A program made the translations under genes and the position numbers. Shown piece by piece: positions 1 to 64,000 of a DNA stretch of 64,000 nucleotides. Each line of letters begins with the position of its first letter. Positions within the stretch are counted from its first letter, which is position 1. Below the pieces are notes generated by a model that saw only the letters and a program-made list of their open reading frames with translations, made no database searches and was not told the origin of the DNA. The stretch covers positions 1 through 64,000 of the forward strand of contig JAFRIE010000029.1 in assembly GCA_017432885.1 (NCBI GenBank), read 5' to 3'. Source of the stretch: Erysipelotrichaceae bacterium (GTDB taxonomy: Bacteria > Bacillota_I > Bacilli_A > Erysipelotrichales > Erysipelotrichaceae).

Positions 1-1
1 C

Positions 2-382
2 GGGTGTGATGTCTGGGGACTCTTATCAAGCATAAAATCCATCAGCGGTGAACCGGTATGCCTGTGGCTCCCGGAACATCTAAGAAATCCGATAGAGAAT
101 GTGTACGTTCAGGGGGTGGAAGTGGAGCTGGATTATTCCGGTATCGTTCCTGAAGGCTTTGAAATCATAGAATTGCCGGCTTGCGCATATCTTCTTTTCA
201 GGGGAGAACCTTTTGAGGAGGATGATTACGAAGATGCGATAGGCGAGATCTGGAATGCCGAGAAAAAGTATAATCCGGAGTTTATCGGATATGAATGGGA
301 CGAGATGAATCCCAGGATCCAGCTTGAGCCTATCGGAGAACGGGGATACATTGAGCTGATGCCTGTGAAGAAGTTACGATAA
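2..382 (+). CDS. AraC-type regulator with GyrI-like effector-binding domain, C-terminal part
   Basis: The reading frame is open from the left edge, so the gene starts upstream and only about 126 residues are present. What remains matches the C-terminal effector-binding half of AraC-family regulators: segments such as GEPVCLWLPEHLR, YVQGVEV, PEGFEIIELP and the ending RIQLEPIGERGYIELMPV are typical of the GyrI-like ligand-binding fold that follows an AraC helix-turn-helix in this family. A GTG at 101 could be taken for a start, but it has no ribosome binding site and the coding signal continues upstream of it. The ligand cannot be told from the sequence. The DNA-binding domain is outside the window, so its presence is inference. 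Confidence 0.8.
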   Translation, partial: GCDVWGLLSSIKSISGEPVCLWLPEHLRNPIENVYVQGVEVELDYSGIVPEGFEIIELPACAYLLFRGEPFEEDDYEDAIGEIWNAEKKYNPEFIGYEWDEMNPRIQLEPIGERGYIELMPVKKLR

Positions 383-512
383 GGTTCTGTGGAAAGAAGT
401 GAAAAGCCAGGAGAGAATATCTGAGAGTATTTCTTTATGGCTGAACTTGTTTTGTATAAAAATAATTTGCGAGAAGAATTGAAGTATATCATCAGACAGG
501 CAGCCGCGGCCG

Positions 513-566
513 AAAAAAAGAATACACCCATCGCACAAATCGCCGGATTGATACGAAGGGTGTATT
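513..566 (-). terminator. Intrinsic terminator of the XRE regulator gene
   Basis: AATACACCC (521-529) and GGGTGTATT (558-566) form a 9-bp stem with a long loop of about 28 nt. Read on the minus strand, the stem is followed by a T-rich run (complement of the A-run at 513-519). It lies just past the stop codon of the minus-strand regulator. Confidence 0.5.
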
Positions 567-576
567 TTCGGATTTT

Positions 577-1119
577 CTATACGGCTGCTTCGGGATTCCC
601 GTTTGCCTTGGCAAGATAGCGCCGGATTGTGTTCACCATCTTTTCGTTCTGGAAGTTCGCCTCAATTTCGTCCATGTCTACGGTACGTCCGGAAAGGATC
701 CCCTGGATCAGAACCTCTGCATACATTACCTCACGGGTCATAGGATCCTTCAGATAAGTCAGAAGGTCAATATTCATTTTTTCGTTGATCCCCTCGATCA
801 TTCCTACGAAATAAGTACAGTCTTCGCCGAAAAGTTTTCCTATGCTTTCGATATACTGAAAGCCAGTCTTGACATCCTCAAGTTTCATTAGCCTGCGCTC
901 GACCGGAGCGAGATTTCCTCCGTTGAGTAGCTTATCTGCCGTTGTATTCAGCATATCGCACAGATCGAGAAGAATACCGGTATCAGGAAGCGTGTCCCCG
1001 TTCTCCCATTTTGAGACGGCCTGAAAAGAAATGTTCAGCTTCTCTGCCAGTTCTTTCTGTGTCATGCCGGCAGCTTTCCGCAAATGCTGGATATACTGTC
1101 CGATTTTTAAAGTATCCAT
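577..1119 (-). CDS. XRE-family helix-turn-helix transcriptional regulator
   Basis: The N-terminal 65 residues are a standard Cro/CI-type helix-turn-helix (IGQYIQHLRKAAGMTQKELA, then SFQAVSKWENGDTLPD), as in XRE-family repressors. The remaining 115 residues form an uncharacterised charged helical domain. The start is well placed behind AAGGAGG on the minus strand. The gene stands alone and is convergent with the preceding AraC-type gene. Its target is unknown. It is divergent from the hypothetical gene at 1313, so autoregulation or control of that gene from the shared 190-bp region is possible but is inference. Confidence 0.85.
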   Translation of the reverse strand: MDTLKIGQYIQHLRKAAGMTQKELAEKLNISFQAVSKWENGDTLPDTGILLDLCDMLNTTADKLLNGGNLAPVERRLMKLEDVKTGFQYIESIGKLFGEDCTYFVGMIEGINEKMNIDLLTYLKDPMTREVMYAEVLIQGILSGRTVDMDEIEANFQNEKMVNTIRRYLAKANGNPEAAV

Positions 1120-1242
1120 AATATCCTCCTTGCTTGTTCAATCATCTTGTGGTCCACAATCACAGAATAATGCAATTCATGAAATTCGTAAATAACTAGA
1201 AAATTGATAAAATTCTATTTCTGGTAGAATTGCTATTAGATA

Positions 1243-1279
1243 GATTCTTTTCTTTATGATTGCCCTTGTTTTGTATAAT
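1243..1279 (+). promoter_or_regulatory. Promoter of the 1313 gene, similar to the 4035 promoter
   Basis: A perfect TATAAT (1274-1279) is preceded by a T-rich stretch. About 49 nt here (1243-1291) closely resemble the promoter region of the gene at 4078, including TCTTTNTGATT, TTGTTTT, TATAATAGAA and AAATAGAT. No good -35 hexamer is evident. Confidence 0.55.
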
Positions 1280-1312
1280 AGAAGAAATAGATGAATTATT
1301 TGTGGAGAGGTT

Positions 1313-2035
1313 ATGGGCAATATCATCAGACTGAAGGAAACAGCGCCAAACGATGAACGGATCGTCATGTCCAATCAGGGGACAGACTGTTTTCTTGATC
1401 TTCTGATCACGGCAGCTGACGCTTTTGAAAAGACGGAACATCAGAAGGAACTAATATCCTTTCTGAAAGATCAGAAAGAAATCAATGATATCGCTCCGGG
1501 AACAGCCGGTTTCGATCTGGATGAAATGCCCTGGCATGCCGAGACTTTAAAAGAAGATGCCGCGTTTCTTCTTCGTGTGACTGCGGAGGCGCAAAACGAA
1601 AGGTCTTTCAGGAAACTGCCTTATGAGACGGCCGCAGACATCGTGCTCCCTTGGCTGAAGCAGTTCGCAGCGTTGGTAAAACATATGCAAAGCGAAGCTT
1701 TCCTCGAAGAAGGTTATGGAACGCTGAATCTTGGTTCAGATGAAGTGACTTATGTATATAAGGGCGAAACCTATCGACTGTATTCTCATCCTTACGAGCC
1801 TTGTTTGTACTTATACAGAGGAGACGAACTTGTTTGTGCACTGCATAATGCCTATAATCCACAACAGCTTGTGAAGGCTTTTTCCTCAGGGGAAACGGTT
1901 AAAACGAATTACGGAAAAGATTACGATAAAGAGTACGATGAAGCGGGCTTCTGCAGAGTTCTGGCGGCAGCGCTGGACAGCGGACGTGACGACATGGATT
2001 TCTTCTATGCTGCAAAGCTGGCAAAAGCAGACTGA
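1313..2035 (+). CDS. Conserved hypothetical protein, 240 aa
   Basis: I cannot assign a function. The start follows TGGAGAGG with good spacing, and the length and composition are those of a real soluble protein. No signal peptide or membrane segment is visible. The N-terminal half is acidic and helical (FLDLLITAADAFEKTEHQ, PGTAGFDLDEMPW). The C-terminal half has aromatic beta-rich stretches (EVTYVYKGETYRLYSHPY, LYLYRGDELVCAL) that may form a small barrel-like domain. It has its own TATAAT promoter and is followed after 42 nt by an acetyltransferase gene, with which it may be co-transcribed. Confidence 0.7.
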   Translation: MGNIIRLKETAPNDERIVMSNQGTDCFLDLLITAADAFEKTEHQKELISFLKDQKEINDIAPGTAGFDLDEMPWHAETLKEDAAFLLRVTAEAQNERSFRKLPYETAADIVLPWLKQFAALVKHMQSEAFLEEGYGTLNLGSDEVTYVYKGETYRLYSHPYEPCLYLYRGDELVCALHNAYNPQQLVKAFSSGETVKTNYGKDYDKEYDEAGFCRVLAAALDSGRDDMDFFYAAKLAKAD

Positions 2036-2077
2036 TTGAAAAAGCAATGACTTTATAAGTGATTTACAAGGATAAAG

Positions 2078-2602
2078 ATGTTCATAAAACAACTGAATTA
2101 CGACGATTATAAAGGACAGAAGTATAAGACAAAGATACATTCCGATAAGTACCTGTCCATAGAACCGGAAGGGGACAGTTTTGTCATGAACTGGGTGAAA
2201 GCGGCAGAACCGCTAGACAGATTCCTGGAAGATGAAATGCTGTCGGACTGGCTGGATGATCCTGTAGCGTACGGTGCTTTTGAGGATGACGGAAAACTGC
2301 TTGGTTTTGTCGAGGGATTCCTGGAGAAATGGAACAACAGATTCAGGATTACCAATCTCTGTGTTTTTGCATCGGCTATACGCGGTAAAGGGGTTGGGAC
2401 ACGGCTTCTTGACAGGATCATGAAGGATGCGGCAGAGAGCGGAGCCAGAATGGCTGTACTGGAGACCCAGAGCTATAATGCGAATGCCATATCATTTTAT
2501 AAGAAACACGGATTTGTGATTATTGGATTCGACAGGTTCGCTTATTCGAATGATGGACCTGCAGAACATAACATGAGGATCGAAATGGGAAAGAAACTAT
2601 AA
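2078..2602 (+). CDS. GNAT-family N-acetyltransferase
   Basis: A 174-aa protein with a GNAT core in the C-terminal two thirds. The acetyl-CoA pyrophosphate-binding loop is visible as RGKGVGTRLLD near residues 102-112. It is followed by LETQSYNANAISFYKKHGF, a motif shared with streptothricin-acetyltransferase-like GNATs. It would transfer an acetyl group from acetyl-CoA to an amine of a small molecule or protein. The substrate is not determinable. Resistance to a streptothricin-like compound is conceivable but unsupported beyond family resemblance. It sits in a run of poorly characterised genes (1313-3729) in the same orientation. Confidence 0.85.
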   Translation: MFIKQLNYDDYKGQKYKTKIHSDKYLSIEPEGDSFVMNWVKAAEPLDRFLEDEMLSDWLDDPVAYGAFEDDGKLLGFVEGFLEKWNNRFRITNLCVFASAIRGKGVGTRLLDRIMKDAAESGARMAVLETQSYNANAISFYKKHGFVIIGFDRFAYSNDGPAEHNMRIEMGKKL

Positions 2603-2632
2603 ATTCAGATTTACGGAGGAACGAGCGAGAAC

Positions 2633-3091
2633 ATGCTGCAGGGAGAAGAACAGATCACCGGCATCAGAATCAGCAGCCGATCCAATGCTGATGTGTATTT
2701 TGGAGATAAAACTGTCAGAATACCGGGTGAAGTCATGACCAAGTATTTCCTGGCTGATCCGTATGCGATGTTCTGGCTTGAAAAAGAAGACCGTGAGATC
2801 TGGCCGTGGAATCTGCCGGAAGAAAAACGGAAGAATAAGCTGTCTGAAACGGAAAGGTTTTCTGTCATGAAAACCGTCAATGATTTCTTTCGGAACAGAA
2901 AAGAACCGATCATCTTTCTGACCAAAGAAATAGAAGACTTTTCTCTGAAGCTGGCAGATAGGATAAAGGACAAACAGATATCCAGACGGAAGGCTGTTTC
3001 CTTGCTAAAGAAAGAATTTCCGCTTCTTCCGGAGGGATTCTGCAAAGACATGATCACAGACTCCTTGGCCGGATTCGGATGGTATCAATAA
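2633..3091 (+). CDS. Hypothetical protein, 152 aa
   Basis: I do not recognise this protein. It begins after GGAGGA (2615-2620), is soluble and mixed alpha/beta in appearance, and is rich in Lys/Arg/Glu. It contains tryptophan-rich WLEKEDREIWPWNLPEE and a C-terminal helical stretch ending in the aromatic LAGFGWYQ. There is no signal peptide. A 200-aa unknown begins 36 nt after its stop, so the two are probably translated from one mRNA. It is unlike any metabolic enzyme family I know. Confidence 0.6.
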   Translation: MLQGEEQITGIRISSRSNADVYFGDKTVRIPGEVMTKYFLADPYAMFWLEKEDREIWPWNLPEEKRKNKLSETERFSVMKTVNDFFRNRKEPIIFLTKEIEDFSLKLADRIKDKQISRRKAVSLLKKEFPLLPEGFCKDMITDSLAGFGWYQ

Positions 3092-3126
3092 GCGGATACA
3101 GGTCTGATGGAGTAAAGGAAAGTTTT

Positions 3127-3729
3127 ATGAATAAAGATACACTTAACATTCTGGCCGATGCCATATCCGATGTCGGGTCATGGCAATGGTGGTATATAAA
3201 GGACGACATGATTCAGCTGGAGTTTTGTGATGTTCAGCTCTATGATGAATCAAGGTCAGAGAAAGATACCCATACCACGGATGTTCTGGCTGTGCGTTTC
3301 TATGGACACACCTTTGTGCTGTTTCTAGATAATCTGGCCGATGATGGTTGGTATATCCGTTTTCAGGATGATGATTCAATTATCTATCCTGTTGATGGCT
3401 ACGATCTGACATTTGATGAAATAAAAAAAGCGGAACAGTTGCTGGATGAATATAGACATAAGACATTTATCAAAGATTATAACGGTTCAGAAACACTTTC
3501 AAAAGCAAGGCATCTTATCTGTTCTCGCTGTGGCGATGTCGGCTTCATCGTCGGCGGAGATGAGATAGAGATCGCGGGAAAGAAAGGGAAATACACCGAA
3601 GAGGAAATCAAAACAGCAGCGAAGAAATGGTGGGAGTACTGGAAAACATATTGGAAATTAAGAAAAACAAAAGAGGCATATCCGAAAGACTATACCTGTG
3701 AAATAACGATTCCTGTGAGTGAGAAATAG
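3127..3729 (+). CDS. Conserved hypothetical protein, 200 aa
   Basis: The preferred start is ATG at 3127, behind AAAGGAAAG. An in-frame ATG at 3079 would overlap the previous gene and has no ribosome binding site. The product begins MNKDTLNILADAISDVG and has aromatic segments (SWQWWYIKDDMIQLEF, KWWEYWKTYWKL). It also has one CSRCG cysteine pair near residue 142, which may bind a metal. There is no signal peptide or membrane helix. I recall similar unnamed proteins in gut Firmicutes but know no function. It lies downstream of another unknown in the same orientation. Confidence 0.65.
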   Translation: MNKDTLNILADAISDVGSWQWWYIKDDMIQLEFCDVQLYDESRSEKDTHTTDVLAVRFYGHTFVLFLDNLADDGWYIRFQDDDSIIYPVDGYDLTFDEIKKAEQLLDEYRHKTFIKDYNGSETLSKARHLICSRCGDVGFIVGGDEIEIAGKKGKYTEEEIKTAAKKWWEYWKTYWKLRKTKEAYPKDYTCEITIPVSEK

Positions 3730-3731
3730 GT

Positions 3732-3951
3732 ATGAAAAAAAGATTGATCCTTATTATCGATATCGTGATACTTACTGTGGGATTATCTTCCTGCTTGGAA
3801 GCTAAGAAACCTTTTCTTCGTGCCATCAGTATTTCGGAATTTGAAGAGGGGAAAATGAGCGTAGACTTTTCTGACAATACATATCCTGTTTGACACTGCA
3901 AGTATTATAATCGATGCCATACTGGAAGAAGAGATCAAGGTCTTGCCATGA
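3732..3951 (+). pseudogene. Short lipoprotein gene, apparently frameshifted
   Basis: An ATG at 3732, two bases after the preceding stop, opens a 53-codon frame. It encodes a lipoprotein signal (MKKRLILII, ending LSSC at residues 18-21), so the product would be lipid-anchored outside the membrane. The frame stops at TGA 3891-3893. In the +1 frame, coding-like sequence (LFDTASIIIDAILEEEIKVLP) continues to a TGA at 3949-3951. This suggests one gene of about 70 codons broken by an indel. A genuine 53-aa lipoprotein is the alternative. No promoter of its own is visible. Confidence 0.45.
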
Positions 3952-4005
3952 CGATGGAATAAATAAGAACATAATTAACAAGATCTATTTGAGCGAAACG
4001 GATCC

Positions 4006-4040
4006 TCTTTTCTTTCTGATTTCTTTTTGTTTTATATAAT
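4006..4040 (+). promoter_or_regulatory. Promoter of the 4078 gene
   Basis: TATAAT at 4035-4040 sits in a 49-nt stretch very similar to the promoter region at 1243-1291. The transcript would start near 4047 and carry the GGAG at 4068-4071. Confidence 0.55.
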
Positions 4041-4077
4041 AGAAATAGATCAATCAGGATTTGAATTGGAGAAACAC

Positions 4078-4506
4078 ATGACAGACGATAATAAAAATAA
4101 AACAGGCATTGCCTGCCGTGATGACTGGAAAACAGAACCCATGCCTGAGCAGCATGCGACTTTCATGCTGACCAGATCTTTCAGTGATGAGGAAATGGCT
4201 GCACTTCGCTGCGGCAACATCCCCCAGGCCATGGAGGACAAATGGTTCTGGTATATGGAAGACTCGACCCTTTTCGCACACCGCAGCTGGACAGGATACT
4301 GCATTTACCGGATCGACTTTCAGGATGATGACAGTCACCTCGTGACGGCCAACCGTGATCCGGAACAGTACACATGTACCAGTATTGAAGAGGATTTGGA
4401 ATCTTTAAACAGGCTTCTGGACTGGTGGACGAAAATCCCGTACGACCACTACAACGAGTGGCTTTCAGAAACGTATGATACGTTGAAGAAAGCAGGCAAG
4501 GTGTAG
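4078..4506 (+). CDS. Conserved hypothetical protein, 142 aa
   Basis: The ATG at 4078 is chosen because it follows TTGGAG. An earlier in-frame TTG at 4027 lies inside the promoter and would be untranslated. The protein is small, acidic and soluble. It carries a striking aromatic block (DKWFWYMEDSTLFAHRSW, then GYCIYRIDF) and a later LLDWWTKIPYD. I recognise it as a recurring unnamed family in Firmicutes genomes but know no biochemical role. It is a single-gene unit with its own promoter. The intervening 4507-4640 region contains no other gene. Confidence 0.65.
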   Translation: MTDDNKNKTGIACRDDWKTEPMPEQHATFMLTRSFSDEEMAALRCGNIPQAMEDKWFWYMEDSTLFAHRSWTGYCIYRIDFQDDDSHLVTANRDPEQYTCTSIEEDLESLNRLLDWWTKIPYDHYNEWLSETYDTLKKAGKV

Positions 4507-4640
4507 TATCTAAGACAGGGAGATATGGGTTTGAAATCAGAAGTAAGACACATTTATTCCGGAATCAGGTCGACGACTTCTTAATTGCAGTGTCCTTCGT
4601 TTCTTAACAGAAGAGCCCGTTCGAAAGGATGGAATACAAA

Positions 4641-5834
4641 ATGCTGAAGATTACGAAACAGCAGGCCAGACGGTTTATTCTTGTAAAGCAGGGATTAATA
4701 GGCGCATATCGTTTTATTGGAAAAGACGGTGCGTATTCTTTTATCCGTCAAGCCGGATGTATACAGTTTGATCCTGTTGATGTATGTGGAAAAAATGCAG
4801 AACTGACTCTGCAGTCCCGGGTAAAAGGTTTCAAGAAAATGATGCTTCAGGAGCTTCTTTATAAAGACCGGAAGCTGGTGGATTATGTAGACAAAGAACT
4901 TTCCATCTGGCCAATCGAGGATTGGCCGTACTTTTCTTCTTACAGAGAACGCAGCCGTGAACTTGGAGATACGTTTGAAGGTCTAAATGAATTAAAGGAA
5001 CAGGCCATTGCTTACATTGAGAAGAACGGTCCGGTCTGTAGCGATACTCTTCCAATCGATGGAGAAATCTTTTGGCATTCGTCTATGCATTGGAGCGGAA
5101 ACTGGCAGAAAAAATCCAAGGCTGCGAGATCGGTTCTGGAACAACTGTACACAGACGGCGAACTGATTATTCATCATAAAAACGGAAGCCGAAAATACTA
5201 CGATCTTTCATCGAAATACCTTCCGTCCTCTCTTCTCAATTCAAAAAATCCGTGCAAAGACGAGGAAGAATATCTAGCCTGGCGTGTGTTAAGAAGGATC
5301 GGGGCAGCAGGACTGTTATGGGACAAAAACAGCCCAGCATTTCTCGGCATCGGTCTGAATACAGAAAAACGTCGAAGAACACTGACTTATCTGACGGAGA
5401 AAGGGAGTATACTTCCTGTAATAGTAGAAGGGATAAAAGTACCATTCTACTACCGTTTCGAAGATGATCTCCTAATGCGGGAGATCCTTGAAGAACAGGC
5501 GGATCTTAGACCGCGAATGTCGTTTCTGGCACCTCTTGACCCGTTGTTATGGGATAAAGGATTGATCCTGTCATTATGGGATTTTCATTATTCATGGGAG
5601 ATTTATACTCCTGCAGAAAAACGCAGATACGGGTACTATACTTTACCGATTCTCTTTGGGGAGCGTTTTGTCGGCCGTATCGAAGCCGTGGCGGACCGCC
5701 GGGAAAGGATTCTTCGGGTGAAGGGATTTTGGTGGGAACCGGATGTTCGAAAGACGAAAAAGATGCATGTGGCATTACAAAAGACTTTACGTAATTTTGC
5801 GAAATTCAACAAATGTCAAGGAATAGATTATTAA
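4641..5834 (+). CDS. AlkX/YcaQ-like DNA glycosylase (winged-helix HTH_42 family)
   Basis: The 397-aa product matches the YcaQ/AlkZ winged-helix glycosylase family, which removes alkylated bases or unhooks interstrand crosslinks by hydrolysing N-glycosidic bonds. The start region (LKITKQQARRFILVKQGL) and the segment IQFDPVDVCGKNAELTLQSRV are diagnostic. It carries the catalytic QxD-type motif Q42-F43-D44, the version seen in E. coli YcaQ (AlkX) rather than the QxQ of Streptomyces AlkZ. ATG 4641 is preferred over ATG 4629, because the purine-rich AAAGGATGGA would be too close to the earlier codon. It is a stand-alone gene, and crosslink repair is inferred from the family. Confidence 0.8.
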   Translation: MLKITKQQARRFILVKQGLIGAYRFIGKDGAYSFIRQAGCIQFDPVDVCGKNAELTLQSRVKGFKKMMLQELLYKDRKLVDYVDKELSIWPIEDWPYFSSYRERSRELGDTFEGLNELKEQAIAYIEKNGPVCSDTLPIDGEIFWHSSMHWSGNWQKKSKAARSVLEQLYTDGELIIHHKNGSRKYYDLSSKYLPSSLLNSKNPCKDEEEYLAWRVLRRIGAAGLLWDKNSPAFLGIGLNTEKRRRTLTYLTEKGSILPVIVEGIKVPFYYRFEDDLLMREILEEQADLRPRMSFLAPLDPLLWDKGLILSLWDFHYSWEIYTPAEKRRYGYYTLPILFGERFVGRIEAVADRRERILRVKGFWWEPDVRKTKKMHVALQKTLRNFAKFNKCQGIDY

Positions 5835-5904
5835 CATTTATATAAATAATGACGTCCATGGTCCCGGTATTGCATCGTCAGGATCATACAACGGATCAGA
5901 GACA

Positions 5905-6738
5905 TCATCGGTTTTTCATTCGGATGACATTGTAAAGACAGATCGTACCGATGACAACGGCTGCACCTATGATGGCTCTGGAAGAAACGTACTCCCCGTA
6001 AAAGACCGCTACCAGGATAGGGTTAAGCACCGGTTCGATACTGGCCACAAGAGAACCGGACAAGGCTTCGCAATGCTTCAGACCGACCGTCAGCAGGGTA
6101 TATCCCGTTCCGGCCTGGAAGATGCCCAGAGCCGCTACCAGCAGTAATGTATGGGTACTGAAATCCGTTTCTCTTATGATCAAAGGCAGACCGATCAGCA
6201 CCGTCAGCATATGTCCGAACAGGACGGAAGACAAAGAGTCTCCTCCCTTAAAGTCGTTCAGCATGATCGTGAGGGCATAGAAGACACCAGAAAGCAGTGC
6301 CAGCGCATCTCCTGCGAGCGTCCTGTTTTCTGAACCTCCGCTCACGACGAGCACGATTCCTAAAAATACGATCAGACAGACGGTCAGGTCAAGTCCTGTC
6401 GGTTTTTTATGAAAGAGCATCGCTTCAAACAGAATGATGAAAACAGGTGCCGTATATTCCAGGACGATTGCCGAAGCGGCGCTGGTCATCTTCATGGATG
6501 CGACATAACAAAGCAGCATTGCCGCTACGAAAACTGCTCCTAAAACGACCGTACGATTCACGAGAATCATATGTTTACTGATACGGATATATAGATAAAT
6601 GATAAGAGAAGAAAAGATACATCTTCCCGCATTGGTCGAGACCGGAGCCCATGGAATGAGTTTGACAAAAAGACCGCCCAGAGAAAAAGCGATCGCTCCC
6701 AGCAGTACAAGCCATATGCCCTGGTTTTCTTTCTTCAT
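5905..6738 (-). CDS. DMT-superfamily (EamA) transporter
   Basis: A 277-aa integral membrane protein with about ten hydrophobic helices arranged as two EamA repeats (roughly residues 8-135 and 145-272). It contains LEYTAPVFIILFEAMLF in the first repeat and SIEPVLNPILVAVFYGE in the second, both characteristic of the drug/metabolite transporter superfamily. Such proteins export metabolites or amino acids by proton antiport. The substrate cannot be told. The start follows GAAGGGAG on the minus strand. It is divergent from the ABC importer operon at 6905. Confidence 0.88.
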   Translation of the reverse strand: MKKENQGIWLVLLGAIAFSLGGLFVKLIPWAPVSTNAGRCIFSSLIIYLYIRISKHMILVNRTVVLGAVFVAAMLLCYVASMKMTSAASAIVLEYTAPVFIILFEAMLFHKKPTGLDLTVCLIVFLGIVLVVSGGSENRTLAGDALALLSGVFYALTIMLNDFKGGDSLSSVLFGHMLTVLIGLPLIIRETDFSTHTLLLVAALGIFQAGTGYTLLTVGLKHCEALSGSLVASIEPVLNPILVAVFYGEYVSSRAIIGAAVVIGTICLYNVIRMKNR

Positions 6739-6839
6739 GGAACTCCCTTCGGAATGATCAACGTCATAATTCTACCATGGAACAGTACAGCCTTAACCTT
6801 TTTCATCAAGAATGCGTACCCCGTTTTATGTTTTCTCAA

Positions 6840-6900
6840 TTGTGGAAACGTTTACAATTGTTTTATAATGAATAATAAGGGGAAAGAATCCCCGGGAGGT
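6840..6900 (+). promoter_or_regulatory. Promoter with CcpA cre site and 5' UTR hairpin
   Basis: TTGTGG (6840-6845), an 18-nt spacer and TATAAT (6864-6869) form the promoter. TGGAAACGTTTACA (6843-6856) matches the CcpA cre consensus TGWAANCGNTNWCA at all but one position and covers the -35 and spacer, so bound CcpA should repress. Flanking CAATTG arms extend the dyad. A GGGGA/TCCCC hairpin (6879-6893) directly precedes the ribosome binding site GGGAGGT. Regulation is inferred from motif and placement. Confidence 0.7.
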
Positions 6901-6904
6901 TAAA

Positions 6905-7981
6905 ATGAAGAAACTTTTTAAATTGCTTATGGTTGCTCTCATGATCTGCTGCTTGGCTGCTTGCGGCGGCAAAAATGAAGGCGACGGCGGTGAAGAAACT
7001 GTTGGCGGCGGCAGTCTGGTAATCTATTCGCCAAACACCGACGCTCTGTGCGCAGCTGCTGAAGTATTCGGCGAGAAGTACGGTATCGATGTCCAGTTCA
7101 TCAACGCCAAGACCGGCGAATGTCTGGAAAGAATTGCTGCTGAAAAAGACAATCCTCAGGGTGATATCATGTATGGCGGCATGAACTATGCGAACTCTTT
7201 CAACCCGGATTATGTTCCGCTGTTTGAACCATATGTTGCTGCAGGCGATGACAAACTTCCGGAAGCTTATCAGAACTTCAATGGAATCACCACGCACTAC
7301 TGTCTGGATGGTTCTGCTGCTCTGCTGGTAAATGTTGAAGAATACAAAAAGCTCGGTCTGAATATCGATGAATTTGATTCCTATGAAGATCTGTTACAGC
7401 CTGAACTGTTCGGCAAGATCGCCATGGGTGACCCTGCTTCTTCTTCCAGTGCCTGGGCTGAACTCACCAACATGCTTTTAGTCAAAGGCGATGAACCATA
7501 TGACGAGAAAGCTTGGGAATGGGTCAATACATTCGCTAAGAATCTGAACGGTGTCATCATCGACGGTTCTTCTGCAATCTACAAGGGCACTTATGAAGGC
7601 GAATATGTTGTCGGTGTTTCTTATGAAGATCCATGCGTAGGTCTTCTGGTTGACCAGTCCGCTCTGGGCAAAGAGACTGTTCGTCTGGTTTATCCGAGTG
7701 AAGGTGCCGTATGGCTCCCTGCCGGTGCAGCGATCATCAAGAACGCTCCAAACATGGAAAACGCAAAACTGTTCATGGATTGGCTGATCTCTGACGAAGG
7801 CCAGAATGAAATTGCCAAGACAACAGCCCGTCCGGTTAATCCGGCTATTGCCAACACTTCCGAACTGATGACTCCGTTCTCAGAGATCAATGTTGTCTAT
7901 GAAGATATGGATCTCTGCGGTTCACATAAGAAGGAATGGCAGACCCGCTGGACAGAAATGTTCAATGCTGCAAAACAGTAA
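6905..7981 (+). CDS. ABC transporter substrate-binding lipoprotein, iron(III)/sugar-phosphate type
   Basis: A 358-aa extracellular solute-binding protein with a lipoprotein signal peptide (lipobox LAAC, Cys20). The mature part, beginning SLVIYSPNTDALCAAAEVFG and including a DIMYGGMNYANSF region, belongs to the FbpA/AfuA/FutA group. These proteins bind ferric iron, sugar phosphates or aminoalkylphosphonates. The ligand-binding residues do not let me choose between these. The gene leads an operon with an ATPase and a fused permease. The cre site in the promoter favours an organic carbon ligand such as a sugar phosphate over iron, but this is inference. Strong GGGAGGT ribosome binding site. Confidence 0.85.
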   Translation: MKKLFKLLMVALMICCLAACGGKNEGDGGEETVGGGSLVIYSPNTDALCAAAEVFGEKYGIDVQFINAKTGECLERIAAEKDNPQGDIMYGGMNYANSFNPDYVPLFEPYVAAGDDKLPEAYQNFNGITTHYCLDGSAALLVNVEEYKKLGLNIDEFDSYEDLLQPELFGKIAMGDPASSSSAWAELTNMLLVKGDEPYDEKAWEWVNTFAKNLNGVIIDGSSAIYKGTYEGEYVVGVSYEDPCVGLLVDQSALGKETVRLVYPSEGAVWLPAGAAIIKNAPNMENAKLFMDWLISDEGQNEIAKTTARPVNPAIANTSELMTPFSEINVVYEDMDLCGSHKKEWQTRWTEMFNAAKQ

Positions 7982-8022
7982 TTTCAAGTAATACACGAAT
8001 CAAAACAGGTGAGGTTGGAAAT

Positions 8023-9150
8023 ATGAGTGTTAATATCAAAATCCGTGACGCTGTGAAAAAATACGGCGATAATACGATAATTTCTGACTTATCACTGGAT
8101 ATCAAGGAGGGTGAGTTTTTTACCCTCCTTGGTCCATCTGGATGTGGTAAGACGACATTATTACGTATGATTGCTGGCTTCAACTCGATCGAAGGTGGAG
8201 ACTTTTATTTTGGTGATACCAGAATAAATGATATGGATCCGGCAAAACGTAACATCGGCATGGTTTTCCAGAACTATGCCATTTTTCCGAACATGACAGT
8301 TGAAAACAACGTTGCTTTCGGTCTGAAGAACCGTAAACTGCCTAAGGAAGAGATCGCATCCAAGACGGATCAGTTCCTGAAACTGATGAAGATTGATGAA
8401 TATCGCGATCGTATGCCGGAGAGACTGTCCGGCGGTCAGCAGCAGCGTGTCGCCTTGGCCAGAGCCTTGGCGATCACTCCGGATGTTCTGCTGATGGACG
8501 AACCGCTTTCGAATCTGGATGCAAAACTTCGGGTCGAAATGCGTACCGTCATCAAGCAGATCCAGAATGAAGTGGGTATCACGACTGTCTACGTGACTCA
8601 TGACCAGGAAGAGGCCATGGCTGTTTCCGATCGTATCGCTGTCATGAACAATGGCGATATTCAGCAAATCGGTACGCCGAAGATCCTCTACCAGCGTCCG
8701 GCAAATCTTTTTGTTGCGACTTTCATCGGTCACACGAATGTCATCGACGCTGAACTGAAGATTGAAGACGGCAAGGCTTATCTGTATCTGCCTGGCAACT
8801 ATAAAGCCAGAGTCGATACGATCCGTAAAGACGAGATGAAGGATCAGAAAGTCAAGGCCAGCATCCGTCCGGAAGAACTGGTAGTTGATGTCAACAACAA
8901 GGAAGGCATCAAGGCGGTTATCGATGATGCAGTCTTCCTTGGGCTGAATACCCATTACTTCGTTCACTTCGAAAACGGTGAAACAGCGGAAATCGTTCAG
9001 GAATCCAAAATCGATTCCATCATTGAGAAGGGAACCGAGATCAGACTGGGCGTCAAGACCGAGAAGATCAACATTTTCGATGAAAACGGGGATCACAACC
9101 TGGTAGAAGGCGTGATCAACGATTACGATGTTTATACAAAAGAGGCTTAA
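8023..9150 (+). CDS. ABC transporter ATP-binding protein (FbpC/PotA type)
   Basis: The 375-aa ATPase of the importer. Walker A is GPSGCGKTT (Lys43), the signature is LSGGQQQRVALARAL, and Walker B is VLLMDEPLSNLD, followed by the H-loop in VTHDQEEAMA. After about residue 240 there is a C-terminal TOBE/OB-type regulatory domain, normal for FbpC/PotA/MalK-like subunits. The start is ATG 8023 behind GGTTGGAAA. The gene lies 41 nt after the binding protein and ends immediately before the permease start. It energises uptake through the permease at 9152. Confidence 0.92.
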   Translation: MSVNIKIRDAVKKYGDNTIISDLSLDIKEGEFFTLLGPSGCGKTTLLRMIAGFNSIEGGDFYFGDTRINDMDPAKRNIGMVFQNYAIFPNMTVENNVAFGLKNRKLPKEEIASKTDQFLKLMKIDEYRDRMPERLSGGQQQRVALARALAITPDVLLMDEPLSNLDAKLRVEMRTVIKQIQNEVGITTVYVTHDQEEAMAVSDRIAVMNNGDIQQIGTPKILYQRPANLFVATFIGHTNVIDAELKIEDGKAYLYLPGNYKARVDTIRKDEMKDQKVKASIRPEELVVDVNNKEGIKAVIDDAVFLGLNTHYFVHFENGETAEIVQESKIDSIIEKGTEIRLGVKTEKINIFDENGDHNLVEGVINDYDVYTKEA

Positions 9151-9151
9151 G

Positions 9152-10807
9152 ATGAACAGCAAGTCCAGTAAATATTTCGATATCTGGAAAATGGTCTCTC
9201 TGGCCATCCTGTTCCTGTATATTCTGTTCCTGTTGTACCCGCTGTTTAAGCTGCTGCAGACTGCGTTCTTTAACAGCGACGGGCAGTTTACCATGGAACA
9301 GTTTCAGGCCTTCTTTTCCCAATCCTATTATGTTGAATCGATTTTCAACAGCCTGAAGGTTTCCGGACTGGCAACGGTCCTGACTCTGATCATCGGCATT
9401 CCTCTTGCCTATTTCTACCAGATGTACGAGATCAAAGGAAAGACGGTTCTGCAGGTGCTGATCATCCTCTGCTCGATGTCAGCTCCATTTATCGGTGCCT
9501 ACTCCTGGATCATGCTTCTGGGAAGAGGCGGTATCATTACACAGTTCATTGAAAGTGTCACCCATACCAGAATGCCAAGTATCTACGGTTTCAACGGTAT
9601 TCTGCTGGTTCTGGCTCTGCAGCTGTTCCCGTTGGTTTTCCTTTACGTATCGGGCGCTTTGAAGAACATCGACAATTCTCTGCTGGAAGCATCGGAAAAC
9701 ATGGGATGTTCGGGAATGAAACGTTTCTTCAAGATCGTCATTCCGCTGTGTATGCCTACGATCATCGCAGCTACCCTGATGGTCTTCATGCGAGCCTTCG
9801 CAGACTTCGGAACGCCGTTGCTGATCGGTGAGGGTTATCAGACATTCCCGGTCATCATCTACAAGACCTACTTTGCGGAAACCGGTTCCGACCACAATTT
9901 CGGTGCGGCGATTTCCGTTATCGCCATCGTCATTACCGCGATCATCTTCCTGATCCAGCGCTACGTCAACAACCAGTTCCGTTTCACGATGAATGCAATG
10001 CATTCGATCGAACGGAAAGAACTGCACGGTTTAAAGTCAATACTGGTGCACTTCTATTGCTGGTTCGTGGTCCTTCTGGCATTCATGCCGCAGGTCTATG
10101 TCATCTATACGTCTTTCCAGAAGACTTCCGGCAAGATCTTCCTGCCTGGCTATTCTTTGGAGTCCTACCGCTTTGCTTTCTCGCATCTCAAGAACGCGAT
10201 TCCGAATACGTTCCTGATTGGCGGTCTGGCACTGATTGCAGTTATCCTGCTGGCGATCCTGATCGCTTATCTGGTTGTCAGAAGAAGCAATCTTATCAAC
10301 AAGATTATTGATACCTTGTCCATGGTTCCGTACATCATTCCGGGTTCCGTTGTCGGTATTGCTCTGGTCATGGCATTCAACAAGAAGCCGCTGGTACTGG
10401 CCGGTACAGTCACGATCATGATCATCGCTCTGGTCATCCGCCGTATTCCATATACCATCCGTTCTTCGACTGCCACTCTGCAGCAGATCCCGATGTCGAT
10501 TGAAGAAGCAGCCATTTCCCTTGGTTCTTCCAAGCTGAAAGCCTTCTTTACGATCACTGTACCGATGATGGCAAACGGCATCCTGTCAGGTGCAATCATG
10601 TCATGGGTCACGATCATTACCGAACTGTCTACGGCAATCATCCTTTACAACCTGAAGACGATCACCCTGACGCTGGCAACATACACCTATGTCTCCAGAG
10701 GCAACTACGGCATCGCTGCCGCTTATGCAACGATCCTGACGGTCGCAACGGTACTGTCCTTGCTGATCTACATGAAAGTCACCGGAAACAAGGAGATCTC
10801 GTTCTAG
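9152..10807 (+). CDS. ABC transporter permease with two fused MetI-like domains
   Basis: A 551-aa membrane protein with about twelve helices. Two binding-protein-dependent permease domains are fused in one chain, as in FbpB/AfuB. The EAA loops are seen as SLLEASENMGCSGMKRFFKI in the first half and SIEEAAISLGSSKLKAFFTI in the second. Each contacts one copy of the ATPase. ATG 9152 follows directly on the ATPase stop codon (9148-9150), with AGAGG overlapping the end of that gene, so translation is probably coupled. A strong terminator follows, closing the three-gene operon. Confidence 0.92.
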   Translation: MNSKSSKYFDIWKMVSLAILFLYILFLLYPLFKLLQTAFFNSDGQFTMEQFQAFFSQSYYVESIFNSLKVSGLATVLTLIIGIPLAYFYQMYEIKGKTVLQVLIILCSMSAPFIGAYSWIMLLGRGGIITQFIESVTHTRMPSIYGFNGILLVLALQLFPLVFLYVSGALKNIDNSLLEASENMGCSGMKRFFKIVIPLCMPTIIAATLMVFMRAFADFGTPLLIGEGYQTFPVIIYKTYFAETGSDHNFGAAISVIAIVITAIIFLIQRYVNNQFRFTMNAMHSIERKELHGLKSILVHFYCWFVVLLAFMPQVYVIYTSFQKTSGKIFLPGYSLESYRFAFSHLKNAIPNTFLIGGLALIAVILLAILIAYLVVRRSNLINKIIDTLSMVPYIIPGSVVGIALVMAFNKKPLVLAGTVTIMIIALVIRRIPYTIRSSTATLQQIPMSIEEAAISLGSSKLKAFFTITVPMMANGILSGAIMSWVTIITELSTAIILYNLKTITLTLATYTYVSRGNYGIAAAYATILTVATVLSLLIYMKVTGNKEISF

Positions 10808-10835
10808 CATTCTATTGAACGTAACAGAAAATAAG

Positions 10836-10864
10836 ACCCTTCCTATTTTGTAGGAAGGGTTTTT
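10836..10864 (+). terminator. Terminator of the ABC importer operon
   Basis: A perfect 10-bp stem, ACCCTTCCTA (10836-10845) with TAGGAAGGGT (10851-10860), a 5-nt loop and a following T-run. Confidence 0.9.
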
Positions 10865-10920
10865 ATCCGGTTTATCTTTATGTATTGATTAAAAAGAAGA
10901 TGGAGGATGGAAAAGACATG

Positions 10921-10947
10921 AAAAAAGATGGCCTGGCCATCCTTTTG
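10921..10947 (-). terminator. Terminator downstream of the minus-strand membrane protein gene
   Basis: GATGG/CCATC (10927-10941) with flanking A- and T-runs forms a hairpin that on the minus strand is followed by six T residues (complement of 10921-10926). It may act in both directions. Confidence 0.65.
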
Positions 10948-10966
10948 TTTTTCTGCAGTTTCTTAA

Positions 10967-11413
10967 TTACGCAGCAGCCGTTTTATGCGCTTTTCTGACC
11001 TTGTTTGCGGAAGCAAAGATAACCCCGCATACCGCAAATGAAATCAACAGATTTATGATATTCAGAAGAGTAAAACCGTTCTCATGGATCTGTGACCCGC
11101 AGTTTCCCAGGTTTGATACGAAAGAAAGAAGCGAGAAAAACCAGGCTATATTTCCGAACTTATTCTTCTTGGATGCAAGGAATGAACACACTCCTTCGGC
11201 CAGCCCGAAAGCGCCGGAAAAGGTCGCAAGAATGCCGTCTGTCCTACTTTCGTTGCCGATCATTTCATTTGATCCTGCCAGCTGCAGTGTTCCCTGTGTC
11301 AACTGCGCTTTTCCTGTCGTCAGCATGATACCGATCATGGTGGCGATCAGACCGCCGATAATGGCTAGAATACCGGCATATCGAAGTATCTTTCTTGATC
11401 TTTCTAAGTTCAT
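10967..11413 (-). CDS. Four-helix membrane protein of unknown function
   Basis: A 148-aa protein with four predicted membrane helices, near residues 12-31, 58-80, 90-110 and 116-138. It has a basic N-terminus (MNLERSRKILR) and a basic C-terminus (NKVRKAHKTAAA), suggesting both ends are cytoplasmic. The loop after helix 1 is polar. I do not recognise the family. GGGAGG precedes the start. It lies 21 nt downstream of the SseB-like gene on the same strand, so the two probably form an operon ending at the hairpin near 10930. Confidence 0.7.
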   Translation of the reverse strand: MNLERSRKILRYAGILAIIGGLIATMIGIMLTTGKAQLTQGTLQLAGSNEMIGNESRTDGILATFSGAFGLAEGVCSFLASKKNKFGNIAWFFSLLSFVSNLGNCGSQIHENGFTLLNIINLLISFAVCGVIFASANKVRKAHKTAAA

Positions 11414-11434
11414 AGATCTGCTTCCTCCCTTTAT

Positions 11435-12250
11435 TTATATAAAATCAAACAGTCCTCTCTTGCGCCTATAGAATGGTTCTCCTGTTGCAGCGTTTTGTCC
11501 GAACCTGTCATGCAGCGGAACCATGTCGACCGGTATTCCGTTATGAAGATGTGAAGTTGCTACAGAGGCAATCGAAGAAAAAACCGCATTCCGGTCACCG
11601 TCAAAATCAACGACCAGTAAATAACTTTCCTCATTTTCCCGGATCATCCTTTTCAGCCAGATCGCCTTGATGGCTTTGTCTGTCTTTGCATACTGCCGGA
11701 TCGCTTCCGCCATCTCCGTCGGATAGTCGGCAGGGTCTCCGATCTGAACGGTTGTTTCTTTTTCCACGACATTACTCGTATATCCTTTTGTGAGATACTC
11801 CTTATGCCGTTTCATACTGACGAGGTTGGAAGGCGTGATGACAAAGTTGTGACTGAAAGGATTGACGACAGTGCCGGCTTTATCGGCAGTAATTGCGCTT
11901 ATGTCGTCAAAAGACAGGATCAGCGTGTTGACATGGATATTCTTGTAGTTCTCGTTCTTTTTCAGTTCATCCCAGTCGGTATATACAGGCAGATAATCCG
12001 TGCCCTTTGTGTCTTTAAACATTTCAAATGATATTTTCGAATCCTGTTTAAAGACAGCCGTTCCATCTTCTTTATGTTCAATGTTGTTTTCGTCAATATT
12101 GATTACCGCAAGCAGCCGGGCGTTCATCGCCAGTTCTTCCGCAACCGCTTCTGCTGAAGCGTTTCTTCCTGTTTCATCCTGCCTGCTGAATTCATTCAGA
12201 AGCATTTTCAGTCTTGGATTTTCTATCGGTTTCTTTACATCTACATCCAT
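11435..12250 (-). CDS. SseB-like protein
   Basis: The 271-aa protein resembles the SseB family (enhanced serine sensitivity protein). It has an N-terminal SseB domain (about residues 25-150, with LLAVINIDE, SFEMFKDTKGTDYLPVYTDW and LILSFDDISAI) and an SseB C-terminal domain (about 165-260, with TVQIGDPADYPTEMAEAIRQ and a conserved DFDGDRNAVFSSIA). The molecular role of SseB is poorly known. In Gram-positives it is often linked to secretion or stress loci. There is no signal peptide. The gene is followed by a small membrane protein gene on the same strand. Confidence 0.8.
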   Translation of the reverse strand: MDVDVKKPIENPRLKMLLNEFSRQDETGRNASAEAVAEELAMNARLLAVINIDENNIEHKEDGTAVFKQDSKISFEMFKDTKGTDYLPVYTDWDELKKNENYKNIHVNTLILSFDDISAITADKAGTVVNPFSHNFVITPSNLVSMKRHKEYLTKGYTSNVVEKETTVQIGDPADYPTEMAEAIRQYAKTDKAIKAIWLKRMIRENEESYLLVVDFDGDRNAVFSSIASVATSHLHNGIPVDMVPLHDRFGQNAATGEPFYRRKRGLFDFI

Positions 12251-12432
12251 GGATCCGTCCTCATTCTCTATTCCATTTCATTCTTTTTATGACAATATTC
12301 TACCATTTATGTAGAACGAAAGATGTGGACTTGAAACCGCGGAAAAAGAGATGTTTTTTGATACAAATGAATGAAGAATAAAGCGATAGGAAATTTCATC
12401 CTGTATAAATCCGCAAGATTATTACAGTCCCG

Positions 12433-12444
12433 TTTTTGTATAAT
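12433..12444 (+). promoter_or_regulatory. -10 element for the J-TPR/Hsp70 operon
   Basis: TATAAT at 12439-12444 with an upstream TG at 12438-12439 and a T-tract. A TSS near 12451 would give a leader of about 50 nt ending in the GGAAGGAG site before ATG 12501. No clear -35 hexamer. Confidence 0.5.
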
Positions 12445-12500
12445 AAAAGTGATGTATCGACGGATTACTTCAGAGATCATGTAACGGAAGGAGTCATATT

Positions 12501-15500
12501 ATGTTCTGGAAAACCTTGAAAATAGAACCGACGACCGATAAGACAAAGATACGGGATGCGTACAGAGAAGTTCTGGCTGTGACCAATCCGGAAGATAAAC
12601 CGGAAGAATTTAAAAAACTGCGTGAAGCGTATGAACAGGCAATGGCCTATGCCGATGCGAATAAGGATGACACGCAGAAAACGCCGCTGGAGATCTGGAA
12701 CGACGAATTGTTCCGGCTTTATGACAGTTTTCCGGAGAGACTGGATGTGCGCAATTGGCAGAAACTGCTGAATGAGAAGATCTGTCTGTCGATCGATACC
12801 AGAACGCAGTGTGAGGAACTGCTGCTGAAATTCTTTATGGATCGTTACCTGATTCCGCATGAGGTGTGGGTATACCTGGATCAGCAGTTCTCTTTCAAAG
12901 AAAGACAGAACGAGCTTTATGACACTTATCCGCATGACTTTGTCGACTATGTCATCATGAACGGTATCAACTTTGATGACAACCTGCCGTTGAAGCTGTT
13001 TAAACCGGGTAAGGACGGAGATGCGTGTCAGCGTTATGTTTCGCTGTATTATCAGATGACCGGAAAAAGCGACAAAGAGGAAGCTCTAGAGATCGGTAAG
13101 GAACTGATGTCTCTTCCGGAGCAGCATCCTTATGGAAGCGCCCGATATCTGTCAATCAGACTGAACCGGGGTGAGACGGATGCACTGGATGAACTGATTT
13201 CGCTGCAGAGACAGTATCCGGAGGATCTATTTATCGGCAATATTCTGCTTTATCATCTGTCTGAAGCGGGAGATTACGAAAGGTGTTTTGTCTTGATTGA
13301 AGAACTCAAAAAGGCGGATGAGAAGAATATTGACCTGCGTTATTATGAAGCCTGCTGCCTGGCTAATACCGGCCGAAAACAGGAAGCGGTCAAGGTCCTT
13401 AACCGGCTGATGCGCGATACGGTCGGGAATGTTCAGCTGCAGTATGAACTGGATGAAAAACGGAAAGAATGGAACAAGGATATCATGGTCGATCTCCAAC
13501 AGAAGCTGGAGGAAGAACCGGATGATGTGAAAGCTGTTGCGGATCTGACGTGGACTTATCTCGAGAATGACATGCTGGCGGAAGCTAAAGAAACGCTTGC
13601 CCGTCTGCCGGAAGATTATGAGGACCGTTTCGATTATTATAATCTGCATGCCAGTATGGCTCTGGCAATGGAGAAATACAGGGAAGCTATCGGCTATCTG
13701 AAACAGCTGGTGGAAGTGGCGGAGAATCTTCCGGAAGATACGGAAGAAAACAGAATCAGACATTCAAGAGTCGGTGAGACACTGACCAGACTGGGATACT
13801 GCTATTTCATTACGAATGACATGGAAAAAGCCAACGAGGCATACGATAAAGCCCTCCAACATCCGCAAAGCCGGATCGAAGCGCTGAACCATCTGGCACA
13901 GATCTCGCTGAACAGCAGAAACTATGAAAAGACGATCGATTATGCCAGAAAACTGATCGACGAATATCCGGAAGGGTACCGCGGCTACCTGTTTCTGGCG
14001 TTTGGCCTGTTTAAACAGTACAACGACAGGGAAGCCTACAATGCCGTTGAACATGCCTTGGATCTATGCCGTACAGATGTGACCGTCTATGCCTTGAAGG
14101 CGCGGATCCTGATGCGTAATGAAGCGACTGACGGAGCCAAGGAAATCATTGATTTTCTTGTTGAGAACGGTCTGGCTGACGATCCGCTGGTGCTTTTCTG
14201 TCAAGGTGTCCTAAAGGAGGACGGCGAAAACGACCACGATGAAGCGATCGGGTTCTATGAGAGATCCCGGAAGCAACTGGATGGTCATGAACATCAATGT
14301 GAATACGGGGCTGAACTGCTTTACAGACTTCTGTGCCTGAAAGGTGAAAAACTCGACGGAAACAGGCAGGAAGACAGGGAAGTGATGATGGAACTTGCCG
14401 AGAAAGGTCTTGTCTGTAATCCGGATCACTATGGGCTTCTTGACTATAAGGGCTGGCTTCTGAACAAAGCCAAGGATTATGACAAGGCACTGGAAGTATA
14501 TCAGAAACTTTTAGGCTATCCGAATCATTCTCCTGCTATCGAGGCTCAGATCGGCAATATCTATTACCATGATCTGGAACACAAAGCGGATCAGGCTCTG
14601 GAATACTATCTTAAGTCTCTGGAGAAAGGCGGAAATGTTTCAGGGCACTTCTATGCGGGTATGTGCAATCTGTACATGATGCGTTTTGATGAGGCGGAGA
14701 AGCATTTTCTGCAGCTGAAGGAGAAGGAAGAAGATTCAATCGATGGACCTTACCGTCTGAGTTTTCTTTATGCGATGAAAGGTGAACTGGACAAGGCTTT
14801 GGCTCAAGCCGAAGATACCATCCGGGTAACAAAAGATATAGAAGGAAATCAGGCGAAGTACTATGTCCGCAAGGCGACGATACTGCGCAGGATGAAACGC
14901 TATGAAGAAGCCGTACAGACCATTCAGGAGGCGATGGACCGTTATGATTATCCCCAGGGATACAGGACGGTTTTCCAGATCTATGCCCAATCCAGCCGGT
15001 TGGACAAGGCGGAGCAGCATCTGAAGAAATGGCAGGAATCAGGTCCTGACAACGATGATCTGGCCGACTGTCTGATCCTTCTGGAGATGTATCGCAACGA
15101 CTTCAAGAAAGCGCAGGAACTCAAGAAGAAGACAAAGAATCTGAACAGGGACAGGGATCTGGAAGTTGATCAGATCATTTCCGAATACTTTGGTGAATAT
15201 GAGAAACAGCGGAAAGAAATACAGAAATGGCTGGATTACCGCATCAGTGAGAATTCTTACGATCTATCAAGAGTACAGGGAACCTTGTCACAGTGCTGTT
15301 TCCGTCTCGGCGATATGGAAAATGCCCGGTATTACGCACTGGAAGCATTGAAGGATGTAGATGAAAAACTCGGCTGTTTCGAGACAAATAAACTGCTGTT
15401 CATGGCCCGTAAAATCCGGATCCTGGCTATGCTGGGGAAACGGGAAGAAGCCGAAAAACTGATGGAAGAATGCAAGAAGATGCCGTTCTGTGAGACCTGT

Positions 15501-15665
15501 CCGGAGCACCGTTGCAAAGATGTGGATATTTTTACCATGGAAGCGTATGAGATCTTCGGAGATTACCGGAAAGCCTATGAGATCGCCAGAAGATGTAGAG
15601 AGCTGTATCCGGATGAAGAAGACTTTATGATTGCAGAACGTAATCTGGCTGAGAAAGTGAAATAG
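12501..15665 (+). CDS. J-domain-like TPR protein, putative HscC co-chaperone
   Basis: A 1054-aa soluble protein. Residues 1-50 (FWKTLKIEPTTDKTKIRDAY, then EEFKKLREAYEQAM) have the layout of a divergent J domain, but the HPD loop reads N29-P30-E31-D32. The rest is a long array of tetratricopeptide-like helix pairs (repeats of the AXXLXXXGXXEEA type, from about residue 150 to the end). It also has one cysteine-rich stretch near the C-terminus (FCETCPEHRC). It lies 2 nt upstream of an HscC-type Hsp70, so it most likely recruits clients through the TPRs and delivers them to that chaperone. That role is inference from pairing in the HscC/DjlB-DjlC group. Confidence 0.82.
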   Translation: MFWKTLKIEPTTDKTKIRDAYREVLAVTNPEDKPEEFKKLREAYEQAMAYADANKDDTQKTPLEIWNDELFRLYDSFPERLDVRNWQKLLNEKICLSIDTRTQCEELLLKFFMDRYLIPHEVWVYLDQQFSFKERQNELYDTYPHDFVDYVIMNGINFDDNLPLKLFKPGKDGDACQRYVSLYYQMTGKSDKEEALEIGKELMSLPEQHPYGSARYLSIRLNRGETDALDELISLQRQYPEDLFIGNILLYHLSEAGDYERCFVLIEELKKADEKNIDLRYYEACCLANTGRKQEAVKVLNRLMRDTVGNVQLQYELDEKRKEWNKDIMVDLQQKLEEEPDDVKAVADLTWTYLENDMLAEAKETLARLPEDYEDRFDYYNLHASMALAMEKYREAIGYLKQLVEVAENLPEDTEENRIRHSRVGETLTRLGYCYFITNDMEKANEAYDKALQHPQSRIEALNHLAQISLNSRNYEKTIDYARKLIDEYPEGYRGYLFLAFGLFKQYNDREAYNAVEHALDLCRTDVTVYALKARILMRNEATDGAKEIIDFLVENGLADDPLVLFCQGVLKEDGENDHDEAIGFYERSRKQLDGHEHQCEYGAELLYRLLCLKGEKLDGNRQEDREVMMELAEKGLVCNPDHYGLLDYKGWLLNKAKDYDKALEVYQKLLGYPNHSPAIEAQIGNIYYHDLEHKADQALEYYLKSLEKGGNVSGHFYAGMCNLYMMRFDEAEKHFLQLKEKEEDSIDGPYRLSFLYAMKGELDKALAQAEDTIRVTKDIEGNQAKYYVRKATILRRMKRYEEAVQTIQEAMDRYDYPQGYRTVFQIYAQSSRLDKAEQHLKKWQESGPDNDDLADCLILLEMYRNDFKKAQELKKKTKNLNRDRDLEVDQIISEYFGEYEKQRKEIQKWLDYRISENSYDLSRVQGTLSQCCFRLGDMENARYYALEALKDVDEKLGCFETNKLLFMARKIRILAMLGKREEAEKLMEECKKMPFCETCPEHRCKDVDIFTMEAYEIFGDYRKAYEIARRCRELYPDEEDFMIAERNLAEKVK

Positions 15666-15667
15666 AC

Positions 15668-17374
15668 ATGCTGATAGGAATCGATCTTGGAACGACAAAT
15701 TCACTTGCCGCCTGTTTCCGTAACGGTACAGTTGAGATCATTCCCAACCGTTTGGGAAAGACACTGACACCTTCGGTCGTCAGTGTTAACGAGGATTCTC
15801 AGGTGCTGATCGGTGAGACCGCAAGAGAATACGGATTTTTACATCCTGATAGAACGGCAAGGCTTTTCAAGCGCACGATGGGAACCGATAAGATCTATGT
15901 TCTGGGGGAACAGTCTTTTCGCAGTGAGGAACTGTCGGCTTTGGTTTTGCGGAGTCTGAAAGAAGATGCCGAGATCTATCTTGGTGAAAAAATCGAAGAA
16001 GCGATCATCTCGGTTCCGGCCTATTTCAATGACAAACAGCGTCGTATGACCCGAACGGCCGGTGAACTGGCAGGACTTAAGGTCAGCCGCATTATCAATG
16101 AACCTACGGCCTCTGCCCTGGCTTATGGTGTCGGGGAAAAGGATATCGGAGAGTGCTGTATGGTACTGGATCTGGGTGGCGGTACGTTTGATGTGACGAT
16201 CCTTGATTATTACCGGAATATTATTGAAGTCTATGCGGTAGCGGGGGATAACAGCCTTGGTGGGGAAGATTTTACGACTGTTCTGATCGATCTGTTTCTT
16301 AAGGAAAACGGTCTAGCGCTCACGGATCTGGATCTAGGAACGTTTGCGGAAATATACAAGAATGCCGAGCAGTGTAAGTGCGGTTTCACTGCCGCAGGAA
16401 AGCTCAGGATCTGTGCAAGAGTTAATGGCAGAGATTATGAGAGTTGGATCGATCCAAAGCAGTATGAAGCAGCCTGCCTCAATCTTCTGGAAAGATTACG
16501 TCATCCGATCGAGCGAAGTCTCAAAGATGCCAGGATCACCCTGAATGATCTGGATCGGATCATTCTGGTGGGTGGCGGAACCAGACTTTCACTTGTCCGC
16601 GACTACATCCGGAAAATGACCGGTATCTACTCGGAGTATTCGATCGATCCAGAGACATCCGTCGCTTTAGGAGCCGCGATCGCTGCCGCCATGAAAGAAA
16701 GAAACAGTGAGATCAGCGAAGTGATCCTTACGGATGTCTGCCCTTTTACTCTGGGTACAGAAGTGGTGACCGGGGACGGAGACTTCATGGATGAGCTGCA
16801 GTATCTGCCGATCATTGAACGGAATACCGTCATTCCGGTCAGTCATACCGAAACCGTATATACTTCCAAAGACAATCAGACACTTGTCAGTATCAAGGTA
16901 CTGCAGGGAGAAAGCAGGATCCCGTCGGCCAATCTGCTAATCGGAAGACTGAATATCGAAGTACCTGCCGGACCGAAAGGGCAGGAAGCGATTGAAATCA
17001 CCTACACCTACGATGTCAATTCGCTGTTGGAAGTGAAAGCGAAGGTCGTATCCACCGGTCTGGAAAAGACAATTATTATTCAGGATGAAGACAACAGGAT
17101 AACGGAAGAAGAAGCGCTTGAACGTATGAAGCGTCTGGAATATCTGAAACAGAATCCGCGTGAGAATGAAGAGAACGAATACGCTCTTCTTAAAGCAGAC
17201 CGGGTCTACGAGCAGGCGGACAAGGAAGACAGGAAACGGATTGAAACACGGCGGGATCTCTTCGAGAAGGCTCTGGATCAAGGAACCCGTCTTGAAATAG
17301 ATGTTCAGCGCGACAGGCTGCTGGAAATTCTAGACAAAGTCGAAAACAAAGACAGCGGTTTTCTGTTTTCCTAA
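15668..17374 (+). CDS. hscC: HscC-type Hsp70 chaperone
   Basis: The 568-aa product is a short Hsp70. The ATPase domain shows GIDLGTTNSL at the start, INEPTASALAYG, and the phosphate-2 loop LDLGGGTFDV. IILVGGGTR lies near residue 300. The substrate domain follows (ILTDVCPFTLGTEV, PIIERNTVIPVSHTETVYTS), but the C-terminal lid is short compared with DnaK. Its wording follows E. coli HscC more closely than DnaK, for example TPSVVSVNEDSQVLIGETA, LFKRTMG and LVLRSLKEDAE. It is translated 2 nt after the TPR J-like protein without its own ribosome binding site, implying coupling. A specialised rather than general folding role is expected from the family. Confidence 0.88.
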   Translation: MLIGIDLGTTNSLAACFRNGTVEIIPNRLGKTLTPSVVSVNEDSQVLIGETAREYGFLHPDRTARLFKRTMGTDKIYVLGEQSFRSEELSALVLRSLKEDAEIYLGEKIEEAIISVPAYFNDKQRRMTRTAGELAGLKVSRIINEPTASALAYGVGEKDIGECCMVLDLGGGTFDVTILDYYRNIIEVYAVAGDNSLGGEDFTTVLIDLFLKENGLALTDLDLGTFAEIYKNAEQCKCGFTAAGKLRICARVNGRDYESWIDPKQYEAACLNLLERLRHPIERSLKDARITLNDLDRIILVGGGTRLSLVRDYIRKMTGIYSEYSIDPETSVALGAAIAAAMKERNSEISEVILTDVCPFTLGTEVVTGDGDFMDELQYLPIIERNTVIPVSHTETVYTSKDNQTLVSIKVLQGESRIPSANLLIGRLNIEVPAGPKGQEAIEITYTYDVNSLLEVKAKVVSTGLEKTIIIQDEDNRITEEEALERMKRLEYLKQNPRENEENEYALLKADRVYEQADKEDRKRIETRRDLFEKALDQGTRLEIDVQRDRLLEILDKVENKDSGFLFS

Positions 17375-17470
17375 CTGCAGTTTCCCGTTCAGTTTGTCTT
17401 ACAGGGATACAGAAACAGGAATTGCTCCATCTTGTGATAGGATTATGTCTGTGGAAGGCGGTATGGTTGG

Positions 17471-18415
17471 ATGATCATCAATACAGGACAAAGAACGGAT
17501 ATACCGGCATTTTATTCCGAATGGTTTGTCAACAGACTAAAGGAAGGTTTTGTCTGTGTCCGTAATCCCTATGATCCTAACCAGGTAAATCGCTACCGTC
17601 TTGATCCCTCGGTCGTCGACGTGATCGGTTTCTGTACGAAGAATCCTGCTCCAATGTTTCCCTACATGGACCTGCTGAAAGACTACGGGCAGTACTGGTT
17701 TGTCACCATTACGCCTTACGGAAGGGACATAGAACCGAATGTACCGGATAAACATCGTTTGTTAGATGATTTTAAAAAGCTTTCCGGAATCGTTGGCGTC
17801 CGATCGATCGGCTGGCGATATGATCCGATCTTTATTAGTGAAAAGTATACAATGGAATACCATGAACATGCTTTCCGGCAGATTGCCGAAGCATTGGACG
17901 GATATACAAAAACCGTAGTGATCAGTTTCATTGATCTGTATCCGAAAGTACGGAAAAACTTTCCGGAAGCGAAAGAAGTGACAAAGGAACAGAGACTGGA
18001 ACTTGGAAAGAAGATCATCACAATCGCTTCCGCCCATGGCATGATAGTGAAACCGTGTGCGGAGGGTGATGAACTGGCTGCCTATGGCGCAGACTGCAGC
18101 GGATGCATGCGGATCAGGGACTATGAAACGGCGATCGGCAGACATCTGAATGTCCCGAAGATCAAGGGCACAAGAGCCGAATGTGCCTGTTATCTTTCCT
18201 GCGATATCGGTGCCTACAATACCTGCAGACATCTGTGCCGTTACTGCTATGCCAATGCCGAGCCGGAAAAGGTGCTGATGCACAGTTCCCCGCACGATCC
18301 GAAATCCCCTTTTCTGATCGGGAATTATACCAGTCATGACCGGATCCACGATGTGGAACAGATTTCCTGGATCGATGGACAGACAAGCCTTTTACAGCAG
18401 GAGGACGACCATTAA
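17471..18415 (+). CDS. DUF1848 cysteine-rich protein
   Basis: A 314-aa protein matching the DUF1848 family. It has an N-terminal segment IINTGQRTDIPAFYSEWF, then IGFCTKNPAPM and WFVTITPYGRDIEP. The C-terminal half has a dense cysteine set: CSGC near residue 212, then CACYLSCDIGAYNTC and CRYCYAN. The last cluster resembles iron-sulfur cysteine motifs of radical-SAM-like or spore-photoproduct-lyase-like proteins, so an Fe-S cluster is likely, but no enzymatic activity is established for the family. It starts 97 nt after hscC, possibly within the same transcript, and is followed by an unknown gene 37 nt later. Confidence 0.82.
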   Translation: MIINTGQRTDIPAFYSEWFVNRLKEGFVCVRNPYDPNQVNRYRLDPSVVDVIGFCTKNPAPMFPYMDLLKDYGQYWFVTITPYGRDIEPNVPDKHRLLDDFKKLSGIVGVRSIGWRYDPIFISEKYTMEYHEHAFRQIAEALDGYTKTVVISFIDLYPKVRKNFPEAKEVTKEQRLELGKKIITIASAHGMIVKPCAEGDELAAYGADCSGCMRIRDYETAIGRHLNVPKIKGTRAECACYLSCDIGAYNTCRHLCRYCYANAEPEKVLMHSSPHDPKSPFLIGNYTSHDRIHDVEQISWIDGQTSLLQQEDDH

Positions 18416-18451
18416 TGAAAGAAGATCCCGTGATCAGGAAAGGAGAACCGG

Positions 18452-19057
18452 ATGCGTGAATTGATAAACGATCCTTTTTATGAACTGATTGGTAAATACG
18501 ACAGATGCATCATCGATTACTGTCTGATAGAAGATGATACGCCTTATCAGGGATACCGTTCCCATAAAGATGCGATCCTCTTTGCGATGCTCAAAGTGAT
18601 AGAACGGTATATCGATACGCAGTTAAAAGAGGAGATTCTTTATTGCAGAAAAGTTCAGGACGAACCGTTTCTGTGGAATCTGGATATCGGGAAAGCAAAA
18701 GCCCATCCGATCGATCAGGCAGAACTGCTGCATGTGCCTAAGATACTGCGGACAGACCATATCGGTCAGAGATTTTACGACTGCGGCTTTCCGAACCCTT
18801 TAGAAGGCGAACAGATCCCGTACTGGTACGCTTTCTGGGAGACTCCCCACACATCGGGATACGGACCCGATGATTTCCGCAAGGTTAATTCCGTTCTGTT
18901 TCCTATGGGAACTGATGAACTGGAAGTATATGAGTGGACGACAGACTGGTCCAACTATTTTGATGCCGGTCACGAATGGTGGGGAACGGCCTGCTGGAGC
19001 GTATACGATCCGCGCATGAACAGATACGTGGTTATCCTGGCGGAAACGACAGACTGA
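18452..19057 (+). CDS. Hypothetical protein, 201 aa
   Basis: I do not recognise the family. The protein is soluble and acidic. Its C-terminal half is rich in Trp and Tyr (PYWYAFWETPHTSGYGPDD, VYEWTTDWSNYFDAG, EWWGTACWSVYD). The start is ATG 18452, behind AAAGGAGAACC. It lies 37 nt after the DUF1848 gene in the same direction and is probably co-transcribed with it. Repeated tryptophans and an Asp/Glu-rich surface hint at a compact domain rather than an enzyme with an obvious catalytic signature, but this is only impression. Confidence 0.65.
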   Translation: MRELINDPFYELIGKYDRCIIDYCLIEDDTPYQGYRSHKDAILFAMLKVIERYIDTQLKEEILYCRKVQDEPFLWNLDIGKAKAHPIDQAELLHVPKILRTDHIGQRFYDCGFPNPLEGEQIPYWYAFWETPHTSGYGPDDFRKVNSVLFPMGTDELEVYEWTTDWSNYFDAGHEWWGTACWSVYDPRMNRYVVILAETTD

Positions 19058-19105
19058 AAAGCCGCATATATGATGTGTATTATTGATCCCGTCATTATGG
19101 AAATA

Positions 19106-19114
19106 TGTTAGAAT
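19106..19114 (+). promoter_or_regulatory. Extended -10 promoter of the magnesium operon
   Basis: TGTTAGAAT (19106-19114) is an extended -10 (TGn plus TAGAAT). A weak TTGATC lies 20 nt upstream (19083-19088). The predicted TSS near 19121 puts the leader-peptide ORF at the 5' end of the mRNA. Confidence 0.5.
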
Positions 19115-19138
19115 ATTGATAAAGAAAGAGGTATATAC

Positions 19139-19204
19139 ATGGAAGCTGGTGAAGTTCCTTTATCGTTAAGATTCATCTGGCGGCCTGATCCGATCTTTTT
19201 CTGA
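19139..19204 (+). CDS. Putative regulatory leader peptide of mgtA, 21 aa
   Basis: A 22-codon ORF with its own ribosome binding site (AGAGG, 19127-19131, 7 nt before ATG) lies directly upstream of the magnesium ATPase gene. The peptide begins MEAGEVP and ends WRPDPIFF, so it has an acidic start and a Pro-Asp-Pro motif. Acidic and proline-rich leader peptides (MgtL in Salmonella) cause ribosome destabilisation at low magnesium and switch on mgtA. The sequence here is unrelated to MgtL, but shape and position are similar. Codons 14-16 lie on one arm of a competing RNA structure with the terminator-like hairpin at 19217-19240. Function is inference; the ORF, its ribosome binding site and the structures are directly visible. 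Confidence 0.6.
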   Translation: MEAGEVPLSLRFIWRPDPIFF

Positions 19205-19242
19205 TTGATTGAATGGAAAGCCGCCGTTGCAGGAGGCTTTTT
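19179..19242 (+). promoter_or_regulatory. Attenuator with mutually exclusive hairpins masking the mgtA ribosome binding site
   Basis: AAAGCC-G-CC (19217-19225) pairs with GG-A-GGCTTT (19232-19240), followed by T residues: a terminator-like hairpin whose right arm contains the AGGAGG (19231-19236) of mgtA. The competing arm GGCGGC (19179-19184), inside the leader ORF, can pair with GCCGCC (19220-19225) and would free AGGAGG. A ribosome finishing the leader at UGA 19202-19204 would cover the first arm and allow the closed hairpin. Early drop-off would leave it free. This is a model from base pairing. Confidence 0.6.
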
Positions 19243-19244
19243 AT

Positions 19245-21860
19245 ATGGAGAAAAACAATAAGAAAACCGCGAATGTTGTCGATGAAAAACTGACATCTTT
19301 TTCGCTGATGCCGGCACCGGAGGTGTTTCGACATTTTAACGTAAACAACGACGGACTGGATGCCGAAAAGATCGAAGAAGGAAGAGAAAAATACGGTCCG
19401 AACATCATCAGTACCGGCAAACAGGATTCGGTTTTAACCAGGATCAGGGACGCTCTGATCAATCCGTTCAATGTCGTCCTGCTGCTGGTCATTGCAGTCA
19501 GCTATTTCACTGATGTCGTACTGGCAAGCACACCTTCCTATGCAACCATCGTCATGCTGGTGATCATTGTTCTGATTTCTTCCGTGACTTCTTTTGTACA
19601 GGCACAGAAATCCGATGCGGCAGCCAAGGCCCTGCAGGAGATGATCGTCACCAAGGTCAATGTTGTGAGACAGGGGATGAAGATGCAGATCAGCATCGAG
19701 GACTGCGTGCCGGGCGATCTGGTCATTCTGGGTTCCGGCGATCTGATCCCGGGCGATGTGCGCTTTGTCGAGACAAAGGACCTTTTCGTTGATCAGGCGC
19801 AGCTGACCGGTGAATCCAATCCGGTAGAAAAGTATTCCGATTATCGAGAAGCGGAGAACATTACCGATCTTTCCAATATCGGTTTCATGGGTTCCGATAT
19901 CGTTTCTGGTTCCGCCAGGGCCATTGTCATAGCGACCGGCAACCGGACTTATTTCGGCAACATGTCAAAGACGCTGAACAATCAGAATGAAAAGAGCATC
20001 TTTGACAAGAACATGGAGTCCATTACATCCCTGCTGATCCGATTCATGCTGGTAATGGTTCCGGTCATCTTTGCCGCCAACTATTTCACTAAGAATGACC
20101 TTCTGGATTCAGTGATCTTTGCGATTACGATCGCTGTCGGCCTTATGCCGGAAATGCTGCCGGTTATGATCACCTCGTCACTGGCGAAGGGTGCGATCTC
20201 CATGAGCAAGAAAAAGACGATCGTCAAACATCTGGGTTCCATCCAGACCTTTGGCGAGATGGATATCCTGTGTACTGACAAGACGGGAACACTGACCCAG
20301 GACGAGATCATTCTGGAAAAGTACCTGGATGCCAACGGCAAGGAAGATATCCGGGTCCTGAGACATGCCTTTTTGAACAGTTTTTTCCAGACTGGATTAA
20401 AGAACCTGATGGACAGGGCAATTATTGCCCGCGGTGAAAAGGAAGGCCTTGACTATCTGAAGAAATCCTATGTCAGAGAAGACGAGATCCCGTTCGACTT
20501 CGCCAGAAGAAAGATGTCGGTCGTGTTGAGAGACCGTAAACTGAAAAGACAGCTGATCACCAAGGGTGCCGTTGATGAGATCATTGCCAACTGTGCTTTT
20601 GTGGAAATAGACGGAGAAGTCAAGCCGATGGATGAGGAACGGATGAAGAACGCTTATCGGATCTCCGAGGAAAACGGCGAGGAAGGGATCCGGGTCATCG
20701 CTGTTGCCCAGAAAAACGAGATCCCGGACATTGACGAGTTTTCTTCCGAAGACGAGAAGGATATGGTTCTGCTGGGATTCATCGGTTTCCTCGATCCTCC
20801 GAAAGAGTCCTCGGTCAGCGCAATTGAAAGACTGAAAAACAACGGTATCCGTACCGTTGTCCTGACAGGCGATTCCAAGGCGGTCGCGATCAATATCTGC
20901 AAGAGGATCGGAATCGATGCGACCTACAGCTATTCCGGTTCGGATGTGGAACTGATGAACGACGGGCAGCTGAAGAACGCCTGCAAGAAAGCCCAGATCT
21001 TTGCGAAGCTCAATCCGTTGCAGAAGAAAAGGATCGTCGAGACTTTCCAGGATCTTGGCCACGTAGTCGGCTACATGGGTGACGGCATCAACGACGCACC
21101 TCCTCTGAAACAGGCCGATGTCGGTATTTCCGTCGATACGGCGGTCGATATTGCCAAGGAAGTTGCGGATATCATCCTGCTGGAAAAAGACCTGAACGTT
21201 CTGGATGAAGGTGTCATTGAAGGACGCAGGACCTTCGCAAACATGAATAAATATCTGAAGATGGCACTGTCCGGCAACTTCGGAAATATGATCTCGGTAC
21301 TGATTGCCTCCCTGGTTCTGCCTTTCCTGCCGCTGAAGCCGGTACATATCCTGGTACAGAATATCCTGAATGACTTTGCACAGTTCGGTATGCCTTACGA
21401 CAATGTTGAAAAGGAATATATCGACAAACCGATGGAATGGGATACCGCATCTCTGCGACAGTTCATGTTCTACTTCGGTCTGACATCGACGGTTCTGGAT
21501 CTTCTGTGCTTTGCGGTACTGTGGTTTGTTTTCGGTTTTAATACCGTAGAAAAAGCGGAACTGTTCCAGTGCGGATGGTTCATGTTCGGCGTGATCTCAC
21601 AGACGGCGGTCATTCATACGATACGGACACATCGTTTCCCGTTTGTCAACGGCAGAGCGGGCTACCAGCTGACGCTGTCTACTCTGGCTGTTGTAGCGCT
21701 GACACTGTTTCTGGGCTTAAGCAGATTTGCCTACATTCTGGATATGGAACCTCTGTCTGTCACTTATGTAATGTGGCTGGGGATTCTTATAATTATCTAC
21801 CTACTGCTTGCCCAGTTGATGAAACGCATTTATATCAAGAAATTCCGGAAATGGATCTAG
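19245..21860 (+). CDS. mgtA: Magnesium-translocating P-type ATPase
   Basis: The 871-aa product is a P3B-type Mg2+ importing ATPase. Visible elements are the A-domain TGES motif (QAQLTGESNPV), the PEMLP motif in the membrane (VGLMPEMLPVMITSSLAKG), the phosphorylation site DKTGTLT with Asp345, and the hinge MGDGINDAPPLKQADVGIS. C-terminal helices carry the QNILNDFAQFGMPYDNV signature of MgtA/MgtB. It imports Mg2+ at ATP expense under limitation. ATG 19245 is chosen over an upstream in-frame ATG at 19209, because AGGAGG lies 8 nt before 19245. A leader peptide and attenuator precede it. An MgtE-like sensor gene follows after 12 nt. Confidence 0.95.
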   Translation: MEKNNKKTANVVDEKLTSFSLMPAPEVFRHFNVNNDGLDAEKIEEGREKYGPNIISTGKQDSVLTRIRDALINPFNVVLLLVIAVSYFTDVVLASTPSYATIVMLVIIVLISSVTSFVQAQKSDAAAKALQEMIVTKVNVVRQGMKMQISIEDCVPGDLVILGSGDLIPGDVRFVETKDLFVDQAQLTGESNPVEKYSDYREAENITDLSNIGFMGSDIVSGSARAIVIATGNRTYFGNMSKTLNNQNEKSIFDKNMESITSLLIRFMLVMVPVIFAANYFTKNDLLDSVIFAITIAVGLMPEMLPVMITSSLAKGAISMSKKKTIVKHLGSIQTFGEMDILCTDKTGTLTQDEIILEKYLDANGKEDIRVLRHAFLNSFFQTGLKNLMDRAIIARGEKEGLDYLKKSYVREDEIPFDFARRKMSVVLRDRKLKRQLITKGAVDEIIANCAFVEIDGEVKPMDEERMKNAYRISEENGEEGIRVIAVAQKNEIPDIDEFSSEDEKDMVLLGFIGFLDPPKESSVSAIERLKNNGIRTVVLTGDSKAVAINICKRIGIDATYSYSGSDVELMNDGQLKNACKKAQIFAKLNPLQKKRIVETFQDLGHVVGYMGDGINDAPPLKQADVGISVDTAVDIAKEVADIILLEKDLNVLDEGVIEGRRTFANMNKYLKMALSGNFGNMISVLIASLVLPFLPLKPVHILVQNILNDFAQFGMPYDNVEKEYIDKPMEWDTASLRQFMFYFGLTSTVLDLLCFAVLWFVFGFNTVEKAELFQCGWFMFGVISQTAVIHTIRTHRFPFVNGRAGYQLTLSTLAVVALTLFLGLSRFAYILDMEPLSVTYVMWLGILIIIYLLLAQLMKRIYIKKFRKWI

Positions 21861-21872
21861 AAAGGAGCAGAT

Positions 21873-22868
21873 ATGGAAAACAAAATCATGGAAGAAAACA
21901 TCGAAGAAAGAAACTATACGCAGGAAATATTCGATCTGATCCGCAAGACGAAGAATTCAAAACTTCTGGCTCAGACCCTGACCAATTACCACGACAACGA
22001 TATTGCAGATGCCTTGACCTATCTGTCACCGGATGAAAGAAAGAGACTGTATAAGGCGATCGGCATTGAAGCCACATCCCGCATCTTCGCCTATCTGGAT
22101 GAAGATGTCGACAAGTACTTTGCCGAACTGGAGAATGAGAAGGCTGCCGATATCCTGGAAGAAATGGATGCCGACGACGCCATCGATATCCTGGAAGAAC
22201 TGGATAAAAAGAAAGCCGATGCGATCATCAGCCTGATCGAACCGGAATCCAAGAGCGATATCCAGCTGATTAAATCTTATAAGGAAAAGGAATTCGGTTC
22301 ATTGATGACGACCAACTATATTACTCTGGAATACGGTATCGGCATCAAGAAATCGATCGAGCAGCTGATTGAAGAAGCGGAAGAGAACGACAACATTGAA
22401 ACGCTGTATATCGTAAAAGAAGGGAAGTTCTACGGTGCCTTGACCTTAAGAGACCTGCTGATCACAAAGAAAGACGAAGATCTCGACGACAAGATCATCC
22501 TGTCGTATCCGTTTGTCTACGACCGTGAAGAGATTACCGATGCCGCCATTGATACCCTTGCAGACTACTCGGAAGATTCCATTCCGGTCTTAAATAAGGA
22601 AAACAATCAGATCGTCGGTGTCATCACGTCCGCCGATATCGTGGAACTGATCAATGACGAAGAAGAAAAGATCGAAGAGAAAGAGGAAGAAAGGGTCCGA
22701 AAGACCGACTGGTATGAACTGATCGCCTTTGCCCTGCTGCTGGTACTGGGACTCAACACTCTGCTGGATATCATTCCTTCCTATACCTATCTGGAAGCGG
22801 CTGTCGTCATCATTGCTGTTGCTCTGGAAGCGTACAGCCACTTTGTTTTTAGACGCCAGCAGCAATAA
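21873..22868 (+). CDS. MgtE-like cytoplasmic Mg2+-sensor protein lacking the channel domain
   Basis: A 331-aa protein. Residues about 15-118 form the MgtE N domain (NDIADALTYLSPDERKRLYK, AADILEEMDADDAIDILEEL). Residues about 120-260 hold two CBS domains (GSLMTTNYITLEYG, SIPVLNKENNQIVGVITSAD). True MgtE channels then have five helices. Here, after an acidic/basic linker, only two short helices remain (roughly residues 280-298 and 304-324), so it cannot form the MgtE pore. Its gene is 12 nt downstream of mgtA with a strong AAAGGAG. It is likely a Mg2+-responsive membrane partner or regulator of the ATPase; the partnership is inference from operon and domain content. Confidence 0.82.
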   Translation: MENKIMEENIEERNYTQEIFDLIRKTKNSKLLAQTLTNYHDNDIADALTYLSPDERKRLYKAIGIEATSRIFAYLDEDVDKYFAELENEKAADILEEMDADDAIDILEELDKKKADAIISLIEPESKSDIQLIKSYKEKEFGSLMTTNYITLEYGIGIKKSIEQLIEEAEENDNIETLYIVKEGKFYGALTLRDLLITKKDEDLDDKIILSYPFVYDREEITDAAIDTLADYSEDSIPVLNKENNQIVGVITSADIVELINDEEEKIEEKEEERVRKTDWYELIAFALLLVLGLNTLLDIIPSYTYLEAAVVIIAVALEAYSHFVFRRQQQ

Positions 22869-22922
22869 AACAGAACATTTTTCTAGCTTGCCGATCCCGC
22901 CGGAATCCTTATTTACTCTACA

Positions 22923-22952
22923 TTGACAATTTTGTCGGGATTATATTATAGT
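22923..22952 (+). promoter_or_regulatory. Promoter of the rocA-rocD operon
   Basis: TTGACA (22923-22928), 18 nt, TATAGT (22947-22952): a near-consensus sigma-A promoter with predicted start near 22959. Confidence 0.75.
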
Positions 22953-22966
22953 GCAGTCAGAGGATG

Positions 22967-23016
22967 AAAAGAGTGTGTCTGTGATCAACCGTTTGAACGC
23001 AGACTTGACTCTTTTT
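22967..23016 (+). promoter_or_regulatory. 5' UTR hairpin with terminator features upstream of rocA
   Basis: Downstream of the promoter, AAAAGAGT (22967-22974) pairs with ACTCTTTT (23008-23015) and GTCTG (22977-22981) pairs with CAGAC (23000-23004), followed by T residues and then the GGAGG of rocA. Because it lies between promoter and gene it may be an attenuator. A 6-codon ORF starting at 22964 overlaps it. No effector can be named. Confidence 0.5.
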
Positions 23017-23043
23017 GATTAGAATCAACAAACAGGAGGACCT

Positions 23044-24672
23044 ATGCCAAACGCCTATTTTACTATTAATCGTCCTGAAAACGACGCCTTCCGCGGCTAT
23101 CTGCCGGGAACAAAAGAGCGCAGTGAATTAAAGGAAGAACTTGCCCGTCAATCGGAACAGATCGTGAAGATTCCATTGATCATCGGCGGAAAAGAGATCT
23201 ATACCAGGAATACTTTCAAAGTTACGATGCCTCATGATCACGATCACGTGATTGCCGAATGCTCAATTGCCGGGGAAAAAGAACTGACCATGGCGGTCGA
23301 TGCTGCACTTGCTGCCAAGAAAGCCTGGGAAGAAATGCCTTGGGAACACCGTTCGGCGATCTTTCTGAAGGCTGCCGAAATGATAACCGGGTCTTACCGG
23401 AAGGTGCTGAATGCCTCCACCATGCTTGGCCAGTCCAAGACTGTATTCCAAGCGGAGATCGATATTGCGGAACTTGCGGATTTCCTTCGTTTCGGTGTCT
23501 GGTCCGCCCAGGAGATCTTCAAGGATCAGCCTGCTTCCATTCCGGGCATCTGGGACCGTCAGGACTACCGCGCTTTGGATGGTTTCATCTGTGCCATTAC
23601 TCCATTTAATTTCACTTCGATCGGCGGAAATCTTCCGACCGCTCCGGCCATTGTCGGCAATGTTTCGGTCTGGAAGCCTTCCCGTACGGCGGTTCTTTCC
23701 AACTACTACTACATGAAACTGCTGATGGACTGCGGTCTTCCGGCAGGTGTCATCAACTTCGTGCCTTCCAACGGGACCGATGTAGCGAAATACGTCATTT
23801 CCCGTAAGGAACTGGCCGGTTTCCACTTTACCGGTTCCACCGAAGTCTTCCAGGGGGTCTGGAAACAGATCGGAGAGAATATCGCTTCCTACCGCAACTA
23901 TCCGCGTATTGTAGGCGAAACAGGAGGAAAGGATTTCATTTTTGCCCATAAGAGTGCCAGGATCCGTCCGCTTGCGGCAGCTCTGGTACGAGGCTCCTTT
24001 GAATATCAGGGACAGAAGTGTTCTGCCTGTTCCCGTGCCTTTGTTCCGGAAAGCATCTGGCCGGATGTACTCTCTGCCATGAAAGAAATGATGCAGGAAG
24101 TGAAGATGGGCGATGTAAAGGATTTTGACACATTCCTGGCAGCTGTGATCGACAAGACTTCTTTTGACCGTTGCAAGGCTTATCTGGAACGTGCGAAGCA
24201 GAGTCCGGACTGTCAGATCGTAATCGGAGGCGGATGTGACGATTCAAAAGGCTGGTTTATTGAACCGACTGTTATCGTCTGTAAAAAACCGGATTATGAA
24301 TCCATGGTCAAGGAGATCTTCGGTCCGATCCTCTCCGTATACGTTTATCCGGATGAAAAACTGGAAGAAACCCTGAAAATCTGCGACGAAGCTTCTCCGT
24401 ATGCCCTGACCGGTGCGGTATTTGCCCAGGACCGTGAAGCGATCGTCATGATGGAGAAGGCTCTCTTGCATGCGGAAGGAAATTTCTATATCAACGACAA
24501 GTGCACGGGCGCCGTTGTCGGTCAGCAGCCGTTTGGCGGTTCACGTCAGTCCGGAACGAACGACAAAGCCGGTACAGCACTTAATATGATCCGCTGGATG
24601 AGCCCGCATTCCGTGAAGGAAACATTCAATCCTTCGGAAGCCATCGTATATCCGTATATGTCAGAAAAATAA
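23044..24672 (+). CDS. rocA: L-glutamate gamma-semialdehyde (P5C) dehydrogenase
   Basis: The 542-aa aldehyde dehydrogenase matches 1-pyrroline-5-carboxylate dehydrogenase, oxidising glutamate semialdehyde to glutamate with NAD. The family length (about 540) is right. Visible are the fold motifs FICAITPFNFTSIGGNLP and HFTGSTEVF, the active-site Cys326 in YQGQKCSACSRAF, and the C-terminal GTNDKAGTALNMIRWMSP typical of P5CDH rather than general ALDHs. Starts after CAGGAGGACC. With the ornithine aminotransferase 27 nt downstream it converts ornithine to glutamate in two steps. A strong promoter and a 5' UTR hairpin precede it. Confidence 0.92.
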   Translation: MPNAYFTINRPENDAFRGYLPGTKERSELKEELARQSEQIVKIPLIIGGKEIYTRNTFKVTMPHDHDHVIAECSIAGEKELTMAVDAALAAKKAWEEMPWEHRSAIFLKAAEMITGSYRKVLNASTMLGQSKTVFQAEIDIAELADFLRFGVWSAQEIFKDQPASIPGIWDRQDYRALDGFICAITPFNFTSIGGNLPTAPAIVGNVSVWKPSRTAVLSNYYYMKLLMDCGLPAGVINFVPSNGTDVAKYVISRKELAGFHFTGSTEVFQGVWKQIGENIASYRNYPRIVGETGGKDFIFAHKSARIRPLAAALVRGSFEYQGQKCSACSRAFVPESIWPDVLSAMKEMMQEVKMGDVKDFDTFLAAVIDKTSFDRCKAYLERAKQSPDCQIVIGGGCDDSKGWFIEPTVIVCKKPDYESMVKEIFGPILSVYVYPDEKLEETLKICDEASPYALTGAVFAQDREAIVMMEKALLHAEGNFYINDKCTGAVVGQQPFGGSRQSGTNDKAGTALNMIRWMSPHSVKETFNPSEAIVYPYMSEK

Positions 24673-24699
24673 AATACTTATAGAAATCAGGAGAACATC

Positions 24700-25893
24700 A
24701 TGCATACATCAAAAGAGATCATTGAAAAAACCAATCATTACGGTGCCCACAACTATGCACCGAAACCAGTCGTCATTGTAAAAGCCGAAGGTGCGCTTGT
24801 CCATGATCCGGAGGGAAGAGAATACTTTGACATGCTGTCGGCGTACTCTGCCCACAACTTCGGTCACCGGCATCCGGAAATCGTCGCAGCCTCCAAGGAG
24901 CAGCTGGACAAATGTACGCTGACTAGCCGCGCTTTCCATTGTGAGAATCTCGGTGATTTCTATGAGAGCCTGTCAAAGCTTACCGGCAAGGACATGGTCC
25001 TGCCGATGAATACCGGTGCAGAAGCGGTCGAGACTGCTTTAAAGACAGCCCGTCTGTGGGGGACCCGCGTCAAAGGCGTTGAAAACGGCAAACAGGAAAT
25101 CATTACCTGTTCCAGCAATTTCCATGGACGTACGATCGCAATCATCAGCTTTTCGACCGATCCTCTGGCAAAAGACGGCTATGGTCCTTACTGCCCGGGA
25201 TTTGTGACGATTCCTTACGGAGACGCAAAAGCGCTGCGCGAGGCGATCACACCGAATACGGTCGCTTTCCTGGCGGAACCGATTCAAGGAGAAGCCGGCA
25301 TCATCCTTCCTCCGGAAGGCTGGCTCAAAGAAGTACGTGAGATCTGTACAGAAAACAACATTCTTTTCCTTGCCGATGAAGTACAGACCGGTTTTGCCCG
25401 TACAGGGGACATGTTTGCCTGCTGGCACGAGGATGTGGAACCGGATATCTACATCATGGGCAAGGCGCTTGGAGGAGGTGTTATGCCGCTGTCGGCGATC
25501 GCCGCCAATGAAGATATTTTAGGTCTTTATACTCCTGGATCCCACGGATCTACTTTCGGCGGCAATCCGTTGGCCTGTGCCTGCGGTGTCAAGGCATTAG
25601 AGATCCTGCAGCGTGACGACTATCCCAGGATGGCACGTGAAAAAGGGAAGTACTTTATGGACGGTCTGAAGAAGATCAAGAATCCGGATATCAAAGAGAT
25701 CCGCGGACGCGGTCTGCTGATCGGTGTTGAGTTCTACGGTGATGCTTTCGATTATGTCAAAGCGTGCATCCATGAGGGTGTTCTTTGCAAGGAGACGCAT
25801 GACCACACGATCCGTTTCGCTCCGCCGATTCCTATCACCTATGAACAGCTGGATGAAGCACTGGCCCGTATCACAAGAGCGCTCAGTAAATAA
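24700..25893 (+). CDS. rocD: Ornithine aminotransferase
   Basis: A 397-aa class III PLP aminotransferase, converting ornithine and 2-oxoglutarate to glutamate semialdehyde and glutamate. It has the RocD-type features YDMLSAYSAHNFGHRHPEI (here with FDMLS), NTGAEAVETALKTAR, the PLP phosphate motif SSNFHGRT, and LADEVQTGFARTG. The Schiff-base lysine is in IMGKALGGGVMPLS, and a late GSHGSTFGGNPLACA completes the set. It follows rocA by 27 nt and ends before a strong terminator, so the two form a bicistronic operon for ornithine/arginine catabolism. Confidence 0.94.
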   Translation: MHTSKEIIEKTNHYGAHNYAPKPVVIVKAEGALVHDPEGREYFDMLSAYSAHNFGHRHPEIVAASKEQLDKCTLTSRAFHCENLGDFYESLSKLTGKDMVLPMNTGAEAVETALKTARLWGTRVKGVENGKQEIITCSSNFHGRTIAIISFSTDPLAKDGYGPYCPGFVTIPYGDAKALREAITPNTVAFLAEPIQGEAGIILPPEGWLKEVREICTENNILFLADEVQTGFARTGDMFACWHEDVEPDIYIMGKALGGGVMPLSAIAANEDILGLYTPGSHGSTFGGNPLACACGVKALEILQRDDYPRMAREKGKYFMDGLKKIKNPDIKEIRGRGLLIGVEFYGDAFDYVKACIHEGVLCKETHDHTIRFAPPIPITYEQLDEALARITRALSK

Positions 25894-25915
25894 TCCATAA
25901 TAAATCGAAAACGAT

Positions 25916-25945
25916 AAAACTCCTGTTTCTATTACAGGAGTTTTT
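25916..25945 (+). terminator. Terminator of rocA-rocD
   Basis: AAAACTCCTGT (25916-25926) and ACAGGAGTTTT (25934-25944) form an 11-bp stem with a 7-nt loop and T-run. Confidence 0.9.
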
Positions 25946-25992
25946 ATATTATGATGTCAGGGCATATGTAAGAGAGAATAAATGTCCCCGTT

Positions 25993-26037
25993 TTTACATT
26001 TTCTTTACAAATGGACATGCTTTTTTCTGTATATTAT
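25993..26037 (+). promoter_or_regulatory. Pho-box-like direct repeats and promoter of the phoP-phoR operon
   Basis: TTTACA occurs at 25993-25998 and 26004-26009, exactly 11 bp apart, as in PhoP boxes (TTHACA with 5-nt spacers). TATATT/TATTAT (26030-26037) gives a -10 close to the start codon. The arrangement suggests positive autoregulation of phoPR by phosphate limitation. Motif is seen; regulation is inferred. Confidence 0.6.
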
Positions 26038-26046
26038 TGTTAAAAG

Positions 26047-26718
26047 ATGATCTACTGTGTCGAGGATGATCGTTCCATCAGAGAACTGATCGTGTATACA
26101 TTAAAAATATCCGGATTTGATGCGCAGGGATTTGAGAATGCGGATTCTCTTTTGGTTGCCCTGGAAAAGAACAATCCGGAGCTGATTCTGCTTGACATCA
26201 TGCTGGAGGGAAAGGATGGGCTGCAGATCCTGAAGGAACTGAAAGCGGACGAGCGATACAAGGATATTCCTGTCATCATGGCGACGGCTAGAACAAGCGA
26301 GTTTGACAAAGTGATCGGTCTGGATTCCGGTGCAGACGATTATCTGGCAAAGCCTTTCGGCATGATGGAAATGGTGTCAAGAGTAAAGGCTGTCCTGCGC
26401 AGGAGCCATAAAGAAACAAAGATTCGAAATATCCTTTATGGAGAAATCACGATCGATAAGTCAAAACGTAGCGTCAGGATCGGCGATCAGCCGATCGAGC
26501 TGACACCGAAAGAATATGATCTGCTGCTTTGTTTTGCCGGGAATCCGGGAATTGTCTTTTCCCGTGAGCAGCTTCTGGAAAAGATCTGGGGTCTGGATTA
26601 TCTGGGTGAATCCAGAACGATCGATGTCCATGTCAACACCTTACGCAACAAGCTCGGAAAATATGGAAAAAACATCATGACGATGCATGGTGTAGGCTAT
26701 TATCTAAAAGAGGAATAA
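26047..26718 (+). CDS. phoP: PhoB/PhoP-type response regulator
   Basis: A 223-aa OmpR/PhoB-family regulator. The receiver domain (1-115) has the acidic pocket (E6-D7-D8), phosphoacceptor Asp50 in LILLDIML, and Lys in DYLAKPFGM. The winged-helix output domain (about 128-222) has ELTPKEYDLLLCFAGNPG and RTIDVHVNTLRNKLG. Phosphate control is supported by the Pho-like boxes and by the downstream Na/Pi cotransporter. ATG 26047 lies about 9 nt after the -10 and lacks a ribosome binding site, so the mRNA may be nearly leaderless. The partner kinase starts at the next base after the stop codon. Confidence 0.88.
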   Translation: MIYCVEDDRSIRELIVYTLKISGFDAQGFENADSLLVALEKNNPELILLDIMLEGKDGLQILKELKADERYKDIPVIMATARTSEFDKVIGLDSGADDYLAKPFGMMEMVSRVKAVLRRSHKETKIRNILYGEITIDKSKRSVRIGDQPIELTPKEYDLLLCFAGNPGIVFSREQLLEKIWGLDYLGESRTIDVHVNTLRNKLGKYGKNIMTMHGVGYYLKEE

Positions 26719-28374
26719 ATGGCAAAAAAGGTATTTAAAAGCATTCTTTCGGTCGCTTTAATGGTCCTGCTGCTGACGGCCTTTTTTATCATTTATGAGA
26801 TGTACAGGAGCTTTACGAACGCACAGCTGGAAGTCCTGCACGGGGAAGTGCGTGTGATCGCCTACGGTATCAACAAGGATGGTCTGCAGTTTATTGATCA
26901 GCTGGATGATGCGGATTACAGGATCACGATCATCAATGAGAAAGGTGATGTCATCTACGACAATATCGATAACGACATCAACACGATGGACAATCATCTG
27001 GACAGGGAAGAAGTACAGAAAGCCTTTGCGGAAGGTTACGGCAGCAGCATCCGACAGTCCTCTACACTGTTTGAAAGATATATTTATACGGCAATGCTTC
27101 TATCCGACGGAAATGTCGTCCGTCTTTCCAGCACTTATCCGTCTGTGTACCATTTTTTATCGGTAATTTCCCAGCCTTTACTGCTGGTGATTCTTCTGAT
27201 CATCCTGGTTTCCCTTTATATTGCCTATAAGCTGGCAAACAGGATCGTCAAGCCTCTCAATGAAATCGACACGGATATGCCCGATAATGTTCCGTACAAC
27301 GAAATCAGACCGATCATGGAGAAACTGTCTGCCCAGAAGAAAAGAATCGAATACGACAAGGAAACGTTGCGCAGAAAGCGTCAGGAATTTGAAACGATTA
27401 CTGCCAATATGAATGAAGGTCTCGTTCTGCTGAATGGCGAGATGATGATCGTCGACATCAATAAAAGTGCACAGATGATCCTGGATACGGATACGGACAT
27501 GATCGGCAAGAAAATACCGGAGATCTCTCATTACGAGAAACTGTCTTCGCTCTTTGAAGATGCACTGCAGGGATACAGGAGCTCAAAGAAGATTAAAATC
27601 AATGGAAAAAGATATGATGCTGAAATCAGTCCGGTAGGAATCGAAAAGGAAATCGAAGGCTTCGTCCTTTTTCTGTTCGATGATTCTTTCAAAGAAGCGA
27701 ACGAAGCGATCCGAAGAGAATTTGCCGGGAATGTCTCCCACGAACTAAAGACTCCGTTGCAGACGATATCCGGCTATTCCGAACTGTTGAAGAGCGGCTT
27801 TGTCAGACCGGAAGACCAGAAAGAATGCGCGGAGAAGATCTATTCCGAATCGCAGAGAATGATGCAGCTGATCGAGGATGTCATTAAACTCTCGCATCTG
27901 GACAATGATGAGCTGCAGATACAGAAGGAAAGACTTGATCTGAATGAGATCTGCAAGAAAGCGGTCGATACGATCCGGAAAGACAATGTCGGGGATATCG
28001 AGATTCTGTATAAAGGCGAAGAAGCATTGATCTATGGCAACCGGGAACTTATTGACAGCATTATCTTTAATCTGTGTGAAAACGCCATCCGTTACAATAT
28101 TGAAAACGGAAAAGTATTCGTGACGGTTTCCTGTGAGGAAGATTCTTCTGTTCTGGAAGTAAAAGACACCGGGATCGGAATCGATAAAAAGGATCATGAA
28201 CGGATCTATGAAAGATTCTACCGGGTCGATAAAGGACGTTCTAAAAACACCGGCGGAACAGGTCTGGGTCTTTCGATCGTGAAACATGCCTGTATTCTGA
28301 ACAACGCAATCATCAAGCTGGAATCACAGCCGGGTAAGGGGTCGACGTTCCGGGTGTTCTTCCCGAAAGCGTAA
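26719..28374 (+). CDS. phoR: PhoR-type sensor histidine kinase
   Basis: A 551-aa membrane kinase with helices near residues 8-28 and 150-175 bracketing an extracellular sensor of about 120 residues. These are followed by a HAMP-like linker, a PAS domain (about 225-310, ITANMNEGLVLLNGEMMIVD) and HisKA, with autophosphorylated His341 in NVSHELKTPLQ. The HATPase domain comes last (NLCENAIRYN, DTGIGIDKKDHERIYERFYR, GGTGLGLSIVKH). This is the PhoR/WalK layout. It is encoded immediately after the response regulator (TAA then ATG), so coupling is likely. Phosphate sensing is inferred from context. Confidence 0.88.
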   Translation: MAKKVFKSILSVALMVLLLTAFFIIYEMYRSFTNAQLEVLHGEVRVIAYGINKDGLQFIDQLDDADYRITIINEKGDVIYDNIDNDINTMDNHLDREEVQKAFAEGYGSSIRQSSTLFERYIYTAMLLSDGNVVRLSSTYPSVYHFLSVISQPLLLVILLIILVSLYIAYKLANRIVKPLNEIDTDMPDNVPYNEIRPIMEKLSAQKKRIEYDKETLRRKRQEFETITANMNEGLVLLNGEMMIVDINKSAQMILDTDTDMIGKKIPEISHYEKLSSLFEDALQGYRSSKKIKINGKRYDAEISPVGIEKEIEGFVLFLFDDSFKEANEAIRREFAGNVSHELKTPLQTISGYSELLKSGFVRPEDQKECAEKIYSESQRMMQLIEDVIKLSHLDNDELQIQKERLDLNEICKKAVDTIRKDNVGDIEILYKGEEALIYGNRELIDSIIFNLCENAIRYNIENGKVFVTVSCEEDSSVLEVKDTGIGIDKKDHERIYERFYRVDKGRSKNTGGTGLGLSIVKHACILNNAIIKLESQPGKGSTFRVFFPKA

Positions 28375-28424
28375 TTTACAGTTTTTTTACATCCTGTTAA
28401 TCATGAATTAAAGTTTTTTTCATA
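28375..28424 (+). promoter_or_regulatory. Five-repeat Pho-box array upstream of the Na/Pi cotransporter
   Basis: Hexamers start every 11 bp: TTTACA (28375), TTTACA (28386), TTAATC (28397), TTAAAG (28408), TTCATA (28419). Three fit the PhoP consensus TT(A/C/T)A(C/T)A exactly and two partly. The array begins directly after the phoR stop codon. It should allow PhoP activation of the transporter independently of read-through. Confidence 0.7.
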
Positions 28425-28448
28425 AGGTAGATTCGGGGGAATCTGCCT

Positions 28449-30128
28449 ATGAGTCGAATAGAGATTATTGAACACCTTTTACAGCTGTGCGCCGGCATTG
28501 GCGTATATCTGATCGCTTTTAAAATGATCAGCGGAAATCTGGAAGCAGTCAGTTCGGACAGACTGAAAAAAGTCTTCTCAAAGATATCCGACAGTAAGAT
28601 CATCGGTTTACTTATCGGTATTGTCGCAACCGTTCTGATACAGAGTTCCAGCGCTGTTACGGTTATGACGATCGGTTTTGTGAATGCCGGGATCCTTTCT
28701 CTGACCCAGGCTGCAACGATCGTTTTCGGAGGCGAGATCGGAACGACGGTCAGCGGCCAGATTGTAGCTTTGGGCCTCTTTAATTCGGAATCGGTCGACC
28801 TCAACATTCTGTTTTCTTCCCTGGCGGGACTGGGAGTCGTTGTTTCATCACTGGCAAAAACAGATAATTTAAAGAAAACAGGAGAGATCGTCTCCGGTTT
28901 TGGTATTCTGTTTATCGGTCTTGGACTGATGTCTTCTTCTATGCGTTCTTTTGCGGAGCTGGATAGTCTGAAGCTTTTCCTTTCTCAACTGGACAACGTC
29001 GTCTTCCTGACGGCGGCAGGTGCTATCATTACAGCGATTATCCATTCTTCTGCAGCCATGACTTCGATTGCGATCACGATGGTCGCGACTGGGCTGATCA
29101 GCCTGGAACAGGGTATTTATATTACGCTTGGAGCAAACGTCGGAACCTGTTTCACCGGAGCAATGGCGGCAATGTCCAGCAATACCAACTCCAAACGGAC
29201 TTCCGTGATCCAGCTGATTTTCAATACCGGAGGTGTCCTTCTGGTGCTGCTTATTGATCTGCTGATTAAGGGAATCAGTTCAAATACGCTGTCGATCGGG
29301 ATTCTGTTTGACCGGATGTTCCCGGGAACGCCGCATTTCCAGCTGGCAATGTTCCATACGGTCTTCAATATCGCTTCAGTAATCATTGTTCTTCCTTTGA
29401 CCGATCTGCTTGTCTCCTTATCGAAAAAGATCATTCCGGACAGCGATGAGGATTTGGAAGGAGAAAGATTCTACTTTATTGATGAAAACATGTTGACGAC
29501 GCCGGCGATTGCCGTTTCCCAGGTCAAGAAAGAGATCATAAACATGGCCAAGATCGCCATGGAGAACTTTAATGATTCTATCACTTCGATCATCGAGTTA
29601 AAGACCGACAACATCAAGAAGTTCAGAAACAATGAGAAAGAACTGAATTTCCTGAATCAGGGTCTGGTGGAATATATTGTAAAACTCAGCAGTTTAAGCA
29701 ACATGAGCCGGAAGGATCACCAGTATCTGAGCTCCACTTACAAGACGATCGCAGACATTGAGAGGATCGGTGACTACAGTGAGAATATCATGGAGTATAC
29801 GGAAAATCTGAAAACATTCAACGAATCTCTCTCCGAGGATGCAAAGGAAGAGGTAAGAGAACTGTCCGGTCTGATAAACAGGCTTTATGAACTGACGATG
29901 GATGCCTATGAGGATGGAAACAGGGCTACTTTTGTGAAGTCCATGAAAGTCGAAGAGAAAATCGACGATCTGACGCAGAAGATGGCGAAAAACCACATCA
30001 AGAGGCTGGGAAAGAACCAGTGTAGCGTAGAAGCAGGAGCACAGTATCTGAAGTTGGCAAGCGATGTGGAGAGGATCGGGGACCATCTGATCAATATCAA
30101 CGACAAGAACTACGAGGTGTCTCATTAA
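28449..30128 (+). CDS. Na+/phosphate cotransporter with PhoU-like C-terminal domain
   Basis: The 559-aa protein belongs to the Na/Pi cotransporter II family. It has repeated QSSSA-type motifs (LIQSSSAVTVMTIGFVNAG and IIHSSAAMTSIAITMVATG) and the GANVGTCFTG and GGEIGTTVSG signatures in about eight membrane helices. From about residue 355 a cytoplasmic helical PhoU-like domain follows (LSSTYKTIADIERIGDYSEN and LKLASDVERIGDHLININ). It imports phosphate with sodium; the PhoU part may signal phosphate status to PhoR. A Pho-box array precedes it, and GGGGG lies before the ATG. A 79-aa membrane protein gene follows after 13 nt. Confidence 0.9.
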   Translation: MSRIEIIEHLLQLCAGIGVYLIAFKMISGNLEAVSSDRLKKVFSKISDSKIIGLLIGIVATVLIQSSSAVTVMTIGFVNAGILSLTQAATIVFGGEIGTTVSGQIVALGLFNSESVDLNILFSSLAGLGVVVSSLAKTDNLKKTGEIVSGFGILFIGLGLMSSSMRSFAELDSLKLFLSQLDNVVFLTAAGAIITAIIHSSAAMTSIAITMVATGLISLEQGIYITLGANVGTCFTGAMAAMSSNTNSKRTSVIQLIFNTGGVLLVLLIDLLIKGISSNTLSIGILFDRMFPGTPHFQLAMFHTVFNIASVIIVLPLTDLLVSLSKKIIPDSDEDLEGERFYFIDENMLTTPAIAVSQVKKEIINMAKIAMENFNDSITSIIELKTDNIKKFRNNEKELNFLNQGLVEYIVKLSSLSNMSRKDHQYLSSTYKTIADIERIGDYSENIMEYTENLKTFNESLSEDAKEEVRELSGLINRLYELTMDAYEDGNRATFVKSMKVEEKIDDLTQKMAKNHIKRLGKNQCSVEAGAQYLKLASDVERIGDHLININDKNYEVSH

Positions 30129-30141
30129 AGGAGAAGAAACA

Positions 30142-30381
30142 ATGTATCGAATCATCTGGAAATATATAAGTTCATTGGAACTTGGAAGAAAACAGAAACA
30201 GAGAGTTTTCATAATCATTAACCTTCTGCTGTATGCCTGCCTCGGTATCCTGGCATGGAATCTCTTCGGTTTAAAAACATTCAACGGGGATATTGTCTGG
30301 TTCATCTGTTTTGTCGGCTATCCTGCTGTTCTGCTGGGATTTGCCGGAAGTATCTTTGCCCTGTTTAAACTGGATCAGTAA
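30142..30381 (+). CDS. Small two-helix membrane protein, 79 aa
   Basis: Begins behind a strong AAAGGAGAAG, 13 nt after the phosphate transporter stop, so it is likely part of that transcript. Residues about 23-43 (RVFIIINLLLYACLGILAW) and 52-74 (WFICFVGYPAVLLGFAGSIF) are hydrophobic helices separated by a short polar loop. Both ends are probably cytoplasmic. I do not recognise the family. Co-expression with an Na/Pi transporter suggests an accessory role, but there is no sequence evidence for it. Confidence 0.7.
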   Translation: MYRIIWKYISSLELGRKQKQRVFIIINLLLYACLGILAWNLFGLKTFNGDIVWFICFVGYPAVLLGFAGSIFALFKLDQ

Positions 30382-30425
30382 AGTTCCCTGTTCTCCGTGC
30401 TGTTTCATCGCTGAGGCTGAAATGC

Positions 30426-30431
30426 TATAAT
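30426..30431 (+). promoter_or_regulatory. -10 element for the nucleoside phosphorylase gene
   Basis: TATAAT at 30426-30431, about 48 nt before ATG 30479. No convincing -35. Confidence 0.4.
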
Positions 30432-30478
30432 TATGGAAATACTGCCGGCATGAAGACCAGACAGGAAAGGAGCACAGG

Positions 30479-31261
30479 ATGATAATCGATTCATTTGATC
30501 CGAATTCACCCGCAAAGATCAATCCTAAAATAAACGAGAATGCACCGGAAGCGGATGCCGTGATCTTCACCTTTTCTCATGTGATCGAGAAATATGTGAC
30601 TGAAAACTATGACTGTGAAAAAGTCGGAGAACTGACCATGGCCCATGGCAACGCCCCGGTCTATCGATTCAGTTATCACGGAAAGAAAATCGGCTTTTAC
30701 CGGACCTGGGTCGGAGCGCCTGCCTGTGCGGCGACGGTCGAGGAGCTTCGTTCCGTTCTGAAAACGAACAAGATCATTCATTTCGGCGGAGCAGGCTGTC
30801 TGGATAAGGACATCGCCAGAGGAAAAGTCATGGTTCCTACGGAAGCCTACAGGGATGAGGGAACATCATTCCACTATGCTCCGGCATCAGACTATATCCG
30901 AATCAAGAATTCAGAAACCGTGGAAGCGTTCATGAAAGATAACGGAATACCCTATGTCTTAGGAAAGACCTGGACCACGGACGCTTTTTATCGTGAAACT
31001 TTATACAATTTTGAGAAACACAAGGCAGATGGCTGTATTTCCGTAGAGATGGAAGGTTCTGCCGTTCAGGCGGTCTGCGATTTCAGGGGATTGGAAGTCT
31101 ACATGTTTTTTACATCCGGTGATCTGCTGGATGCCCCGGAATGGACCAGACGGAAAGAGAAAGACCAGATCCGGCATACGCAGCACGATTCCGGACATTT
31201 CGATATTGCACTCGCCCTTGCGGAATATGTAATAGAAAAGGGAAATGAAACAGGTTTTTGA
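30479..31261 (+). CDS. Nucleoside phosphorylase (uridine/purine phosphorylase family)
   Basis: A 260-aa protein of the PNP/UDP phosphorylase superfamily, which cleaves nucleosides with phosphate to the base and ribose-1-phosphate. The segments TWVGAPACAATVEELR, HFGGAGCLDKDIARGKVMVP and SVEMEGSAVQAVCDFRG (the Glu-Met-Glu ribose-binding motif) are diagnostic. The base specificity cannot be read. The early region HGNAPVYRFSYHGKKIGFYR is consistent with the atypical uridine-phosphorylase-like branch. Starts after AAAGGAGCACAGG. The downstream acetyltransferase overlaps its last 17 nt. Confidence 0.85.
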   Translation: MIIDSFDPNSPAKINPKINENAPEADAVIFTFSHVIEKYVTENYDCEKVGELTMAHGNAPVYRFSYHGKKIGFYRTWVGAPACAATVEELRSVLKTNKIIHFGGAGCLDKDIARGKVMVPTEAYRDEGTSFHYAPASDYIRIKNSETVEAFMKDNGIPYVLGKTWTTDAFYRETLYNFEKHKADGCISVEMEGSAVQAVCDFRGLEVYMFFTSGDLLDAPEWTRRKEKDQIRHTQHDSGHFDIALALAEYVIEKGNETGF

Positions 31262-31745
31262 ATCGGAAAACATCAGTTATGTAGAGGTGTCTGAACTGCT
31301 GGTAAACGATTATCTTGTCATGGTAAACGACCATGAAAACGTCAACAGGTTTCTGGGCAGCCGAAAAAGAGACATCTATACCGAAGATGACGAGATCGCA
31401 TGGGTAAATAAGAAGCTGGAGGAAAAAGATCCGGTCTTTTCCATGATCGAGAAAAAAAGCGGGGATTTCATCGGCAACATCGAACTGGTCTACATCCGCG
31501 ATCCGGTCAGAGAGCTTGGGATCGCAATTACCGCGAAGAAGCAGGATAAAGGATTCGGAAGCGAAGCGATTCGGGCAGTGACGGAATTCGGTTTTAAAAC
31601 GCTGGGTCTTGAAAAGATCGTCCTGAGAGTCCGGCTGTTCAATGATAGAGCGATCCACGTGTACCGGAATTGCGGTTTTCAGGAATATGACCGTAATGAC
31701 GAACACGTTTTCATGGAGATAGAACCGGAAAAAAAGAGTCCGTAG
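31245..31745 (+). CDS. GNAT-family acetyltransferase (RimJ/RimL type)
   Basis: A 166-aa GNAT with the RimJ/RimL-like order: MVNDHENVNRFLG early, SGDFIGNIELVYIRDPVRELGIAIT in the core strands, then the acetyl-CoA motif KKQDKGFGSEAIRAVTEFGF and the C-terminal LRVRLFNDRAIHVYRNCGF. It would N-acetylate a protein terminus or small amine; the substrate is unknown. Its start overlaps the end of the nucleoside phosphorylase gene by 17 nt, with AAAGGG inside that gene, indicating coupled translation. Confidence 0.85.
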   Translation: MKQVFESENISYVEVSELLVNDYLVMVNDHENVNRFLGSRKRDIYTEDDEIAWVNKKLEEKDPVFSMIEKKSGDFIGNIELVYIRDPVRELGIAITAKKQDKGFGSEAIRAVTEFGFKTLGLEKIVLRVRLFNDRAIHVYRNCGFQEYDRNDEHVFMEIEPEKKSP

Positions 31746-31751
31746 ACTCTT
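31729..31751 (-). terminator. Terminator of the 51-codon minus-strand gene
   Basis: AAGAGTC (31734-31740), CGTA loop, GACTCTT (31745-31751). On the minus strand the stem is followed by a T-run (complement of 31729-31735). It overlaps the ends of both convergent genes. Confidence 0.75.
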
Positions 31752-31905
31752 AATCCAGTTCTTTCATGATGGTTTCTTTGGCTTTTTTGTAGATGTCGAC
31801 AGCTTCCTTGGAATACTGTCTGATTCCCATATTCTCATCGACGTCTTCCAGAAGGTTTTCAACGACAATCAGTGCCAGATCATGGGCGACTTGTTCCTTT
31901 TCCAA
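31750..31905 (-). CDS. Small hypothetical protein, 51 aa, TTG start
   Basis: A 52-codon frame read on the minus strand, starting at TTG (31903-31905) behind a perfect AGGAGGT and ending at TAA just before a good terminator. The peptide is acidic and helical (EKEQVAHDLALIVVENLLED, then RQYSKEAVDIYKKAKETIMK), with no signal or membrane segment. A -10-like TATAAT on the minus strand lies upstream near 31940. The ribosome binding site, terminator and uninterrupted helical frame argue for a real gene. I cannot name a family. Confidence 0.65.
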   Translation of the reverse strand: MEKEQVAHDLALIVVENLLEDVDENMGIRQYSKEAVDIYKKAKETIMKELD

Positions 31906-32022
31906 AACGCTACCTCCTATATTTCGATCTTTACTTAATATTATATAGGTTTCATAAGAAAAAAGAATCAGCTGTGAATACTGGTTCTTTTATTATATGA
32001 CCGGTAATGAAGTACGATCTTT

Positions 32023-32040
32023 CCCTATGATATAATAGGG
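32023..32040 (+). promoter_or_regulatory. -10 element within an inverted repeat, upstream of the pdxA homologue
   Basis: TATAAT (32031-32036) is embedded in CCCTAT-GATATA-ATAGGG (32023-32040), a 6-bp inverted repeat that could be an operator. The 190 bp between 31906 and 32097 otherwise holds only the two divergent promoters. Confidence 0.4.
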
Positions 32041-32096
32041 CAGTAAAAACAGCGAAAGATCATTTGTCGATAGGAAAGATCGGAGAAGGATTTGCT

Positions 32097-33080
32097 ATGG
32101 TAAAAAGATTGGGAATCAGTATGGGAGATGCTGCGGGCATCGGCAGCGAGATCATTCTTAAGATCATGGAGGAATACAGGGACGATGTCGTTGTATACGG
32201 ATCTTATGATGTGATGGATCATTACAATGAGGTATTCGCTTACGGATACAAGCTGAAGCGGATCAGTGATCCTGAAGATGCCGTTATGGGCATGGTGAAT
32301 ATCATCGACAAGAGCGGATTGAAATATGGCGATTTTGAAGTCGGAAAAGTATCCCCGATCTGTGGCAGAAACGCTTTTCTTTATCTGGAAGCGGCAATCG
32401 TCGATGCCATGGACAAAAAGATCAGAGCTATTGTTACCTGTCCTTTAAATAAGGAAGCGCTAAGATCTGCAGGTTACGATTACGACGGTCATACGGAGAT
32501 TCTCAGTACTTTGACCGGTACAAAAAAGTACGGGATGCTGCTGTGGTCGGAAAAGTTAAAGACGATTCATGTTTCAACGCATGTTTCTTTGGCGGAAGCC
32601 ATCCGCAGAGTCAAGAAGGAAAGGATCGTTGAAGTAGGGCTGCTGGCAGATGAGGTCCTGAGGAATGCCGGTTATCAGGATCCTAGGATCGCTGTCGCCG
32701 GACTGAATCCGCACGCCGGAGAAAACGGCTTGTTTGGAGAGAAAGAAATCAAAGAGATCCTTCCTGCTATCAAGGAACTAAGAAAAAAAGGCGTCAACGC
32801 CTGTGGACCCATCCCGCCGGATACCGTGTTTCTAAAGTGTTACAAGGGAGAATACGATCTGGTTGTCGCCATGTATCACGATCAGGGTCATATCCCGCTG
32901 AAACTGATGGATTTCGACGGAGGTGTCAACATTACCTGCGGATTACCGATCATCCGGACTTCTGTCGATCACGGTACGGCTTTTGATATTGCCGGAAAGA
33001 ACGTCGCCCGGCCGGATTCTCTGATCCGGGCAATCAAAGTAGCGGATATGATCTCTGGTTTTCCGAAGGAGAAATCGTAA
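32097..33080 (+). CDS. PdxA-family 4-phosphoerythronate/4-hydroxythreonine-4-phosphate dehydrogenase
   Basis: A 327-aa PdxA-family NAD-dependent dehydrogenase. The start MVKRLGISMGDAAGIGSEII is the nucleotide-substrate loop. TCPLNKEALRSAGYDYDGHTEIL, GLNPHAGENGLFG and the metal-binding MYHDQGHIPLK follow in family order. PdxA makes the PLP precursor 3-amino-1-hydroxyacetone phosphate. Many Firmicute homologues instead act on four-carbon sugar-acid phosphates, and no other B6 gene is nearby. I therefore give no gene symbol. ATG 32097 is chosen because it follows GGAGAAGGA and restores the usual family length. An upstream in-frame GTG (32064) has no such signal. Confidence 0.85.
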   Translation: MVKRLGISMGDAAGIGSEIILKIMEEYRDDVVVYGSYDVMDHYNEVFAYGYKLKRISDPEDAVMGMVNIIDKSGLKYGDFEVGKVSPICGRNAFLYLEAAIVDAMDKKIRAIVTCPLNKEALRSAGYDYDGHTEILSTLTGTKKYGMLLWSEKLKTIHVSTHVSLAEAIRRVKKERIVEVGLLADEVLRNAGYQDPRIAVAGLNPHAGENGLFGEKEIKEILPAIKELRKKGVNACGPIPPDTVFLKCYKGEYDLVVAMYHDQGHIPLKLMDFDGGVNITCGLPIIRTSVDHGTAFDIAGKNVARPDSLIRAIKVADMISGFPKEKS

Positions 33081-33106
33081 AGTAGCTGAGATTATCGAGG
33101 TTGAAT

Positions 33107-34225
33107 ATGAAAAAGAATTACGATAGAATTTTAATCCTTTTGCTTGCAGCATGTCTGGTCTTTCTGTCTTACAACGCCGGCAGGTCAAGAGGCAGTGAAG
33201 AACTCATGAAGCAGCAGGAACGGCTGCAGATGCTCAACCGAAGCAGCATCGAAAACATGGTTATCGAAGGAGATGAAAACATCTATGTCATTGGCCACAA
33301 GAGTCCGGATTCTGATACGGTGTGCAGTGCCATCGCCTATGCCCGTCTTCTGAATCTGCTTGGCTATGAGGCAAAGGCGGTCATTACTGCACCGCTGAAT
33401 CATGAAACGGCCTATATTCTGAAAGAAGCGGAAGTAGATACACCTGAAATTCTTTATGACGCTTCCGGTGAAAACATCTTTCTGGTCGATCACAGTGAAT
33501 ATGCCCAGGCGGTTGATGGACTGGAAGATGCCCATATCATCGGTATTCTGGATCACCATGGCATAGGTACAGTAAATACCGGAAATCAGGTCGTCTACGA
33601 GGGAAGACCGATTGGTTCAACGGCAACCATCGTCTGGCTGGACTACCTCAATTACGGTCTGGAAATCGATCAGACTACCGCTTATCTGCTGTTAGGGGCT
33701 GTGCTGTCTGATACGGATAATCTGACCGGATCGACGGTAACGGAAGCTGACAGGGAAGCTGTCAGGGTTCTGGCCGTTACTTCCGGTGTAGCGGATACGG
33801 AAGATCTCTATGCCCATCTGCATGAAGAGAAATTGTCCTATGAAGGCTTCAGTAGTGAAGAAATCCTTTTTTCCGACTACAAGGAATATGAAGCGTCCGG
33901 TGTCAAGTTCGGAATCGGTATCGTCAATGCGGTCAATGAAGATATCGCAAAAGAGCTTGCGGAAAGAATGAAGGAAGCTCTTCCGGAAGGGTTTAAGACA
34001 AGAGACGTGGATCTGATGTACGCTTCGGTCGGAATCAGAGAAAACGGAGAAAAGATCGACTATATTGTGCCGTGTAATGAACTGTCCGAATCGATCCTGA
34101 AAAACGCTTTCCCGGACTACGACGAATATGACGGCACATCCTATATCTTCCGGACGGGTCTGGGAAGAAAAACGAAGTTCGTACCGGGTCTTACCGATTA
34201 TCTCGGTGCCCGTCCGCATGAGTAA
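33107..34225 (+). CDS. Family II (DHH/DHHA2) manganese-dependent pyrophosphatase with lipobox signal
   Basis: The 372-aa protein has the family II inorganic pyrophosphatase core: GHKSPDSDTVCSAIAYARLL (metal-binding His/Asp), FLVDHSEYAQAV, the DHH motif in GILDHHGIG, GSTATIVWLDYL and AVLSDTDNLTG. It ends in a DHHA2 domain containing GRKTKF. It hydrolyses PPi to two phosphates. Unusually the chain starts with a basic n-region, a hydrophobic stretch and L13-A14-A15-C16, which is a lipobox; the hydrophobic run continues past the Cys, so a membrane anchor is the alternative. Either way the catalytic domain would be outside the membrane, unlike cytosolic PpaC. ATG 33107 follows GAGG. Confidence 0.82.
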   Translation: MKKNYDRILILLLAACLVFLSYNAGRSRGSEELMKQQERLQMLNRSSIENMVIEGDENIYVIGHKSPDSDTVCSAIAYARLLNLLGYEAKAVITAPLNHETAYILKEAEVDTPEILYDASGENIFLVDHSEYAQAVDGLEDAHIIGILDHHGIGTVNTGNQVVYEGRPIGSTATIVWLDYLNYGLEIDQTTAYLLLGAVLSDTDNLTGSTVTEADREAVRVLAVTSGVADTEDLYAHLHEEKLSYEGFSSEEILFSDYKEYEASGVKFGIGIVNAVNEDIAKELAERMKEALPEGFKTRDVDLMYASVGIRENGEKIDYIVPCNELSESILKNAFPDYDEYDGTSYIFRTGLGRKTKFVPGLTDYLGARPHE

Positions 34226-34262
34226 ACAGACAATAGAATAGAAAGGAATTGGGTGGTAGATT

Positions 34263-34589
34263 ATGGCAATCATCGTGAATCTTCGATATACCGGGAAAGA
34301 CGGCAGTGCACTTCGCTTTGCTGAAGAGATGATCACAAGCGGAACAGTGGATAAGATCCGGGCAGAGAAGGGGAATCTGCGTTATGAGTACTATCGATCG
34401 GTCGAGGATCCGGAGACGGTGCTGCTGATCGACAGCTGGGAAGACCAGGAAGCCATCGACAGGCATCACGCTTCTGAAATGATGAATACGATCGCCATAT
34501 TGCGCGAAAAATACGATCTGCACATGAAAGTAGAACGCTTTACTGAACTGAAAGAGAATCAGAAAGACGACAGATACATCAGAAAGTAA
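34263..34589 (+). CDS. Antibiotic biosynthesis monooxygenase (ABM) domain protein
   Basis: A 108-aa single-domain protein of the dimeric alpha-beta ABM/YgiN fold. The features are the N-terminal strand IIVNLRYTGKDG, FAEEMITSGTVDKIRAEKGNLRYEYYRS, and VLLIDSWEDQEAIDRHHASEMM, where the last His pair is typical. Family members are small quinol oxidases or heme-degrading enzymes. The substrate is not determinable, though YgiN-type quinone handling is the commonest assignment. It lies 38 nt after the pyrophosphatase gene and may share its mRNA. Confidence 0.82.
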   Translation: MAIIVNLRYTGKDGSALRFAEEMITSGTVDKIRAEKGNLRYEYYRSVEDPETVLLIDSWEDQEAIDRHHASEMMNTIAILREKYDLHMKVERFTELKENQKDDRYIRK

Positions 34590-34621
34590 GGAATTGTCTA
34601 TTCAAGTTAACAGATTCTATA

Positions 34622-34633
34622 TATAATAGTTTT
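34622..34633 (+). promoter_or_regulatory. -10 element placed for a leaderless plsY mRNA
   Basis: TATAAT (34622-34627) ends 6 nt before the ATG at 34634 and there is no ribosome binding site. A normal start site would be at or next to the start codon. Confidence 0.5.
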
Positions 34634-35233
34634 ATGAACTATATTTGCACATCACTGATCTCTTATCTGCTGGGCAGTTTCAATACAGCCTACTTTATTG
34701 CAAAGGCAAATGGTTTTGACATTCGCGAAAGAGGAAGCAAGAATGCCGGTGCAAGCAACATCAAGGTCAACTTCGGCTGGGGAGCCGGTATCTTTACCTG
34801 TCTTTGTGACATGCTGAAAGCGATCATCGCAATGAAACTGTGCGCCTATCTGTTTCCTGATAACGAGATCATTCCGATCCTTGCGGGAGCCATGGCGGTC
34901 ATCGGGCACATTTATCCGTTCTATATGGGTTTCAAGGGCGGCAAGGGATTTGCCAGCTATATCGGTATGCTTCTGGGATTTAACTGGAAGTTCGCTCTGG
35001 TCATTATGGCCATCACGGCAATCGTGACTCTTTTAAGCAACTATATCGTCGTCGGAACCTTTGCGACCATGCTGATCGTTCCTCTTTATCTCATCTATAC
35101 CAAGGCAAATATCTATATCATTCTCATTGTCACTGCCATTTCCGTACTGATTGTCTATAAGCACCGCATAAACATCAGAAGGATCATCAACCACGAAGAG
35201 ATCGTCGTCTTTGAGAGAAAGAAAAAAGAATAA
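34634..35233 (+). CDS. plsY: Glycerol-3-phosphate acyltransferase PlsY
   Basis: The 199-aa membrane enzyme matches PlsY, which transfers acyl groups from acyl-phosphate to sn-glycerol-3-phosphate, the first step of phospholipid synthesis. The three conserved motifs are present: GSKNAGASNIKVNFGW (motif 1), FKGGKGFASYIGMLLG (motif 2) and KHRINIRRI (motif 3), in about five membrane helices. Length is typical (about 200). It is probably a monocistronic transcript that starts at or near the ATG, since TATAAT lies 6 nt upstream and no ribosome binding site is seen. A tRNA gene follows. Confidence 0.93.
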   Translation: MNYICTSLISYLLGSFNTAYFIAKANGFDIRERGSKNAGASNIKVNFGWGAGIFTCLCDMLKAIIAMKLCAYLFPDNEIIPILAGAMAVIGHIYPFYMGFKGGKGFASYIGMLLGFNWKFALVIMAITAIVTLLSNYIVVGTFATMLIVPLYLIYTKANIYIILIVTAISVLIVYKHRINIRRIINHEEIVVFERKKKE

Positions 35234-35295
35234 GAAAAACGTTTTATAAATCAATGAACAATCCCCGCAATTCGGCTATAATAGTAGATAGAAAC

Positions 35296-35371
35296 GGAGG
35301 ATTAGCTCAGTTGGGAGAGCGCGCCCTTCACAGGGGTGATGTCGCAGGTTCAAGTCCTGTATTCTCCACCA
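35296..35371 (+). tRNA. tRNA-Val, anticodon CAC
   Basis: A 76-nt cloverleaf with encoded CCA. Acceptor GGAGGAT pairs with ATTCTCC (one G-U), and the D-arm is GCTC/GAGC. Anticodon arm CGCCC/GGGTG carries the loop TTCACAG with CAC at positions 34-36, and the T-arm is GCAGG/CCTGT. CAC reads GUG (Val). TATAAT at 35277-35282 provides the promoter -10. Confidence 0.95.
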
Positions 35372-35381
35372 TTTCTGAAAC

Positions 35382-35404
35382 AAGGATCGTAAGATCCTTT
35401 TTGT
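35382..35404 (+). terminator. Terminator after tRNA-Val
   Basis: AAGGATC (35382-35388) and GATCCTT (35393-35399) with a T-run. The same stem follows tRNA-Ala at 37264. Confidence 0.85.
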
Positions 35405-35459
35405 GTGTTTCTTTTAGAACCAAAATGGTTTATGATTTTAGTAGATAAAGGAGTAAAGA

Positions 35460-37124
35460 ATGATGAATATTTCACCACTTCAGAAAGAAAGACTTCAGTA
35501 TAATCCAAAATTGCCGGGAATGCTTCGAAACGGTATTTCCGAGATCAGTGTAAAAGAAGGAAAAGAGACGGAAAGTGTAGCCGATCAGGCAAAGATCAAG
35601 GAACTTTTTCCGAATACCTACGGTAAGAAAGAAATCATCTTTGAGAAAGGTCAGAATACTTCAGCTGAAAAGAAACAGGTCGTAGGCGTTATCCTCTCCG
35701 GCGGACAGGCTCCGGGCGGACATAACGTGGTATGCGGTCTGTATGATGCCTTGAAAGCTACCAATAAAGAAAATGTACTGTACGGTTTCAAGGGCGGACC
35801 TAGCGGTCTGCTGGAAGACGATTATCTGGTTTTTGATGACGAATACATCAACCAGTTCAGGAATACCGGCGGTTTTGACATTATCGGTTCCGGCAGAACG
35901 AAACTGGAGACCGAGGAACAGTTTGCGGTAGCGGCGGAGGTATGCAGAAAGCACGGGATCACGGCGATCGTAATCATCGGCGGTGATGATTCCAATACCA
36001 ATGCAGCTGTTCTGGCTGAATACTTTGCTGCACATGAAACAGGCGTACAGGTAATCGGCTGTCCGAAGACGATTGACGGTGACCTGAAGAACGAGGATAT
36101 CGAGTGCTCCTTCGGTTTCGATACGGCAACCAAGACCTATAGCGAACTGATTGGAAATATTGAAAGAGATGCCAACTCAGCGAAGAAATACTGGCACTTC
36201 ATCAAAGTCATGGGCAGATCCGCTTCCCATGTCGCTTTGGAATGTGCACTGCAGACACAGCCGAACATCTGTCTGGTCGGTGAAGAAGTTGCCGCAAAGA
36301 AAATGTCTCTGTCTCAGCTTGCCGACTACATTGCCGATGCCGTAGCGGAAAGAGGAAACAGCGGCATGAACTTCGGTGTTGCGATCATTCCGGAGGGTAT
36401 CGTTGAATTCGTTCCGGAATTCTCGGTGCTGATCAAGGAAATCAACGAACTGCTGGCAGGCGAAAAAGCCGACGAATTCAATGCATTGGGCACATGGAAA
36501 GAAAGATACGCCTTTATCGAAAAAGGCCTGACCAAGGAATCGATGGATGTCTTCGCGATCCTTCCGGAAACCATCCAGCAGCAGCTGTTCATGGAAAGAG
36601 ACCCGCATGGAAACGTACAGGTATCGCTGATCGAATCAGAGAAACTCTTCTCTGCATTAGTCAAGGCAAAACTTGCGGAGAGAAAGAAAGCCGGAACCTA
36701 CAAGGGCAAGTTCTCTCCTCTGCATCATTTCTTCGGTTATGAGGGAAGATGCGCATTCCCTTCCAACTTTGATGCGGATTACTGCTACTCGCTGGGATAC
36801 AACGCATTCATGCTGATACAGTACGGATACAACGGATATCTGTCCAAGATCTCCAATCTGTCAAAACCGGCGGAAGAATGGGTTGCCGGAGGCATGCCGA
36901 TCACAAAGATGATGAACATCGAGAGAAGACACGGAGAAGACAAGCCGGTCATCCGCAAAGCGCTGGTTGAACTGGACGGCAAACCGTTCAAGTACTTCAC
37001 TGATCACCGTGAGAAATGGGCTGTCGAGACCTGCTACACCTATCCGGGTGCGATCCAGTACTACGGACCAAGCGATGTCTGTGATCAGACAACCAGGACG
37101 CTGGCTCTGGAAAAAGGAGAATAA
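35460..37124 (+). CDS. pfp: PPi-dependent 6-phosphofructokinase (PFP)
   Basis: The 554-aa protein is the long PPi-dependent phosphofructokinase, catalysing reversible PPi + fructose-6-P to fructose-1,6-bisphosphate + Pi. [10 protein letters not shown] carries the Asp pair that excludes ATP and marks the PPi type. The catalytic [14 protein letters not shown] and the [18 protein letters not shown] region follow, as does a family-specific late insertion ([20 protein letters not shown]). Length matches the TIGR02477 group. The start is ATG 35460 (a second ATG is at 35463), after AAAGGAG. It fits a PPi-saving glycolysis. Confidence 0.93.
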
Positions 37125-37128
37125 AGAT

Positions 37129-37153
37129 AAGGCTTCCATTGTGAAGCCTTTTT
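37129..37153 (+). terminator. Terminator of the PPi-phosphofructokinase gene
   Basis: AAGGCTTC (37129-37136), six-base loop, GAAGCCTT (37143-37150) and T-run. Confidence 0.9.
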
Positions 37154-37177
37154 CTTGTGCTATAATAATACTGTGAT

Positions 37178-37253
37178 GGGGCGTTAGCGCAGTTGGGAGC
37201 GCGCATCGCTGGCAGCGATGAGGTCACGGGTTCGAATCCCGTACGCTCCACCA
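37178..37253 (+). tRNA. tRNA-Ala, anticodon GGC
   Basis: A 76-nt cloverleaf with encoded CCA. The anticodon arm CATCG/CGATG holds the loop CTGGCAG with GGC at 34-36, reading GCC. The acceptor stem GGGGCGT/ACGCTCC includes the G3-U70 wobble pair that identifies alanine tRNA. The T-arm is ACGGG/CCCGT. TATAAT at 37161-37166 is the -10. Confidence 0.96.
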
Positions 37254-37263
37254 GTATGAGAAT

Positions 37264-37286
37264 AAGGATCTACGAGATCCTTTTTG
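37264..37286 (+). terminator. Terminator after tRNA-Ala
   Basis: AAGGATC (37264-37270), TACGA, GATCCTT (37276-37282) and T-run. The arms are identical to those after tRNA-Val, but the loop differs. Confidence 0.85.
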
Positions 37287-37306
37287 TTAGAAAGAGAGGA
37301 CTGTGC

Positions 37307-37837
37307 ATGAAAATAGAAGTAAATGCCAGAGGAAGCAGGGAATACTACGACGAGTTTCTATACATTGTTCCAAGATACAGACAATACCAGAAGAACCTTA
37401 GGAAGAAGACACATAGACTGACGCATTATCTGACTGTCTATGAAGTCCTTGCCTTTGTTGTAGGAGCACTGAACGCCTTCTTCTACTATCTGAACGGAAA
37501 TGTCATTCATCTGGTGATGGCCTGCATGCTGGGATTGATGCTGGTCATCTATCTGCGCTATCATTTCACTGTCGGCAGACAGATCAAGGCATACCTGAAT
37601 GAAAAGGGAAACAAGGAAATTGAAATCAATGAGGAATACATCGGATTCCGGGACGATTCCAAGGATATCAGGCTGAAATGGGATGAACTTAGCGGTATCG
37701 TTATGGGAAAATACGGACTCTGTTTCCTTCCGAAAGACCAGACCGGCATCCTGATCTCCGTCAGCAAGGAATATATGGGTGAAGTGATGCAGGGTTTAAA
37801 AGAAATAGGGAAAGAAGATCTGATCACAGAGAAATAA
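37307..37837 (+). CDS. YcxB-like membrane protein, 176 aa
   Basis: The start is ATG 37307, after AGAGAGGA; longer frames would run into the tRNA-Ala gene. Residues about 38-85 hold two membrane helices (YLTVYEVLAFVVGALNAFFYY and VIHLVMACMLGLMLVIYL). The C-terminal about 80 residues form a beta-rich cytoplasmic domain (EIEINEEYIGFRDDSKDIRL, KWDELSGIVMGKYG, FLPKDQTGILIS) like the PH-related domain of YcxB proteins. The function of YcxB is unknown. It is a monocistronic unit between the tRNA terminator and a bidirectional terminator. Confidence 0.75.
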   Translation: MKIEVNARGSREYYDEFLYIVPRYRQYQKNLRKKTHRLTHYLTVYEVLAFVVGALNAFFYYLNGNVIHLVMACMLGLMLVIYLRYHFTVGRQIKAYLNEKGNKEIEINEEYIGFRDDSKDIRLKWDELSGIVMGKYGLCFLPKDQTGILISVSKEYMGEVMQGLKEIGKEDLITEK

Positions 37838-37861
37838 AAAGAGCTGCAAACGCAGCTCTTT
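37838..37861. terminator. Bidirectional terminator between the YcxB-like gene and the PTS operon
   Basis: AAAGAGCTGC (37838-37847), AAAC, GCAGCTCTTT (37852-37861): a 10-bp stem flanked by A- and T-rich tracts, serving convergent genes. Confidence 0.85.
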
Positions 37862-37882
37862 GTTTTGCTTACCGTGCTGAAA

Positions 37883-39145
37883 CTAGTGCAGCAGTCTGGC
37901 AATCAGACCTTCGATAATGCCGAACAGCGAGAAGTCCTGCCCGCCATATACCAGCATCCATGGCTGAATCGTATTGTTGAAGAAGTAAGCGCCGAAGCCT
38001 ACCAGTAATACCATTACAACGCCGTTGATCGCACAGGCAATGATCGTACCTCTGATACCGCCTTTTGCGTTTGCTACGATGGCAGCACAGCCGTTCTCGA
38101 AGAAGCAGGTGAAGATCAGCGGAAGGATGACAGTCGGGAACATGCCTCTGGTGAGCAGGATGGTAATCGTAGAAGTGATGACCGCTACGATGAAGCCGAT
38201 CAGCAGAGAGTTAGGACCATAACCGAAGAGTACCGGGCAGTCCAGTGCAGGAATAGCACCCGGAACGACTTTTTCGGCAATACCCTTGAAAGCAGGAACG
38301 ATTTCAGCAATCAGCATACGTACGCCCTGCAGCATGACAGTAACGCCGACACCGAAGTATACGGAGTGGACGAACCAGTAAGAGAAGAAGCTTCCGCCGT
38401 AGCCGAATACTTCAGCCGGAGCAAGGCCGTTGGCCTGCAGTACGAAGTACATGACGATGTAGACCAGGGAAATGGCCAGCGAACCGGTAATGGATACTTC
38501 TCTTAAGAAACCTAAGGACTTTGGAAGTTTCAGATCTTCGCAGCTCTTGGATTTGTCGCCGACGATTGGAGCGATCAGACCTGCCAGAACAGACAGTGTC
38601 GTTGTCGGGTGACCGATCGAGAAGTCTTCTTTGCCTGTGACATCCTTTACCAGAGGTCTCATCAGGTTCGGAGCGACGATCATGTACAGAGCTGTAAATA
38701 CGGCAGCCAGACCGATCAGTTTTCCGCCTGTTAGACCGGCATCAACACCGGCAGCGATGAAGACATACGGGAACCAGTAAAGCATGTGTCCTGTCAGGAA
38801 GACTGTCTTCCAAGGAGTGAAACGGGCAACCAGAAGGTTGATCGCAAAGGCAACGATCATAACGATACCGATCTGCGTACCGTACTGACCGCCGATGTCG
38901 ATGTTTGCTCCGGCGTTGCCAGGCATCAGCGTATTGAAGGCATTGATGATACCATCGATGGAGTTGCCGGTGATAAGACCGGTACCGGTATTCAATACGA
39001 AGAAGCCTACTGCCGTCATCAGAGTTCCTCTAATGACTTCAGAAACCGATTTCTTCTGCAGGATCAGACCGATCATTGCTACTAAAGCAAGGAAAATCGC
39101 ACCCTGACCAAAGATCTCATTGATAATAAAATTGAGAATTGCCAT
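37883..39145 (-). CDS. PTS ascorbate-type transporter subunit IIC (UlaA family)
   Basis: A 420-aa membrane protein with about ten helices, matching the UlaA/SgaT family of PTS permeases. The N-terminus NFIINEIFGQGAIFLALVAM is family-typical, and the features VGFFVLNTGTGLI and GHMLYWFPYVFIAAGVDAGL occur in order. It forms the membrane channel that imports and phosphorylates L-ascorbate or a similar polyol/sugar acid. Substrate identity is not proven by sequence. It is the last gene of a IIA-IIB-IIC operon and starts behind GGGGG on the minus strand. Confidence 0.88.
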   Translation of the reverse strand: MAILNFIINEIFGQGAIFLALVAMIGLILQKKSVSEVIRGTLMTAVGFFVLNTGTGLITGNSIDGIINAFNTLMPGNAGANIDIGGQYGTQIGIVMIVAFAINLLVARFTPWKTVFLTGHMLYWFPYVFIAAGVDAGLTGGKLIGLAAVFTALYMIVAPNLMRPLVKDVTGKEDFSIGHPTTTLSVLAGLIAPIVGDKSKSCEDLKLPKSLGFLREVSITGSLAISLVYIVMYFVLQANGLAPAEVFGYGGSFFSYWFVHSVYFGVGVTVMLQGVRMLIAEIVPAFKGIAEKVVPGAIPALDCPVLFGYGPNSLLIGFIVAVITSTITILLTRGMFPTVILPLIFTCFFENGCAAIVANAKGGIRGTIIACAINGVVMVLLVGFGAYFFNNTIQPWMLVYGGQDFSLFGIIEGLIARLLH

Positions 39146-39179
39146 AAATTACCCCCTTCTTTCTTTGTAATAGCTTTCT

Positions 39180-39470
39180 CTATTTATTGAATTCATTCAG
39201 ATATGCCAGTACTTTTTCTTCGATTTCCGCATTGTCCATGAAGTTTTCGATAATTACTACAGGCATCTCGGCTCTATCTGCGATCCTTTCCGCCAGATCG
39301 CGGGAAATAAAGATCACATCACAGGGATTGGACAGACAGGTCCCGACATCGCCGACCAGCGTATCGGCTTCCAGTCCGTTCTTCTTCAGCACATCATCGA
39401 TCGCCATTCTCAGCATCAGCGATGATCCGCATCCGAATCCGCATACACATTGAATCTTAGGTAATGCCAT
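39180..39470 (-). CDS. PTS ascorbate-type subunit IIB
   Basis: The 96-aa IIB protein has the lactose/ascorbate-type phospho-cysteine loop near its N-terminus (IQCVCGFGCGSSLMLRMAID, catalytic Cys near residue 10). It then has the alternating beta-alpha elements DVIFISRDLAERIADR and VVIIENFMDNAEIEEKVL. It passes phosphate from IIA to the sugar bound by IIC. It sits between IIA (3-nt gap) and IIC (34-nt gap) and has AGGAGG before its start. There is no riboswitch or leader in the gaps. Confidence 0.9.
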   Translation of the reverse strand: MALPKIQCVCGFGCGSSLMLRMAIDDVLKKNGLEADTLVGDVGTCLSNPCDVIFISRDLAERIADRAEMPVVIIENFMDNAEIEEKVLAYLNEFNK

Positions 39471-39473
39471 TTT

Positions 39474-39920
39474 TTAAACCTCCTCAGCATTGTTTATTCT
39501 TTGATACAGTTCTTCAACCGTCTTTGATTCCGCAAGTCTTTCGATCGATCCCTTCCGCATCAGAACTCTGGCGATCTTCTGCAGCGTCTCGATGTGGGAT
39601 ACTTTATCCACACAGGCCAGACACATCACAACATTCACCGGATCATTGCTGCTTCCGAAATTGACAGCTTCTTTTAAGGTAATCAGGGACACGCTGGAGC
39701 GGATAACTGCAGGACAGGGAGCACTGTGTGCCAAAGCAAAACCTTTGGTCAGTACAATGTATGGTCCCAGTTCTTCGACGCTGCGTATCATATCGTCGAT
39801 ATACTGTTTTTTGATATCACCGGATGCGATCAGCGGCTCTCCGGCCAGCTTAATGGCTTCCTTCCAGTCCGATGCTTCCAGTCCGACTTTGATATTATCT
39901 TTTTTCACCAGCTCTTCCAT
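39474..39920 (-). CDS. PTS subunit IIA (mannitol/fructose type, UlaC-like)
   Basis: The 148-aa IIA protein leads the operon. The phosphohistidine is the His of TKGFALAHSAPCPAV (about residue 65). The rest (ASDWKEAIKLAGEPLI, SSNDPVNVVMCLACVDKVSHIETLQKIARVL) matches the PTS_EIIA_2 fold used by UlaC. A minus-strand TATAAT (complement of 39938-39946 region) lies about 20 nt upstream of the start. The divergent pckA gene is 147 nt away. No HTH/PRD regulator is adjacent, so control must come from elsewhere. Confidence 0.88.
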   Translation of the reverse strand: MEELVKKDNIKVGLEASDWKEAIKLAGEPLIASGDIKKQYIDDMIRSVEELGPYIVLTKGFALAHSAPCPAVIRSSVSLITLKEAVNFGSSNDPVNVVMCLACVDKVSHIETLQKIARVLMRKGSIERLAESKTVEELYQRINNAEEV

Positions 39921-40066
39921 AAATGTTCTTCTTGATTCCTATTATACTATATTTCGTAAAGTTGAACACTTATGCGATCTGCAGGGCGAGATGAAACATC
40001 AGGAAATAAAAATGCTACAATGAAATTGGCGATGAAGCACATACAATTGACAGGAGGTATCGATTG

Positions 40067-41671
40067 ATGAAACAGCTCGATTTGGGGAAATACGGCATTT
40101 CTGATGTGAATGAGATCATTTATAATCCGTCCTATGAACTGCTTTTTGAAGAAGAAATGAAAAACGAACTGGAAGGATATGAAAAGGGACAGCTTACGCA
40201 GCTGGATGCGGTCAATGTTATGACCGGTATCTATACGGGAAGATCGCCTAAGGACAAATACATTGTCATGGATGACAAGTCTGGGGATACGGTCTGGTGG
40301 ACATCCGAAACATATCCGAACGATAATCATCCGATGTCCGGAGAGGTATGGGAAAAGGTCAGAGACCTTGCCCGAAAACAGCTGAGCGGCAAGAGACTGT
40401 TTGTGGTGGATGCCTTCTGCGGTGCCAACAAGGATACCAGAATGGCAGTCCGCTTCATCATGGAAGTCGCCTGGCAGGCACATTTTGTCCGCAACATGTT
40501 CATCAAGCCTTCGAAAGAGGAACTGGAAGCGTTTGAACCGGATTTTGTCGTATACTGCGCATCCAAGGCGGAAGTTGAGAATTACAGGGAACTCGGACTG
40601 AATTCCAGCACCTGTGTCGCCTTCAACATCACCTCCAGGGAACAGGTCATCCTGAATACCTGGTACGGCGGCGAAATGAAGAAAGGCATGTTTTCGATGA
40701 TGAACTACTACCTTCCTCTGAAAGGCATCGCTTCGATGCACTGTTCCGCCAATACCGATCTGAAGGGAGAGAACACGGCAATCTTTTTCGGACTCTCCGG
40801 TACGGGTAAGACGACGCTTTCTACCGATCCGAAGAGACTGCTGATCGGTGATGACGAACACGGCTGGGACGACAACGGTGTCTTTAATCTGGAAGGAGGA
40901 TGCTACGCCAAGGTCATCAATCTGGATAAAGAATCCGAACCGGATATCTACAACGCGATTCGAAGAAACGCCTTACTGGAAAACGTGACAGTCGATGAGA
41001 AAGGAAAGATCGACTTTGCGGACAAGTCTGTGACGGAAAATACCAGAGTATCCTATCCGATCGATCATATCGATAAGATCGTCCGGCCGGTCTCCAGCGC
41101 TCCTGCCGCAGAAAACGTGATCTTCCTATCTGCGGATGCCTTCGGCGTTCTGCCTCCTGTTTCCATTCTGAACCCGGAACAGACACAGTACTATTTCCTT
41201 TCCGGCTTTACCGCCAAGCTGGCAGGAACAGAAAGAGGCATCACTGAACCGACGCCGACTTTCTCGGCCTGTTTCGGTCAGGCCTTCCTGGAACTGCCTC
41301 CGGTGAAGTATGCGGAAGAGCTGGTCAAAAAGATGAAAATGTCGAATGCGAAAGCCTACCTGGTCAATACCGGCTGGAACGGCACAGGAAAGAGAATATC
41401 CATCAAGGATACCAGAGGGATCATTGACGCGATCCTGAACGGTGCCATCAATAAATCGGAAACGAAAAAGATTCCATACTTCGATCTGGAAATACCGGTT
41501 AGACTGGAAGGCGTCGATACGGGGATCCTGGATCCGAGAGACACATACAGCGATCCGGAAGAATGGGATAGAAAGGCCAAAGATCTGGCTTCCAGATTCA
41601 TAAAGAATTTCTATAAATACGAGGACAGCGAAGCGGGGAAGAAATTAAAGAAAGCCGGTCCTGAACTGTAG
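40067..41671 (+). CDS. pckA: Phosphoenolpyruvate carboxykinase (ATP)
   Basis: The 534-aa enzyme interconverts oxaloacetate + ATP with PEP + CO2 + ADP. It shows [12 protein letters not shown] near the start, the P-loop [12 protein letters not shown], the metal-binding [24 protein letters not shown], and the adenine-binding [16 protein letters not shown]. The start is ATG 40067 behind AGGAGGT, not the in-frame TTG 3 nt earlier. In anaerobic Firmicutes the reaction often runs toward oxaloacetate for succinate formation, but direction is not readable here. A terminator follows. Confidence 0.96.
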
Positions 41672-41687
41672 AAAAAAGCAGCGATAC

Positions 41688-41716
41688 AGACTTCATTCAA
41701 CAGAGTGAAGTCTTTT
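41688..41716 (+). terminator. Terminator of pckA
   Basis: AGACTTCA (41688-41695) and TGAAGTCT (41705-41712) with T-run. Confidence 0.85.
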
Positions 41717-41727
41717 TGTTTTTACGA

Positions 41728-41739
41728 TAGAATAGAGAT
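41728..41739 (+). promoter_or_regulatory. -10 element placed for a leaderless rlmD mRNA
   Basis: TAGAAT (41728-41733) ends 6 nt before ATG 41740; no ribosome binding site precedes the gene. Confidence 0.45.
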
Positions 41740-43074
41740 ATGAAACTGAATGTCAAGAAGACAGGAATCAATGGAGAAGGGATCGCTTACTTTCAGCGTA
41801 AGCCGGTCTTTATCGATGGCTGTTTTCCAGATGAAACAGTGGAGTGCTCTCTGGAAGACAAGGGAAGATACCTCAAAGGGAAACTGATCCGGATCCTGAA
41901 AAAGAGTCCGGATAGAATATCCTGTGCCTGTCTGTATCAGAAAGAATGCGGAGGCTGTGCGCTGATGCCTCTGAAATATCAGAAACAGCTGCAGATCAAG
42001 AAAGAACTTCTGAAAGAAGCGCTGTACAAATATGCCGGTTATACAGAAGAAATCGGGGATATTGTACCAGGCGGAGACTGTCTCTATTACCGGAACCGCA
42101 GCAATCTTCCGGTCATAGAAGAGGATGGCACACTTGTATCGGCAATGTACCGCAGCGGAAGCAATCATCCGATTCCGATCGAACAGTGTCCTGTCCATGA
42201 TATCCCGGTTGAAAGAATGAGACTAGCCATCCTGCAGATATTGAATACGAACCATTATTCAGCCTACTCTCAATCCGAGAAGAAGGGCATCAGACAGCTG
42301 GTCGTCAGAGGTTTCGATACCGATTATCAGGCCGTCATCATCACCGGCAACGATATTCTGGATCGCAAGACCATAGAAGAACTGTCACATATCCGACATC
42401 TTTCTTCCATCTATCAAGGTATCAACATTCAGAAAGATCCGATCCGGATGATGCCGGAGAAGCTAAAACGTTTATACGGGAAAGAGAAGATCACTGTTAA
42501 ATTAGACAAATATGAATTAAGTCTGAGCCCGCAGGCTTTCTTTCAACTCAACAGAGGTCAGGCTGAAAGGATCTACCGGGATGCGGTATCGTTTGTTCCA
42601 GAGGGAAGCAATAGAGTCGTTGAAGCATACAGCGGGATCGGAACGATTTCCCTCTATTTAAGTAAAAAAGCCAAAGAAGTGATCGGAATCGAATTGGAGA
42701 AGGAAGCCGTAAAAGACGCAATAGAAAACGCCGAAAGAAACGGCTGCCGGAATCTGCGTTTCCTGTGTTCTGATGCATCCAGGGCGATCCGGAAGCTTCT
42801 GGAAAAGAATAATGTCAATGTACTGCTGGTAGATCCCCCAAGAACAGGGCTGGATCAGGAACTGATCGAAACGCTATTACGCTCAAAGATCGAAAGACTC
42901 GTATATATTTCCTGTAATCCGGCAACTCTGGGAAAGGATCTGTATCAGCTACAGGAAAAATACCGTATTCAAGAGATTAAAGGCTATGACATGTTTCCGA
43001 ATACGCCACTGGTAGAAACACTGGTCTGTCTTGACCGCAGATCAAAAGAAACGGGGAAGGGAAATGGACATTAA
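41740..43074 (+). CDS. rlmD: 23S rRNA (uracil-C5)-methyltransferase, RlmD/RumA family
   Basis: A 444-aa SAM-dependent RNA methyltransferase. The N-terminal TRAM domain (about 1-55, VKKTGINGEGIAYFQRKPVF) is followed by an iron-sulfur cysteine cluster (CACLYQKECGGC). The methylase domain has the SAM loop EAYSGIGTISLYLSKKAKEV, LLVDPPRTGLD, and the catalytic Cys in LVYISCNPATLGKDL. These proteins make m5U in 23S rRNA. Gram-positive members may act at U747, U1939 or both, so the exact site is open. ATG lies 6 nt after a -10. The next gene overlaps its end by 11 nt. Confidence 0.88.
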   Translation: MKLNVKKTGINGEGIAYFQRKPVFIDGCFPDETVECSLEDKGRYLKGKLIRILKKSPDRISCACLYQKECGGCALMPLKYQKQLQIKKELLKEALYKYAGYTEEIGDIVPGGDCLYYRNRSNLPVIEEDGTLVSAMYRSGSNHPIPIEQCPVHDIPVERMRLAILQILNTNHYSAYSQSEKKGIRQLVVRGFDTDYQAVIITGNDILDRKTIEELSHIRHLSSIYQGINIQKDPIRMMPEKLKRLYGKEKITVKLDKYELSLSPQAFFQLNRGQAERIYRDAVSFVPEGSNRVVEAYSGIGTISLYLSKKAKEVIGIELEKEAVKDAIENAERNGCRNLRFLCSDASRAIRKLLEKNNVNVLLVDPPRTGLDQELIETLLRSKIERLVYISCNPATLGKDLYQLQEKYRIQEIKGYDMFPNTPLVETLVCLDRRSKETGKGNGH

Positions 43075-43432
43075 GACCTTTTTTGAAGACGTGATAAAAC
43101 AGGACAGAGAAAGACTGAAGACTTATTTTCATGAGAATGCACTCATCAATTGGCACTGCAGCAACGAGTCTTTTCATGTAGACGAATACATCCGGGTGAA
43201 CTGCGATTATCCGGGCTCCTGGAAAGGAGAGATTGAAAGGCTGGAAGAGAATGGCAATGAATTGATCCTGGCCGCAAGAGTTTACTCGCAAGAGGACGAC
43301 AGTTCTTATCATGTTGTTAGTTTTATCCGTTTAAAAGATGACAGAATCATATCCATGGATGAATACTGGGCAGAAGACGAAGAAGCGCCAGAGTGGCGGA
43401 AAATCTTGTGTATCGGACGAAAAATCAAATAG
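43064..43432 (+). CDS. SnoaL-like (NTF2 fold) protein
   Basis: The start ATG 43064, behind GGGGAAGGG, overlaps the last 11 nt of rlmD. The 122-aa product begins with a helix (DIKTFFEDVIKQDRERLKTYF), followed by HENALINWHCSNESFHVDEYI, and then a curved-sheet pattern (LILAARVYSQEDDSSYHVVSF) ending in DEYWAEDEEAPEWR. This layout, especially the WHCSNE and DEYWAEDEEAPEW segments, matches nuclear-transport-factor-2-like proteins. These are a scaffold for many small-molecule functions, so no activity can be named. Confidence 0.78.
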   Translation: MDIKTFFEDVIKQDRERLKTYFHENALINWHCSNESFHVDEYIRVNCDYPGSWKGEIERLEENGNELILAARVYSQEDDSSYHVVSFIRLKDDRIISMDEYWAEDEEAPEWRKILCIGRKIK

Positions 43433-43450
43433 AAAAACGGAGAAACACTT

Positions 43451-44086
43451 ATGAACAACTGGGAAAGAATGAATCGGGAGATGGCATACATATCGGATGA
43501 AACGGTCATGGAGGAACAGAAGAAATGCCGTAGGATATTGCAGAGACTGAATTTCTGTGACCGTTCGGATTTCGAAGAGATCTCCAGGATCCTTCAGGAA
43601 CTGCTGGATGCGAAAGAAGGCGCCTTCGTGAATCCTCCGTTTTACTGCGATTACGGAAAACGGATCCATGTCGGTAAGAACTTCTATGCCAACTACAACT
43701 GTACGATCCTGGATACCGCTCCGGTAACGATCGGAGACAACTGCCAGATCGCTCCGAATGTAGGCATCTATACAGCCGGTCATCCAATCCATCCGGATAC
43801 CCGGGCTTCTGCCTACGAATACGGAAAAGCGATCCATATCGGAGACAATGTCTGGATCGGCGCAAATACCGTGATTCTTCCGGGAATCAAGATTGGGAAC
43901 AATGTCGTGATCGGGGCAGGAAGCGTCGTGACCCGCAATCTGCCGGACTGGGCAATCGCTTCGGGAAACCCTTGTAAAGTTCGAAGGATGATTACCGACG
44001 AAGATCGCAGAAAACTCTATAAAGACGAACAGATCGATGACGAAGCATGGCAGATCATCTGCGATAAATTCGGCTGGGAAAAATGA
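43451..44086 (+). CDS. Maltose/galactoside O-acetyltransferase family protein
   Basis: The 211-aa protein is a left-handed beta-helix hexapeptide-repeat acetyltransferase of the Maa/LacA group. The N-terminal Mac domain (about 3-55) precedes the NPPFYCDYGKRIHVGKNFYANYNC signature. The catalytic His is in YTAGHPIHPDTR, and hexapeptide coils follow (IHIGDNVWIGANTVILPGI, VVIGAGSVVTRNLPDW). It acetylates a sugar or amino sugar using acetyl-CoA. Starts after ACGGAG, 18 nt after the SnoaL-like gene. The next frame overlaps its stop codon. Confidence 0.92.
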   Translation: MNNWERMNREMAYISDETVMEEQKKCRRILQRLNFCDRSDFEEISRILQELLDAKEGAFVNPPFYCDYGKRIHVGKNFYANYNCTILDTAPVTIGDNCQIAPNVGIYTAGHPIHPDTRASAYEYGKAIHIGDNVWIGANTVILPGIKIGNNVVIGAGSVVTRNLPDWAIASGNPCKVRRMITDEDRRKLYKDEQIDDEAWQIICDKFGWEK

Positions 44087-44343
44087 TAGATGAAAGAAAT
44101 AATCTTCTTGAACATACTGCTGATCTGCATACGACAATCAGAGGCCTTGAAAGAATCAGGAAGAATCTCGGTCTGATAGAATAGGATCCTGTCTTATACT
44201 GCAGAAGGATCATGGAAGAAGCGGACTGTCATATCTATAGAGATGGCAAGAATTTCTATTGTGAATATGAAGATATCAGAATCACCGTAAACGCTTCTTC
44301 CTATACGATCATTACGGCACACAGAAAAAAACCTGTCATCTGA
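44083..44343 (+). pseudogene. DUF3781 gene interrupted by one in-frame TAG codon
   Basis: ATG 44083 overlaps the stop of the acetyltransferase gene (ATGA). The frame runs 33 codons to TAG at 44182-44184. The very same frame then continues without further stops to TGA 44341-44343 (87 codons). The two pieces match the two halves of DUF3781: LHTTIRGLERIRKNLGL before the stop and ITVNASSYTIITAHRK near the end. It is therefore either a gene inactivated by a point mutation or one read through at UAG, or a sequencing error. The conserved C-terminal strand motif downstream of the stop indicates recent loss or use. DUF3781 has no known function. Confidence 0.75.
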
Positions 44344-44352
44344 CAGGTTTTA
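44327..44352 (+). terminator. Terminator at the end of the DUF3781 gene
   Basis: AAAACCTGT (44328-44336) and ACAGGTTTT (44343-44351) around a CATCTG loop; it overlaps the stop codon. Confidence 0.8.
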
Positions 44353-44381
44353 TTTCAGCAATGAAAAGACAATGATCCGGC

Positions 44382-44416
44382 AGACCGTTTTCGCAGACGC
44401 AGGGAAACGGTCTTTT
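44382..44416 (+). terminator. Second hairpin with T-run
   Basis: AGACCGTTT (44382-44390) and AAACGGTCT (44405-44413) followed by TTTT. Backup terminator for the preceding plus-strand genes. Confidence 0.65.
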
Positions 44417-44429
44417 CAGGAAGACCCCC

Positions 44430-44909
44430 TTATTGATGTATTCTTACTTTATCGCTTAAAACGATGCCGATCAGCAACGGTATGACATCGGCGATGAAAG
44501 CGACGGAATTGCTTAGGAATTTGGCATACAGCGGAAGCTGAAACAAGGCCACTTCCAAAACGGTCTTGATCAAGGCGATTCCGACAAAGGTCATCACGAT
44601 GCTGTAGAAAAACTTCATGTAGAGCTTCCTGGTTTTCGGCAGAAGAAAACCCAGTGTCAGGGCAATGAACAGCTGACCGATAGCCCAGGCGATCGGGAAG
44701 GATCCTCCCTTCAGCATGTTTCCGAGGATACAGCCGATCACGCCGACCGGTGCAGCCGCGATCCCGAACTTGTTCAGATAGAGCCCGAAGACGACATAAC
44801 CCAGATCCAGCTTGATCCGGTTGATGATCGGTATTACGATAAATGCGGATAATACCGCATACAGTGCGATCCCTAAGGAAAGCAGTGCGATCTTACGATT
44901 TCTTTTCAT
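44430..44909 (-). CDS. ECF transporter S component
   Basis: A 159-aa protein with five to six membrane helices, resembling substrate-binding S components of energy-coupling factor vitamin transporters. The features are LLSLGIALYAVLSAFIVIPI, LDLGYVVFGLYLNKFGIAAA and GCILGNMLKGGSFPIAW. The substrate is not readable and no riboswitch precedes it. A longer frame starting at 44939 is rejected because it would cover the promoter: minus-strand TATAAT (complement of 44916-44921) is 6 nt from ATG 44909. The gene may therefore be leaderless. It would use shared EcfAAT modules encoded elsewhere. Confidence 0.75.
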   Translation of the reverse strand: MKRNRKIALLSLGIALYAVLSAFIVIPIINRIKLDLGYVVFGLYLNKFGIAAAPVGVIGCILGNMLKGGSFPIAWAIGQLFIALTLGFLLPKTRKLYMKFFYSIVMTFVGIALIKTVLEVALFQLPLYAKFLSNSVAFIADVIPLLIGIVLSDKVRIHQ

Positions 44910-44919
44910 ATGTTTATTA

Positions 44920-44934
44920 TACCGATAATCGGTA
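44920..44934. promoter_or_regulatory. Palindrome between the ECF gene and gpmA
   Basis: TACCGATAATCGGTA (44920-44934), a perfect 7-bp inverted repeat around one base, touches the -10 of the minus-strand ECF gene. A repressor operator is plausible. Confidence 0.4.
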
Positions 44935-44989
44935 TTCATTAGTGGGAAATTATTGTAGAATAATGGTGTAAAGAATAAAGGAGAAAAAC

Positions 44990-45733
44990 ATGAAACTTGT
45001 ACTGGTAAGACACGGCGAAAGCGAATGGAACAAGCTAAATCTGTTCACCGGATGGACGGATGTTGATTTGAGCGAGAAGGGTCATGCGGAAGCGATCCAG
45101 GCCGGTAAGCTTTTGAAAGAAGAAGGCTATGACTTCGATGTCTGCTACACTTCATATCTGAAAAGAGCGATCCATACGCTGAACCATATTCTGGATGAAA
45201 TGGACCGCAACTGGCTTCCTGTCTATAAGACCTGGAAACTGAATGAACGTCATTATGGCGCCTTACAGGGTTTAAACAAATCCGAGACAGCCGAGAAATA
45301 CGGCGAGGATCAGGTCAAACTGTGGAGACGTTCCTATGATGTCAAGCCTCCTGCACTGGAACCTGATGATGAAAGAGCGCCAAAGAATCAGGATGTATAC
45401 CGTAATGAAGACCCTGCCTTGATGCCTTTGAACGAATCTCTGGAAACGACGGTAGAAAGAGTCGTTCCTTATTACAACGAAGTCATTCTTCCGGCTATGA
45501 AGGCAGGCAAGAGAGTCATTATCGCAGCCCATGGAAACTCATTAAGAGCTCTTGTCAAGTATCTTGACAACATGTCCAATGAAGACATCATCGCCTTGAA
45601 TATTCCGACCGGCGTTCCTCTCGTCTATGAATTCGATGAGAACTTCAACGTAAAGGATCACTACTATCTGGGTGACCAGGAAGCGCTGAAGGCGGCCATG
45701 GAAGCCGTAGCCAACCAGGGTAAAAAGAAATAA
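44990..45733 (+). CDS. gpmA: 2,3-bisphosphoglycerate-dependent phosphoglycerate mutase
   Basis: A 247-aa glycolytic enzyme interconverting 3- and 2-phosphoglycerate. It begins [20 protein letters not shown], with the phosphohistidine in RHGE. The cofactor-dependent landmarks are [46 protein letters not shown] and the second catalytic His in [17 protein letters not shown]. Length is typical for GpmA. AAAGGAG precedes the ATG. It is a monocistronic gene ending at a strong bidirectional terminator. Confidence 0.96.
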
Positions 45734-45737
45734 AAGA

Positions 45738-45766
45738 AAATGAAGCCGCAGGGCTTCATTTTTTTT
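45738..45766. terminator. Bidirectional terminator between gpmA and the nucleoside hydrolase gene
   Basis: AAATGAAGCC (45738-45747) and GGCTTCATTT (45752-45761) with an eight-T run on the plus strand and an A-rich tract on the other side. Confidence 0.9.
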
Positions 45767-45768
45767 GT

Positions 45769-46737
45769 CTAGGAGCGGAAAGCGTCAATGAAGATCTTGG
45801 CAAACTTTTCGTGGTTTCCTTTAAAGGCGAAATACACATTTCTGTTTTCCTGTATCGCTCTCTGGTCGACGACGGTCTGTCCTTCCGTTACGCCGCTTAG
45901 AGATACCTCGACATTGCATAATCTGACATCTTCCAACACGGACGGATCGATCAGATAGGCGATGCACAGCGGGTCATGGAGTGCACAGGTGTGCGGCACT
46001 TCCAGAGGCTGGGCCTGATCGTGGACCATGATTCTAAGATCAAGCTGGCTGGCCGCAAACAGGGAAGCAGGGGTATTGATCCTTTTTAGTTCGTTCGAAT
46101 CTTCCTGGGAGATGTAGGCGGTATGCGTTGCATCCAGAGGAACCATCGTGATCTTGGCACCACAGTGCAGTACTTTCTGAGCCGCTTCCGGATCATCGTA
46201 AATGTTGAACTCGGAGGCGATCGTCGCATTGGTAATGTTCCATCCTCCGCCCATGATGACGATCTCTTCAATATTCTTAACGATCCTAGGTTCGATCGTC
46301 AAGGCGACAGCCAGGTTGGTTAAAGGTCCGACCGGAACCAGGGTGACCGGTTCTTTGGCATTCATCAGATAATCGACATAGAAGAAGGCGGCAGACATGT
46401 CTTCTTCTTTCCTTGTTGATTCCGGAAGAGGAAGCAACGGGGTATGGATGTGGACCTTGTTTCCGGCTTTATCATAGGCATCGGCGTTCTCGGTACGCTG
46501 CATGCGCGGATAAACGGTCGTCTTGACCAGTGAACCGGAGCAGCCCCGATAGACCGGAAAATCCGCTTTCAGCAGGTCTCTTACTCTTAGGGTGTTTTCG
46601 GTGGTATTCTCGATTGGCTGGTTTCCTTTTACCGTACAGACGGCTACCAGATCGATCTCAGGACGAAGATATGCCAGCAGGATCGCACATGCGTCATCGG
46701 AGCCGGTATCGACGTCAAGTATTACTTTTCTTGCCAT
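45769..46737 (-). CDS. Ribonucleoside hydrolase (IUNH family)
   Basis: A 322-aa nucleoside N-ribohydrolase. The calcium/ribose-binding N-terminus ILDVDTGSDDACAILLA, VPVGPLTNLAVALTIEP, IVIMGGGWNITNATIASEFNIYDDPEAA and the late HDPLCIAYLIDP follow the IUNH order. It cleaves the N-glycosidic bond of ribonucleosides, giving base plus ribose. The specificity (purine versus pyrimidine) is uncertain. It is divergent from the psuK-psuG operon, so the two may be co-regulated in nucleoside salvage. It cannot attack pseudouridine, whose bond is C-C. Confidence 0.9.
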   Translation of the reverse strand: MARKVILDVDTGSDDACAILLAYLRPEIDLVAVCTVKGNQPIENTTENTLRVRDLLKADFPVYRGCSGSLVKTTVYPRMQRTENADAYDKAGNKVHIHTPLLPLPESTRKEEDMSAAFFYVDYLMNAKEPVTLVPVGPLTNLAVALTIEPRIVKNIEEIVIMGGGWNITNATIASEFNIYDDPEAAQKVLHCGAKITMVPLDATHTAYISQEDSNELKRINTPASLFAASQLDLRIMVHDQAQPLEVPHTCALHDPLCIAYLIDPSVLEDVRLCNVEVSLSGVTEGQTVVDQRAIQENRNVYFAFKGNHEKFAKIFIDAFRS

Positions 46738-46810
46738 GATGATGTTTCTCCTTTTGTTACTTCTATCTTAACATTAATTCAGTTGATATTTACTTACACT
46801 AAATCGAATA

Positions 46811-46836
46811 GTATAATAAACATGTGCTTATATAAC
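46811..46836 (+). promoter_or_regulatory. -10 elements upstream of the psuK-like gene
   Basis: TATAAT (46811-46816) and TATAAC (46831-46836) precede ATG 46848. There is no ribosome binding site, so the mRNA may have only a very short leader. Confidence 0.4.
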
Positions 46837-46847
46837 TAAATACATAT

Positions 46848-47945
46848 ATGACTAAAAAAGAAAAAGAAATACTGGAAATCATCCGGGAGAATCCACTCAT
46901 TGAACAAAGCGAGATCGCCAGACTTTTGGATATTTCCAGAAGCACGGTAGCGGTCCACATTTCTTCCTTACAGAGTCAGGGTTATATTTCCGGGAAAGGG
47001 TATATCCTGAAAGAAGAAGACTATATCGTCGGTGTCGGCGCCTGCAACGTCGATGTCTACGGCCGATCAAGGATCCCGATCCGGACCCACTACGATCATC
47101 CTGCGGATATCGTATCCGGTGTTGGTGGTGTCATGTACAACATCATCTGTAACTACGTGAAACTGGGTGGCAAGGCGGATCTAATCACGGCTTACAGTGA
47201 CGATGCCTATGGAATGATGATCACTTCCGAATGTAAAAGAAACGGTATTGACATTCACGATTCACTTATGGCAAAGGGTGCTACCTCGGGAATCTTCATG
47301 CAGATACAGGATGAAAACAATGACATGTACATGGCCATCTGCGACATGTCGATCCTGGAGAATCTTACCCCTGCCTATCTTCGCAGCAAGGAGAAAACGA
47401 TCCGCAATGCCAGACTGGTCGTCATGGATCCATCCCTACCGGATGATGTGATCCGGGAACTGATCGGTATCTGTAAAGATCACACATCCCTGTATATCGA
47501 TCCGATCTCCGAGAACTATGCTCTGAAGATGCGTCCTTATGTTCCGGATATCGATCTGATCAAACCGAACCGGGGAGAGCTGGAGAACCTCAGCGGCATG
47601 AAGATCAAGAATGATGAGGATCTGTTCAAGGCCGTAGATAAGCTGCTGGAGCAGGGTGCAAAACGTGTCGTCGTATCGCTTGGTTCGCAAGGTATTCTCT
47701 ATGCGGATCAGGACAGGAAGATCCGGAAACGACTTCCGGAAGAAAAGCACATGGTGAATGCTTCGGGAGCCGGAGATGCCCTGATGGCGGCAATCATCTA
47801 TGGTGATGTGAACGGTCTGGATATCGATAAGACACTGGATTACGGACTGGCTGCCGGTATAGCAGCCATACGAAGCAACAAGACAATAAACAGCGAGATG
47901 TCAGTCGAGCTGCTGGATAAAATTATAGAGGAGAAGAAAAAATGA
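46848..47945 (+). CDS. psuK: HTH-PfkB fusion kinase, pseudouridine kinase type
   Basis: The 365-aa protein has an N-terminal winged helix (1-55, IIRENPLIEQSEIARLLDIS then STVAVHISSLQSQGYISG). A PfkB/ribokinase-family domain follows (GVGACNVDVYGRSRIP, GGVMYNIICNYVKLGGKADL, LIKPNRGELENLSGMKI, VNASGAGDALMAAIIYG). The last motif holds the catalytic Asp. Because psuG follows with a 4-nt overlap, it most likely phosphorylates pseudouridine and may also regulate its own operon through the HTH; the second role is inference. It lacks a ribosome binding site. Confidence 0.85.
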   Translation: MTKKEKEILEIIRENPLIEQSEIARLLDISRSTVAVHISSLQSQGYISGKGYILKEEDYIVGVGACNVDVYGRSRIPIRTHYDHPADIVSGVGGVMYNIICNYVKLGGKADLITAYSDDAYGMMITSECKRNGIDIHDSLMAKGATSGIFMQIQDENNDMYMAICDMSILENLTPAYLRSKEKTIRNARLVVMDPSLPDDVIRELIGICKDHTSLYIDPISENYALKMRPYVPDIDLIKPNRGELENLSGMKIKNDEDLFKAVDKLLEQGAKRVVVSLGSQGILYADQDRKIRKRLPEEKHMVNASGAGDALMAAIIYGDVNGLDIDKTLDYGLAAGIAAIRSNKTINSEMSVELLDKIIEEKKK

Positions 47946-48859
47946 ACTACAAAAACTATTTATCAGTAACACCGGAAATTGAAGAAGCGATTGCCCAGGG
48001 CAAACCGATCGTCGCTCTGGAATCGACCATCCTTTCTCATGGCATGCCTTATCCTGAGAATGTGGAATTTGCTCATAAAGTAGAAGAGATCATCCGGGGC
48101 GAAGGCGCTATTCCGGCTACGACGGCGATCATCGGCGGCAAGCTGAAGGTCGGTCTTAACAGCGATGAACTGGAACTCATGTGCAAGGCCGAGAACGTCG
48201 CCAAGGCTTCAAGAAGAGACGTAGCGGTCTATTTGACCAGCGGACAGACGGCTGCGACTACGGTTGCGACAACGATGCTGATCGCTGACCTGGCGGGAAT
48301 CAGAGTCTTTGCGACCGGTGGTATCGGCGGTGTCCACAGAGGCGCACAGGAGACCATGGATATTTCTGCCGACCTGCAGGAACTGGCCCATACCAGTGTC
48401 TGTGTCGTATCCGCAGGATGTAAATCGATCCTGGATATCGGTCTGACTCTGGAATATCTGGAGACTTACGGTGTTCCTGTACTGGGTTATCAGACCAGTG
48501 AATTCCCGGCTTTCTATTGTGAGTCATCCGGCTATGGCGTGGACTACAAGGTAGCGGATGCGGCAGAAGCTGCCAGGATCCTGAAGACGAAATGGGATCT
48601 GGGACTGAAAGGCGGCGTTGTCTTAGGCAACCCGATCCCGCACGAGTATTCGCTGGATCATTCTTATATTGACAAGGCGATCGACCAGGCTCTGGAAATG
48701 GCTAAAGAGAAGGGCATACGGGGAAAGGCTACGACTCCGTTCCTGCTGGCTACGATCAAGGATCTGACCGGCGGCAACTCTTTCGCCAGCAATCTGCAGC
48801 TCGCCTACAACAATGCGAGAGTCGCTTCAAAAGTCGCGATCGAGTACGCAAAACTGTAA
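47942..48859 (+). CDS. psuG: Pseudouridine-5'-phosphate glycosidase
   Basis: A 305-aa PsuG enzyme, which splits pseudouridine-5'-phosphate to uracil and ribose-5-phosphate. The signature blocks are ALESTILSHGMPYPENVEFA, GAIPATTAIIGGKLKVGL, ATGGIGGVHRGAQETMDISA, and KGGVVLGNPIPHEYSL with the conserved LLATIKDLTGGNSFASNLQL. Start overlaps the upstream kinase gene by 4 nt (ATGA) behind GAGGAG. No dedicated transporter gene is present nearby, so pseudouridine would come from RNA turnover or an unlinked carrier. Confidence 0.95.
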   Translation: MNYKNYLSVTPEIEEAIAQGKPIVALESTILSHGMPYPENVEFAHKVEEIIRGEGAIPATTAIIGGKLKVGLNSDELELMCKAENVAKASRRDVAVYLTSGQTAATTVATTMLIADLAGIRVFATGGIGGVHRGAQETMDISADLQELAHTSVCVVSAGCKSILDIGLTLEYLETYGVPVLGYQTSEFPAFYCESSGYGVDYKVADAAEAARILKTKWDLGLKGGVVLGNPIPHEYSLDHSYIDKAIDQALEMAKEKGIRGKATTPFLLATIKDLTGGNSFASNLQLAYNNARVASKVAIEYAKL

Positions 48860-48885
48860 AAGAAGGTTCAGCCTTCTTTTTCTTT
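48858..48885 (+). terminator. Terminator of the psuK-psuG operon
   Basis: AAAAGAAGG (48858-48866), TTCAG loop, CCTTCTTTT (48872-48880) and more T residues. Confidence 0.85.
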
Positions 48886-48894
48886 AGAATAGAT

Positions 48895-48907
48895 TATAAT
48901 GGAATAG
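48895..48907 (+). promoter_or_regulatory. -10 element placed for a leaderless HAD-phosphatase mRNA
   Basis: TATAAT (48895-48900) ends 7 nt before ATG 48908 and no ribosome binding site is present. Confidence 0.5.
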
Positions 48908-49582
48908 ATGATTAGATTATGTATTTTTGACATGGACGGACTGCTTCTGGATACCGAGCGGCAGATGTATGCGAGATTCGGTCTGGAAGCTTCTGCAGAA
49001 CTGGGGAAGCCCCTGGATCTTGATTTTCTTACGACCGTGATGGGCGGCAGCAGAGAACTGTACCGGGAGAGGGTCTTAAGCGTTTTCGGCGAAGATTATC
49101 CTTACGAAGAGTATCAGCGCCGCCGCTGGGAAAAGATCAACAACATGATCGATCACGGCAAGATTCCGCTTCGTCCCGGTGTCATCGAGTTTCTCGATTT
49201 CTGCAATGAACAGGGTATCCTGAAAGCCGTTGCCACCTCTACGCAGGGAGAAGTAGCAAAGAAGTGCCTGAACAACGCCGGAATAGCCGGTTATTTCGAC
49301 TATATGGTTTCCGGAGACATGGTCGTCAAAACCAAACCGGATCCGGAGATCTTCCTGAAACCGATCGAACACTTCAACGTTTTGAAGAGCGAAGCGCTGG
49401 TCTTTGAAGACTCACACAACGGAGCCCAGGCAGCGATCAACGGAAACCTGCGCTATGTCCTGGTAAAGGATCTTGCTTTTCTGGTGGAAGAAGACATGGA
49501 GAAGGCGGAACTGCTGACGGATATGATCACCAAGGCCATTCCGCTGATAAAAGAAGAAAATGAAAGAACCGCTGGCGTATAG
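48908..49582 (+). CDS. HAD-family hydrolase, phosphatase/beta-phosphoglucomutase-like
   Basis: A 224-aa HAD subfamily IA protein. The nucleophile Asp is in FDMDGLLLDTER, motif II is the Thr/Ser of VATSTQGEV, motif III is KTKPDPEIF, and motif IV is VFEDSHNGAQAAING. It dephosphorylates a small phosphorylated metabolite; substrate unknown. The DMDGLLLDTE start is shared with human HDHD1, a pseudouridine-5'-phosphatase. That is notable next to psuG, although the same motif occurs in many sugar phosphatases. rarA overlaps its last 23 nt. Confidence 0.9.
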   Translation: MIRLCIFDMDGLLLDTERQMYARFGLEASAELGKPLDLDFLTTVMGGSRELYRERVLSVFGEDYPYEEYQRRRWEKINNMIDHGKIPLRPGVIEFLDFCNEQGILKAVATSTQGEVAKKCLNNAGIAGYFDYMVSGDMVVKTKPDPEIFLKPIEHFNVLKSEALVFEDSHNGAQAAINGNLRYVLVKDLAFLVEEDMEKAELLTDMITKAIPLIKEENERTAGV

Positions 49583-50816
49583 ACTAAGACCGGAAACGAT
49601 CGACGATATCCTGGGTCAGAAAGACCTGACAGGGAAAGACGGCGTCATCAGAAAGTGTCTGGAAAAACAGACGATCTTTTCCTGTATCTTCTTCGGTCCT
49701 CCCGGCACAGGAAAGACGACGCTGGCCAGGGTGATCGCCAATGAGCTGCACAAGCCTTACCGGCGATTCAATGCCGTTACCGGAAACAAGAAGGATCTGG
49801 ATCAGATATTCACGGAAGCGAAACTCTCCAGTCAGCTGATCCTGATCTGTGATGAGGTGCACCGTTTAAACAAAGACAAGCAGGATCTTCTGCTTCCGCA
49901 CGTAGAAGACGGTTCCGTGATCCTGATCGGCGCTACGACGGCCAACCCCTACCATTCCATCAATCCGGCCATCCGTTCCAGATGCCATCTGTTTGAATTT
50001 AAGCCTCTTTCCGCAGAAGATATCAAAGAGGGGATCCATAAGGCTTTGGAATCCGAAAAAGGACTAAACGGCGAATATACGATTGAAGATGACGCATTGG
50101 ATCTAATCTGTGACACGGTCAACGGAGACATCCGCTGGGCCTTGAACATCCTGGAGATTTCCGCCGTTCTTTCGCCCGGCAAGGTCATCACCAAGGAAAC
50201 CATCCGGGAAAACTGCCGTCACGTATCCAACCGTTCTTTCGGTTCCGAAGATGGACACTATGATCTTTTGTCCGCCTTGCAGAAATCGATCCGGGGGTCT
50301 GATCCCAATGCGGCACTGTATTATCTAAGCCTGCTGGTACAGTCCGGAGATATTGAAGCTATCAGCCGCCGCCTTCTGGTAATTGCCTACGAAGACATCG
50401 GACTGGCCAATCCTGCACTGGCTGCCAGGACTTATCCCGCCTGTCAGGCTGCCGAACATGTCGGGTTTCCGGAAGCGATACTGCCTTTGGGCATGCATAT
50501 CATCGATCTGTGTCTCTCGCCAAAATCAAGGACCGCAACCGATGCCATACACCAGGCCTCGGCAATTGCCGAGACAAAAGCCTGCGACATGCCGAAATAT
50601 CTCAAACTGACCCCGGTTGGTTTAAACAAAGAGGAACAGTATTCCTACGAACGTTACGACTGTTTCCATAAGATACAGTATCTGCCGGAAGAACTGAAGG
50701 ATCTGGACCTGTTTCCTTCCTTCAATCCGAACCGTTATGAGCAGCAGCTGAAACAGATCTACGAGGAACTGAAACAGAATAAACGCAGTTCTGATTTAAA
50801 GAAACTGTACCGCTAG
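49560..50816 (+). CDS. rarA: Replication-associated recombination protein RarA
   Basis: A 418-aa AAA+ clamp-loader-like ATPase of the RarA/MgsA/WRNIP1 family, acting at stalled replication forks. It has the RarA N-terminus YRLRPETIDDILGQKDLTGK, Walker A FGPPGTGKTTLAR, Walker B LICDEVHRLNKDKQD, sensor 1 ILIGATTANPYHSINPAIRSR, and the C-terminal tetramerisation domain (GSDPNAALYYLSLLVQSGD, YEDIGLANP). ATG lies inside the end of the HAD gene, so the two are co-translated. Length is typical (about 420). Confidence 0.95.
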   Translation: MKEPLAYRLRPETIDDILGQKDLTGKDGVIRKCLEKQTIFSCIFFGPPGTGKTTLARVIANELHKPYRRFNAVTGNKKDLDQIFTEAKLSSQLILICDEVHRLNKDKQDLLLPHVEDGSVILIGATTANPYHSINPAIRSRCHLFEFKPLSAEDIKEGIHKALESEKGLNGEYTIEDDALDLICDTVNGDIRWALNILEISAVLSPGKVITKETIRENCRHVSNRSFGSEDGHYDLLSALQKSIRGSDPNAALYYLSLLVQSGDIEAISRRLLVIAYEDIGLANPALAARTYPACQAAEHVGFPEAILPLGMHIIDLCLSPKSRTATDAIHQASAIAETKACDMPKYLKLTPVGLNKEEQYSYERYDCFHKIQYLPEELKDLDLFPSFNPNRYEQQLKQIYEELKQNKRSSDLKKLYR

Positions 50817-50828
50817 AAAGGAAGATCC

Positions 50829-51995
50829 ATGAAGTTTGTAAAAGAGAACGAAAATACGGATAGATATGTCGATACCGTCTTCTCTGTAGTCAGGGCGGCC
50901 AAGGCGGATCCTGAAGGGATCAATGCGACAGCCGGATGTCTCTACAATGAAGAAGGAAAACTCTTTACCTACCGTTCCGTCTATGAACAGGAAAAGAAGA
51001 TTACCCCGATACAGCGGGCTTCCTATGCCGCTTCTCCGGCCGGGAATGCCGGCTATGTCGAAGCCATCAGCCGTTTTGTCCTGGAAGATAAAGTAAACAA
51101 TCACCACGTTGCCATGGCAACGCCGGGCGGAACGGGTGCGATCTTTGCAGCTATGCGGATGTGCCTGGATGAAGGGGATGAGATCCTGTATCCTGCCATA
51201 TCCTGGGGCAACTACAAGGTCATGGCTTCGGAAATGAATCTGAAAGTCTCGACCTACGACATCTACGATCTCGACGACCTGTTCAGGAAACTCGATGCGA
51301 TCCCTTCCAAGGTCTTTCTGATCGTCAACAGTCCATGCGAGAATCCGCTGGGCCATTCCTATTCTTTGGAAGAATGGCGAAGGATCAAAGAGAAGCTGGT
51401 GAGCCTGAACAGGGAAGTCGTATTGCTTTGTGACATCGCCTACATCGATTATGCCGGCAACGATCCGAAGGCTTTCCTTGAACTGTTCAATGATATTCCG
51501 GATGATCTGCTGGTCCTGATCGCGGCATCCGCATCCAAGGCTTTTTCCTATTACGGACAGAGGATCGGCGCCCTGATCGCCATTCACAACGATCCTGCCT
51601 TCCTGGACCATTTCCTCAATCTTTCCAGCCGTCTTGCCCGGGCCACCTGGTCCAACTTAAGCAATGCGGCAATGCTGAACATCACGGAAGTACTGGAACA
51701 TCACAATGAAGAATACCGGGAAGAACTGATGCAGGCCAAGGAAATGCTGAAGAAAAGGACCGACCTGTTTATTAGACAAGCGGAAGAATGTGGGTTAAAA
51801 TTATATCGGTTTTCGGACGGTTTCTTTGTAACGATCGAAATGGAAGACAACGAAACGCGTGACATCTTCCACCAGAAACTGATCGAACACCACATATACA
51901 CCATCAAAGTGAACAGGGGCATCAGAGTCGCACTGTGTTCTTTGTCTCTGGAAACTGTTGACGGTCTTGCCGGTAAGATAAAGGAATTAATGTAA
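50829..51995 (+). CDS. PLP-dependent class I/II aminotransferase
   Basis: A 388-aa fold-type I aminotransferase. The nucleotide-like PLP phosphate region is ATPGGTGAIFAAMRMCLDEG. NSPCENPLGHSYSLEEW and LLCDIAYIDY include the cofactor-ring Asp, and the Schiff-base lysine is in AASASKAFSYYGQRIGA. It is closest in layout to aromatic/aspartate aminotransferases. The amino donor cannot be fixed. AAAGGAAG precedes its start 12 nt after rarA, and its stop overlaps the start of the GtrA gene by one base. Confidence 0.88.
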   Translation: MKFVKENENTDRYVDTVFSVVRAAKADPEGINATAGCLYNEEGKLFTYRSVYEQEKKITPIQRASYAASPAGNAGYVEAISRFVLEDKVNNHHVAMATPGGTGAIFAAMRMCLDEGDEILYPAISWGNYKVMASEMNLKVSTYDIYDLDDLFRKLDAIPSKVFLIVNSPCENPLGHSYSLEEWRRIKEKLVSLNREVVLLCDIAYIDYAGNDPKAFLELFNDIPDDLLVLIAASASKAFSYYGQRIGALIAIHNDPAFLDHFLNLSSRLARATWSNLSNAAMLNITEVLEHHNEEYREELMQAKEMLKKRTDLFIRQAEECGLKLYRFSDGFFVTIEMEDNETRDIFHQKLIEHHIYTIKVNRGIRVALCSLSLETVDGLAGKIKELM

Positions 51996-52486
51996 TGGAA
52001 GAAAAAAATAAAGCTACAGTCAGTGAAACAAAACCGCAGTTTGCGATCTTTGACTGGATCGTGTCTTTGCCTGTGATCAGGATACTGAAACCTTTGTATG
52101 AATGGAAGAGAGCCTTCTGGATCTACTGTTTCCTGGGCTTTGTATCTACGGTATGCAACTACCTGTTTACCATCGTTTTAGCCGATAAGTTGCTGCTGTC
52201 AGGCACAGTCGCAAATACTATTGCCTGGATCCTGTCGACCCTGATCTCGTTTGTGCTGTTCCGGTATTTCTACTTTGACCGTACCGATAACAGTTTTATC
52301 AATGAGCTGATCAAGTTTGCTTCTGCCAGGATCTTTACGCTCGGTGTCGAGACGCTTTCAGTCTTCGTCTTTGTCGATCTGCTGCACATGAATCTGAAGA
52401 TCGTCAAGGCGGTCCTGATTCCGGTAACGGCGATCCTGAATTATTTTATTTCAAAACTCTTTGTCTTTAGAAACAAGAAGAGCTAG
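51995..52486 (+). CDS. GtrA-family membrane protein
   Basis: A 163-aa protein with four membrane helices (about residues 38-58, 70-88, 104-125, 133-152) in the GtrA pattern. After a polar N-terminus it reads AFWIYCFLGFVSTVCNYLFT, ANTIAWILSTLISFVLFRYF and KFASARIFTLGVETLSVFVF. GtrA proteins are thought to help move lipid-linked sugars across the membrane for cell-surface glycosylation. The start overlaps the aminotransferase stop (TAATG), indicating coupling. No glycosyltransferase is adjacent. Confidence 0.88.
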   Translation: MEEKNKATVSETKPQFAIFDWIVSLPVIRILKPLYEWKRAFWIYCFLGFVSTVCNYLFTIVLADKLLLSGTVANTIAWILSTLISFVLFRYFYFDRTDNSFINELIKFASARIFTLGVETLSVFVFVDLLHMNLKIVKAVLIPVTAILNYFISKLFVFRNKKS

Positions 52487-52531
52487 GACAGGCAGTAAGA
52501 AATCTGTCGGATATACAGTCTGCTTCTGAAT

Positions 52532-52566
52532 TGATCCGTAATCTGCAAAGGATCATTTGTTTTTGG
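52532..52566 (+). terminator. Terminator after the GtrA gene
   Basis: TGATCC (52532-52537) and GGATCA (52550-52555) followed by a T-rich tail (TTTGTTTTT). Confidence 0.6.
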
Positions 52567-52610
52567 CTGTTTGTTTTGTAGTGTATACAGGAACAATCAA
52601 GGAGATATTT

Positions 52611-54173
52611 ATGAAAAATCTATTTGATCGATTGAAAAATGCATTAGGCAGAATGGAAGGCTGCATCCGGCGTTTTCCGTTCAGCTTTGTTTATCTTTGT
52701 CTGATTACCCTTGCGGGATCATATCTGATTATCAGCGAGAATGAAGAATACGAAATGATGGCGGCGCTGGTATTCGGCGGTCTGTCCTGTTTCCTTCTGG
52801 AACTCGCTTATGAATATGGAATACACCGGTTCAGACCCGTGAGCCCTGTCTTGAGCTTTCTGATTGGAGCTCTGGTATTCTGGCTGCTAAAGAAGCATCA
52901 GAACGAGTATGTTGATACGGCCGTTTTCGCCATGGCACCGGCGATCGTATCGCTGATCTGCTACGTTCTTTATAGGAACAGGGAAAACAGAAAGCTGTTC
53001 AGCCATCTCATAAAGTCCCTGTTCATCGTACAGGTCTTTACCGCGGTGATCCTCGCCGGATTCAGTGTCTGTATTGCCGCATTCCACTTTCTGATCTTCG
53101 GTTTCAGCAATATCTGGAAGTTCTACGGGATCCTCTTTTTGTCGGTGACGGCACTCTTCAGTATCACCCTGTTTCTTTCCTACGTTCCGGGACCAAAGGA
53201 AGAGGTGGAAGTTTCGGAAACCTACAGGACGATGATCCACAAGGCGCTGTTCTACATTTACCTCATCCTGATCGGCATCCTGTATCTGTATATCCTCAAG
53301 ATCATCATCACCTGGAAGATGCCGGTAGGAAAGCTGAACTGGTTCGGAAGCTTTGCGTTACTGTTTTATGTTTTCTTCTATCTGTCGATCAATGAGACGG
53401 ATGGAAACATTCAGACGCTGTTTAAGAAGTACGGGGCATATCTGCTGATCCCTGTACTGGCCATCCAGCTCTTTGCGATCGTCATCAGACTCGATGCCTA
53501 TGGCCTTACGACGGCAAGATTCCTGTCGCTGATCCTGATCGGCATTGCCGTAGGCTTCATGCTGTCGAACATCTTCCGTTTTTCACCTTCCTGGTGTTTC
53601 CTGCTTATTCCGGCTGTACTGGTCCTGTTTACCTGTACCCCGCTAAACATCTACGATGTTCCTAACCGGGTCCAGGAAGGAAGACTGAAAGAAGCCCTGA
53701 CAAAAGGAGGAGCCCTTGTCAATGACAGTCTGGATGAAAGCGTTGAACTGGAAACGGAATACTGGGAAGATGCGAAATCGGCATTTGAATACCTGAGATG
53801 GAGCGATGGAAAGAAAAGCGCATTCTATGAGACGTTTGCCCAGACGCAGATCGCCAAGTCCTTCTATGAATACGGATATGAGAAGACAAACGTCCGGTCC
53901 TTCTATTACAGCAACGATTTCTTCAAAGAATACCTGGATATCAGCGGCTATCAGACGATGCGCAGGCTGACAAACGAGGATACGGATCTTTATCCGGACG
54001 ATCTGAGAGATTTCCTTCTGGGTCTTGAACAGACGGAAAACGATGAAGAAACGCTGGTGTATGAACTGAGCGACGGAAACAGGATCGTCTTCGAAAACAT
54101 CAGCTACGACTACGATTTGGACAGCGGAGAGTTCCTTTATCTGTACTGGAGAGGAATACTCTTAAGCAAGTAA
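52611..54173 (+). CDS. DUF4153 multi-pass membrane protein
   Basis: The start is ATG 52611 behind AGGAGAT; an upstream in-frame ATG is untenable because it is in the terminator/promoter region. The 520-aa protein has about twelve membrane helices in the first 370 residues, then a soluble C-terminal domain (about 370-520). It matches the DUF4153 pattern (FPFSFVYLCLITLAGSYLII at the start, a WKFYGILFLSVTALFS helix and the late NIYDVPNRVQEGRL). No function is known for this family. It is monocistronic and ends at a good terminator. Confidence 0.85.
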   Translation: MKNLFDRLKNALGRMEGCIRRFPFSFVYLCLITLAGSYLIISENEEYEMMAALVFGGLSCFLLELAYEYGIHRFRPVSPVLSFLIGALVFWLLKKHQNEYVDTAVFAMAPAIVSLICYVLYRNRENRKLFSHLIKSLFIVQVFTAVILAGFSVCIAAFHFLIFGFSNIWKFYGILFLSVTALFSITLFLSYVPGPKEEVEVSETYRTMIHKALFYIYLILIGILYLYILKIIITWKMPVGKLNWFGSFALLFYVFFYLSINETDGNIQTLFKKYGAYLLIPVLAIQLFAIVIRLDAYGLTTARFLSLILIGIAVGFMLSNIFRFSPSWCFLLIPAVLVLFTCTPLNIYDVPNRVQEGRLKEALTKGGALVNDSLDESVELETEYWEDAKSAFEYLRWSDGKKSAFYETFAQTQIAKSFYEYGYEKTNVRSFYYSNDFFKEYLDISGYQTMRRLTNEDTDLYPDDLRDFLLGLEQTENDEETLVYELSDGNRIVFENISYDYDLDSGEFLYLYWRGILLSK

Positions 54174-54181
54174 TTCCTAAG

Positions 54182-54203
54182 GCGCCTTAAAGGCGCTTTT
54201 TTC
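54182..54203 (+). terminator. Terminator of the DUF4153 gene
   Basis: GCGCC (54182-54186), TTAAA loop, GGCGC (54192-54196) and a T-run of six. Confidence 0.8.
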
Positions 54204-54332
54204 TTGTATCCTGTTCCTTGTATTCTTAAGAATTGATTAATGTTTGTGACCTGATAAGGGAATTCCGTGAGTAGATCATTGAATAATCGGATAATTAAGT
54301 TAAAATGAAGGAGATCACACAGGAGGAAAAAC

Positions 54333-55820
54333 ATGGCAGACAAAGATTTCTTAAGTCAGTTTTCTGACAACAATAAACCGGAAAGTTTTAAAGAAGAAGA
54401 GAGAATTCCTGTCGTAAAGGAGAAGAAGAAAGTCAATCCTTTGCTGCTGGGCATTGCCACGGCACTTCTTTTAGCCATTGCGATACTGCTGTATTTCCTC
54501 TTCCTGGCACCGAAAATCGCCGTTCCCGATTTTGTCGGTAAAGACAAGTCCGATGTTGCCGCCTGGGTCAGACAGCAGGGAATCGAGACTTCCGGCATCG
54601 TCTTTGATGAGATCCATGATTTTGATACCGTAGAAGGAACCGTTCTTTCCCAGAGTATAACAGTCGGAAAGAAGGTCAGAAAAGACGTCAAGATGAACTT
54701 CGTGCTGTCACTTGGACCGGATCCGGATGAAGCGATCAAGGTTCCGGATCTCTCGGCCATGAACAAGGCTGAGGTCCAGCAGTGGATCAGTAAGTATAAA
54801 TTAAGCAAGACAAAGGTCGTAACGGCATACAACGAGAATGTCGAAGAAGACGCAGTCATTGATTATGTATTCAGCGGCTGTGACGAGGAGAGTTTTACCA
54901 GAGCCTGTACCCTGAAGATCAATGTATCCAAAGGTCCTGCACCGGCCGGCAAGGTAACGGTAGAAGACTTCGAGAAGAAGCCGTTTGAAACGGTAGAAGC
55001 CTGGGCTAAAAACAAGAAGATCGACCTGACTAAGACGGAAGCCTATTCCGATAAGGTAGAAGCCGGTTATGTCATTTCCCAGTCGGTAGAAGCCGGAAAG
55101 GCGATCAACGAGGGAGACAATCTTCATGTGGTCGTATCGCTGGGCAAGGCCATCTTTATGCCGGACATGTATGAATGGACCGAGAATCAGATCAGTGCCT
55201 GGTGCAGCAAGAACGGCATCGTCCTTGCGGATGTGAAGTACCGCTATGATGAAGAGTTTAAAGGCGAGTGTATCGCCCAGAGTATTCCGGCAGGCACTCT
55301 GCTGAGTCAGGGCGACTATCTGAGTGTTACGATCTCTCTGGATGATCCGAAGATCTCGGAATTCATCAGGGACCATGGCGAACACGCTACGCTGAAAGAA
55401 CTGGAAGAATGGGTTGCCGACAAGAACCGCAACGGTGCCCATCTGACTTTGAAAGTGACCCGTCAGCTGCACGATACGATACCGGTAGACTGTATCATCG
55501 ACATGAGTAAAAAGGTTAAGAATACGGATACGGTCAAAGTGACGGTATCGGATGGAAAGAATCTGCTTCTGAAGGATAAAGACAGCAGTCTTACCTGGGA
55601 TAATGTTTCGACAGAAGAAGAGATCCGGGAACTGTGTGAATTCAATGAAGTCAGCTATGAAATCACATATGACAAGAAAGAAGGCTTATATAACGGCGAT
55701 ATTATCGATATTACAAGAAGCGACACGGGAACAAGGCCTTTGGCCGGAACCTATCTGCCGCAGAAGACAGTCGTTCAGATCGTGATCGCCGACAACGGAG
55801 ACGAAGGAATTCGTCCATGA
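54333..55820 (+). CDS. Membrane-anchored PASTA-repeat-like protein
   Basis: A 495-aa protein with a 34-residue cytoplasmic tail, one membrane helix (about 35-59, LLLGIATALLLAIAILLYFL), and then an extracellular region of about five PASTA-like repeats. Each has the pattern VPD...K...W(V/I/A), a Val/Ile-rich strand, SQSI...GK, and a closing LSLG or VSLG (for example VLSQSITVGKKV and VISQSVEAGKAI). PASTA domains normally bind muropeptides or lipid II in PknB-type kinases and PBPs. Here there is no kinase or transpeptidase domain. It starts behind AGGAGG. An FtsX-type ABC exporter follows 20 nt later. Confidence 0.8.
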   Translation: MADKDFLSQFSDNNKPESFKEEERIPVVKEKKKVNPLLLGIATALLLAIAILLYFLFLAPKIAVPDFVGKDKSDVAAWVRQQGIETSGIVFDEIHDFDTVEGTVLSQSITVGKKVRKDVKMNFVLSLGPDPDEAIKVPDLSAMNKAEVQQWISKYKLSKTKVVTAYNENVEEDAVIDYVFSGCDEESFTRACTLKINVSKGPAPAGKVTVEDFEKKPFETVEAWAKNKKIDLTKTEAYSDKVEAGYVISQSVEAGKAINEGDNLHVVVSLGKAIFMPDMYEWTENQISAWCSKNGIVLADVKYRYDEEFKGECIAQSIPAGTLLSQGDYLSVTISLDDPKISEFIRDHGEHATLKELEEWVADKNRNGAHLTLKVTRQLHDTIPVDCIIDMSKKVKNTDTVKVTVSDGKNLLLKDKDSSLTWDNVSTEEEIRELCEFNEVSYEITYDKKEGLYNGDIIDITRSDTGTRPLAGTYLPQKTVVQIVIADNGDEGIRP

Positions 55821-55840
55821 GATAGAAAGCAGGTAAAGAG

Positions 55841-57475
55841 ATGAATTTTATCAATAGAGCAATCAAGAATGTCAGCAGGAGGATGTCCAAAACTGTGCTG
55901 CTGATCCTGACGTTCTTTCTGATCAGTAACCTGGTCATTATCGGTCTGGGTGTATCAAAAGCATCGGAAAGTGCCAAGATACTGACCCGTCAGAAGATGC
56001 GGGCGGTCGTTACCTACGGCCTTGACTATAATAAGATCTGGCAATACGCCGATTCGATCGAAGATGAGGATGAACTAGAGGAGTTCTACAACAATTATCC
56101 GCGGGTCAGACTGGAAGAAGTCAGCGCCTTCCTGCAGGATGAAAGAGTCAAGACGGCCAATACGGTCAACATCAACATGTGGTATAACGATTCCCAGAAT
56201 TCCCTGGATTTCGTTCATCTGAACAACCAGGCTGAAGAAGATATCGATTCCAACGGCGGACAGTCCTGCTGGTACGACGACGTGACCGGCGAACAGACCT
56301 GTGAAACTTACAAGAATCCGCTTTTCCTCATCAAAAGCAACATGTTTCCGGACATGATTGAATTTGAAGACGGGGAATATCAGATCGTAAGCGGCAGATT
56401 CTATACCCAGCAGGAGATCGACAACGGAGCGCTGGTATGTCTGATATCCGAGAATCTGGCAGCCCTTAACGGCGTAAGTGTAGGCGACTCCATTACACTG
56501 GCGGTCAACTATCTGGCCGGATACATGCAGCAGTTCGGTGTAACGGCAGAAGATCTGGAAAACTCCTTTGAAGTCATTGGCATTTTCTCCCACAATCAGC
56601 CGATCACCCCGGATGCGCCGAACTTCAATTACTGTTATCCGTATGAGAATCCCGACAATATGATTTTCATGCCTTCTACCACCATTTACATGGCCCAGCT
56701 GCCGATGCAGCAGAAACAGTTTGATTACTATGCGGAAATGTACGCCGGAACCGATAAATCAGATGATTACTACAACGATCCGGCAAACAGACCGAGTGAA
56801 GAAAACATGGAATCCCAGATGTATATCAACGATGTTACTTTACTGCTAAACGATCCGATGGAAGTCGAAGATTTCGTCAAGGACTATCAGGCTTCCTTAA
56901 GCCAGTTCGCATCGCTTTCCGCAAACAACGAGGAGTTCAACCGTCTGGCAAAACCTCTGGATACCTTAAGCATGTATGCGAACTTCATCGTCTGGCTGGT
57001 CATCATCAATGCGATCGTCATCATTACCCTGGTCACCGCACTGACGCTGAAGACCAGAGAATACGAGATCGGCGTTCTGCTTTCGATCGGCGCTTCCAAG
57101 TTTAAGGTGATCGCCCAGTTCTTTATCGAACTGGCCATCGTCGCCATCCTCGGATTTACCTTGTCCGTCGTATCCGGAAGTCTGATCGCTAAGAAGATCG
57201 GCAATACCGTCCTGGAATACCAGATCGCTTCCAGTGAAGTATCGCAGGATGAAGACTACATCTACAACAACAACGGTTTTGATCCATGGAATACCGACTA
57301 TACGACAGACATCTCCCTGGAAGATCTGGTTGCGGAATATGAAGTCAGGATCTCTCCGATCATTATCGGCGAAATCTACGTACTGGGTCTGGGGATCGTA
57401 CTGATCTCTGTCATCATTCCTTCCTTCATGATCATGCGTTATAACCCGAAGAAGATCTTAATGAATCAGAACTAG
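55841..57475 (+). CDS. FtsX-type ABC transporter permease
   Basis: A 544-aa permease with the MacB/FtsX plan. It has an N-terminal helix (about 17-38), a large extracellular domain (about 40-375) rich in Tyr/Asn/Asp, and three C-terminal helices (about 383-407, 428-455, 505-530). ALTLKTREYEIGVLLSIGASK is the coupling-helix motif of FtsX-like permeases. It pairs with the ATPase encoded 9 nt downstream. Such pairs export peptides or act mechanically on the cell wall. The neighbouring PASTA protein favours a wall-linked role, but this is inference. Confidence 0.88.
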   Translation: MNFINRAIKNVSRRMSKTVLLILTFFLISNLVIIGLGVSKASESAKILTRQKMRAVVTYGLDYNKIWQYADSIEDEDELEEFYNNYPRVRLEEVSAFLQDERVKTANTVNINMWYNDSQNSLDFVHLNNQAEEDIDSNGGQSCWYDDVTGEQTCETYKNPLFLIKSNMFPDMIEFEDGEYQIVSGRFYTQQEIDNGALVCLISENLAALNGVSVGDSITLAVNYLAGYMQQFGVTAEDLENSFEVIGIFSHNQPITPDAPNFNYCYPYENPDNMIFMPSTTIYMAQLPMQQKQFDYYAEMYAGTDKSDDYYNDPANRPSEENMESQMYINDVTLLLNDPMEVEDFVKDYQASLSQFASLSANNEEFNRLAKPLDTLSMYANFIVWLVIINAIVIITLVTALTLKTREYEIGVLLSIGASKFKVIAQFFIELAIVAILGFTLSVVSGSLIAKKIGNTVLEYQIASSEVSQDEDYIYNNNGFDPWNTDYTTDISLEDLVAEYEVRISPIIIGEIYVLGLGIVLISVIIPSFMIMRYNPKKILMNQN

Positions 57476-57484
57476 GAGGATCAT

Positions 57485-58159
57485 ATGGCAGAAATACTTA
57501 GATTAGAAAACATCAACTATTCCTATATCGATGGCGGATACGAAAGACAGATCCTGAAAGATCTGAGTTTTGCTTTTGAAGCCGGGAAGTTCTATACGGT
57601 CCTGGGTCCTTCCGGTTCCGGCAAGACGACACTGCTTTCCCTGGTTGCGGGTCTGGATACGGCCAAGAGCGGCAAGATTTATTTCGACGGCAAAGATATC
57701 AATGAGATCGGACTGCACAAGTTCAGAAGGAATGACATTTCCATCGTCTTCCAGCAGTACAATCTGATTTCCTATCTGACGGCCGTAGAAAACGTGATGC
57801 TGGCGATGGCGGAAACGGACAATGAACTGCCTAAGGACAAGAAAAACGTCGCCTACAACCTGCTGGAACGCTTCGGTATCGTTCGCAGTAAGGCGGACCG
57901 TATGGTCAATCAGCTCTCCGGCGGTGAACAGCAAAGAGTGGCAATCGCCAGATCCTTGGCTTCCAATGTCAACCTGATCTTTGCGGACGAACCTACCGGG
58001 AACCTGGATACGGCGACCGAGAAGGAGATCATCAGTATCTTCAAGGAACTGGCACACGATTTCGGCAAGACGATCATTGTGGTTACTCACTCCGATACGG
58101 TATCCGCCATGTCCGACCAAAGAGTTCTGCTAAAAGACGGAAAACTGACACAGATATAA
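57485..58159 (+). CDS. ABC transporter ATP-binding protein, LolD/MacB type
   Basis: A 224-aa ATPase with Walker A LGPSGSGKTTLLSLVAGLD, Q-loop FQQYNLISYLTAVENV, signature QLSGGEQQRVAIARSLA, Walker B LIFADEPTGNLDTATEK and the H-loop VVTHSD. The EPTGNLD variant is typical of LolD/FtsE/MacB ATPases that drive FtsX-like permeases without transport of a solute through the membrane channel. It starts behind AGGAGGAT, 9 nt after the permease stop, and ends before a bidirectional terminator. Confidence 0.93.
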   Translation: MAEILRLENINYSYIDGGYERQILKDLSFAFEAGKFYTVLGPSGSGKTTLLSLVAGLDTAKSGKIYFDGKDINEIGLHKFRRNDISIVFQQYNLISYLTAVENVMLAMAETDNELPKDKKNVAYNLLERFGIVRSKADRMVNQLSGGEQQRVAIARSLASNVNLIFADEPTGNLDTATEKEIISIFKELAHDFGKTIIVVTHSDTVSAMSDQRVLLKDGKLTQI

Positions 58160-58164
58160 AAGAA

Positions 58165-58188
58165 AAAGCCCGGTATTGACCGGGCTTT
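58165..58188. terminator. Bidirectional terminator after the FtsX-type ABC operon
   Basis: AAAGCCCGGT (58165-58174), ATTG, ACCGGGCTTT (58179-58188): a 10-bp GC-rich stem between convergent genes. Confidence 0.9.
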
Positions 58189-58205
58189 GTTTTGAGTGGA
58201 ATCGA

Positions 58206-58775
58206 TTATTCCTCAGGCTTGTCTTCTTTTTCTTCTTTTACGATTTCTTCTGTCTTTAAAGCTTTCTTGAGGTTTTCTACGCCTTTTTCAGCGATGTTGA
58301 CAGTTGTCGTCTTAGCCTTGTTGATGGCGGACTTGACTTCCGGTTTCTCGAAGAATTCATTGACCTTCGCACCGATGTCGCTTAAGAAATCAGCGGTCTT
58401 CTTGAAAGCGTCAGATTCCTTGATCTTGTCGAATTCAGCCATGATGTCATTGCCGAGATCTTCCAGGGTTCTGCCTTTTTCATCCGGTTTCTTGGTCAGT
58501 TCGGCGATCTTCTCTTTGGTGAACTCAACTGCTTCCATGGATTTAGCTTTTACTTTATCCAGGAATTCATCCAGTTTTTCATCTTCCTGAACATCGTTAA
58601 TGATGTTCTTGACTTTTTCTATTGAAGATCTGATAGCTTCTTCTGTCTTGCCGACAAGAGCTTTTGCCTTTTCCTTACTTTCATCGTCTAGCTTCTCAAC
58701 TTTCGCAGCCAGATCGTTCTCAAGTTCTTCTACCTGAGATTCCATCTCCTTTACAGTATCATCAAATTTCTGCAT
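58206..58775 (-). CDS. Charged coiled-coil/helical-bundle protein, 189 aa
   Basis: An almost entirely helical, highly charged protein: about two fifths Lys, Glu and Asp, no Cys, no Trp and few aromatics. Heptad-like runs include DDTVKEMESQVEELENDLAA and EKVKNIINDVQEDEKLDEFL. The C-terminus is a Lys/Glu-rich tail. Such composition resembles phasin-like, late-embryogenesis-like or ribosome-protecting stress proteins, but I cannot assign a family. A perfect AAGGAGGT precedes the start, implying strong translation. The gene stands alone between the ABC operon and the XpaC operon. Confidence 0.7.
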   Translation of the reverse strand: MQKFDDTVKEMESQVEELENDLAAKVEKLDDESKEKAKALVGKTEEAIRSSIEKVKNIINDVQEDEKLDEFLDKVKAKSMEAVEFTKEKIAELTKKPDEKGRTLEDLGNDIMAEFDKIKESDAFKKTADFLSDIGAKVNEFFEKPEVKSAINKAKTTTVNIAEKGVENLKKALKTEEIVKEEKEDKPEE

Positions 58776-58870
58776 ATGATATACCTCCTTATAAATCTAT
58801 TATATAAAAAAAGATGAAAACAATGTGAATTATGCGATAATTTAGCACTCGTTTAATAATCATATAATGC

Positions 58871-58882
58871 TATAATTATATT
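58871..58882 (+). promoter_or_regulatory. -10 element upstream of the XpaC-like operon
   Basis: TATAAT (58871-58876), overlapping TATATT (58877-58882), lies a few bases from ATG 58887 with no ribosome binding site. Confidence 0.45.
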
Positions 58883-58886
58883 TGTT

Positions 58887-59852
58887 ATGAGAAGAAGAGG
58901 CGGAATCGGAATTTTCGGATTTATCATTATTATGTCGCTGCTGGATGCTTTTATGGAAAGCGGCGGTTTACTGATTTTTGGTCTGTTGGTTCCTACATTG
59001 TTTACCGGAGCGTTTATTTACGGAATTGCGAAATTCCTGAAATGGGTCATGGGCGAGAATACTTCAAACAGAAGGAGTTCCAATGTCTATACCAAGAAGT
59101 CTACAAGCTATGTAAAGAGTACACGGAACGCCCAGATCGACAAGGTCCTGGCGGAATACTTTGAGGACAACGTATCTCTGGTCCTGTTTGATGATGTATC
59201 GATTAGCACCCAGAACGGTACCTATACGACATTAGACAATCTTTATGTCAACTACAAGGAAGAAAAGATCTGTCAGCTGAAGGAATTCAAGAGTTATTAT
59301 CCCGGCGCCTATGAGAAGATCATTGATTCTCTGGCCCAGCTGACAAAGAAGTCGGTTAAAGAAAACGTCAAGAAGAAAGCAAAAGAAACGGAGAAGAAGA
59401 CAGAAGCCAAGGAAACAAAGAAGGATGTTTTCTCCGATGCGAATAAATACATCGATCAGATCAACTCTTTGAACCGCGATCTGGCCAATGAAGAAGTTAC
59501 CAACGGTCTGTATCAGACCTGTGATCTGCTGAAGCAGATCGATATCGTCGACCGGGAAGACGGAACGGTGGATTCGAAGCTGAACAAGCTGTATGAATAC
59601 TATCTTCCGATCCTGACGGGTATTCTGGAAGATTACAAGCGTCTTTCGGCTTCTCCGATCAAGGACGATGAATTCAAGAAATGTGAAACGCAGCTGGTCA
59701 AGACGATCAAGCTGATCAACGAGGCACTGAAGACGATTTATAATTCGATGCATGAGAGCGATTATATGAATCTGAATGCCAATATCAATACCCTGCAGTC
59801 GTTGCTGAAGCAGGACGGTTTCGGCTCTACGCCGTTTAAGGAGAACAAGTGA
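58887..59852 (+). CDS. XpaC-like membrane protein (5-bromo-4-chloroindolyl phosphate hydrolysis family)
   Basis: A 321-aa protein with two N-terminal membrane helices (about residues 7-25 and 27-52). A linker rich in Lys/Glu (about 155-185) follows, and then an XpaC-type helical domain (about 190-320: LYQTCDLLKQIDIVDREDG, LYEYYLPILTGILEDYKRL, LVKTIKLINEALKTIYN). XpaC proteins are often encoded with TelA-type tellurite-resistance proteins; the reported phosphatase effect is indirect and the true function is unknown. It lacks a ribosome binding site. The next gene starts at the overlapping TGATG, and a AAA+ gene follows, so the three form one operon. Confidence 0.75.
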   Translation: MRRRGGIGIFGFIIIMSLLDAFMESGGLLIFGLLVPTLFTGAFIYGIAKFLKWVMGENTSNRRSSNVYTKKSTSYVKSTRNAQIDKVLAEYFEDNVSLVLFDDVSISTQNGTYTTLDNLYVNYKEEKICQLKEFKSYYPGAYEKIIDSLAQLTKKSVKENVKKKAKETEKKTEAKETKKDVFSDANKYIDQINSLNRDLANEEVTNGLYQTCDLLKQIDIVDREDGTVDSKLNKLYEYYLPILTGILEDYKRLSASPIKDDEFKKCETQLVKTIKLINEALKTIYNSMHESDYMNLNANINTLQSLLKQDGFGSTPFKENK

Positions 59853-60361
59853 TGGCAGAGAAAAGTATCGATATGTTTAAGCTTGTTGAGGAAGTAGAGA
59901 AGCAGAAGGCGATGGACATCGATGCGATCTTCTCCGACCTTGATTCAGTCAAGAACGAAGAGATCAGCACGGTAAAGAAGAAGGTCTATACTTCACAGAC
60001 TTCCACTTCGGCAGTCGTAAACAAGCCGCGTATTCCGGATCAGATCGGCAGCTATCAGACCCGTTTTGAAGCGTTTCGGGGTGTCATTGAACATGTCTAT
60101 TACGGCGTAAACAATGCCAACGTCTATGTGGAAGGACACCGCGATGCTCTGGAAAAATACTACAAGGACGCCTATAACAATTCCAAGGATCTGTATGTGA
60201 TCGAAGCCAGAGTCAACGACGAGATCAATCGTTACGGCACGCATTCCCAGCTTTATGAAAAGGGATACTACGACGGACTGTTCTATGTCCTGAAAGCTTT
60301 GAAACGTTCCAAGGAACTGCTGATGGCTAAACTGAACAGTGAGATAAGCAGGAACCTTTAA
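59852..60361 (+). CDS. Unknown helical protein in the XpaC-AAA operon, 169 aa
   Basis: ATG 59852 overlaps the stop of the XpaC-like gene (TGATG), and AAGGAG lies 9 nt upstream. The protein is soluble. Residues 1-25 form an acidic helix (IDMFKLVEEVEKQKAMDIDA), then a Ser/Thr-rich linker of about 30 residues. A tyrosine-rich helical domain follows (YQTRFEAFRGVIEHVYYGVN, RDALEKYYKDAYNNSKDLY, YYDGLFYVLKALKRSKELLM). I do not recognise it. It ends 1 nt before the AAA+ gene, so it is probably an adaptor between the membrane protein and the ATPase; that is inference from position only. Confidence 0.7.
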   Translation: MAEKSIDMFKLVEEVEKQKAMDIDAIFSDLDSVKNEEISTVKKKVYTSQTSTSAVVNKPRIPDQIGSYQTRFEAFRGVIEHVYYGVNNANVYVEGHRDALEKYYKDAYNNSKDLYVIEARVNDEINRYGTHSQLYEKGYYDGLFYVLKALKRSKELLMAKLNSEISRNL

Positions 60362-60362
60362 T

Positions 60363-62351
60363 ATGAACAGGCACGAAGAAAAAGAAAAAATGATGGATGA
60401 GCTTTTCTCTAAAAAGAGAAGCTTTTCAAATATCTACAATGATTCTGTCGATATTCTGAAAGATACGGAAAGTGAACTGAACCGGATCCTGGCACAGAAT
60501 CAGAAAGACATTGAAGAACTGACGAAGAAGTTTAATTATTCGGATGACGATCTGAAGAGACTAAAGGCTGATATCGAAAAGGACTTCAACATTTCGATCG
60601 ATACGCCGGAAACGGTCGTACTGGGCAAGGCTTCCAAGGAAGTCTTTGACAATATCTATAAGGATCTTTCTGACAAGGTCATCGGTCAGGATGAAGCCTG
60701 TAAGGCTTTTACGACGGCTTTCAGAAGACCGTATGTCATCGGCAGCGATCCGAAGAAGATCCGCAACAGCATCATTCTGTATGGAAGCAACGGTACGGGA
60801 AGATACCAGATGGTTACGGAAATGGGCCAGCTGCTGAAGCAGTACGGCTTAAGCGTTTCATCTGAAGTCTATGTTCTGGACATGTCAAGATACCAGTCCA
60901 CTTCCCAGGAAGTCCTGTTCCTGCAGGACATCTATGTCGCCTTATCCGGCAAGAATCCAATCATTCTGATCGAGAAGTTCGAAGAAGCTTCTCCGGTATT
61001 CAACAGGATGCTGGCGGAACTTGTGCTGGAAGGGACCTGTGTCTTAAGCAAGCGCTATACGCTCAAAAACAATCAGCTGATCGAAGCGACCACGACCCTT
61101 TCGGGAGATGTCATCGATCGTCTGAACGGCAACGACAAGATCCTGGTCTTTGTCTCGGAAAAGAATCCGACCAAGATCATGGATATCTTCGGCAAGTCTT
61201 TCATCGACAAGATCGATGACAAAGTACAGACAAAGAAACTGGATGAAGAAGCGCTGAGACTGATTATCGATCAGCTGGTCGAATCGCTGGAAAGCAGATG
61301 TAAGAATCAGCTGGAGATCGATCTGAAGGCAGACAAGTCGATCCACGAGTATCTGCATTCGATTTATGAACCGAATGACGGCAAGGATTCGATCTCACCG
61401 ATGGTACAGAAGATCTACAACGAAATGGTCGATGTAGCTCTGAAATACGACGATCTTAACAGCGCACAGCTTCGTTATGAAGAGGGTGTTAAGGTCAGTT
61501 TCAATGATCTTACCATGGATCTGGATGTTATCGATGATGCCAAGGCGGAAAGAGAAGAAATACAGAAAGAACTGGACGATATCGTCGGTCTGGACTTCGT
61601 AAAGAACTATCTGCTTTCCCTGGAGAATCTGATCAAGATTAACCAGATCCGTAAGCAGAAAGGTCTTAAGACCAACGAGATCTCAAAACATATGATCTTT
61701 ACCGGAAACCCTGGAACAGGCAAAACGACGATTGCCAGACTGGTATCTAGAATGATGAAAGCCTGCGGTATCCTGAAACAGGGCCAGTTGGTAGAAGTGA
61801 CCAGAGCCGATTTGGTCGGCAAGTATGTCGGTCATACCGCTCCGCTTACGATGTCGGTCATTCAGTCTGCCCTGGGCGGTGTTCTGTTTATCGATGAAGC
61901 GTATTCCTTATACAGAGGCAAGGATGATTCCTTCGGTCTGGAAGCGATCGATACGCTGGTAAAAGCCATGGAAGACCACCGCGATGATCTAATCGTCATT
62001 CTGGCAGGCTATACGAAAGAAATGAAAGAATTCCTGGAGGCGAACTCCGGTCTGAAATCAAGATTTGCGAATATCATCGAATTCTCCGACTATACCGGTG
62101 AAGAACTGATGCTGATTGCGAAATCGATTGCCAAGGGCAAGGACTATGTCATCGCCGATGATGTATTAAGACCTTTGCAGGACTATTTCACGTTAATTCA
62201 GGCAAAGGGCGATCCGAATTCAGGCAACGGCCGTCTGGCTAGAAATCTGGTTGAAGACGCGATCCTGAACCAGTCCAAGCGACTGCTGGAACATCCGGAT
62301 GAACAGATGAACATGCTGGAGAGGGTAGACTTCAATCTGGGAGAAAAATAA
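60363..62351 (+). CDS. Double AAA+ protein with one degenerate and one CbbX/SpoVK-like ATPase domain
   Basis: A 662-aa protein. Residues 1-80 are charged and coiled-coil-like. The first AAA+ domain (about 95-330, ClpB-like: VIGQDEACKAFTTAFRRPYV) has a broken Walker A (G141-SNGTG-R147-Y148, no Lys/Thr) and a broken Walker B (I203-E204-K205), so it should not hydrolyse ATP. The second domain (about 410-650) is CbbX/SpoVK-like and intact: GNPGTGKTT with Lys454, VLFIDEAYSL with Asp511-Glu512, and a pore-loop-like GKYVG. It would act as a ring remodeller with a scaffold D1. It starts 1 nt after the 169-aa gene and ends before a terminator. Confidence 0.85.
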   Translation: MNRHEEKEKMMDELFSKKRSFSNIYNDSVDILKDTESELNRILAQNQKDIEELTKKFNYSDDDLKRLKADIEKDFNISIDTPETVVLGKASKEVFDNIYKDLSDKVIGQDEACKAFTTAFRRPYVIGSDPKKIRNSIILYGSNGTGRYQMVTEMGQLLKQYGLSVSSEVYVLDMSRYQSTSQEVLFLQDIYVALSGKNPIILIEKFEEASPVFNRMLAELVLEGTCVLSKRYTLKNNQLIEATTTLSGDVIDRLNGNDKILVFVSEKNPTKIMDIFGKSFIDKIDDKVQTKKLDEEALRLIIDQLVESLESRCKNQLEIDLKADKSIHEYLHSIYEPNDGKDSISPMVQKIYNEMVDVALKYDDLNSAQLRYEEGVKVSFNDLTMDLDVIDDAKAEREEIQKELDDIVGLDFVKNYLLSLENLIKINQIRKQKGLKTNEISKHMIFTGNPGTGKTTIARLVSRMMKACGILKQGQLVEVTRADLVGKYVGHTAPLTMSVIQSALGGVLFIDEAYSLYRGKDDSFGLEAIDTLVKAMEDHRDDLIVILAGYTKEMKEFLEANSGLKSRFANIIEFSDYTGEELMLIAKSIAKGKDYVIADDVLRPLQDYFTLIQAKGDPNSGNGRLARNLVEDAILNQSKRLLEHPDEQMNMLERVDFNLGEK

Positions 62352-62377
62352 AGTACAGGAATGATCCTGTACTTTTT
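62350..62377. terminator. Terminator of the XpaC-AAA operon
   Basis: AAGTACAGGA (62351-62360), ATGA, TCCTGTACTT (62365-62374) and T-run; also usable by the convergent minus-strand gene. Confidence 0.88.
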
Positions 62378-62399
62378 GTTTGAATCTGTATCGGAGGAA

Positions 62400-64000
62400 C
62401 TAATCCGTATCTATCTCTTCTTCGTCTTCTGCGTCTATGGCCGCCGGAACCAGTCTTGGCATGATTACCCGGGTAGCGGTACTGGCAAGCGTGGCAATAG
62501 CGGCATAGTAGGTTCCCAAGGATATGATATGACTTAGGAAAGTCGTCCCGTTGATCTCGTTGTTCATCAGCAGGATGCCGGACAGGAAGAGCAGCAGCGC
62601 TCCCATGAATGTCCTTCTAGGAAGTGCAAACGATGTGGTGACCATCAGGATGGCGGCACACAGATACAGCATAGCTACGATTCTCAGGATACCGTATTCT
62701 CCTTTAATGTAGGAAAGAAGAACAACGCCAATCAGCGAAAGCACGAAACAGATGGCGATTTGCTTCCTGTCCGGTTTCTCTTCCTGAATGAATCCGTAGC
62801 TGAGTGTCAGATAGGCTGAAATGTGTAAGAATGCTCCCATCAGCATGTTTACGGTCATGACCGTATCCGCAAACATCAGAATGATCAGCGAGATCATGAT
62901 CATCAGTACCAGTCTGTTTTTGTTGTGTAGATAACCGATCAGGGAGATGGCAACCGAGATCAGACCGATGATCAGCTTGAAATAGAGGACAAGATTTTTG
63001 GATTCCGGGAATAATGCCTTGTAGAATTCCATGATGATAAATAGCAGGAAGATCGTAAAGACACAAAGGAACGGAAGGGCTCTGTATTTTCTTCCCTGAG
63101 GGATCCAGCCCTTTCTGACCATGCGTTCGAAACGGATCCTGCCGACCAGGTAGACCAGCTGGAAAAGCACGATCGAGATGACGGCCATTACTGCAGCCAG
63201 GAAGTAGATGACCGCATCGCGCCAGTAAATGGTAGTCGGATTTGAACGGGTCAGGTTGATCGTGACGGAGGTATCTACGGTATATTCCTGCAGGTTGTAC
63301 TTTTCTTCTTCGAAAGGATGATCGGTGATGATCTCCCTGTTTCCGTCCGCAGTGTATTTTACCTTCAGGCCGTCGCCGTCGCGTAAGGAATAATCGAAGA
63401 AATACAGCTTGTCATTGGCGAATCTGCCGATCGTATAGTTGAATTCAAAGAAGTTGATATTGTCGTCTACCTTAGGACAGGTATAGATGCTGTATTCCCT
63501 GTCTTTTGGAATCATGGCTACGACTGAATCGTCTATGTATAAAAGATACTTGTTGCCTTCCGGCGTCACTCTTTCGTTTTCCTTGATCTGTACGCTGTAT
63601 TCGTCGTTTTCTTTCGTGTAGATCGGTTTTATCGATTCGATCTGTTCTCCCTTGTCGTTGTATAGATAGACATCCGCAGGAGAATAGATGTAGACCATAT
63701 TGTAATTCAGATGTTCGTTGTACAGTTGCTCCGGGTCATCGGTCGAGAAGATCCAGGAAATATACAGTTCCGGGGTATGCGCCTGGACCACATTGGCGGC
63801 AGTGGAGGCGTTCCGGTTCCATCCCCGGAAGACGCTGTTGTTGCCGATGTAGTCCTGCATCAGCAGTACCATGTAGTTGAGCAGGGCATTGGCCTCGTAC
63901 TGGTTTTCTTTATTGATTAGTACAGGGTCATTGGCCATGTCCAGTAAATTGGAAAGGATCGTGACAGGATCTCTGTTTTCCCAGATATGGATCAGTTTGT
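62400..64000 (-). CDS. Large membrane protein with extracellular domain and seven or more C-terminal helices, 5' end outside the window
   Basis: The frame is open to the right edge on the minus strand, so the N-terminus is missing; at least 533 residues are visible. The first about 290 form a soluble, Tyr/Asn-rich domain with strand-rich segments (YNMVYIYSPADVYLYNDKG, YSIYTCPKV, TVDTSVTINLTRS). A membrane helix is at the start of the transmembrane part (AVIYFLAAVMAVISIVLFQL), followed by about seven more. It ends in an acidic tail (DAEDEEEIDTD). The later helices recall YhhN-like proteins (FADTVMTVNMLMGAFLHISAY), but the match is weak. No function is claimed. Confidence 0.7.
   Translation of the reverse strand, partial: KLIHIWENRDPVTILSNLLDMANDPVLINKENQYEANALLNYMVLLMQDYIGNNSVFRGWNRNASTAANVVQAHTPELYISWIFSTDDPEQLYNEHLNYNMVYIYSPADVYLYNDKGEQIESIKPIYTKENDEYSVQIKENERVTPEGNKYLLYIDDSVVAMIPKDREYSIYTCPKVDDNINFFEFNYTIGRFANDKLYFFDYSLRDGDGLKVKYTADGNREIITDHPFEEEKYNLQEYTVDTSVTINLTRSNPTTIYWRDAVIYFLAAVMAVISIVLFQLVYLVGRIRFERMVRKGWIPQGRKYRALPFLCVFTIFLLFIIMEFYKALFPESKNLVLYFKLIIGLISVAISLIGYLHNKNRLVLMIMISLIILMFADTVMTVNMLMGAFLHISAYLTLSYGFIQEEKPDRKQIAICFVLSLIGVVLLSYIKGEYGILRIVAMLYLCAAILMVTTSFALPRRTFMGALLLFLSGILLMNNEINGTTFLSHIISLGTYYAAIATLASTATRVIMPRLVPAAIDAEDEEEIDTD

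Follow-up and report, generated by a model that had tools for sequence, protein, structure and literature searches.

What controls mgtA in this Erysipelotrichaceae genome, and does the short ORF preceding it take part in that control? A sequence-only reading of the window (the whole 64,000-nucleotide stretch of DNA analyzed) had proposed that a 21-codon leader ORF with its own Shine–Dalgarno (SD) sequence acts together with alternative hairpins to regulate a Mg2+ ATPase operon. The leader ORF and its SD, the GGCGGC and GCCGCC segments and the buried AGGAGG all lie where that reading had placed them (Table 1), and the downstream gene proved to encode a true Mg2+ P-type ATPase.

The leader and its operon

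The spacing between the leader ORF and mgtA is 41 nt, and the ATG of mgtA occupies positions 19245–19247. Upstream of the leader ATG, 12 of the 14 genus leaders have a TGN-TAnnnT element at a distance of 21–30 nt, and the −10 element of the other two reads TAAAAT; as all genus leaders thus have an extended or near-consensus −10 element at this distance, the leader probably begins the transcript, which in the window would start near 19121. Six leaders from sister genera have TATAAT 27–29 nt 5′ of the leader ATG. The next gene of the operon adjoins mgtA on its 3′ side in 15 other loci of the genus. Its product carries the Mg2+-sensing half of MgtE and a C-terminal hydrophobic hairpin, and could serve as a Mg2+-dependent brake on MgtA.

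Table 1. Positions of the leader elements and operon genes within the window
Feature	Position	Strand	Basis
Extended −10 promoter element, TGT-TAGAAT	19106–19114	+	24 nt 5′ of leader ATG
Leader ORF Shine–Dalgarno, GAAAGAGG	19124–19131	+	Sequence; 7 nt 5′ of ATG
Leader ORF, ATG...TGA, 21 codons, peptide MEAGEVPLSLRFIWRPDPIFF	19139–19204	+	Start codon conserved in 15/15 leader-bearing genus genomes
Codons 2–9 (E-A-G-E-V-P-L-S), conserved; proposed ribosome-destabilizing acidic/Pro segment	19142–19165	+	Genus alignment, pattern search
RNA segment 1, GGCGGC, within leader ORF; anti-sequestering arm	19179–19184	+	RNA conservation, pair counts
RNA segment 2, GCCGCC, common to both alternative helices (full arm with preceding AAA, 19217–19225)	19220–19225	+	
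RNA segment 3, mgtA Shine–Dalgarno AGGAGG	19231–19236	+	Sequence
OFF hairpin, hides mgtA SD, ends in U-run	19213–19244	+	Folding z, shuffle scan
mgtA, Mg2+-transporting P-type ATPase, 871 aa	19245–21860	+	TIGR01524, 1026 bits
MgtE_N–CBS protein, next gene of the operon, without MgtE transport domain	21873–22868	+	PF03448 and PF00571 only

Conservation within the genus

MgtA homologues yielded 14 complete leaders from the genus, and a fifteenth (L177) was found with the leader pattern. When the whole family was searched, 15 genomes matched the pattern, all of them from the genus and with a single copy apiece; a reversed control pattern occurred nowhere. The leader sits 5′ of mgtA in the 14 genomes that have both on one contig, and an SD precedes the leader ATG in every relative. 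Merdibacter massiliensis and an uncultured Erysipelotrichaceae MAG have leaders that also occur, unchanged, in family genomes (L038/L109 and L079/L086, respectively).

All 15 genus leaders start with M(E/D)xx(E/D)(V/I/N)PLS, conserving acidic residues 2 and 5 and Pro7, and the acid at residue 2 is encoded by GAA or GAC. Beyond codon 9, the peptides vary in sequence, length and stop position, the stop codon falling immediately 5′ of segment 1 in L014 and immediately 3′ of it in L010. The earlier expectation of an ORF conserved among relatives therefore stands for the N-terminus, M(E/D)xx(E/D)xPLS, but not for the PDPIFF ending, which is present in no relative. The core of segment 1, GCGGC, begins 41–48 nt 3′ of the ATG and is read in phases 0, 1 and 2; because all three reading phases occur, segment 1 is conserved as RNA and not as peptide. 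With neither its sequence nor its frame kept, the C-terminal PDPIFF was rejected as a sensor, and with it the role suggested for WRPDPIFF. Stalling at this end of the peptide would, moreover, place the ribosome over segment 1, keeping mgtA OFF.

Codons 7–9 (CCT-TTA-TCG, 19157–19165) do not vary at any of their nine nucleotides across the 15 genomes even though TTA is a minor Leu codon (in the window, 6.6% of Leu codons are TTA and 59% CTG). No pairing partner was found for this stretch, whose nucleotide conservation is stricter than ribosome drop-off requires. Pairing between CCTTTATCG and the region around the leader SD, assessed by eye, is not kept in relatives and was rejected.

Alternative helices of the leader RNA

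Segment 2 of the window genus (AAAGCCGCC) can pair with either segment 1 (GGCGGCT) or the mgtA SD (GGAGGCTTT), and these two compete for it. In the OFF hairpin, positions 19213–19222 pair with 19235–19244, and the CC at 19224–19225 with the GG at 19232–19233. We scanned the leaders for duplexes and compared the scores with those of 60 dinucleotide shuffles per leader. The mutually exclusive three-segment arrangement of the window outscored 60/60 shuffles; the proposed combination of a leader peptide and a hairpin switch is supported. Across the 14 genus leaders tested, no leader had more than 1/60 shuffles that matched the arrangement, and the switch exceeded shuffles at P ≤ 0.05 in 34/67 loci overall. 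The 39-nt OFF hairpin has a minimum free energy of −14.6 kcal/mol (z = −2.96; 3/200 shuffles fold equally well), whereas the fold of the complete leader is unexceptional (z = −1.27).

Covarying hairpins had also been predicted. The prediction held for the helix of segments 1 and 2, which in a 20-leader alignment shows double changes at 3 pairs and a covariation score reached by 0/500 shuffles. The helix of segments 2 and 3 is paired in 94% of cells with little covariation, because its segments are nearly invariant. Because MAFFT does not align the start codons of the leaders correctly across genera, pairs were counted over the interval between segment 1 and mgtA. The part of the leaders preceding segment 1 showed no conserved structure, and no Rfam family covers the leader of the window; a weak match to Phe_leader (E 0.33, far under the cut-off) spans the generic hairpin only.

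When the two states were forced, the ON and OFF folds differed by at most about 8 kcal/mol, and once segment 1 was masked the OFF hairpin formed in 19/19 leaders computed. In the window leader, OFF has the lower energy by 4 kcal/mol and is favored at equilibrium, so the ON fold would need to form cotranscriptionally. The U-run behind the earlier description of the hairpin as terminator-like is interrupted in one relative (L003), which points to SD occlusion, not termination, as the common output.

Leaders in sister genera and across Bacillota

Leaders of sister genera (L071–L077) encode peptides of the form M(S/T)xxxDYHSR or near it and retain the three-segment architecture with partly different stems (GCGGTCATGCTGC / GCAGCAT..GACCGCC / GGAGG). 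Five of the six leaders outscored 60/60 shuffles; L076, the remaining one, outscored 56/60. With one invariant acid and no Pro, the DYHSR motif is, judged by its residues, weaker than the EPDP-type motifs known for drop-off. L028 and L030 show the same switch logic, but here it ends in a true terminator (segments GCGTTAAATAA / TTATTTAACGC / GGGCGTTTTTTTT in L028). At L105, L114, L129, L132 and L139, a recurring pair, CTGTACTTCC ... GGAGGTACAG, hides the SD just 5′ of mgtA; it is apparently another shared expression platform, found in Clostridia and Lactococcus.

We surveyed the regions upstream of mgtA in the class, the family and 80 named-record loci, a sample weighted toward the relatives of the query and not a census, with loci that are phylogenetically nonindependent. 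Strong-SD short ORFs before mgtA include MEDPLSR, MEEPQSR, MEDSQSR and MEGQSC and, in named records, MDSNPRSRLC (Scatolibacter), MDSDGNPRRYR (Gemmiger), MEDPDTDG (Tissierellia) and METGSQCG (Lacrimispora). The mgtA leader ORF of Lactococcus cremoris is MESQSINSPEPER and lies downstream of an M-box, and genomes of mycoplasma type, which read TGA, have MELQSGERSS or MELPSCERYS before mgtA. Strong-SD uORFs starting with M-D/E were found at 31 of 109 mgtA loci; shuffled sequences gave 0.5 on average and 3 at most.

To describe their composition, we picked one uORF per locus on SD strength alone (n = 46), a choice that may miss the functional uORF in several loci with an M-box. Residue 2 is acidic in 30/46 (GAA, GAT or GAC), compared with 5.7 under codon permutation. 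By the same permutation, acids at codons 2–5 (59 vs. 22.6 expected), Ser/Gly in codons 2–8 (89 vs. 56) and Arg/Lys in codons 6–16 (94 vs. 65) are enriched, and hydrophobic residues in codons 2–8 are depleted (38 vs. 83). Among background short ORFs, drawn from the window and the bodies of the loci, an acid at residue 2 occurs in 4/96. The suggestion that the window peptide represents a distinct Gram-positive class is thus supported for Bacillota uORFs, and the class is broader than had been proposed. Whether Bacillota mgtA genes share a fast-evolving class of leaders (M-Asp/Glu followed by small or acidic residues and then Arg) in which ribosome abortion senses Mg2+ and acts on varied RNA switches is, in our view, evenly balanced; such a class would take in some mycoplasma-type genomes and many M-box-bearing mgtA genes.

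In about 20 loci, an M-box is combined with a leader ORF placed between the aptamer and mgtA (L035, L039, L040, L083, L099, L100, L102, L104, L105, L107, L111, L124, L129, L139, L144, L148, L151, L153, L157 and L163). These loci have two candidate Mg2+ sensors in series. L156 (Bacillus sp. FJAT-27264) has two M-boxes on opposite strands 5′ of mgtA, at 115–289 (−) and 460–632 (+).

Proposed mechanism and alternatives

The model that we propose builds on computed features: the ORF, the conservation of its N-terminus, both helices and their conservation, the position of the promoter, and the repeated occurrence before mgtA of leader ORFs with an M-acidic start. We consider it fairly probable that the leader is a Mg2+-responsive switch working like MgtL and MgtQ. 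With sufficient Mg2+, the whole leader ORF would be translated and ribosomes would mask or unfold segment 1, leaving segment 2 to pair with segment 3 and hide the SD and start region of mgtA, possibly with added transcription termination at the U-run. At low Mg2+, the acidic/Pro start (codons 2–9, E..E.PLS) would destabilize the ribosome and cause it to abort before segment 1; segment 1 would then form its helix with segment 2, the mgtA SD would be exposed, and MgtA and the MgtE_N–CBS protein would be made. We infer that the signal is Mg2+, that it is sensed through ribosome drop-off, and that the main output is at translation, not termination.

Published work provides precedents for such a sensor. 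In Escherichia coli, ribosomes translating MgtL dissociate at EPDP at low Mg2+, the leader RNA switches and mgtA is transcribed, and mutation of Glu2 and Asp4 abolishes the response to low Mg2+ (PMC11282234). In Salmonella MgtQ, ribosomes are destabilized by Asp2 and Glu5, which control whether the mgtB SD is exposed (PMC8092293). As Glu2, Glu5 and Pro7 of the window leader precede segment 1, and a ribosome-free segment 1 would free the SD, drop-off at low Mg2+ would switch mgtA ON.

The ribosome could instead stall on the codons for the conserved PLS (or DYHS), just leaving segment 1 free and mgtA ON, in response to Mg2+ or to slow decoding of CCT-TTA-TCG. The invariance of codons 7–9 despite the minor Leu codon is the best reason for keeping this alternative; moreover, the distance of segment 1 from the ATG (about 41–48 nt) places it just beyond the footprint of a ribosome at codon 9, and Ser is retained though its codon is TCG here and AGT elsewhere. 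In mycoplasma-type leaders, however, segment 1 starts about 6 nt past the conserved Ser codon, where a stalled ribosome would mask it, and the feature common to Bacillota is the acids at codons 2–5 and no single arrest motif. As arrest would not give the ON state in the mycoplasma-type leaders, we favor drop-off and regard arrest as possible but rather unlikely.

A less probable alternative, to which we give little weight, is an attenuator that monitors translation in general, such that any loss of leader translation, whether by low initiation, amino-acid shortage or ribosome defects, turns mgtA ON and the acids play no specific role in sensing Mg2+. The anatomy of the switch would by itself react to any such loss, and ribosome function depends on Mg2+ in itself; an attenuator of this kind nevertheless needs neither the codon-2 acids, so frequent relative to the 4% background, nor their enrichment at codons 2–5. 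It is highly improbable that the ORF is incidental and the RNA a riboswitch-like metal aptamer: CCTTTATCG and the three segments are conserved at the nucleotide level, but the leader start codon and SD are invariably retained, the residue-2 acid is kept through different codons (GAA/GAC in the genus, GAA/GAT/GAC more widely), Ser is preserved across two codon families, and neither a fitting Rfam family nor any conserved structure in the RNA preceding segment 1 was observed.

Implications

Sensing of Mg2+ through nascent-chain-induced destabilization of the ribosome is documented for the enterobacterial MgtL and MgtQ. If the leaders described here work alike, the ribosome itself would be a common Mg2+ sensor in Gram-positive bacteria, and M-boxes would often be merely the first of two Mg2+ checkpoints before mgtA. 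Acidic-leader sensing would then be ancient or repeatedly evolved, and in many cases would lie downstream of an RNA aptamer that also binds Mg2+. The diverged natural leaders would also form a data set on N-terminal sequences that cause ribosome abortion, so far studied mainly in E. coli.

Comparison with known systems

A search of open-licence papers found no description of the Bacillota leaders. The M-box (ykoK) riboswitch (RF00380) governs mgtA orthologues in the same phylum but is a direct Mg2+ aptamer, independent of translation, and it has no match in the window. The nearest case in those papers, the Rv1805A uORF2 of the Mycobacterium tuberculosis pe20 operon (PMC12810186), compared by its description only, is likewise a conserved small uORF, located 3′ of an M-box, with its N-terminus and Pro7 conserved; it differs in preceding pe20/ppe31 instead of mgtA and is described as specific to mycobacteria.

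The window leader also resembles the leaders of Mg2+ ATPase genes in enterobacteria. MgtL is, like the window leader, a short SD-preceded ORF before an orthologous mgtA, in which only the acidic/Pro N-terminus, M(E/D)PDPTPL in MgtL, is conserved and the C-terminus is variable; alternative RNA folds set by full translation of the ORF are a further likeness, for the window leader predicted from its anatomy. The resemblance of the acidic/Pro start to MgtL, pointed out earlier, does not extend to the Rfam family: RF01056 (Magnesium-II) has no match even at E ≤ 5 in 19040–19300, whereas the E. coli leader used as a control scored 125.8 bits. The sequences are so short that homology of the peptides cannot be judged. 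The visible output in the window is SD occlusion, with or without a U-run, in contrast to the Rho-dependent termination of MgtL; in addition, the window promoter abuts the ORF, and the motif is E..E.PLS instead of EPDP. Like the window leader, MgtQ is a tiny ORF in which residues 2 and 5 are acidic and a Pro is conserved; other shared traits are alternative stems that hide or free the SD of a Mg2+ ATPase gene, and control of translation. MgtQ has four segments, lies between genes within an operon and is favored in its SD-freeing stem by a start-proximal ribosome, whereas the window leader, at the 5′ end of its transcript, has three, and its ON fold would be favored by the absence of translation. 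Outside RF01056 and RF00380 by test, the window leader is MgtL/MgtQ-like by its anatomy.

Follow-up and report, generated by a model that had tools for sequence, protein, structure and literature searches.

A conserved three-gene unit encoding a half-degenerate AAA+ protein in gut Erysipelotrichaceae and its probable place in the XpaC/TelA envelope stress pathway

What might a AAA+ protein with one degenerate and one intact ring do when it is encoded directly behind an XpaC-like membrane protein and a protein of no known family? The question is raised by three genes (here referred to as A, B, and C) in a 64,000-nucleotide stretch of an Erysipelotrichaceae metagenome-assembled genome (contig JAFRIE010000029.1 of GCA_017432885.1; this whole stretch is referred to as the window). 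All three lie on the plus strand, as do the features described below unless stated otherwise. Gene A (58887..59852) encodes a membrane-anchored, long XpaC-like protein of 321 amino acids (aa), gene B (59852..60361) a protein of 169 aa when read from its ATG (the open reading frame [ORF] list gives a GTG start at 59849), and gene C (60363..62351) a two-domain AAA+ protein of 662 aa. A Shine-Dalgarno-like AAGGAGA (59838..59844), read from the sequence, precedes gene B. An earlier note on this DNA had described the genes as an overlapping or 1-nt-spaced unit, and the ORFs bear out both coordinates and spacing: the overlap of A with B is 1 nt (TGATG), and a single nucleotide separates B from C. 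A terminator-like hairpin with an 11-bp stem (62350..62375) marks the putative end of the operon after gene C; such hairpins occur at 8 sites in the window, compared with 3.7 expected in shuffled sequence. Promoter-like sites were found at the shuffle level (9 versus 7.1), and we claim none; an Rfam search of positions 50000 to 64000 gave no match.

The three genes form one conserved unit in gut Erysipelotrichaceae. Among 80 named loci, the best 80 of 219 confirmed and some of them from the same assemblies as the genomes of the family sample used below, A lies directly upstream of C in all 80. B stands between the two in 44 of these best 80 loci and is missing, or diverged beyond recognition, in the other 36. 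Because this order recurs across the top named loci, it is not due to chance, and the rare co-occurrence that the earlier note had named as grounds for abandoning its idea is not what we found. Within the genus, 32 of 36 genomes carry C when partial copies are counted. In related genera the order extends to A-B-C-TelA, with a TelA gene directly downstream of C (PF05816 at E values of 1e-113 to 1e-123); the five-gene order A-B-C-XpaC-TelA is seen at two loci (L318 and L319), and C-XpaC-TelA is seen at two others (L076 and L077).

We compared the two AAA+ domains of C in an alignment of 20 of the 34 C proteins, which omits near-identical copies from the same genus, two incomplete or single-domain proteins, and the truncated protein of locus L012. 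The first domain (approximately residues 90 to 390; 60630..61532) is a pseudo-AAA+ domain akin to the second ring of ClpB and ClpC. A profile of this domain, built from 17 of the 20 aligned proteins, matched ClpC, ClpB, and Hsp104 chains with a best E value of 1.6e-18 and ClpX and HslU more weakly, and the domain aligns with ClpC over its full length, the small C-terminal subdomain included. Unlike the second ring of ClpB and ClpC, however, it has lost its Walker A, Walker B, arginine finger, and sensor-2 motifs. The degenerate Walker A reads GSNGTGRY (residues 141 to 148; 60783..60806) where GxxGxGKT is expected, and the Thr or Ser that should follow the Lys position is gone from all 20 relatives examined; the degenerate Walker B reads IILIEK (residues 200 to 205; 60960..60977), placing ILIEKF where hhhhDE is expected, and the DE pair is likewise absent from 20 of 20. 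The GYVG pore loop of ClpB and ClpC is missing, and a conserved element, mostly QExLFLQDLY, stands there instead.

The second domain with its lid (approximately residues 396 to 657; 61548..62333) is an intact AAA+ module of the SpoVK/CbbX/EccA clade, with PF00004 and PF17866 both above cut-off and a match to the CbbX chain 3zuh_A at an E value of 1.2e-57. Its motifs are invariant in all 20 aligned proteins at the following positions: the Lys and first Thr of Walker A (GNPGTGKTT; 61704..61730), the pore loop Y488-V489-G490 (61824..61832), the DE of Walker B (LFIDE; 61884..61898, LFIDEA in the window), the arginine finger R567 (62061..62063), and the sensor-2 arginine R624 (62232..62234). The same holds for A548-G549-Y550 in the sensor-1 region, the GY signature given as a clade feature in PMC10659427. 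The clade is also marked by an Asn four residues before the first arginine finger; in C, N561 is invariant, but the invariant R567 follows six residues later, and the position four residues after N561 is occupied by K, R, A, or Q. The best NCBIfam match is the SpoVK equivalog TIGR02881 (spore_V_K; 307.7 bits, E value of 4.8e-92, cut-off of 422.95 not reached), ahead of the type VII secretion protein EccA (TIGR03922; 255.7 bits over the AAA part only, below its cut-off of 466.65) and CbbX (TIGR02880; 245.9 bits, below 459.25). These three proteins are the characterized clade members named in PMC10659427, which describes them as dedicated, nonproteolytic chaperones. They resemble the second domain of C in Walker A and B, the AGY of the sensor-1 region, arginine finger, sensor 2, pore loop, and PF17866 lid; in contrast, the N-terminal extension of C is a dead Clp-type AAA+ domain, whereas the clade carries tetratricopeptide repeats (TPRs) or a short N-terminal domain. 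The proposal that C combines a dead first with an intact second AAA+ domain thus holds at the level of motifs, and all 20 relatives examined show the same pattern. The fusion of a dead ring of the Clp type with a live one of the CbbX type is a new architecture for this chaperone clade.

Gene A begins with two hydrophobic segments within its first ~55 residues, predicted as transmembrane helices at approximately residues 9 to 54; behind this hairpin come an alpha/beta domain (approximately residues 74 to 153) and an XpaC-type helical bundle (approximately residues 184 to 309) in a model with a mean pLDDT of 76.8 and a pTM of 0.41. The XpaC profile PF10112 (Halogen_Hydrol) matched residues 177 to 301 with 24.5 bits (E value of 3.1e-05), short of the Pfam gathering cut-off of 29.8. 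The label "XpaC-type" is therefore right but weak for the A protein of the window: of the two features first proposed for it, the two helices stand as described, and the XpaC-type domain stands with a match below the cut-off. An alignment of 21 sequences (20 of the 30 A-type proteins plus the XpaC of locus L076) contained 17 with a PF10112 match at an E value of ≤0.1, 2 of the 21 being canonical XpaC. In a tree, a single branch (support, 92/100) separated 12 of the long A sequences from 7 canonical XpaC proteins, a split that makes A a paralogous group and not the canonical XpaC of ~210 to 220 aa. Foldseek returned no match for A at an E value of ≤0.001. VIA-align matched the XpaC bundle to a designed four-helix bundle protein (Z, 12.0; root mean square deviation [RMSD], 2.7; 102 aligned residues), to the TKB domain of Cbl (Z, 11.8; RMSD, 2.5; 102 aligned residues), and to NLR coiled-coil and MLKL bundles (Z, ~9.4 to 10.2); we did not use these matches, because Z scores below ~13 between helical bundles can reflect a merely common arrangement.

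Gene B encodes a helical protein with a helical C-terminal domain (approximately residues 66 to 168); its alignment comprises 15 sequences (14 of the 23 B proteins plus an ORF of locus L066), and its model has a pLDDT of ~90 or higher across most of residues 70 to 168. The earlier description of a tyrosine-rich middle protein without a known family is accurate: Tyr makes up 8.3% of its residues, and no Pfam, NCBIfam, or PADLOC family scored above its cut-off. Foldseek gave no match at an E value of ≤0.001, the top VIA-align match had a Z score of 6.2 (RMSD, 4.0; 93 aligned residues), and profile-profile comparison of the B and A alignments showed no relation between the two proteins. A sequence search for solved structures found no convincing relative of A, B, or TelA.

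The phyletic pattern ties C to TelA. Across 57 genomes of the family, TelA occurs in 20 of 20 C-bearing but 8 of 37 C-less genomes (Fisher's exact P = 2.6e-9, uncorrected for relatedness). The 20 comprise 18 with full-length C, one in which C is split into two ORFs (G036), and one in which it is cut by a contig end (G062); four genomes with a domain-2 match only (G061, G073, G079, and G097) were counted as lacking C, and a TelA match below cut-off in G085 was counted as absent. TelA lies within ~2.1 kb downstream of C in 9 of the 20. The TelA gene of the window genome is on a different contig, behind parB and not adjacent to A-B-C (G000:C55:81581-82561; E value of 5.7e-122), and in three further genomes (G068, G082, and G111) A-B, C, and TelA are all present though apart. 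The association runs one way, in that TelA does not need C, since genomes with TelA and without C exist: G071, G073, G080, G104, and G109 (three of them 68 to 85% complete) have a typical, high-scoring TelA, and G061, G086, and G097 have a divergent one. In G104, A-B, XpaC, and TelA are present and no C was found (B was counted in the family sample by a single-sequence search, which may miss divergent copies). A Clostridia record carrying C (43% identity over 94%) has no TelA on the record, and no XpaC-like or TelA-like neighbor was found.

A-B-C resembles the XpaC-TelA operons (xpaC-yaaN of Bacillus subtilis, lmo1966-lmo1967 of Listeria, and llmg_1115-1116 of Lactococcus), in which a PF10112-type membrane protein and TelA are inherited together; both genes also adjoin in relatives of the window genome, and the published operons are tied to envelope stress. 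Unlike those operons, the system of the window also includes a long paralogue of XpaC that bears an extra alpha/beta domain, as well as B and a two-domain AAA+ protein, and its TelA is on a separate contig. We know of no biochemical link of C to XpaC or TelA. In the cited papers, xpaC-yaaN is counted among the core sigma-W genes of B. subtilis (PMC3498285), XpaC/TelA genes are under LiaR and CesSR control and respond to bacteriocins (PMC10269926, PMC3139573, and PMC12791056), a Listeria telA mutant is sensitive to nisin (Collins 2010, as cited in PMC12791056), and the mechanism of Listeria XpaC/TelA is stated to be unknown (PMC12791056). We found no report in the openly licensed PMC literature of a AAA+ protein of the C type associated with XpaC/TelA, and the text of PMC10659427, its operon drawings in Fig. 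3A aside, names neither TelA nor XpaC.

Membership of A-B-C in the XpaC/TelA pathway is well supported. Because the unit is inherited together with TelA, we lean toward the reading that it is a dedicated AAA+ chaperone arm of the XpaC/TelA cell envelope stress system. For the client substrate and mechanism of C, we infer the following. A would anchor the machine at the cytoplasmic membrane and, with B, recruit C, which would assemble as a hexamer with its two rings stacked. The ClpB/ClpC-like ring, itself inactive, could provide a scaffold for the binding of A, B, or a client, while the SpoVK/CbbX-type ring would hydrolyze ATP and pull on a single dedicated client, with TelA or XpaC/A the likeliest candidates. 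Upon envelope damage, C would activate, reset, or disassemble this client without a protease partner. The earlier suggestion of a membrane-tethered remodeling machine, possibly for envelope stress, is borne out by the membrane-anchored A, the intact motor of C, and the links to TelA; physical remodeling itself is presumed. XpaC and TelA are widespread in Firmicutes, and a dedicated AAA+ partner inherited with TelA would offer a concrete handle on their mechanism through ATPase mutants, a Walker B mutant that traps clients, and structures. We raise as a tentative possibility a five-part membrane-remodeling machine of A, B, the AAA+ protein, XpaC, and TelA. TelA and XpaC would come together where the membrane is damaged, and the half-dead, double-ring AAA+ protein would use ATP to disassemble or activate their assembly, which would make it a functional counterpart of Vps4 in its action on ESCRT-III. 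If so, TelA would gain its first defined motor partner.

Several other readings were weighed. C might serve a different envelope client, with XpaC and TelA merely co-regulated stress genes of the neighborhood; examples would be an enzyme of the MurG type, following the precedent of SpoVK, or a secretion substrate, following that of EccA. The top score of the SpoVK model for domain 2, the activation of MurG by SpoVK described in PMC10659427, and the lack of linkage between TelA and C in the window genome are in keeping with this idea, which nevertheless has to contend with TelA in every C-bearing family genome and with the direct operons of C with XpaC and TelA; we consider it rather unlikely. 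If C were no more than this lineage's version of SpoVK, the sporulation protein, as the best NCBIfam match would suggest, it should not fall so far below the equivalog cut-off or carry a 390-residue extra N-terminal region. Nor does it track sporulation: SpoIVA occurs in 6 of 20 C-bearing and 10 of 37 C-less genomes of the 57 (Fisher's exact P = 1.0), being absent from 14 of the 20, and the SpoVK equivalog is restricted to sporulating Firmicutes. We rejected this identity on score and phyletic pattern as exceedingly improbable.

ClpP docks on the second ring of ClpC, to which domain 1 of C is related, so a Clp-like unfoldase feeding a protease such as ClpP has to be considered. The catalytic motifs of domain 1 are gone, however, and the ClpP-type tripeptide [LIVM]GF is missing from domain 1 in 19 of 20 relatives and from all 20 copies of domain 2. 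For the clade to which domain 2 belongs, PMC10659427 records no association with a peptidase. We disfavor a Clp protease partner as very improbable. Defence, which the earlier note had also entertained, found no support. TelA is shared with the Ter stress and defence systems, and PMC7824862 assigns it to their sub-membrane structures, which may block phage entry. The unit of the window gave no specific defence match in PADLOC, which returned for C only generic AAA matches (DolB, 5.6e-10; IetA, 4.1e-08) and for A and B nothing of weight. A profile of the full C protein matched 79 loci on viral contigs, mostly through domain 2 alone, and a domain-1 profile scan found no relative there. The presence of C, partial copies counted, in most genomes of the genus (32 of 36) also speaks against an anti-phage or Ter-like system, which we regard as improbable, and we set aside a defence or phage origin on the generic PADLOC matches and the lack of a viral-contig relative of domain 1.

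Beside the chaperone unit that we favor, one further gene is a candidate associate through its recurrence upstream of A. It encodes a divergently transcribed 189-aa coiled-coil protein (58206..58775, minus strand) for which Pfam and NCBIfam profile searches gave no family above cut-off. Where B is present and the sequence upstream extends for 1.5 kb or more, 28 of 36 loci have a homologue upstream of A on the other strand; among loci lacking B, the figure is 0 of 31.

The three genes that the earlier note had described as an operon were recovered on the forward strand with exactly the boundaries it had proposed: gene A (58887-59852; 321 aa), encoding a long XpaC-like protein; gene B (59852-60361; 169 aa from its ATG, the ORF list beginning at a GTG at 59849), encoding a helical protein; and gene C (60363-62351; 662 aa), encoding a two-domain AAA+ protein. 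Reading the sequence, we found that A and B overlap by one base (TGATG), that a single base separates B from C, and that AAGGAGA is located 5' of gene B; an 11-bp terminator-like hairpin (62350-62375) lies 3' of gene C. The window belongs to contig 14 of a MAG (1.8 Mb, 73% complete); rumen and gut Erysipelotrichaceae, some of them labeled Solobacterium, are its near relatives in the named collection. Gene order elsewhere was read from the top 80 of 219 confirmed named loci. All 80 have A immediately 5' of C, and 44 have B sandwiched between them; the other 36 form a more distant group in which A adjoins C and B is not recognizable. TelA (PF05816, E 1e-113 to 1e-123) was found 3' of C at 18 of the 80 loci (15 of 36 B-less and 3 of 44 B-bearing). 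Because many of the 80 end too early to show it, we also considered those whose downstream sequence extends for 5 kb or more: here it was present in 10 of 22 B-less versus 2 of 28 B-bearing loci. The row A-B-C-XpaC-TelA is complete in two relatives (loci L318 and L319), and a C-XpaC-TelA arrangement with canonical XpaC occurs at L076 and L077. At L076, in genome G045, a TPM-domain protein (PF04536, E 4.2e-27; L076:12227-13066) follows this arrangement. The window genome carries its telA on a separate contig (contig 55; region L080:7564-9613), directly behind parB of a parA-parB cluster and near an apparent rsmG, a surprising site for a stress gene; the par and rsmG names are assigned from the sequences.

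Co-occurrence was assessed in 57 genomes, mostly one per genus, of which 20 contain C. TelA scored above the cut-off in 28 of the 57, comprising every one of the 20 C-bearing genomes and 8 of the 37 that lack C (Fisher p 2.6e-9, a value that ignores shared descent and so overstates the strength of the association). A is beside C in 16 of the 20 C-bearing genomes; three others (G068, G082, and G111) have an A-B pair elsewhere than C, and G036 has canonical XpaC only. A single-sequence search found B in 15 genomes. Fourteen of these also have C; the exception is G104, which has B in an A-B pair plus XpaC and TelA, and in which no C was found. The sporulation marker SpoIVA occurs in 6 of the 20 C-bearing genomes and in 10 of the other 37 (p 1.0, ignoring shared descent), so C does not track sporulation. 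Among 392 genomes of the phylum, 36 carry a match to C at E 1e-30 or better; matches covering both domains are restricted to the window's family and G045, from a second family of the same order, and the remainder outside the family are chiefly to domain 2. A Clostridia record (Subdoligranulum) encodes a full-length C (43% identity over 94%), and C therefore extends beyond Erysipelotrichales. Viral contigs encoded no relative of domain 1. Of 36 genomes of the genus, 32 carry C, partial copies included, which favors a core function.

The N-terminal domain 1 of protein C is related to the second ring of ClpB, ClpC, and Hsp104, since a profile of 17 domain 1 relatives finds ClpC (E 1.6e-18) in an alignment that covers the domain end to end, small subdomain included. 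Across 20 relatives, the Walker A Thr/Ser and the Walker B DE pair are always absent, the Walker A Lys is replaced by Arg in most, and neither the Arg-finger nor the sensor-2 position is conserved. The alignment of relatives shows no GYVG pore loop in domain 1, and 19 of the 20 lack there the [LIVM]GF tripeptide that marks ClpP docking. The C-terminal domain 2 comprises PF00004 and a PF17866 lid, and structures of CbbX and EccA match it (E 1e-57 to 2e-54). All 20 relatives retain its Walker A (Lys and Thr), the DE of Walker B, the YVG pore loop, the Arg finger, and sensor 2. Domain 2 falls short of the curated SpoVK, EccA, and CbbX cut-offs and is therefore a distinct member of that clade.

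In the model of protein A, a pair of hydrophobic helices is followed by a small alpha/beta domain (residues 74-153, approximately) and, toward the C terminus, by a helical bundle (approximately 184-309); because the model's mean pLDDT is 76.8 and its pTM 0.41, the placement of these domains relative to each other is unsure. The match to the XpaC family (PF10112) is limited to the bundle and, at 24.5 bits, is below the cut-off of 29.8; of 21 homologues aligned, 17 match the family with an E value no worse than 0.1. A tree built from 22 proteins has one branch (support 92/100) that parts the 12 long A proteins from the 7 canonical XpaC proteins of 210-222 aa, a split recovered in 100% of 200 bootstrap trees; protein A is therefore a paralogous long form distinct from canonical XpaC. 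The bundle (model residues 180-289) aligns to the four-helix bundles of Cbl, NLR coiled-coil, and MLKL at Z 9-12, within the chance range for helical bundles. A second XpaC-like protein in the same genome (L326:6244-7230, contig 9; 329 aa) has membrane helices and a different middle domain, with no B, C, or TelA nearby; at L297 and L299 a still longer XpaC-like protein (389-400 aa) precedes TelA, and C was not found in those two genomes. Protein B matched no family above cut-off in Pfam, NCBIfam, or PADLOC, and comparison with solved structures found no convincing likeness. Roughly 60 residues at its N terminus are either disordered or modeled with low confidence, and the remainder forms a confident helical domain; 15 aligned homologues share seven invariant columns and the motifs GH..AL and GY.DGL.

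Elsewhere in the Firmicutes, xpaC and telA make up operons that serve envelope stress: they belong to the core sigma-W regulon in Bacillus subtilis (PMC3498285), are under CesSR in Lactococcus (PMC3139573) and, for xpaC, under LiaR in Enterococcus (PMC10269926), and are part of the garvicin response in Listeria, with nisin sensitivity reported for a telA mutant (PMC12791056). The domain 2 clade is described as dedicated, non-proteolytic chaperones, of which SpoVK activates the envelope enzyme MurG (PMC10659427). Operon anatomy, gene linkage, and the co-occurrence of C with TelA were observed directly, and the simplest reading, toward which we lean slightly, is that protein C is a dedicated chaperone of the XpaC/TelA system. 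Protein A may hold protein C at the membrane, the dead ring of domain 1 would be a scaffold for A, B, or the client, and the live ring of domain 2 would be the motor; the hexamer, its recruitment, its client, and its direction of action are what we infer. Against this reading, TelA occurs without C in eight genomes of the 57-genome sample (in five of these it is typical and scores high), no TelA lies beside the window operon, and the Clostridia record has C with neither XpaC nor TelA nearby (seven scanned neighbors match neither family, and TelA is absent from the record). That protein C instead serves another envelope client, as SpoVK does, seems to us improbable given the linkage to TelA. 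Each module save B has a known relative, and in the openly licensed literature searched we found no report of long XpaC, B, and a dead-Clp/live-CbbX AAA+ protein together with XpaC and TelA.

Just upstream of the operon, 54333-58159 (+) encodes a PASTA-domain membrane protein that lacks a kinase domain, then a large permease of the FtsX type together with its ABC ATPase. Also 5' of gene A is a divergent gene for a coiled-coil protein of 189 aa (58206-58775, reverse strand). Its homologue is present upstream of A at 28 of 36 B-bearing named loci with sufficient flank versus 0 of 31 B-less loci, and it is possibly a further component of the operon.
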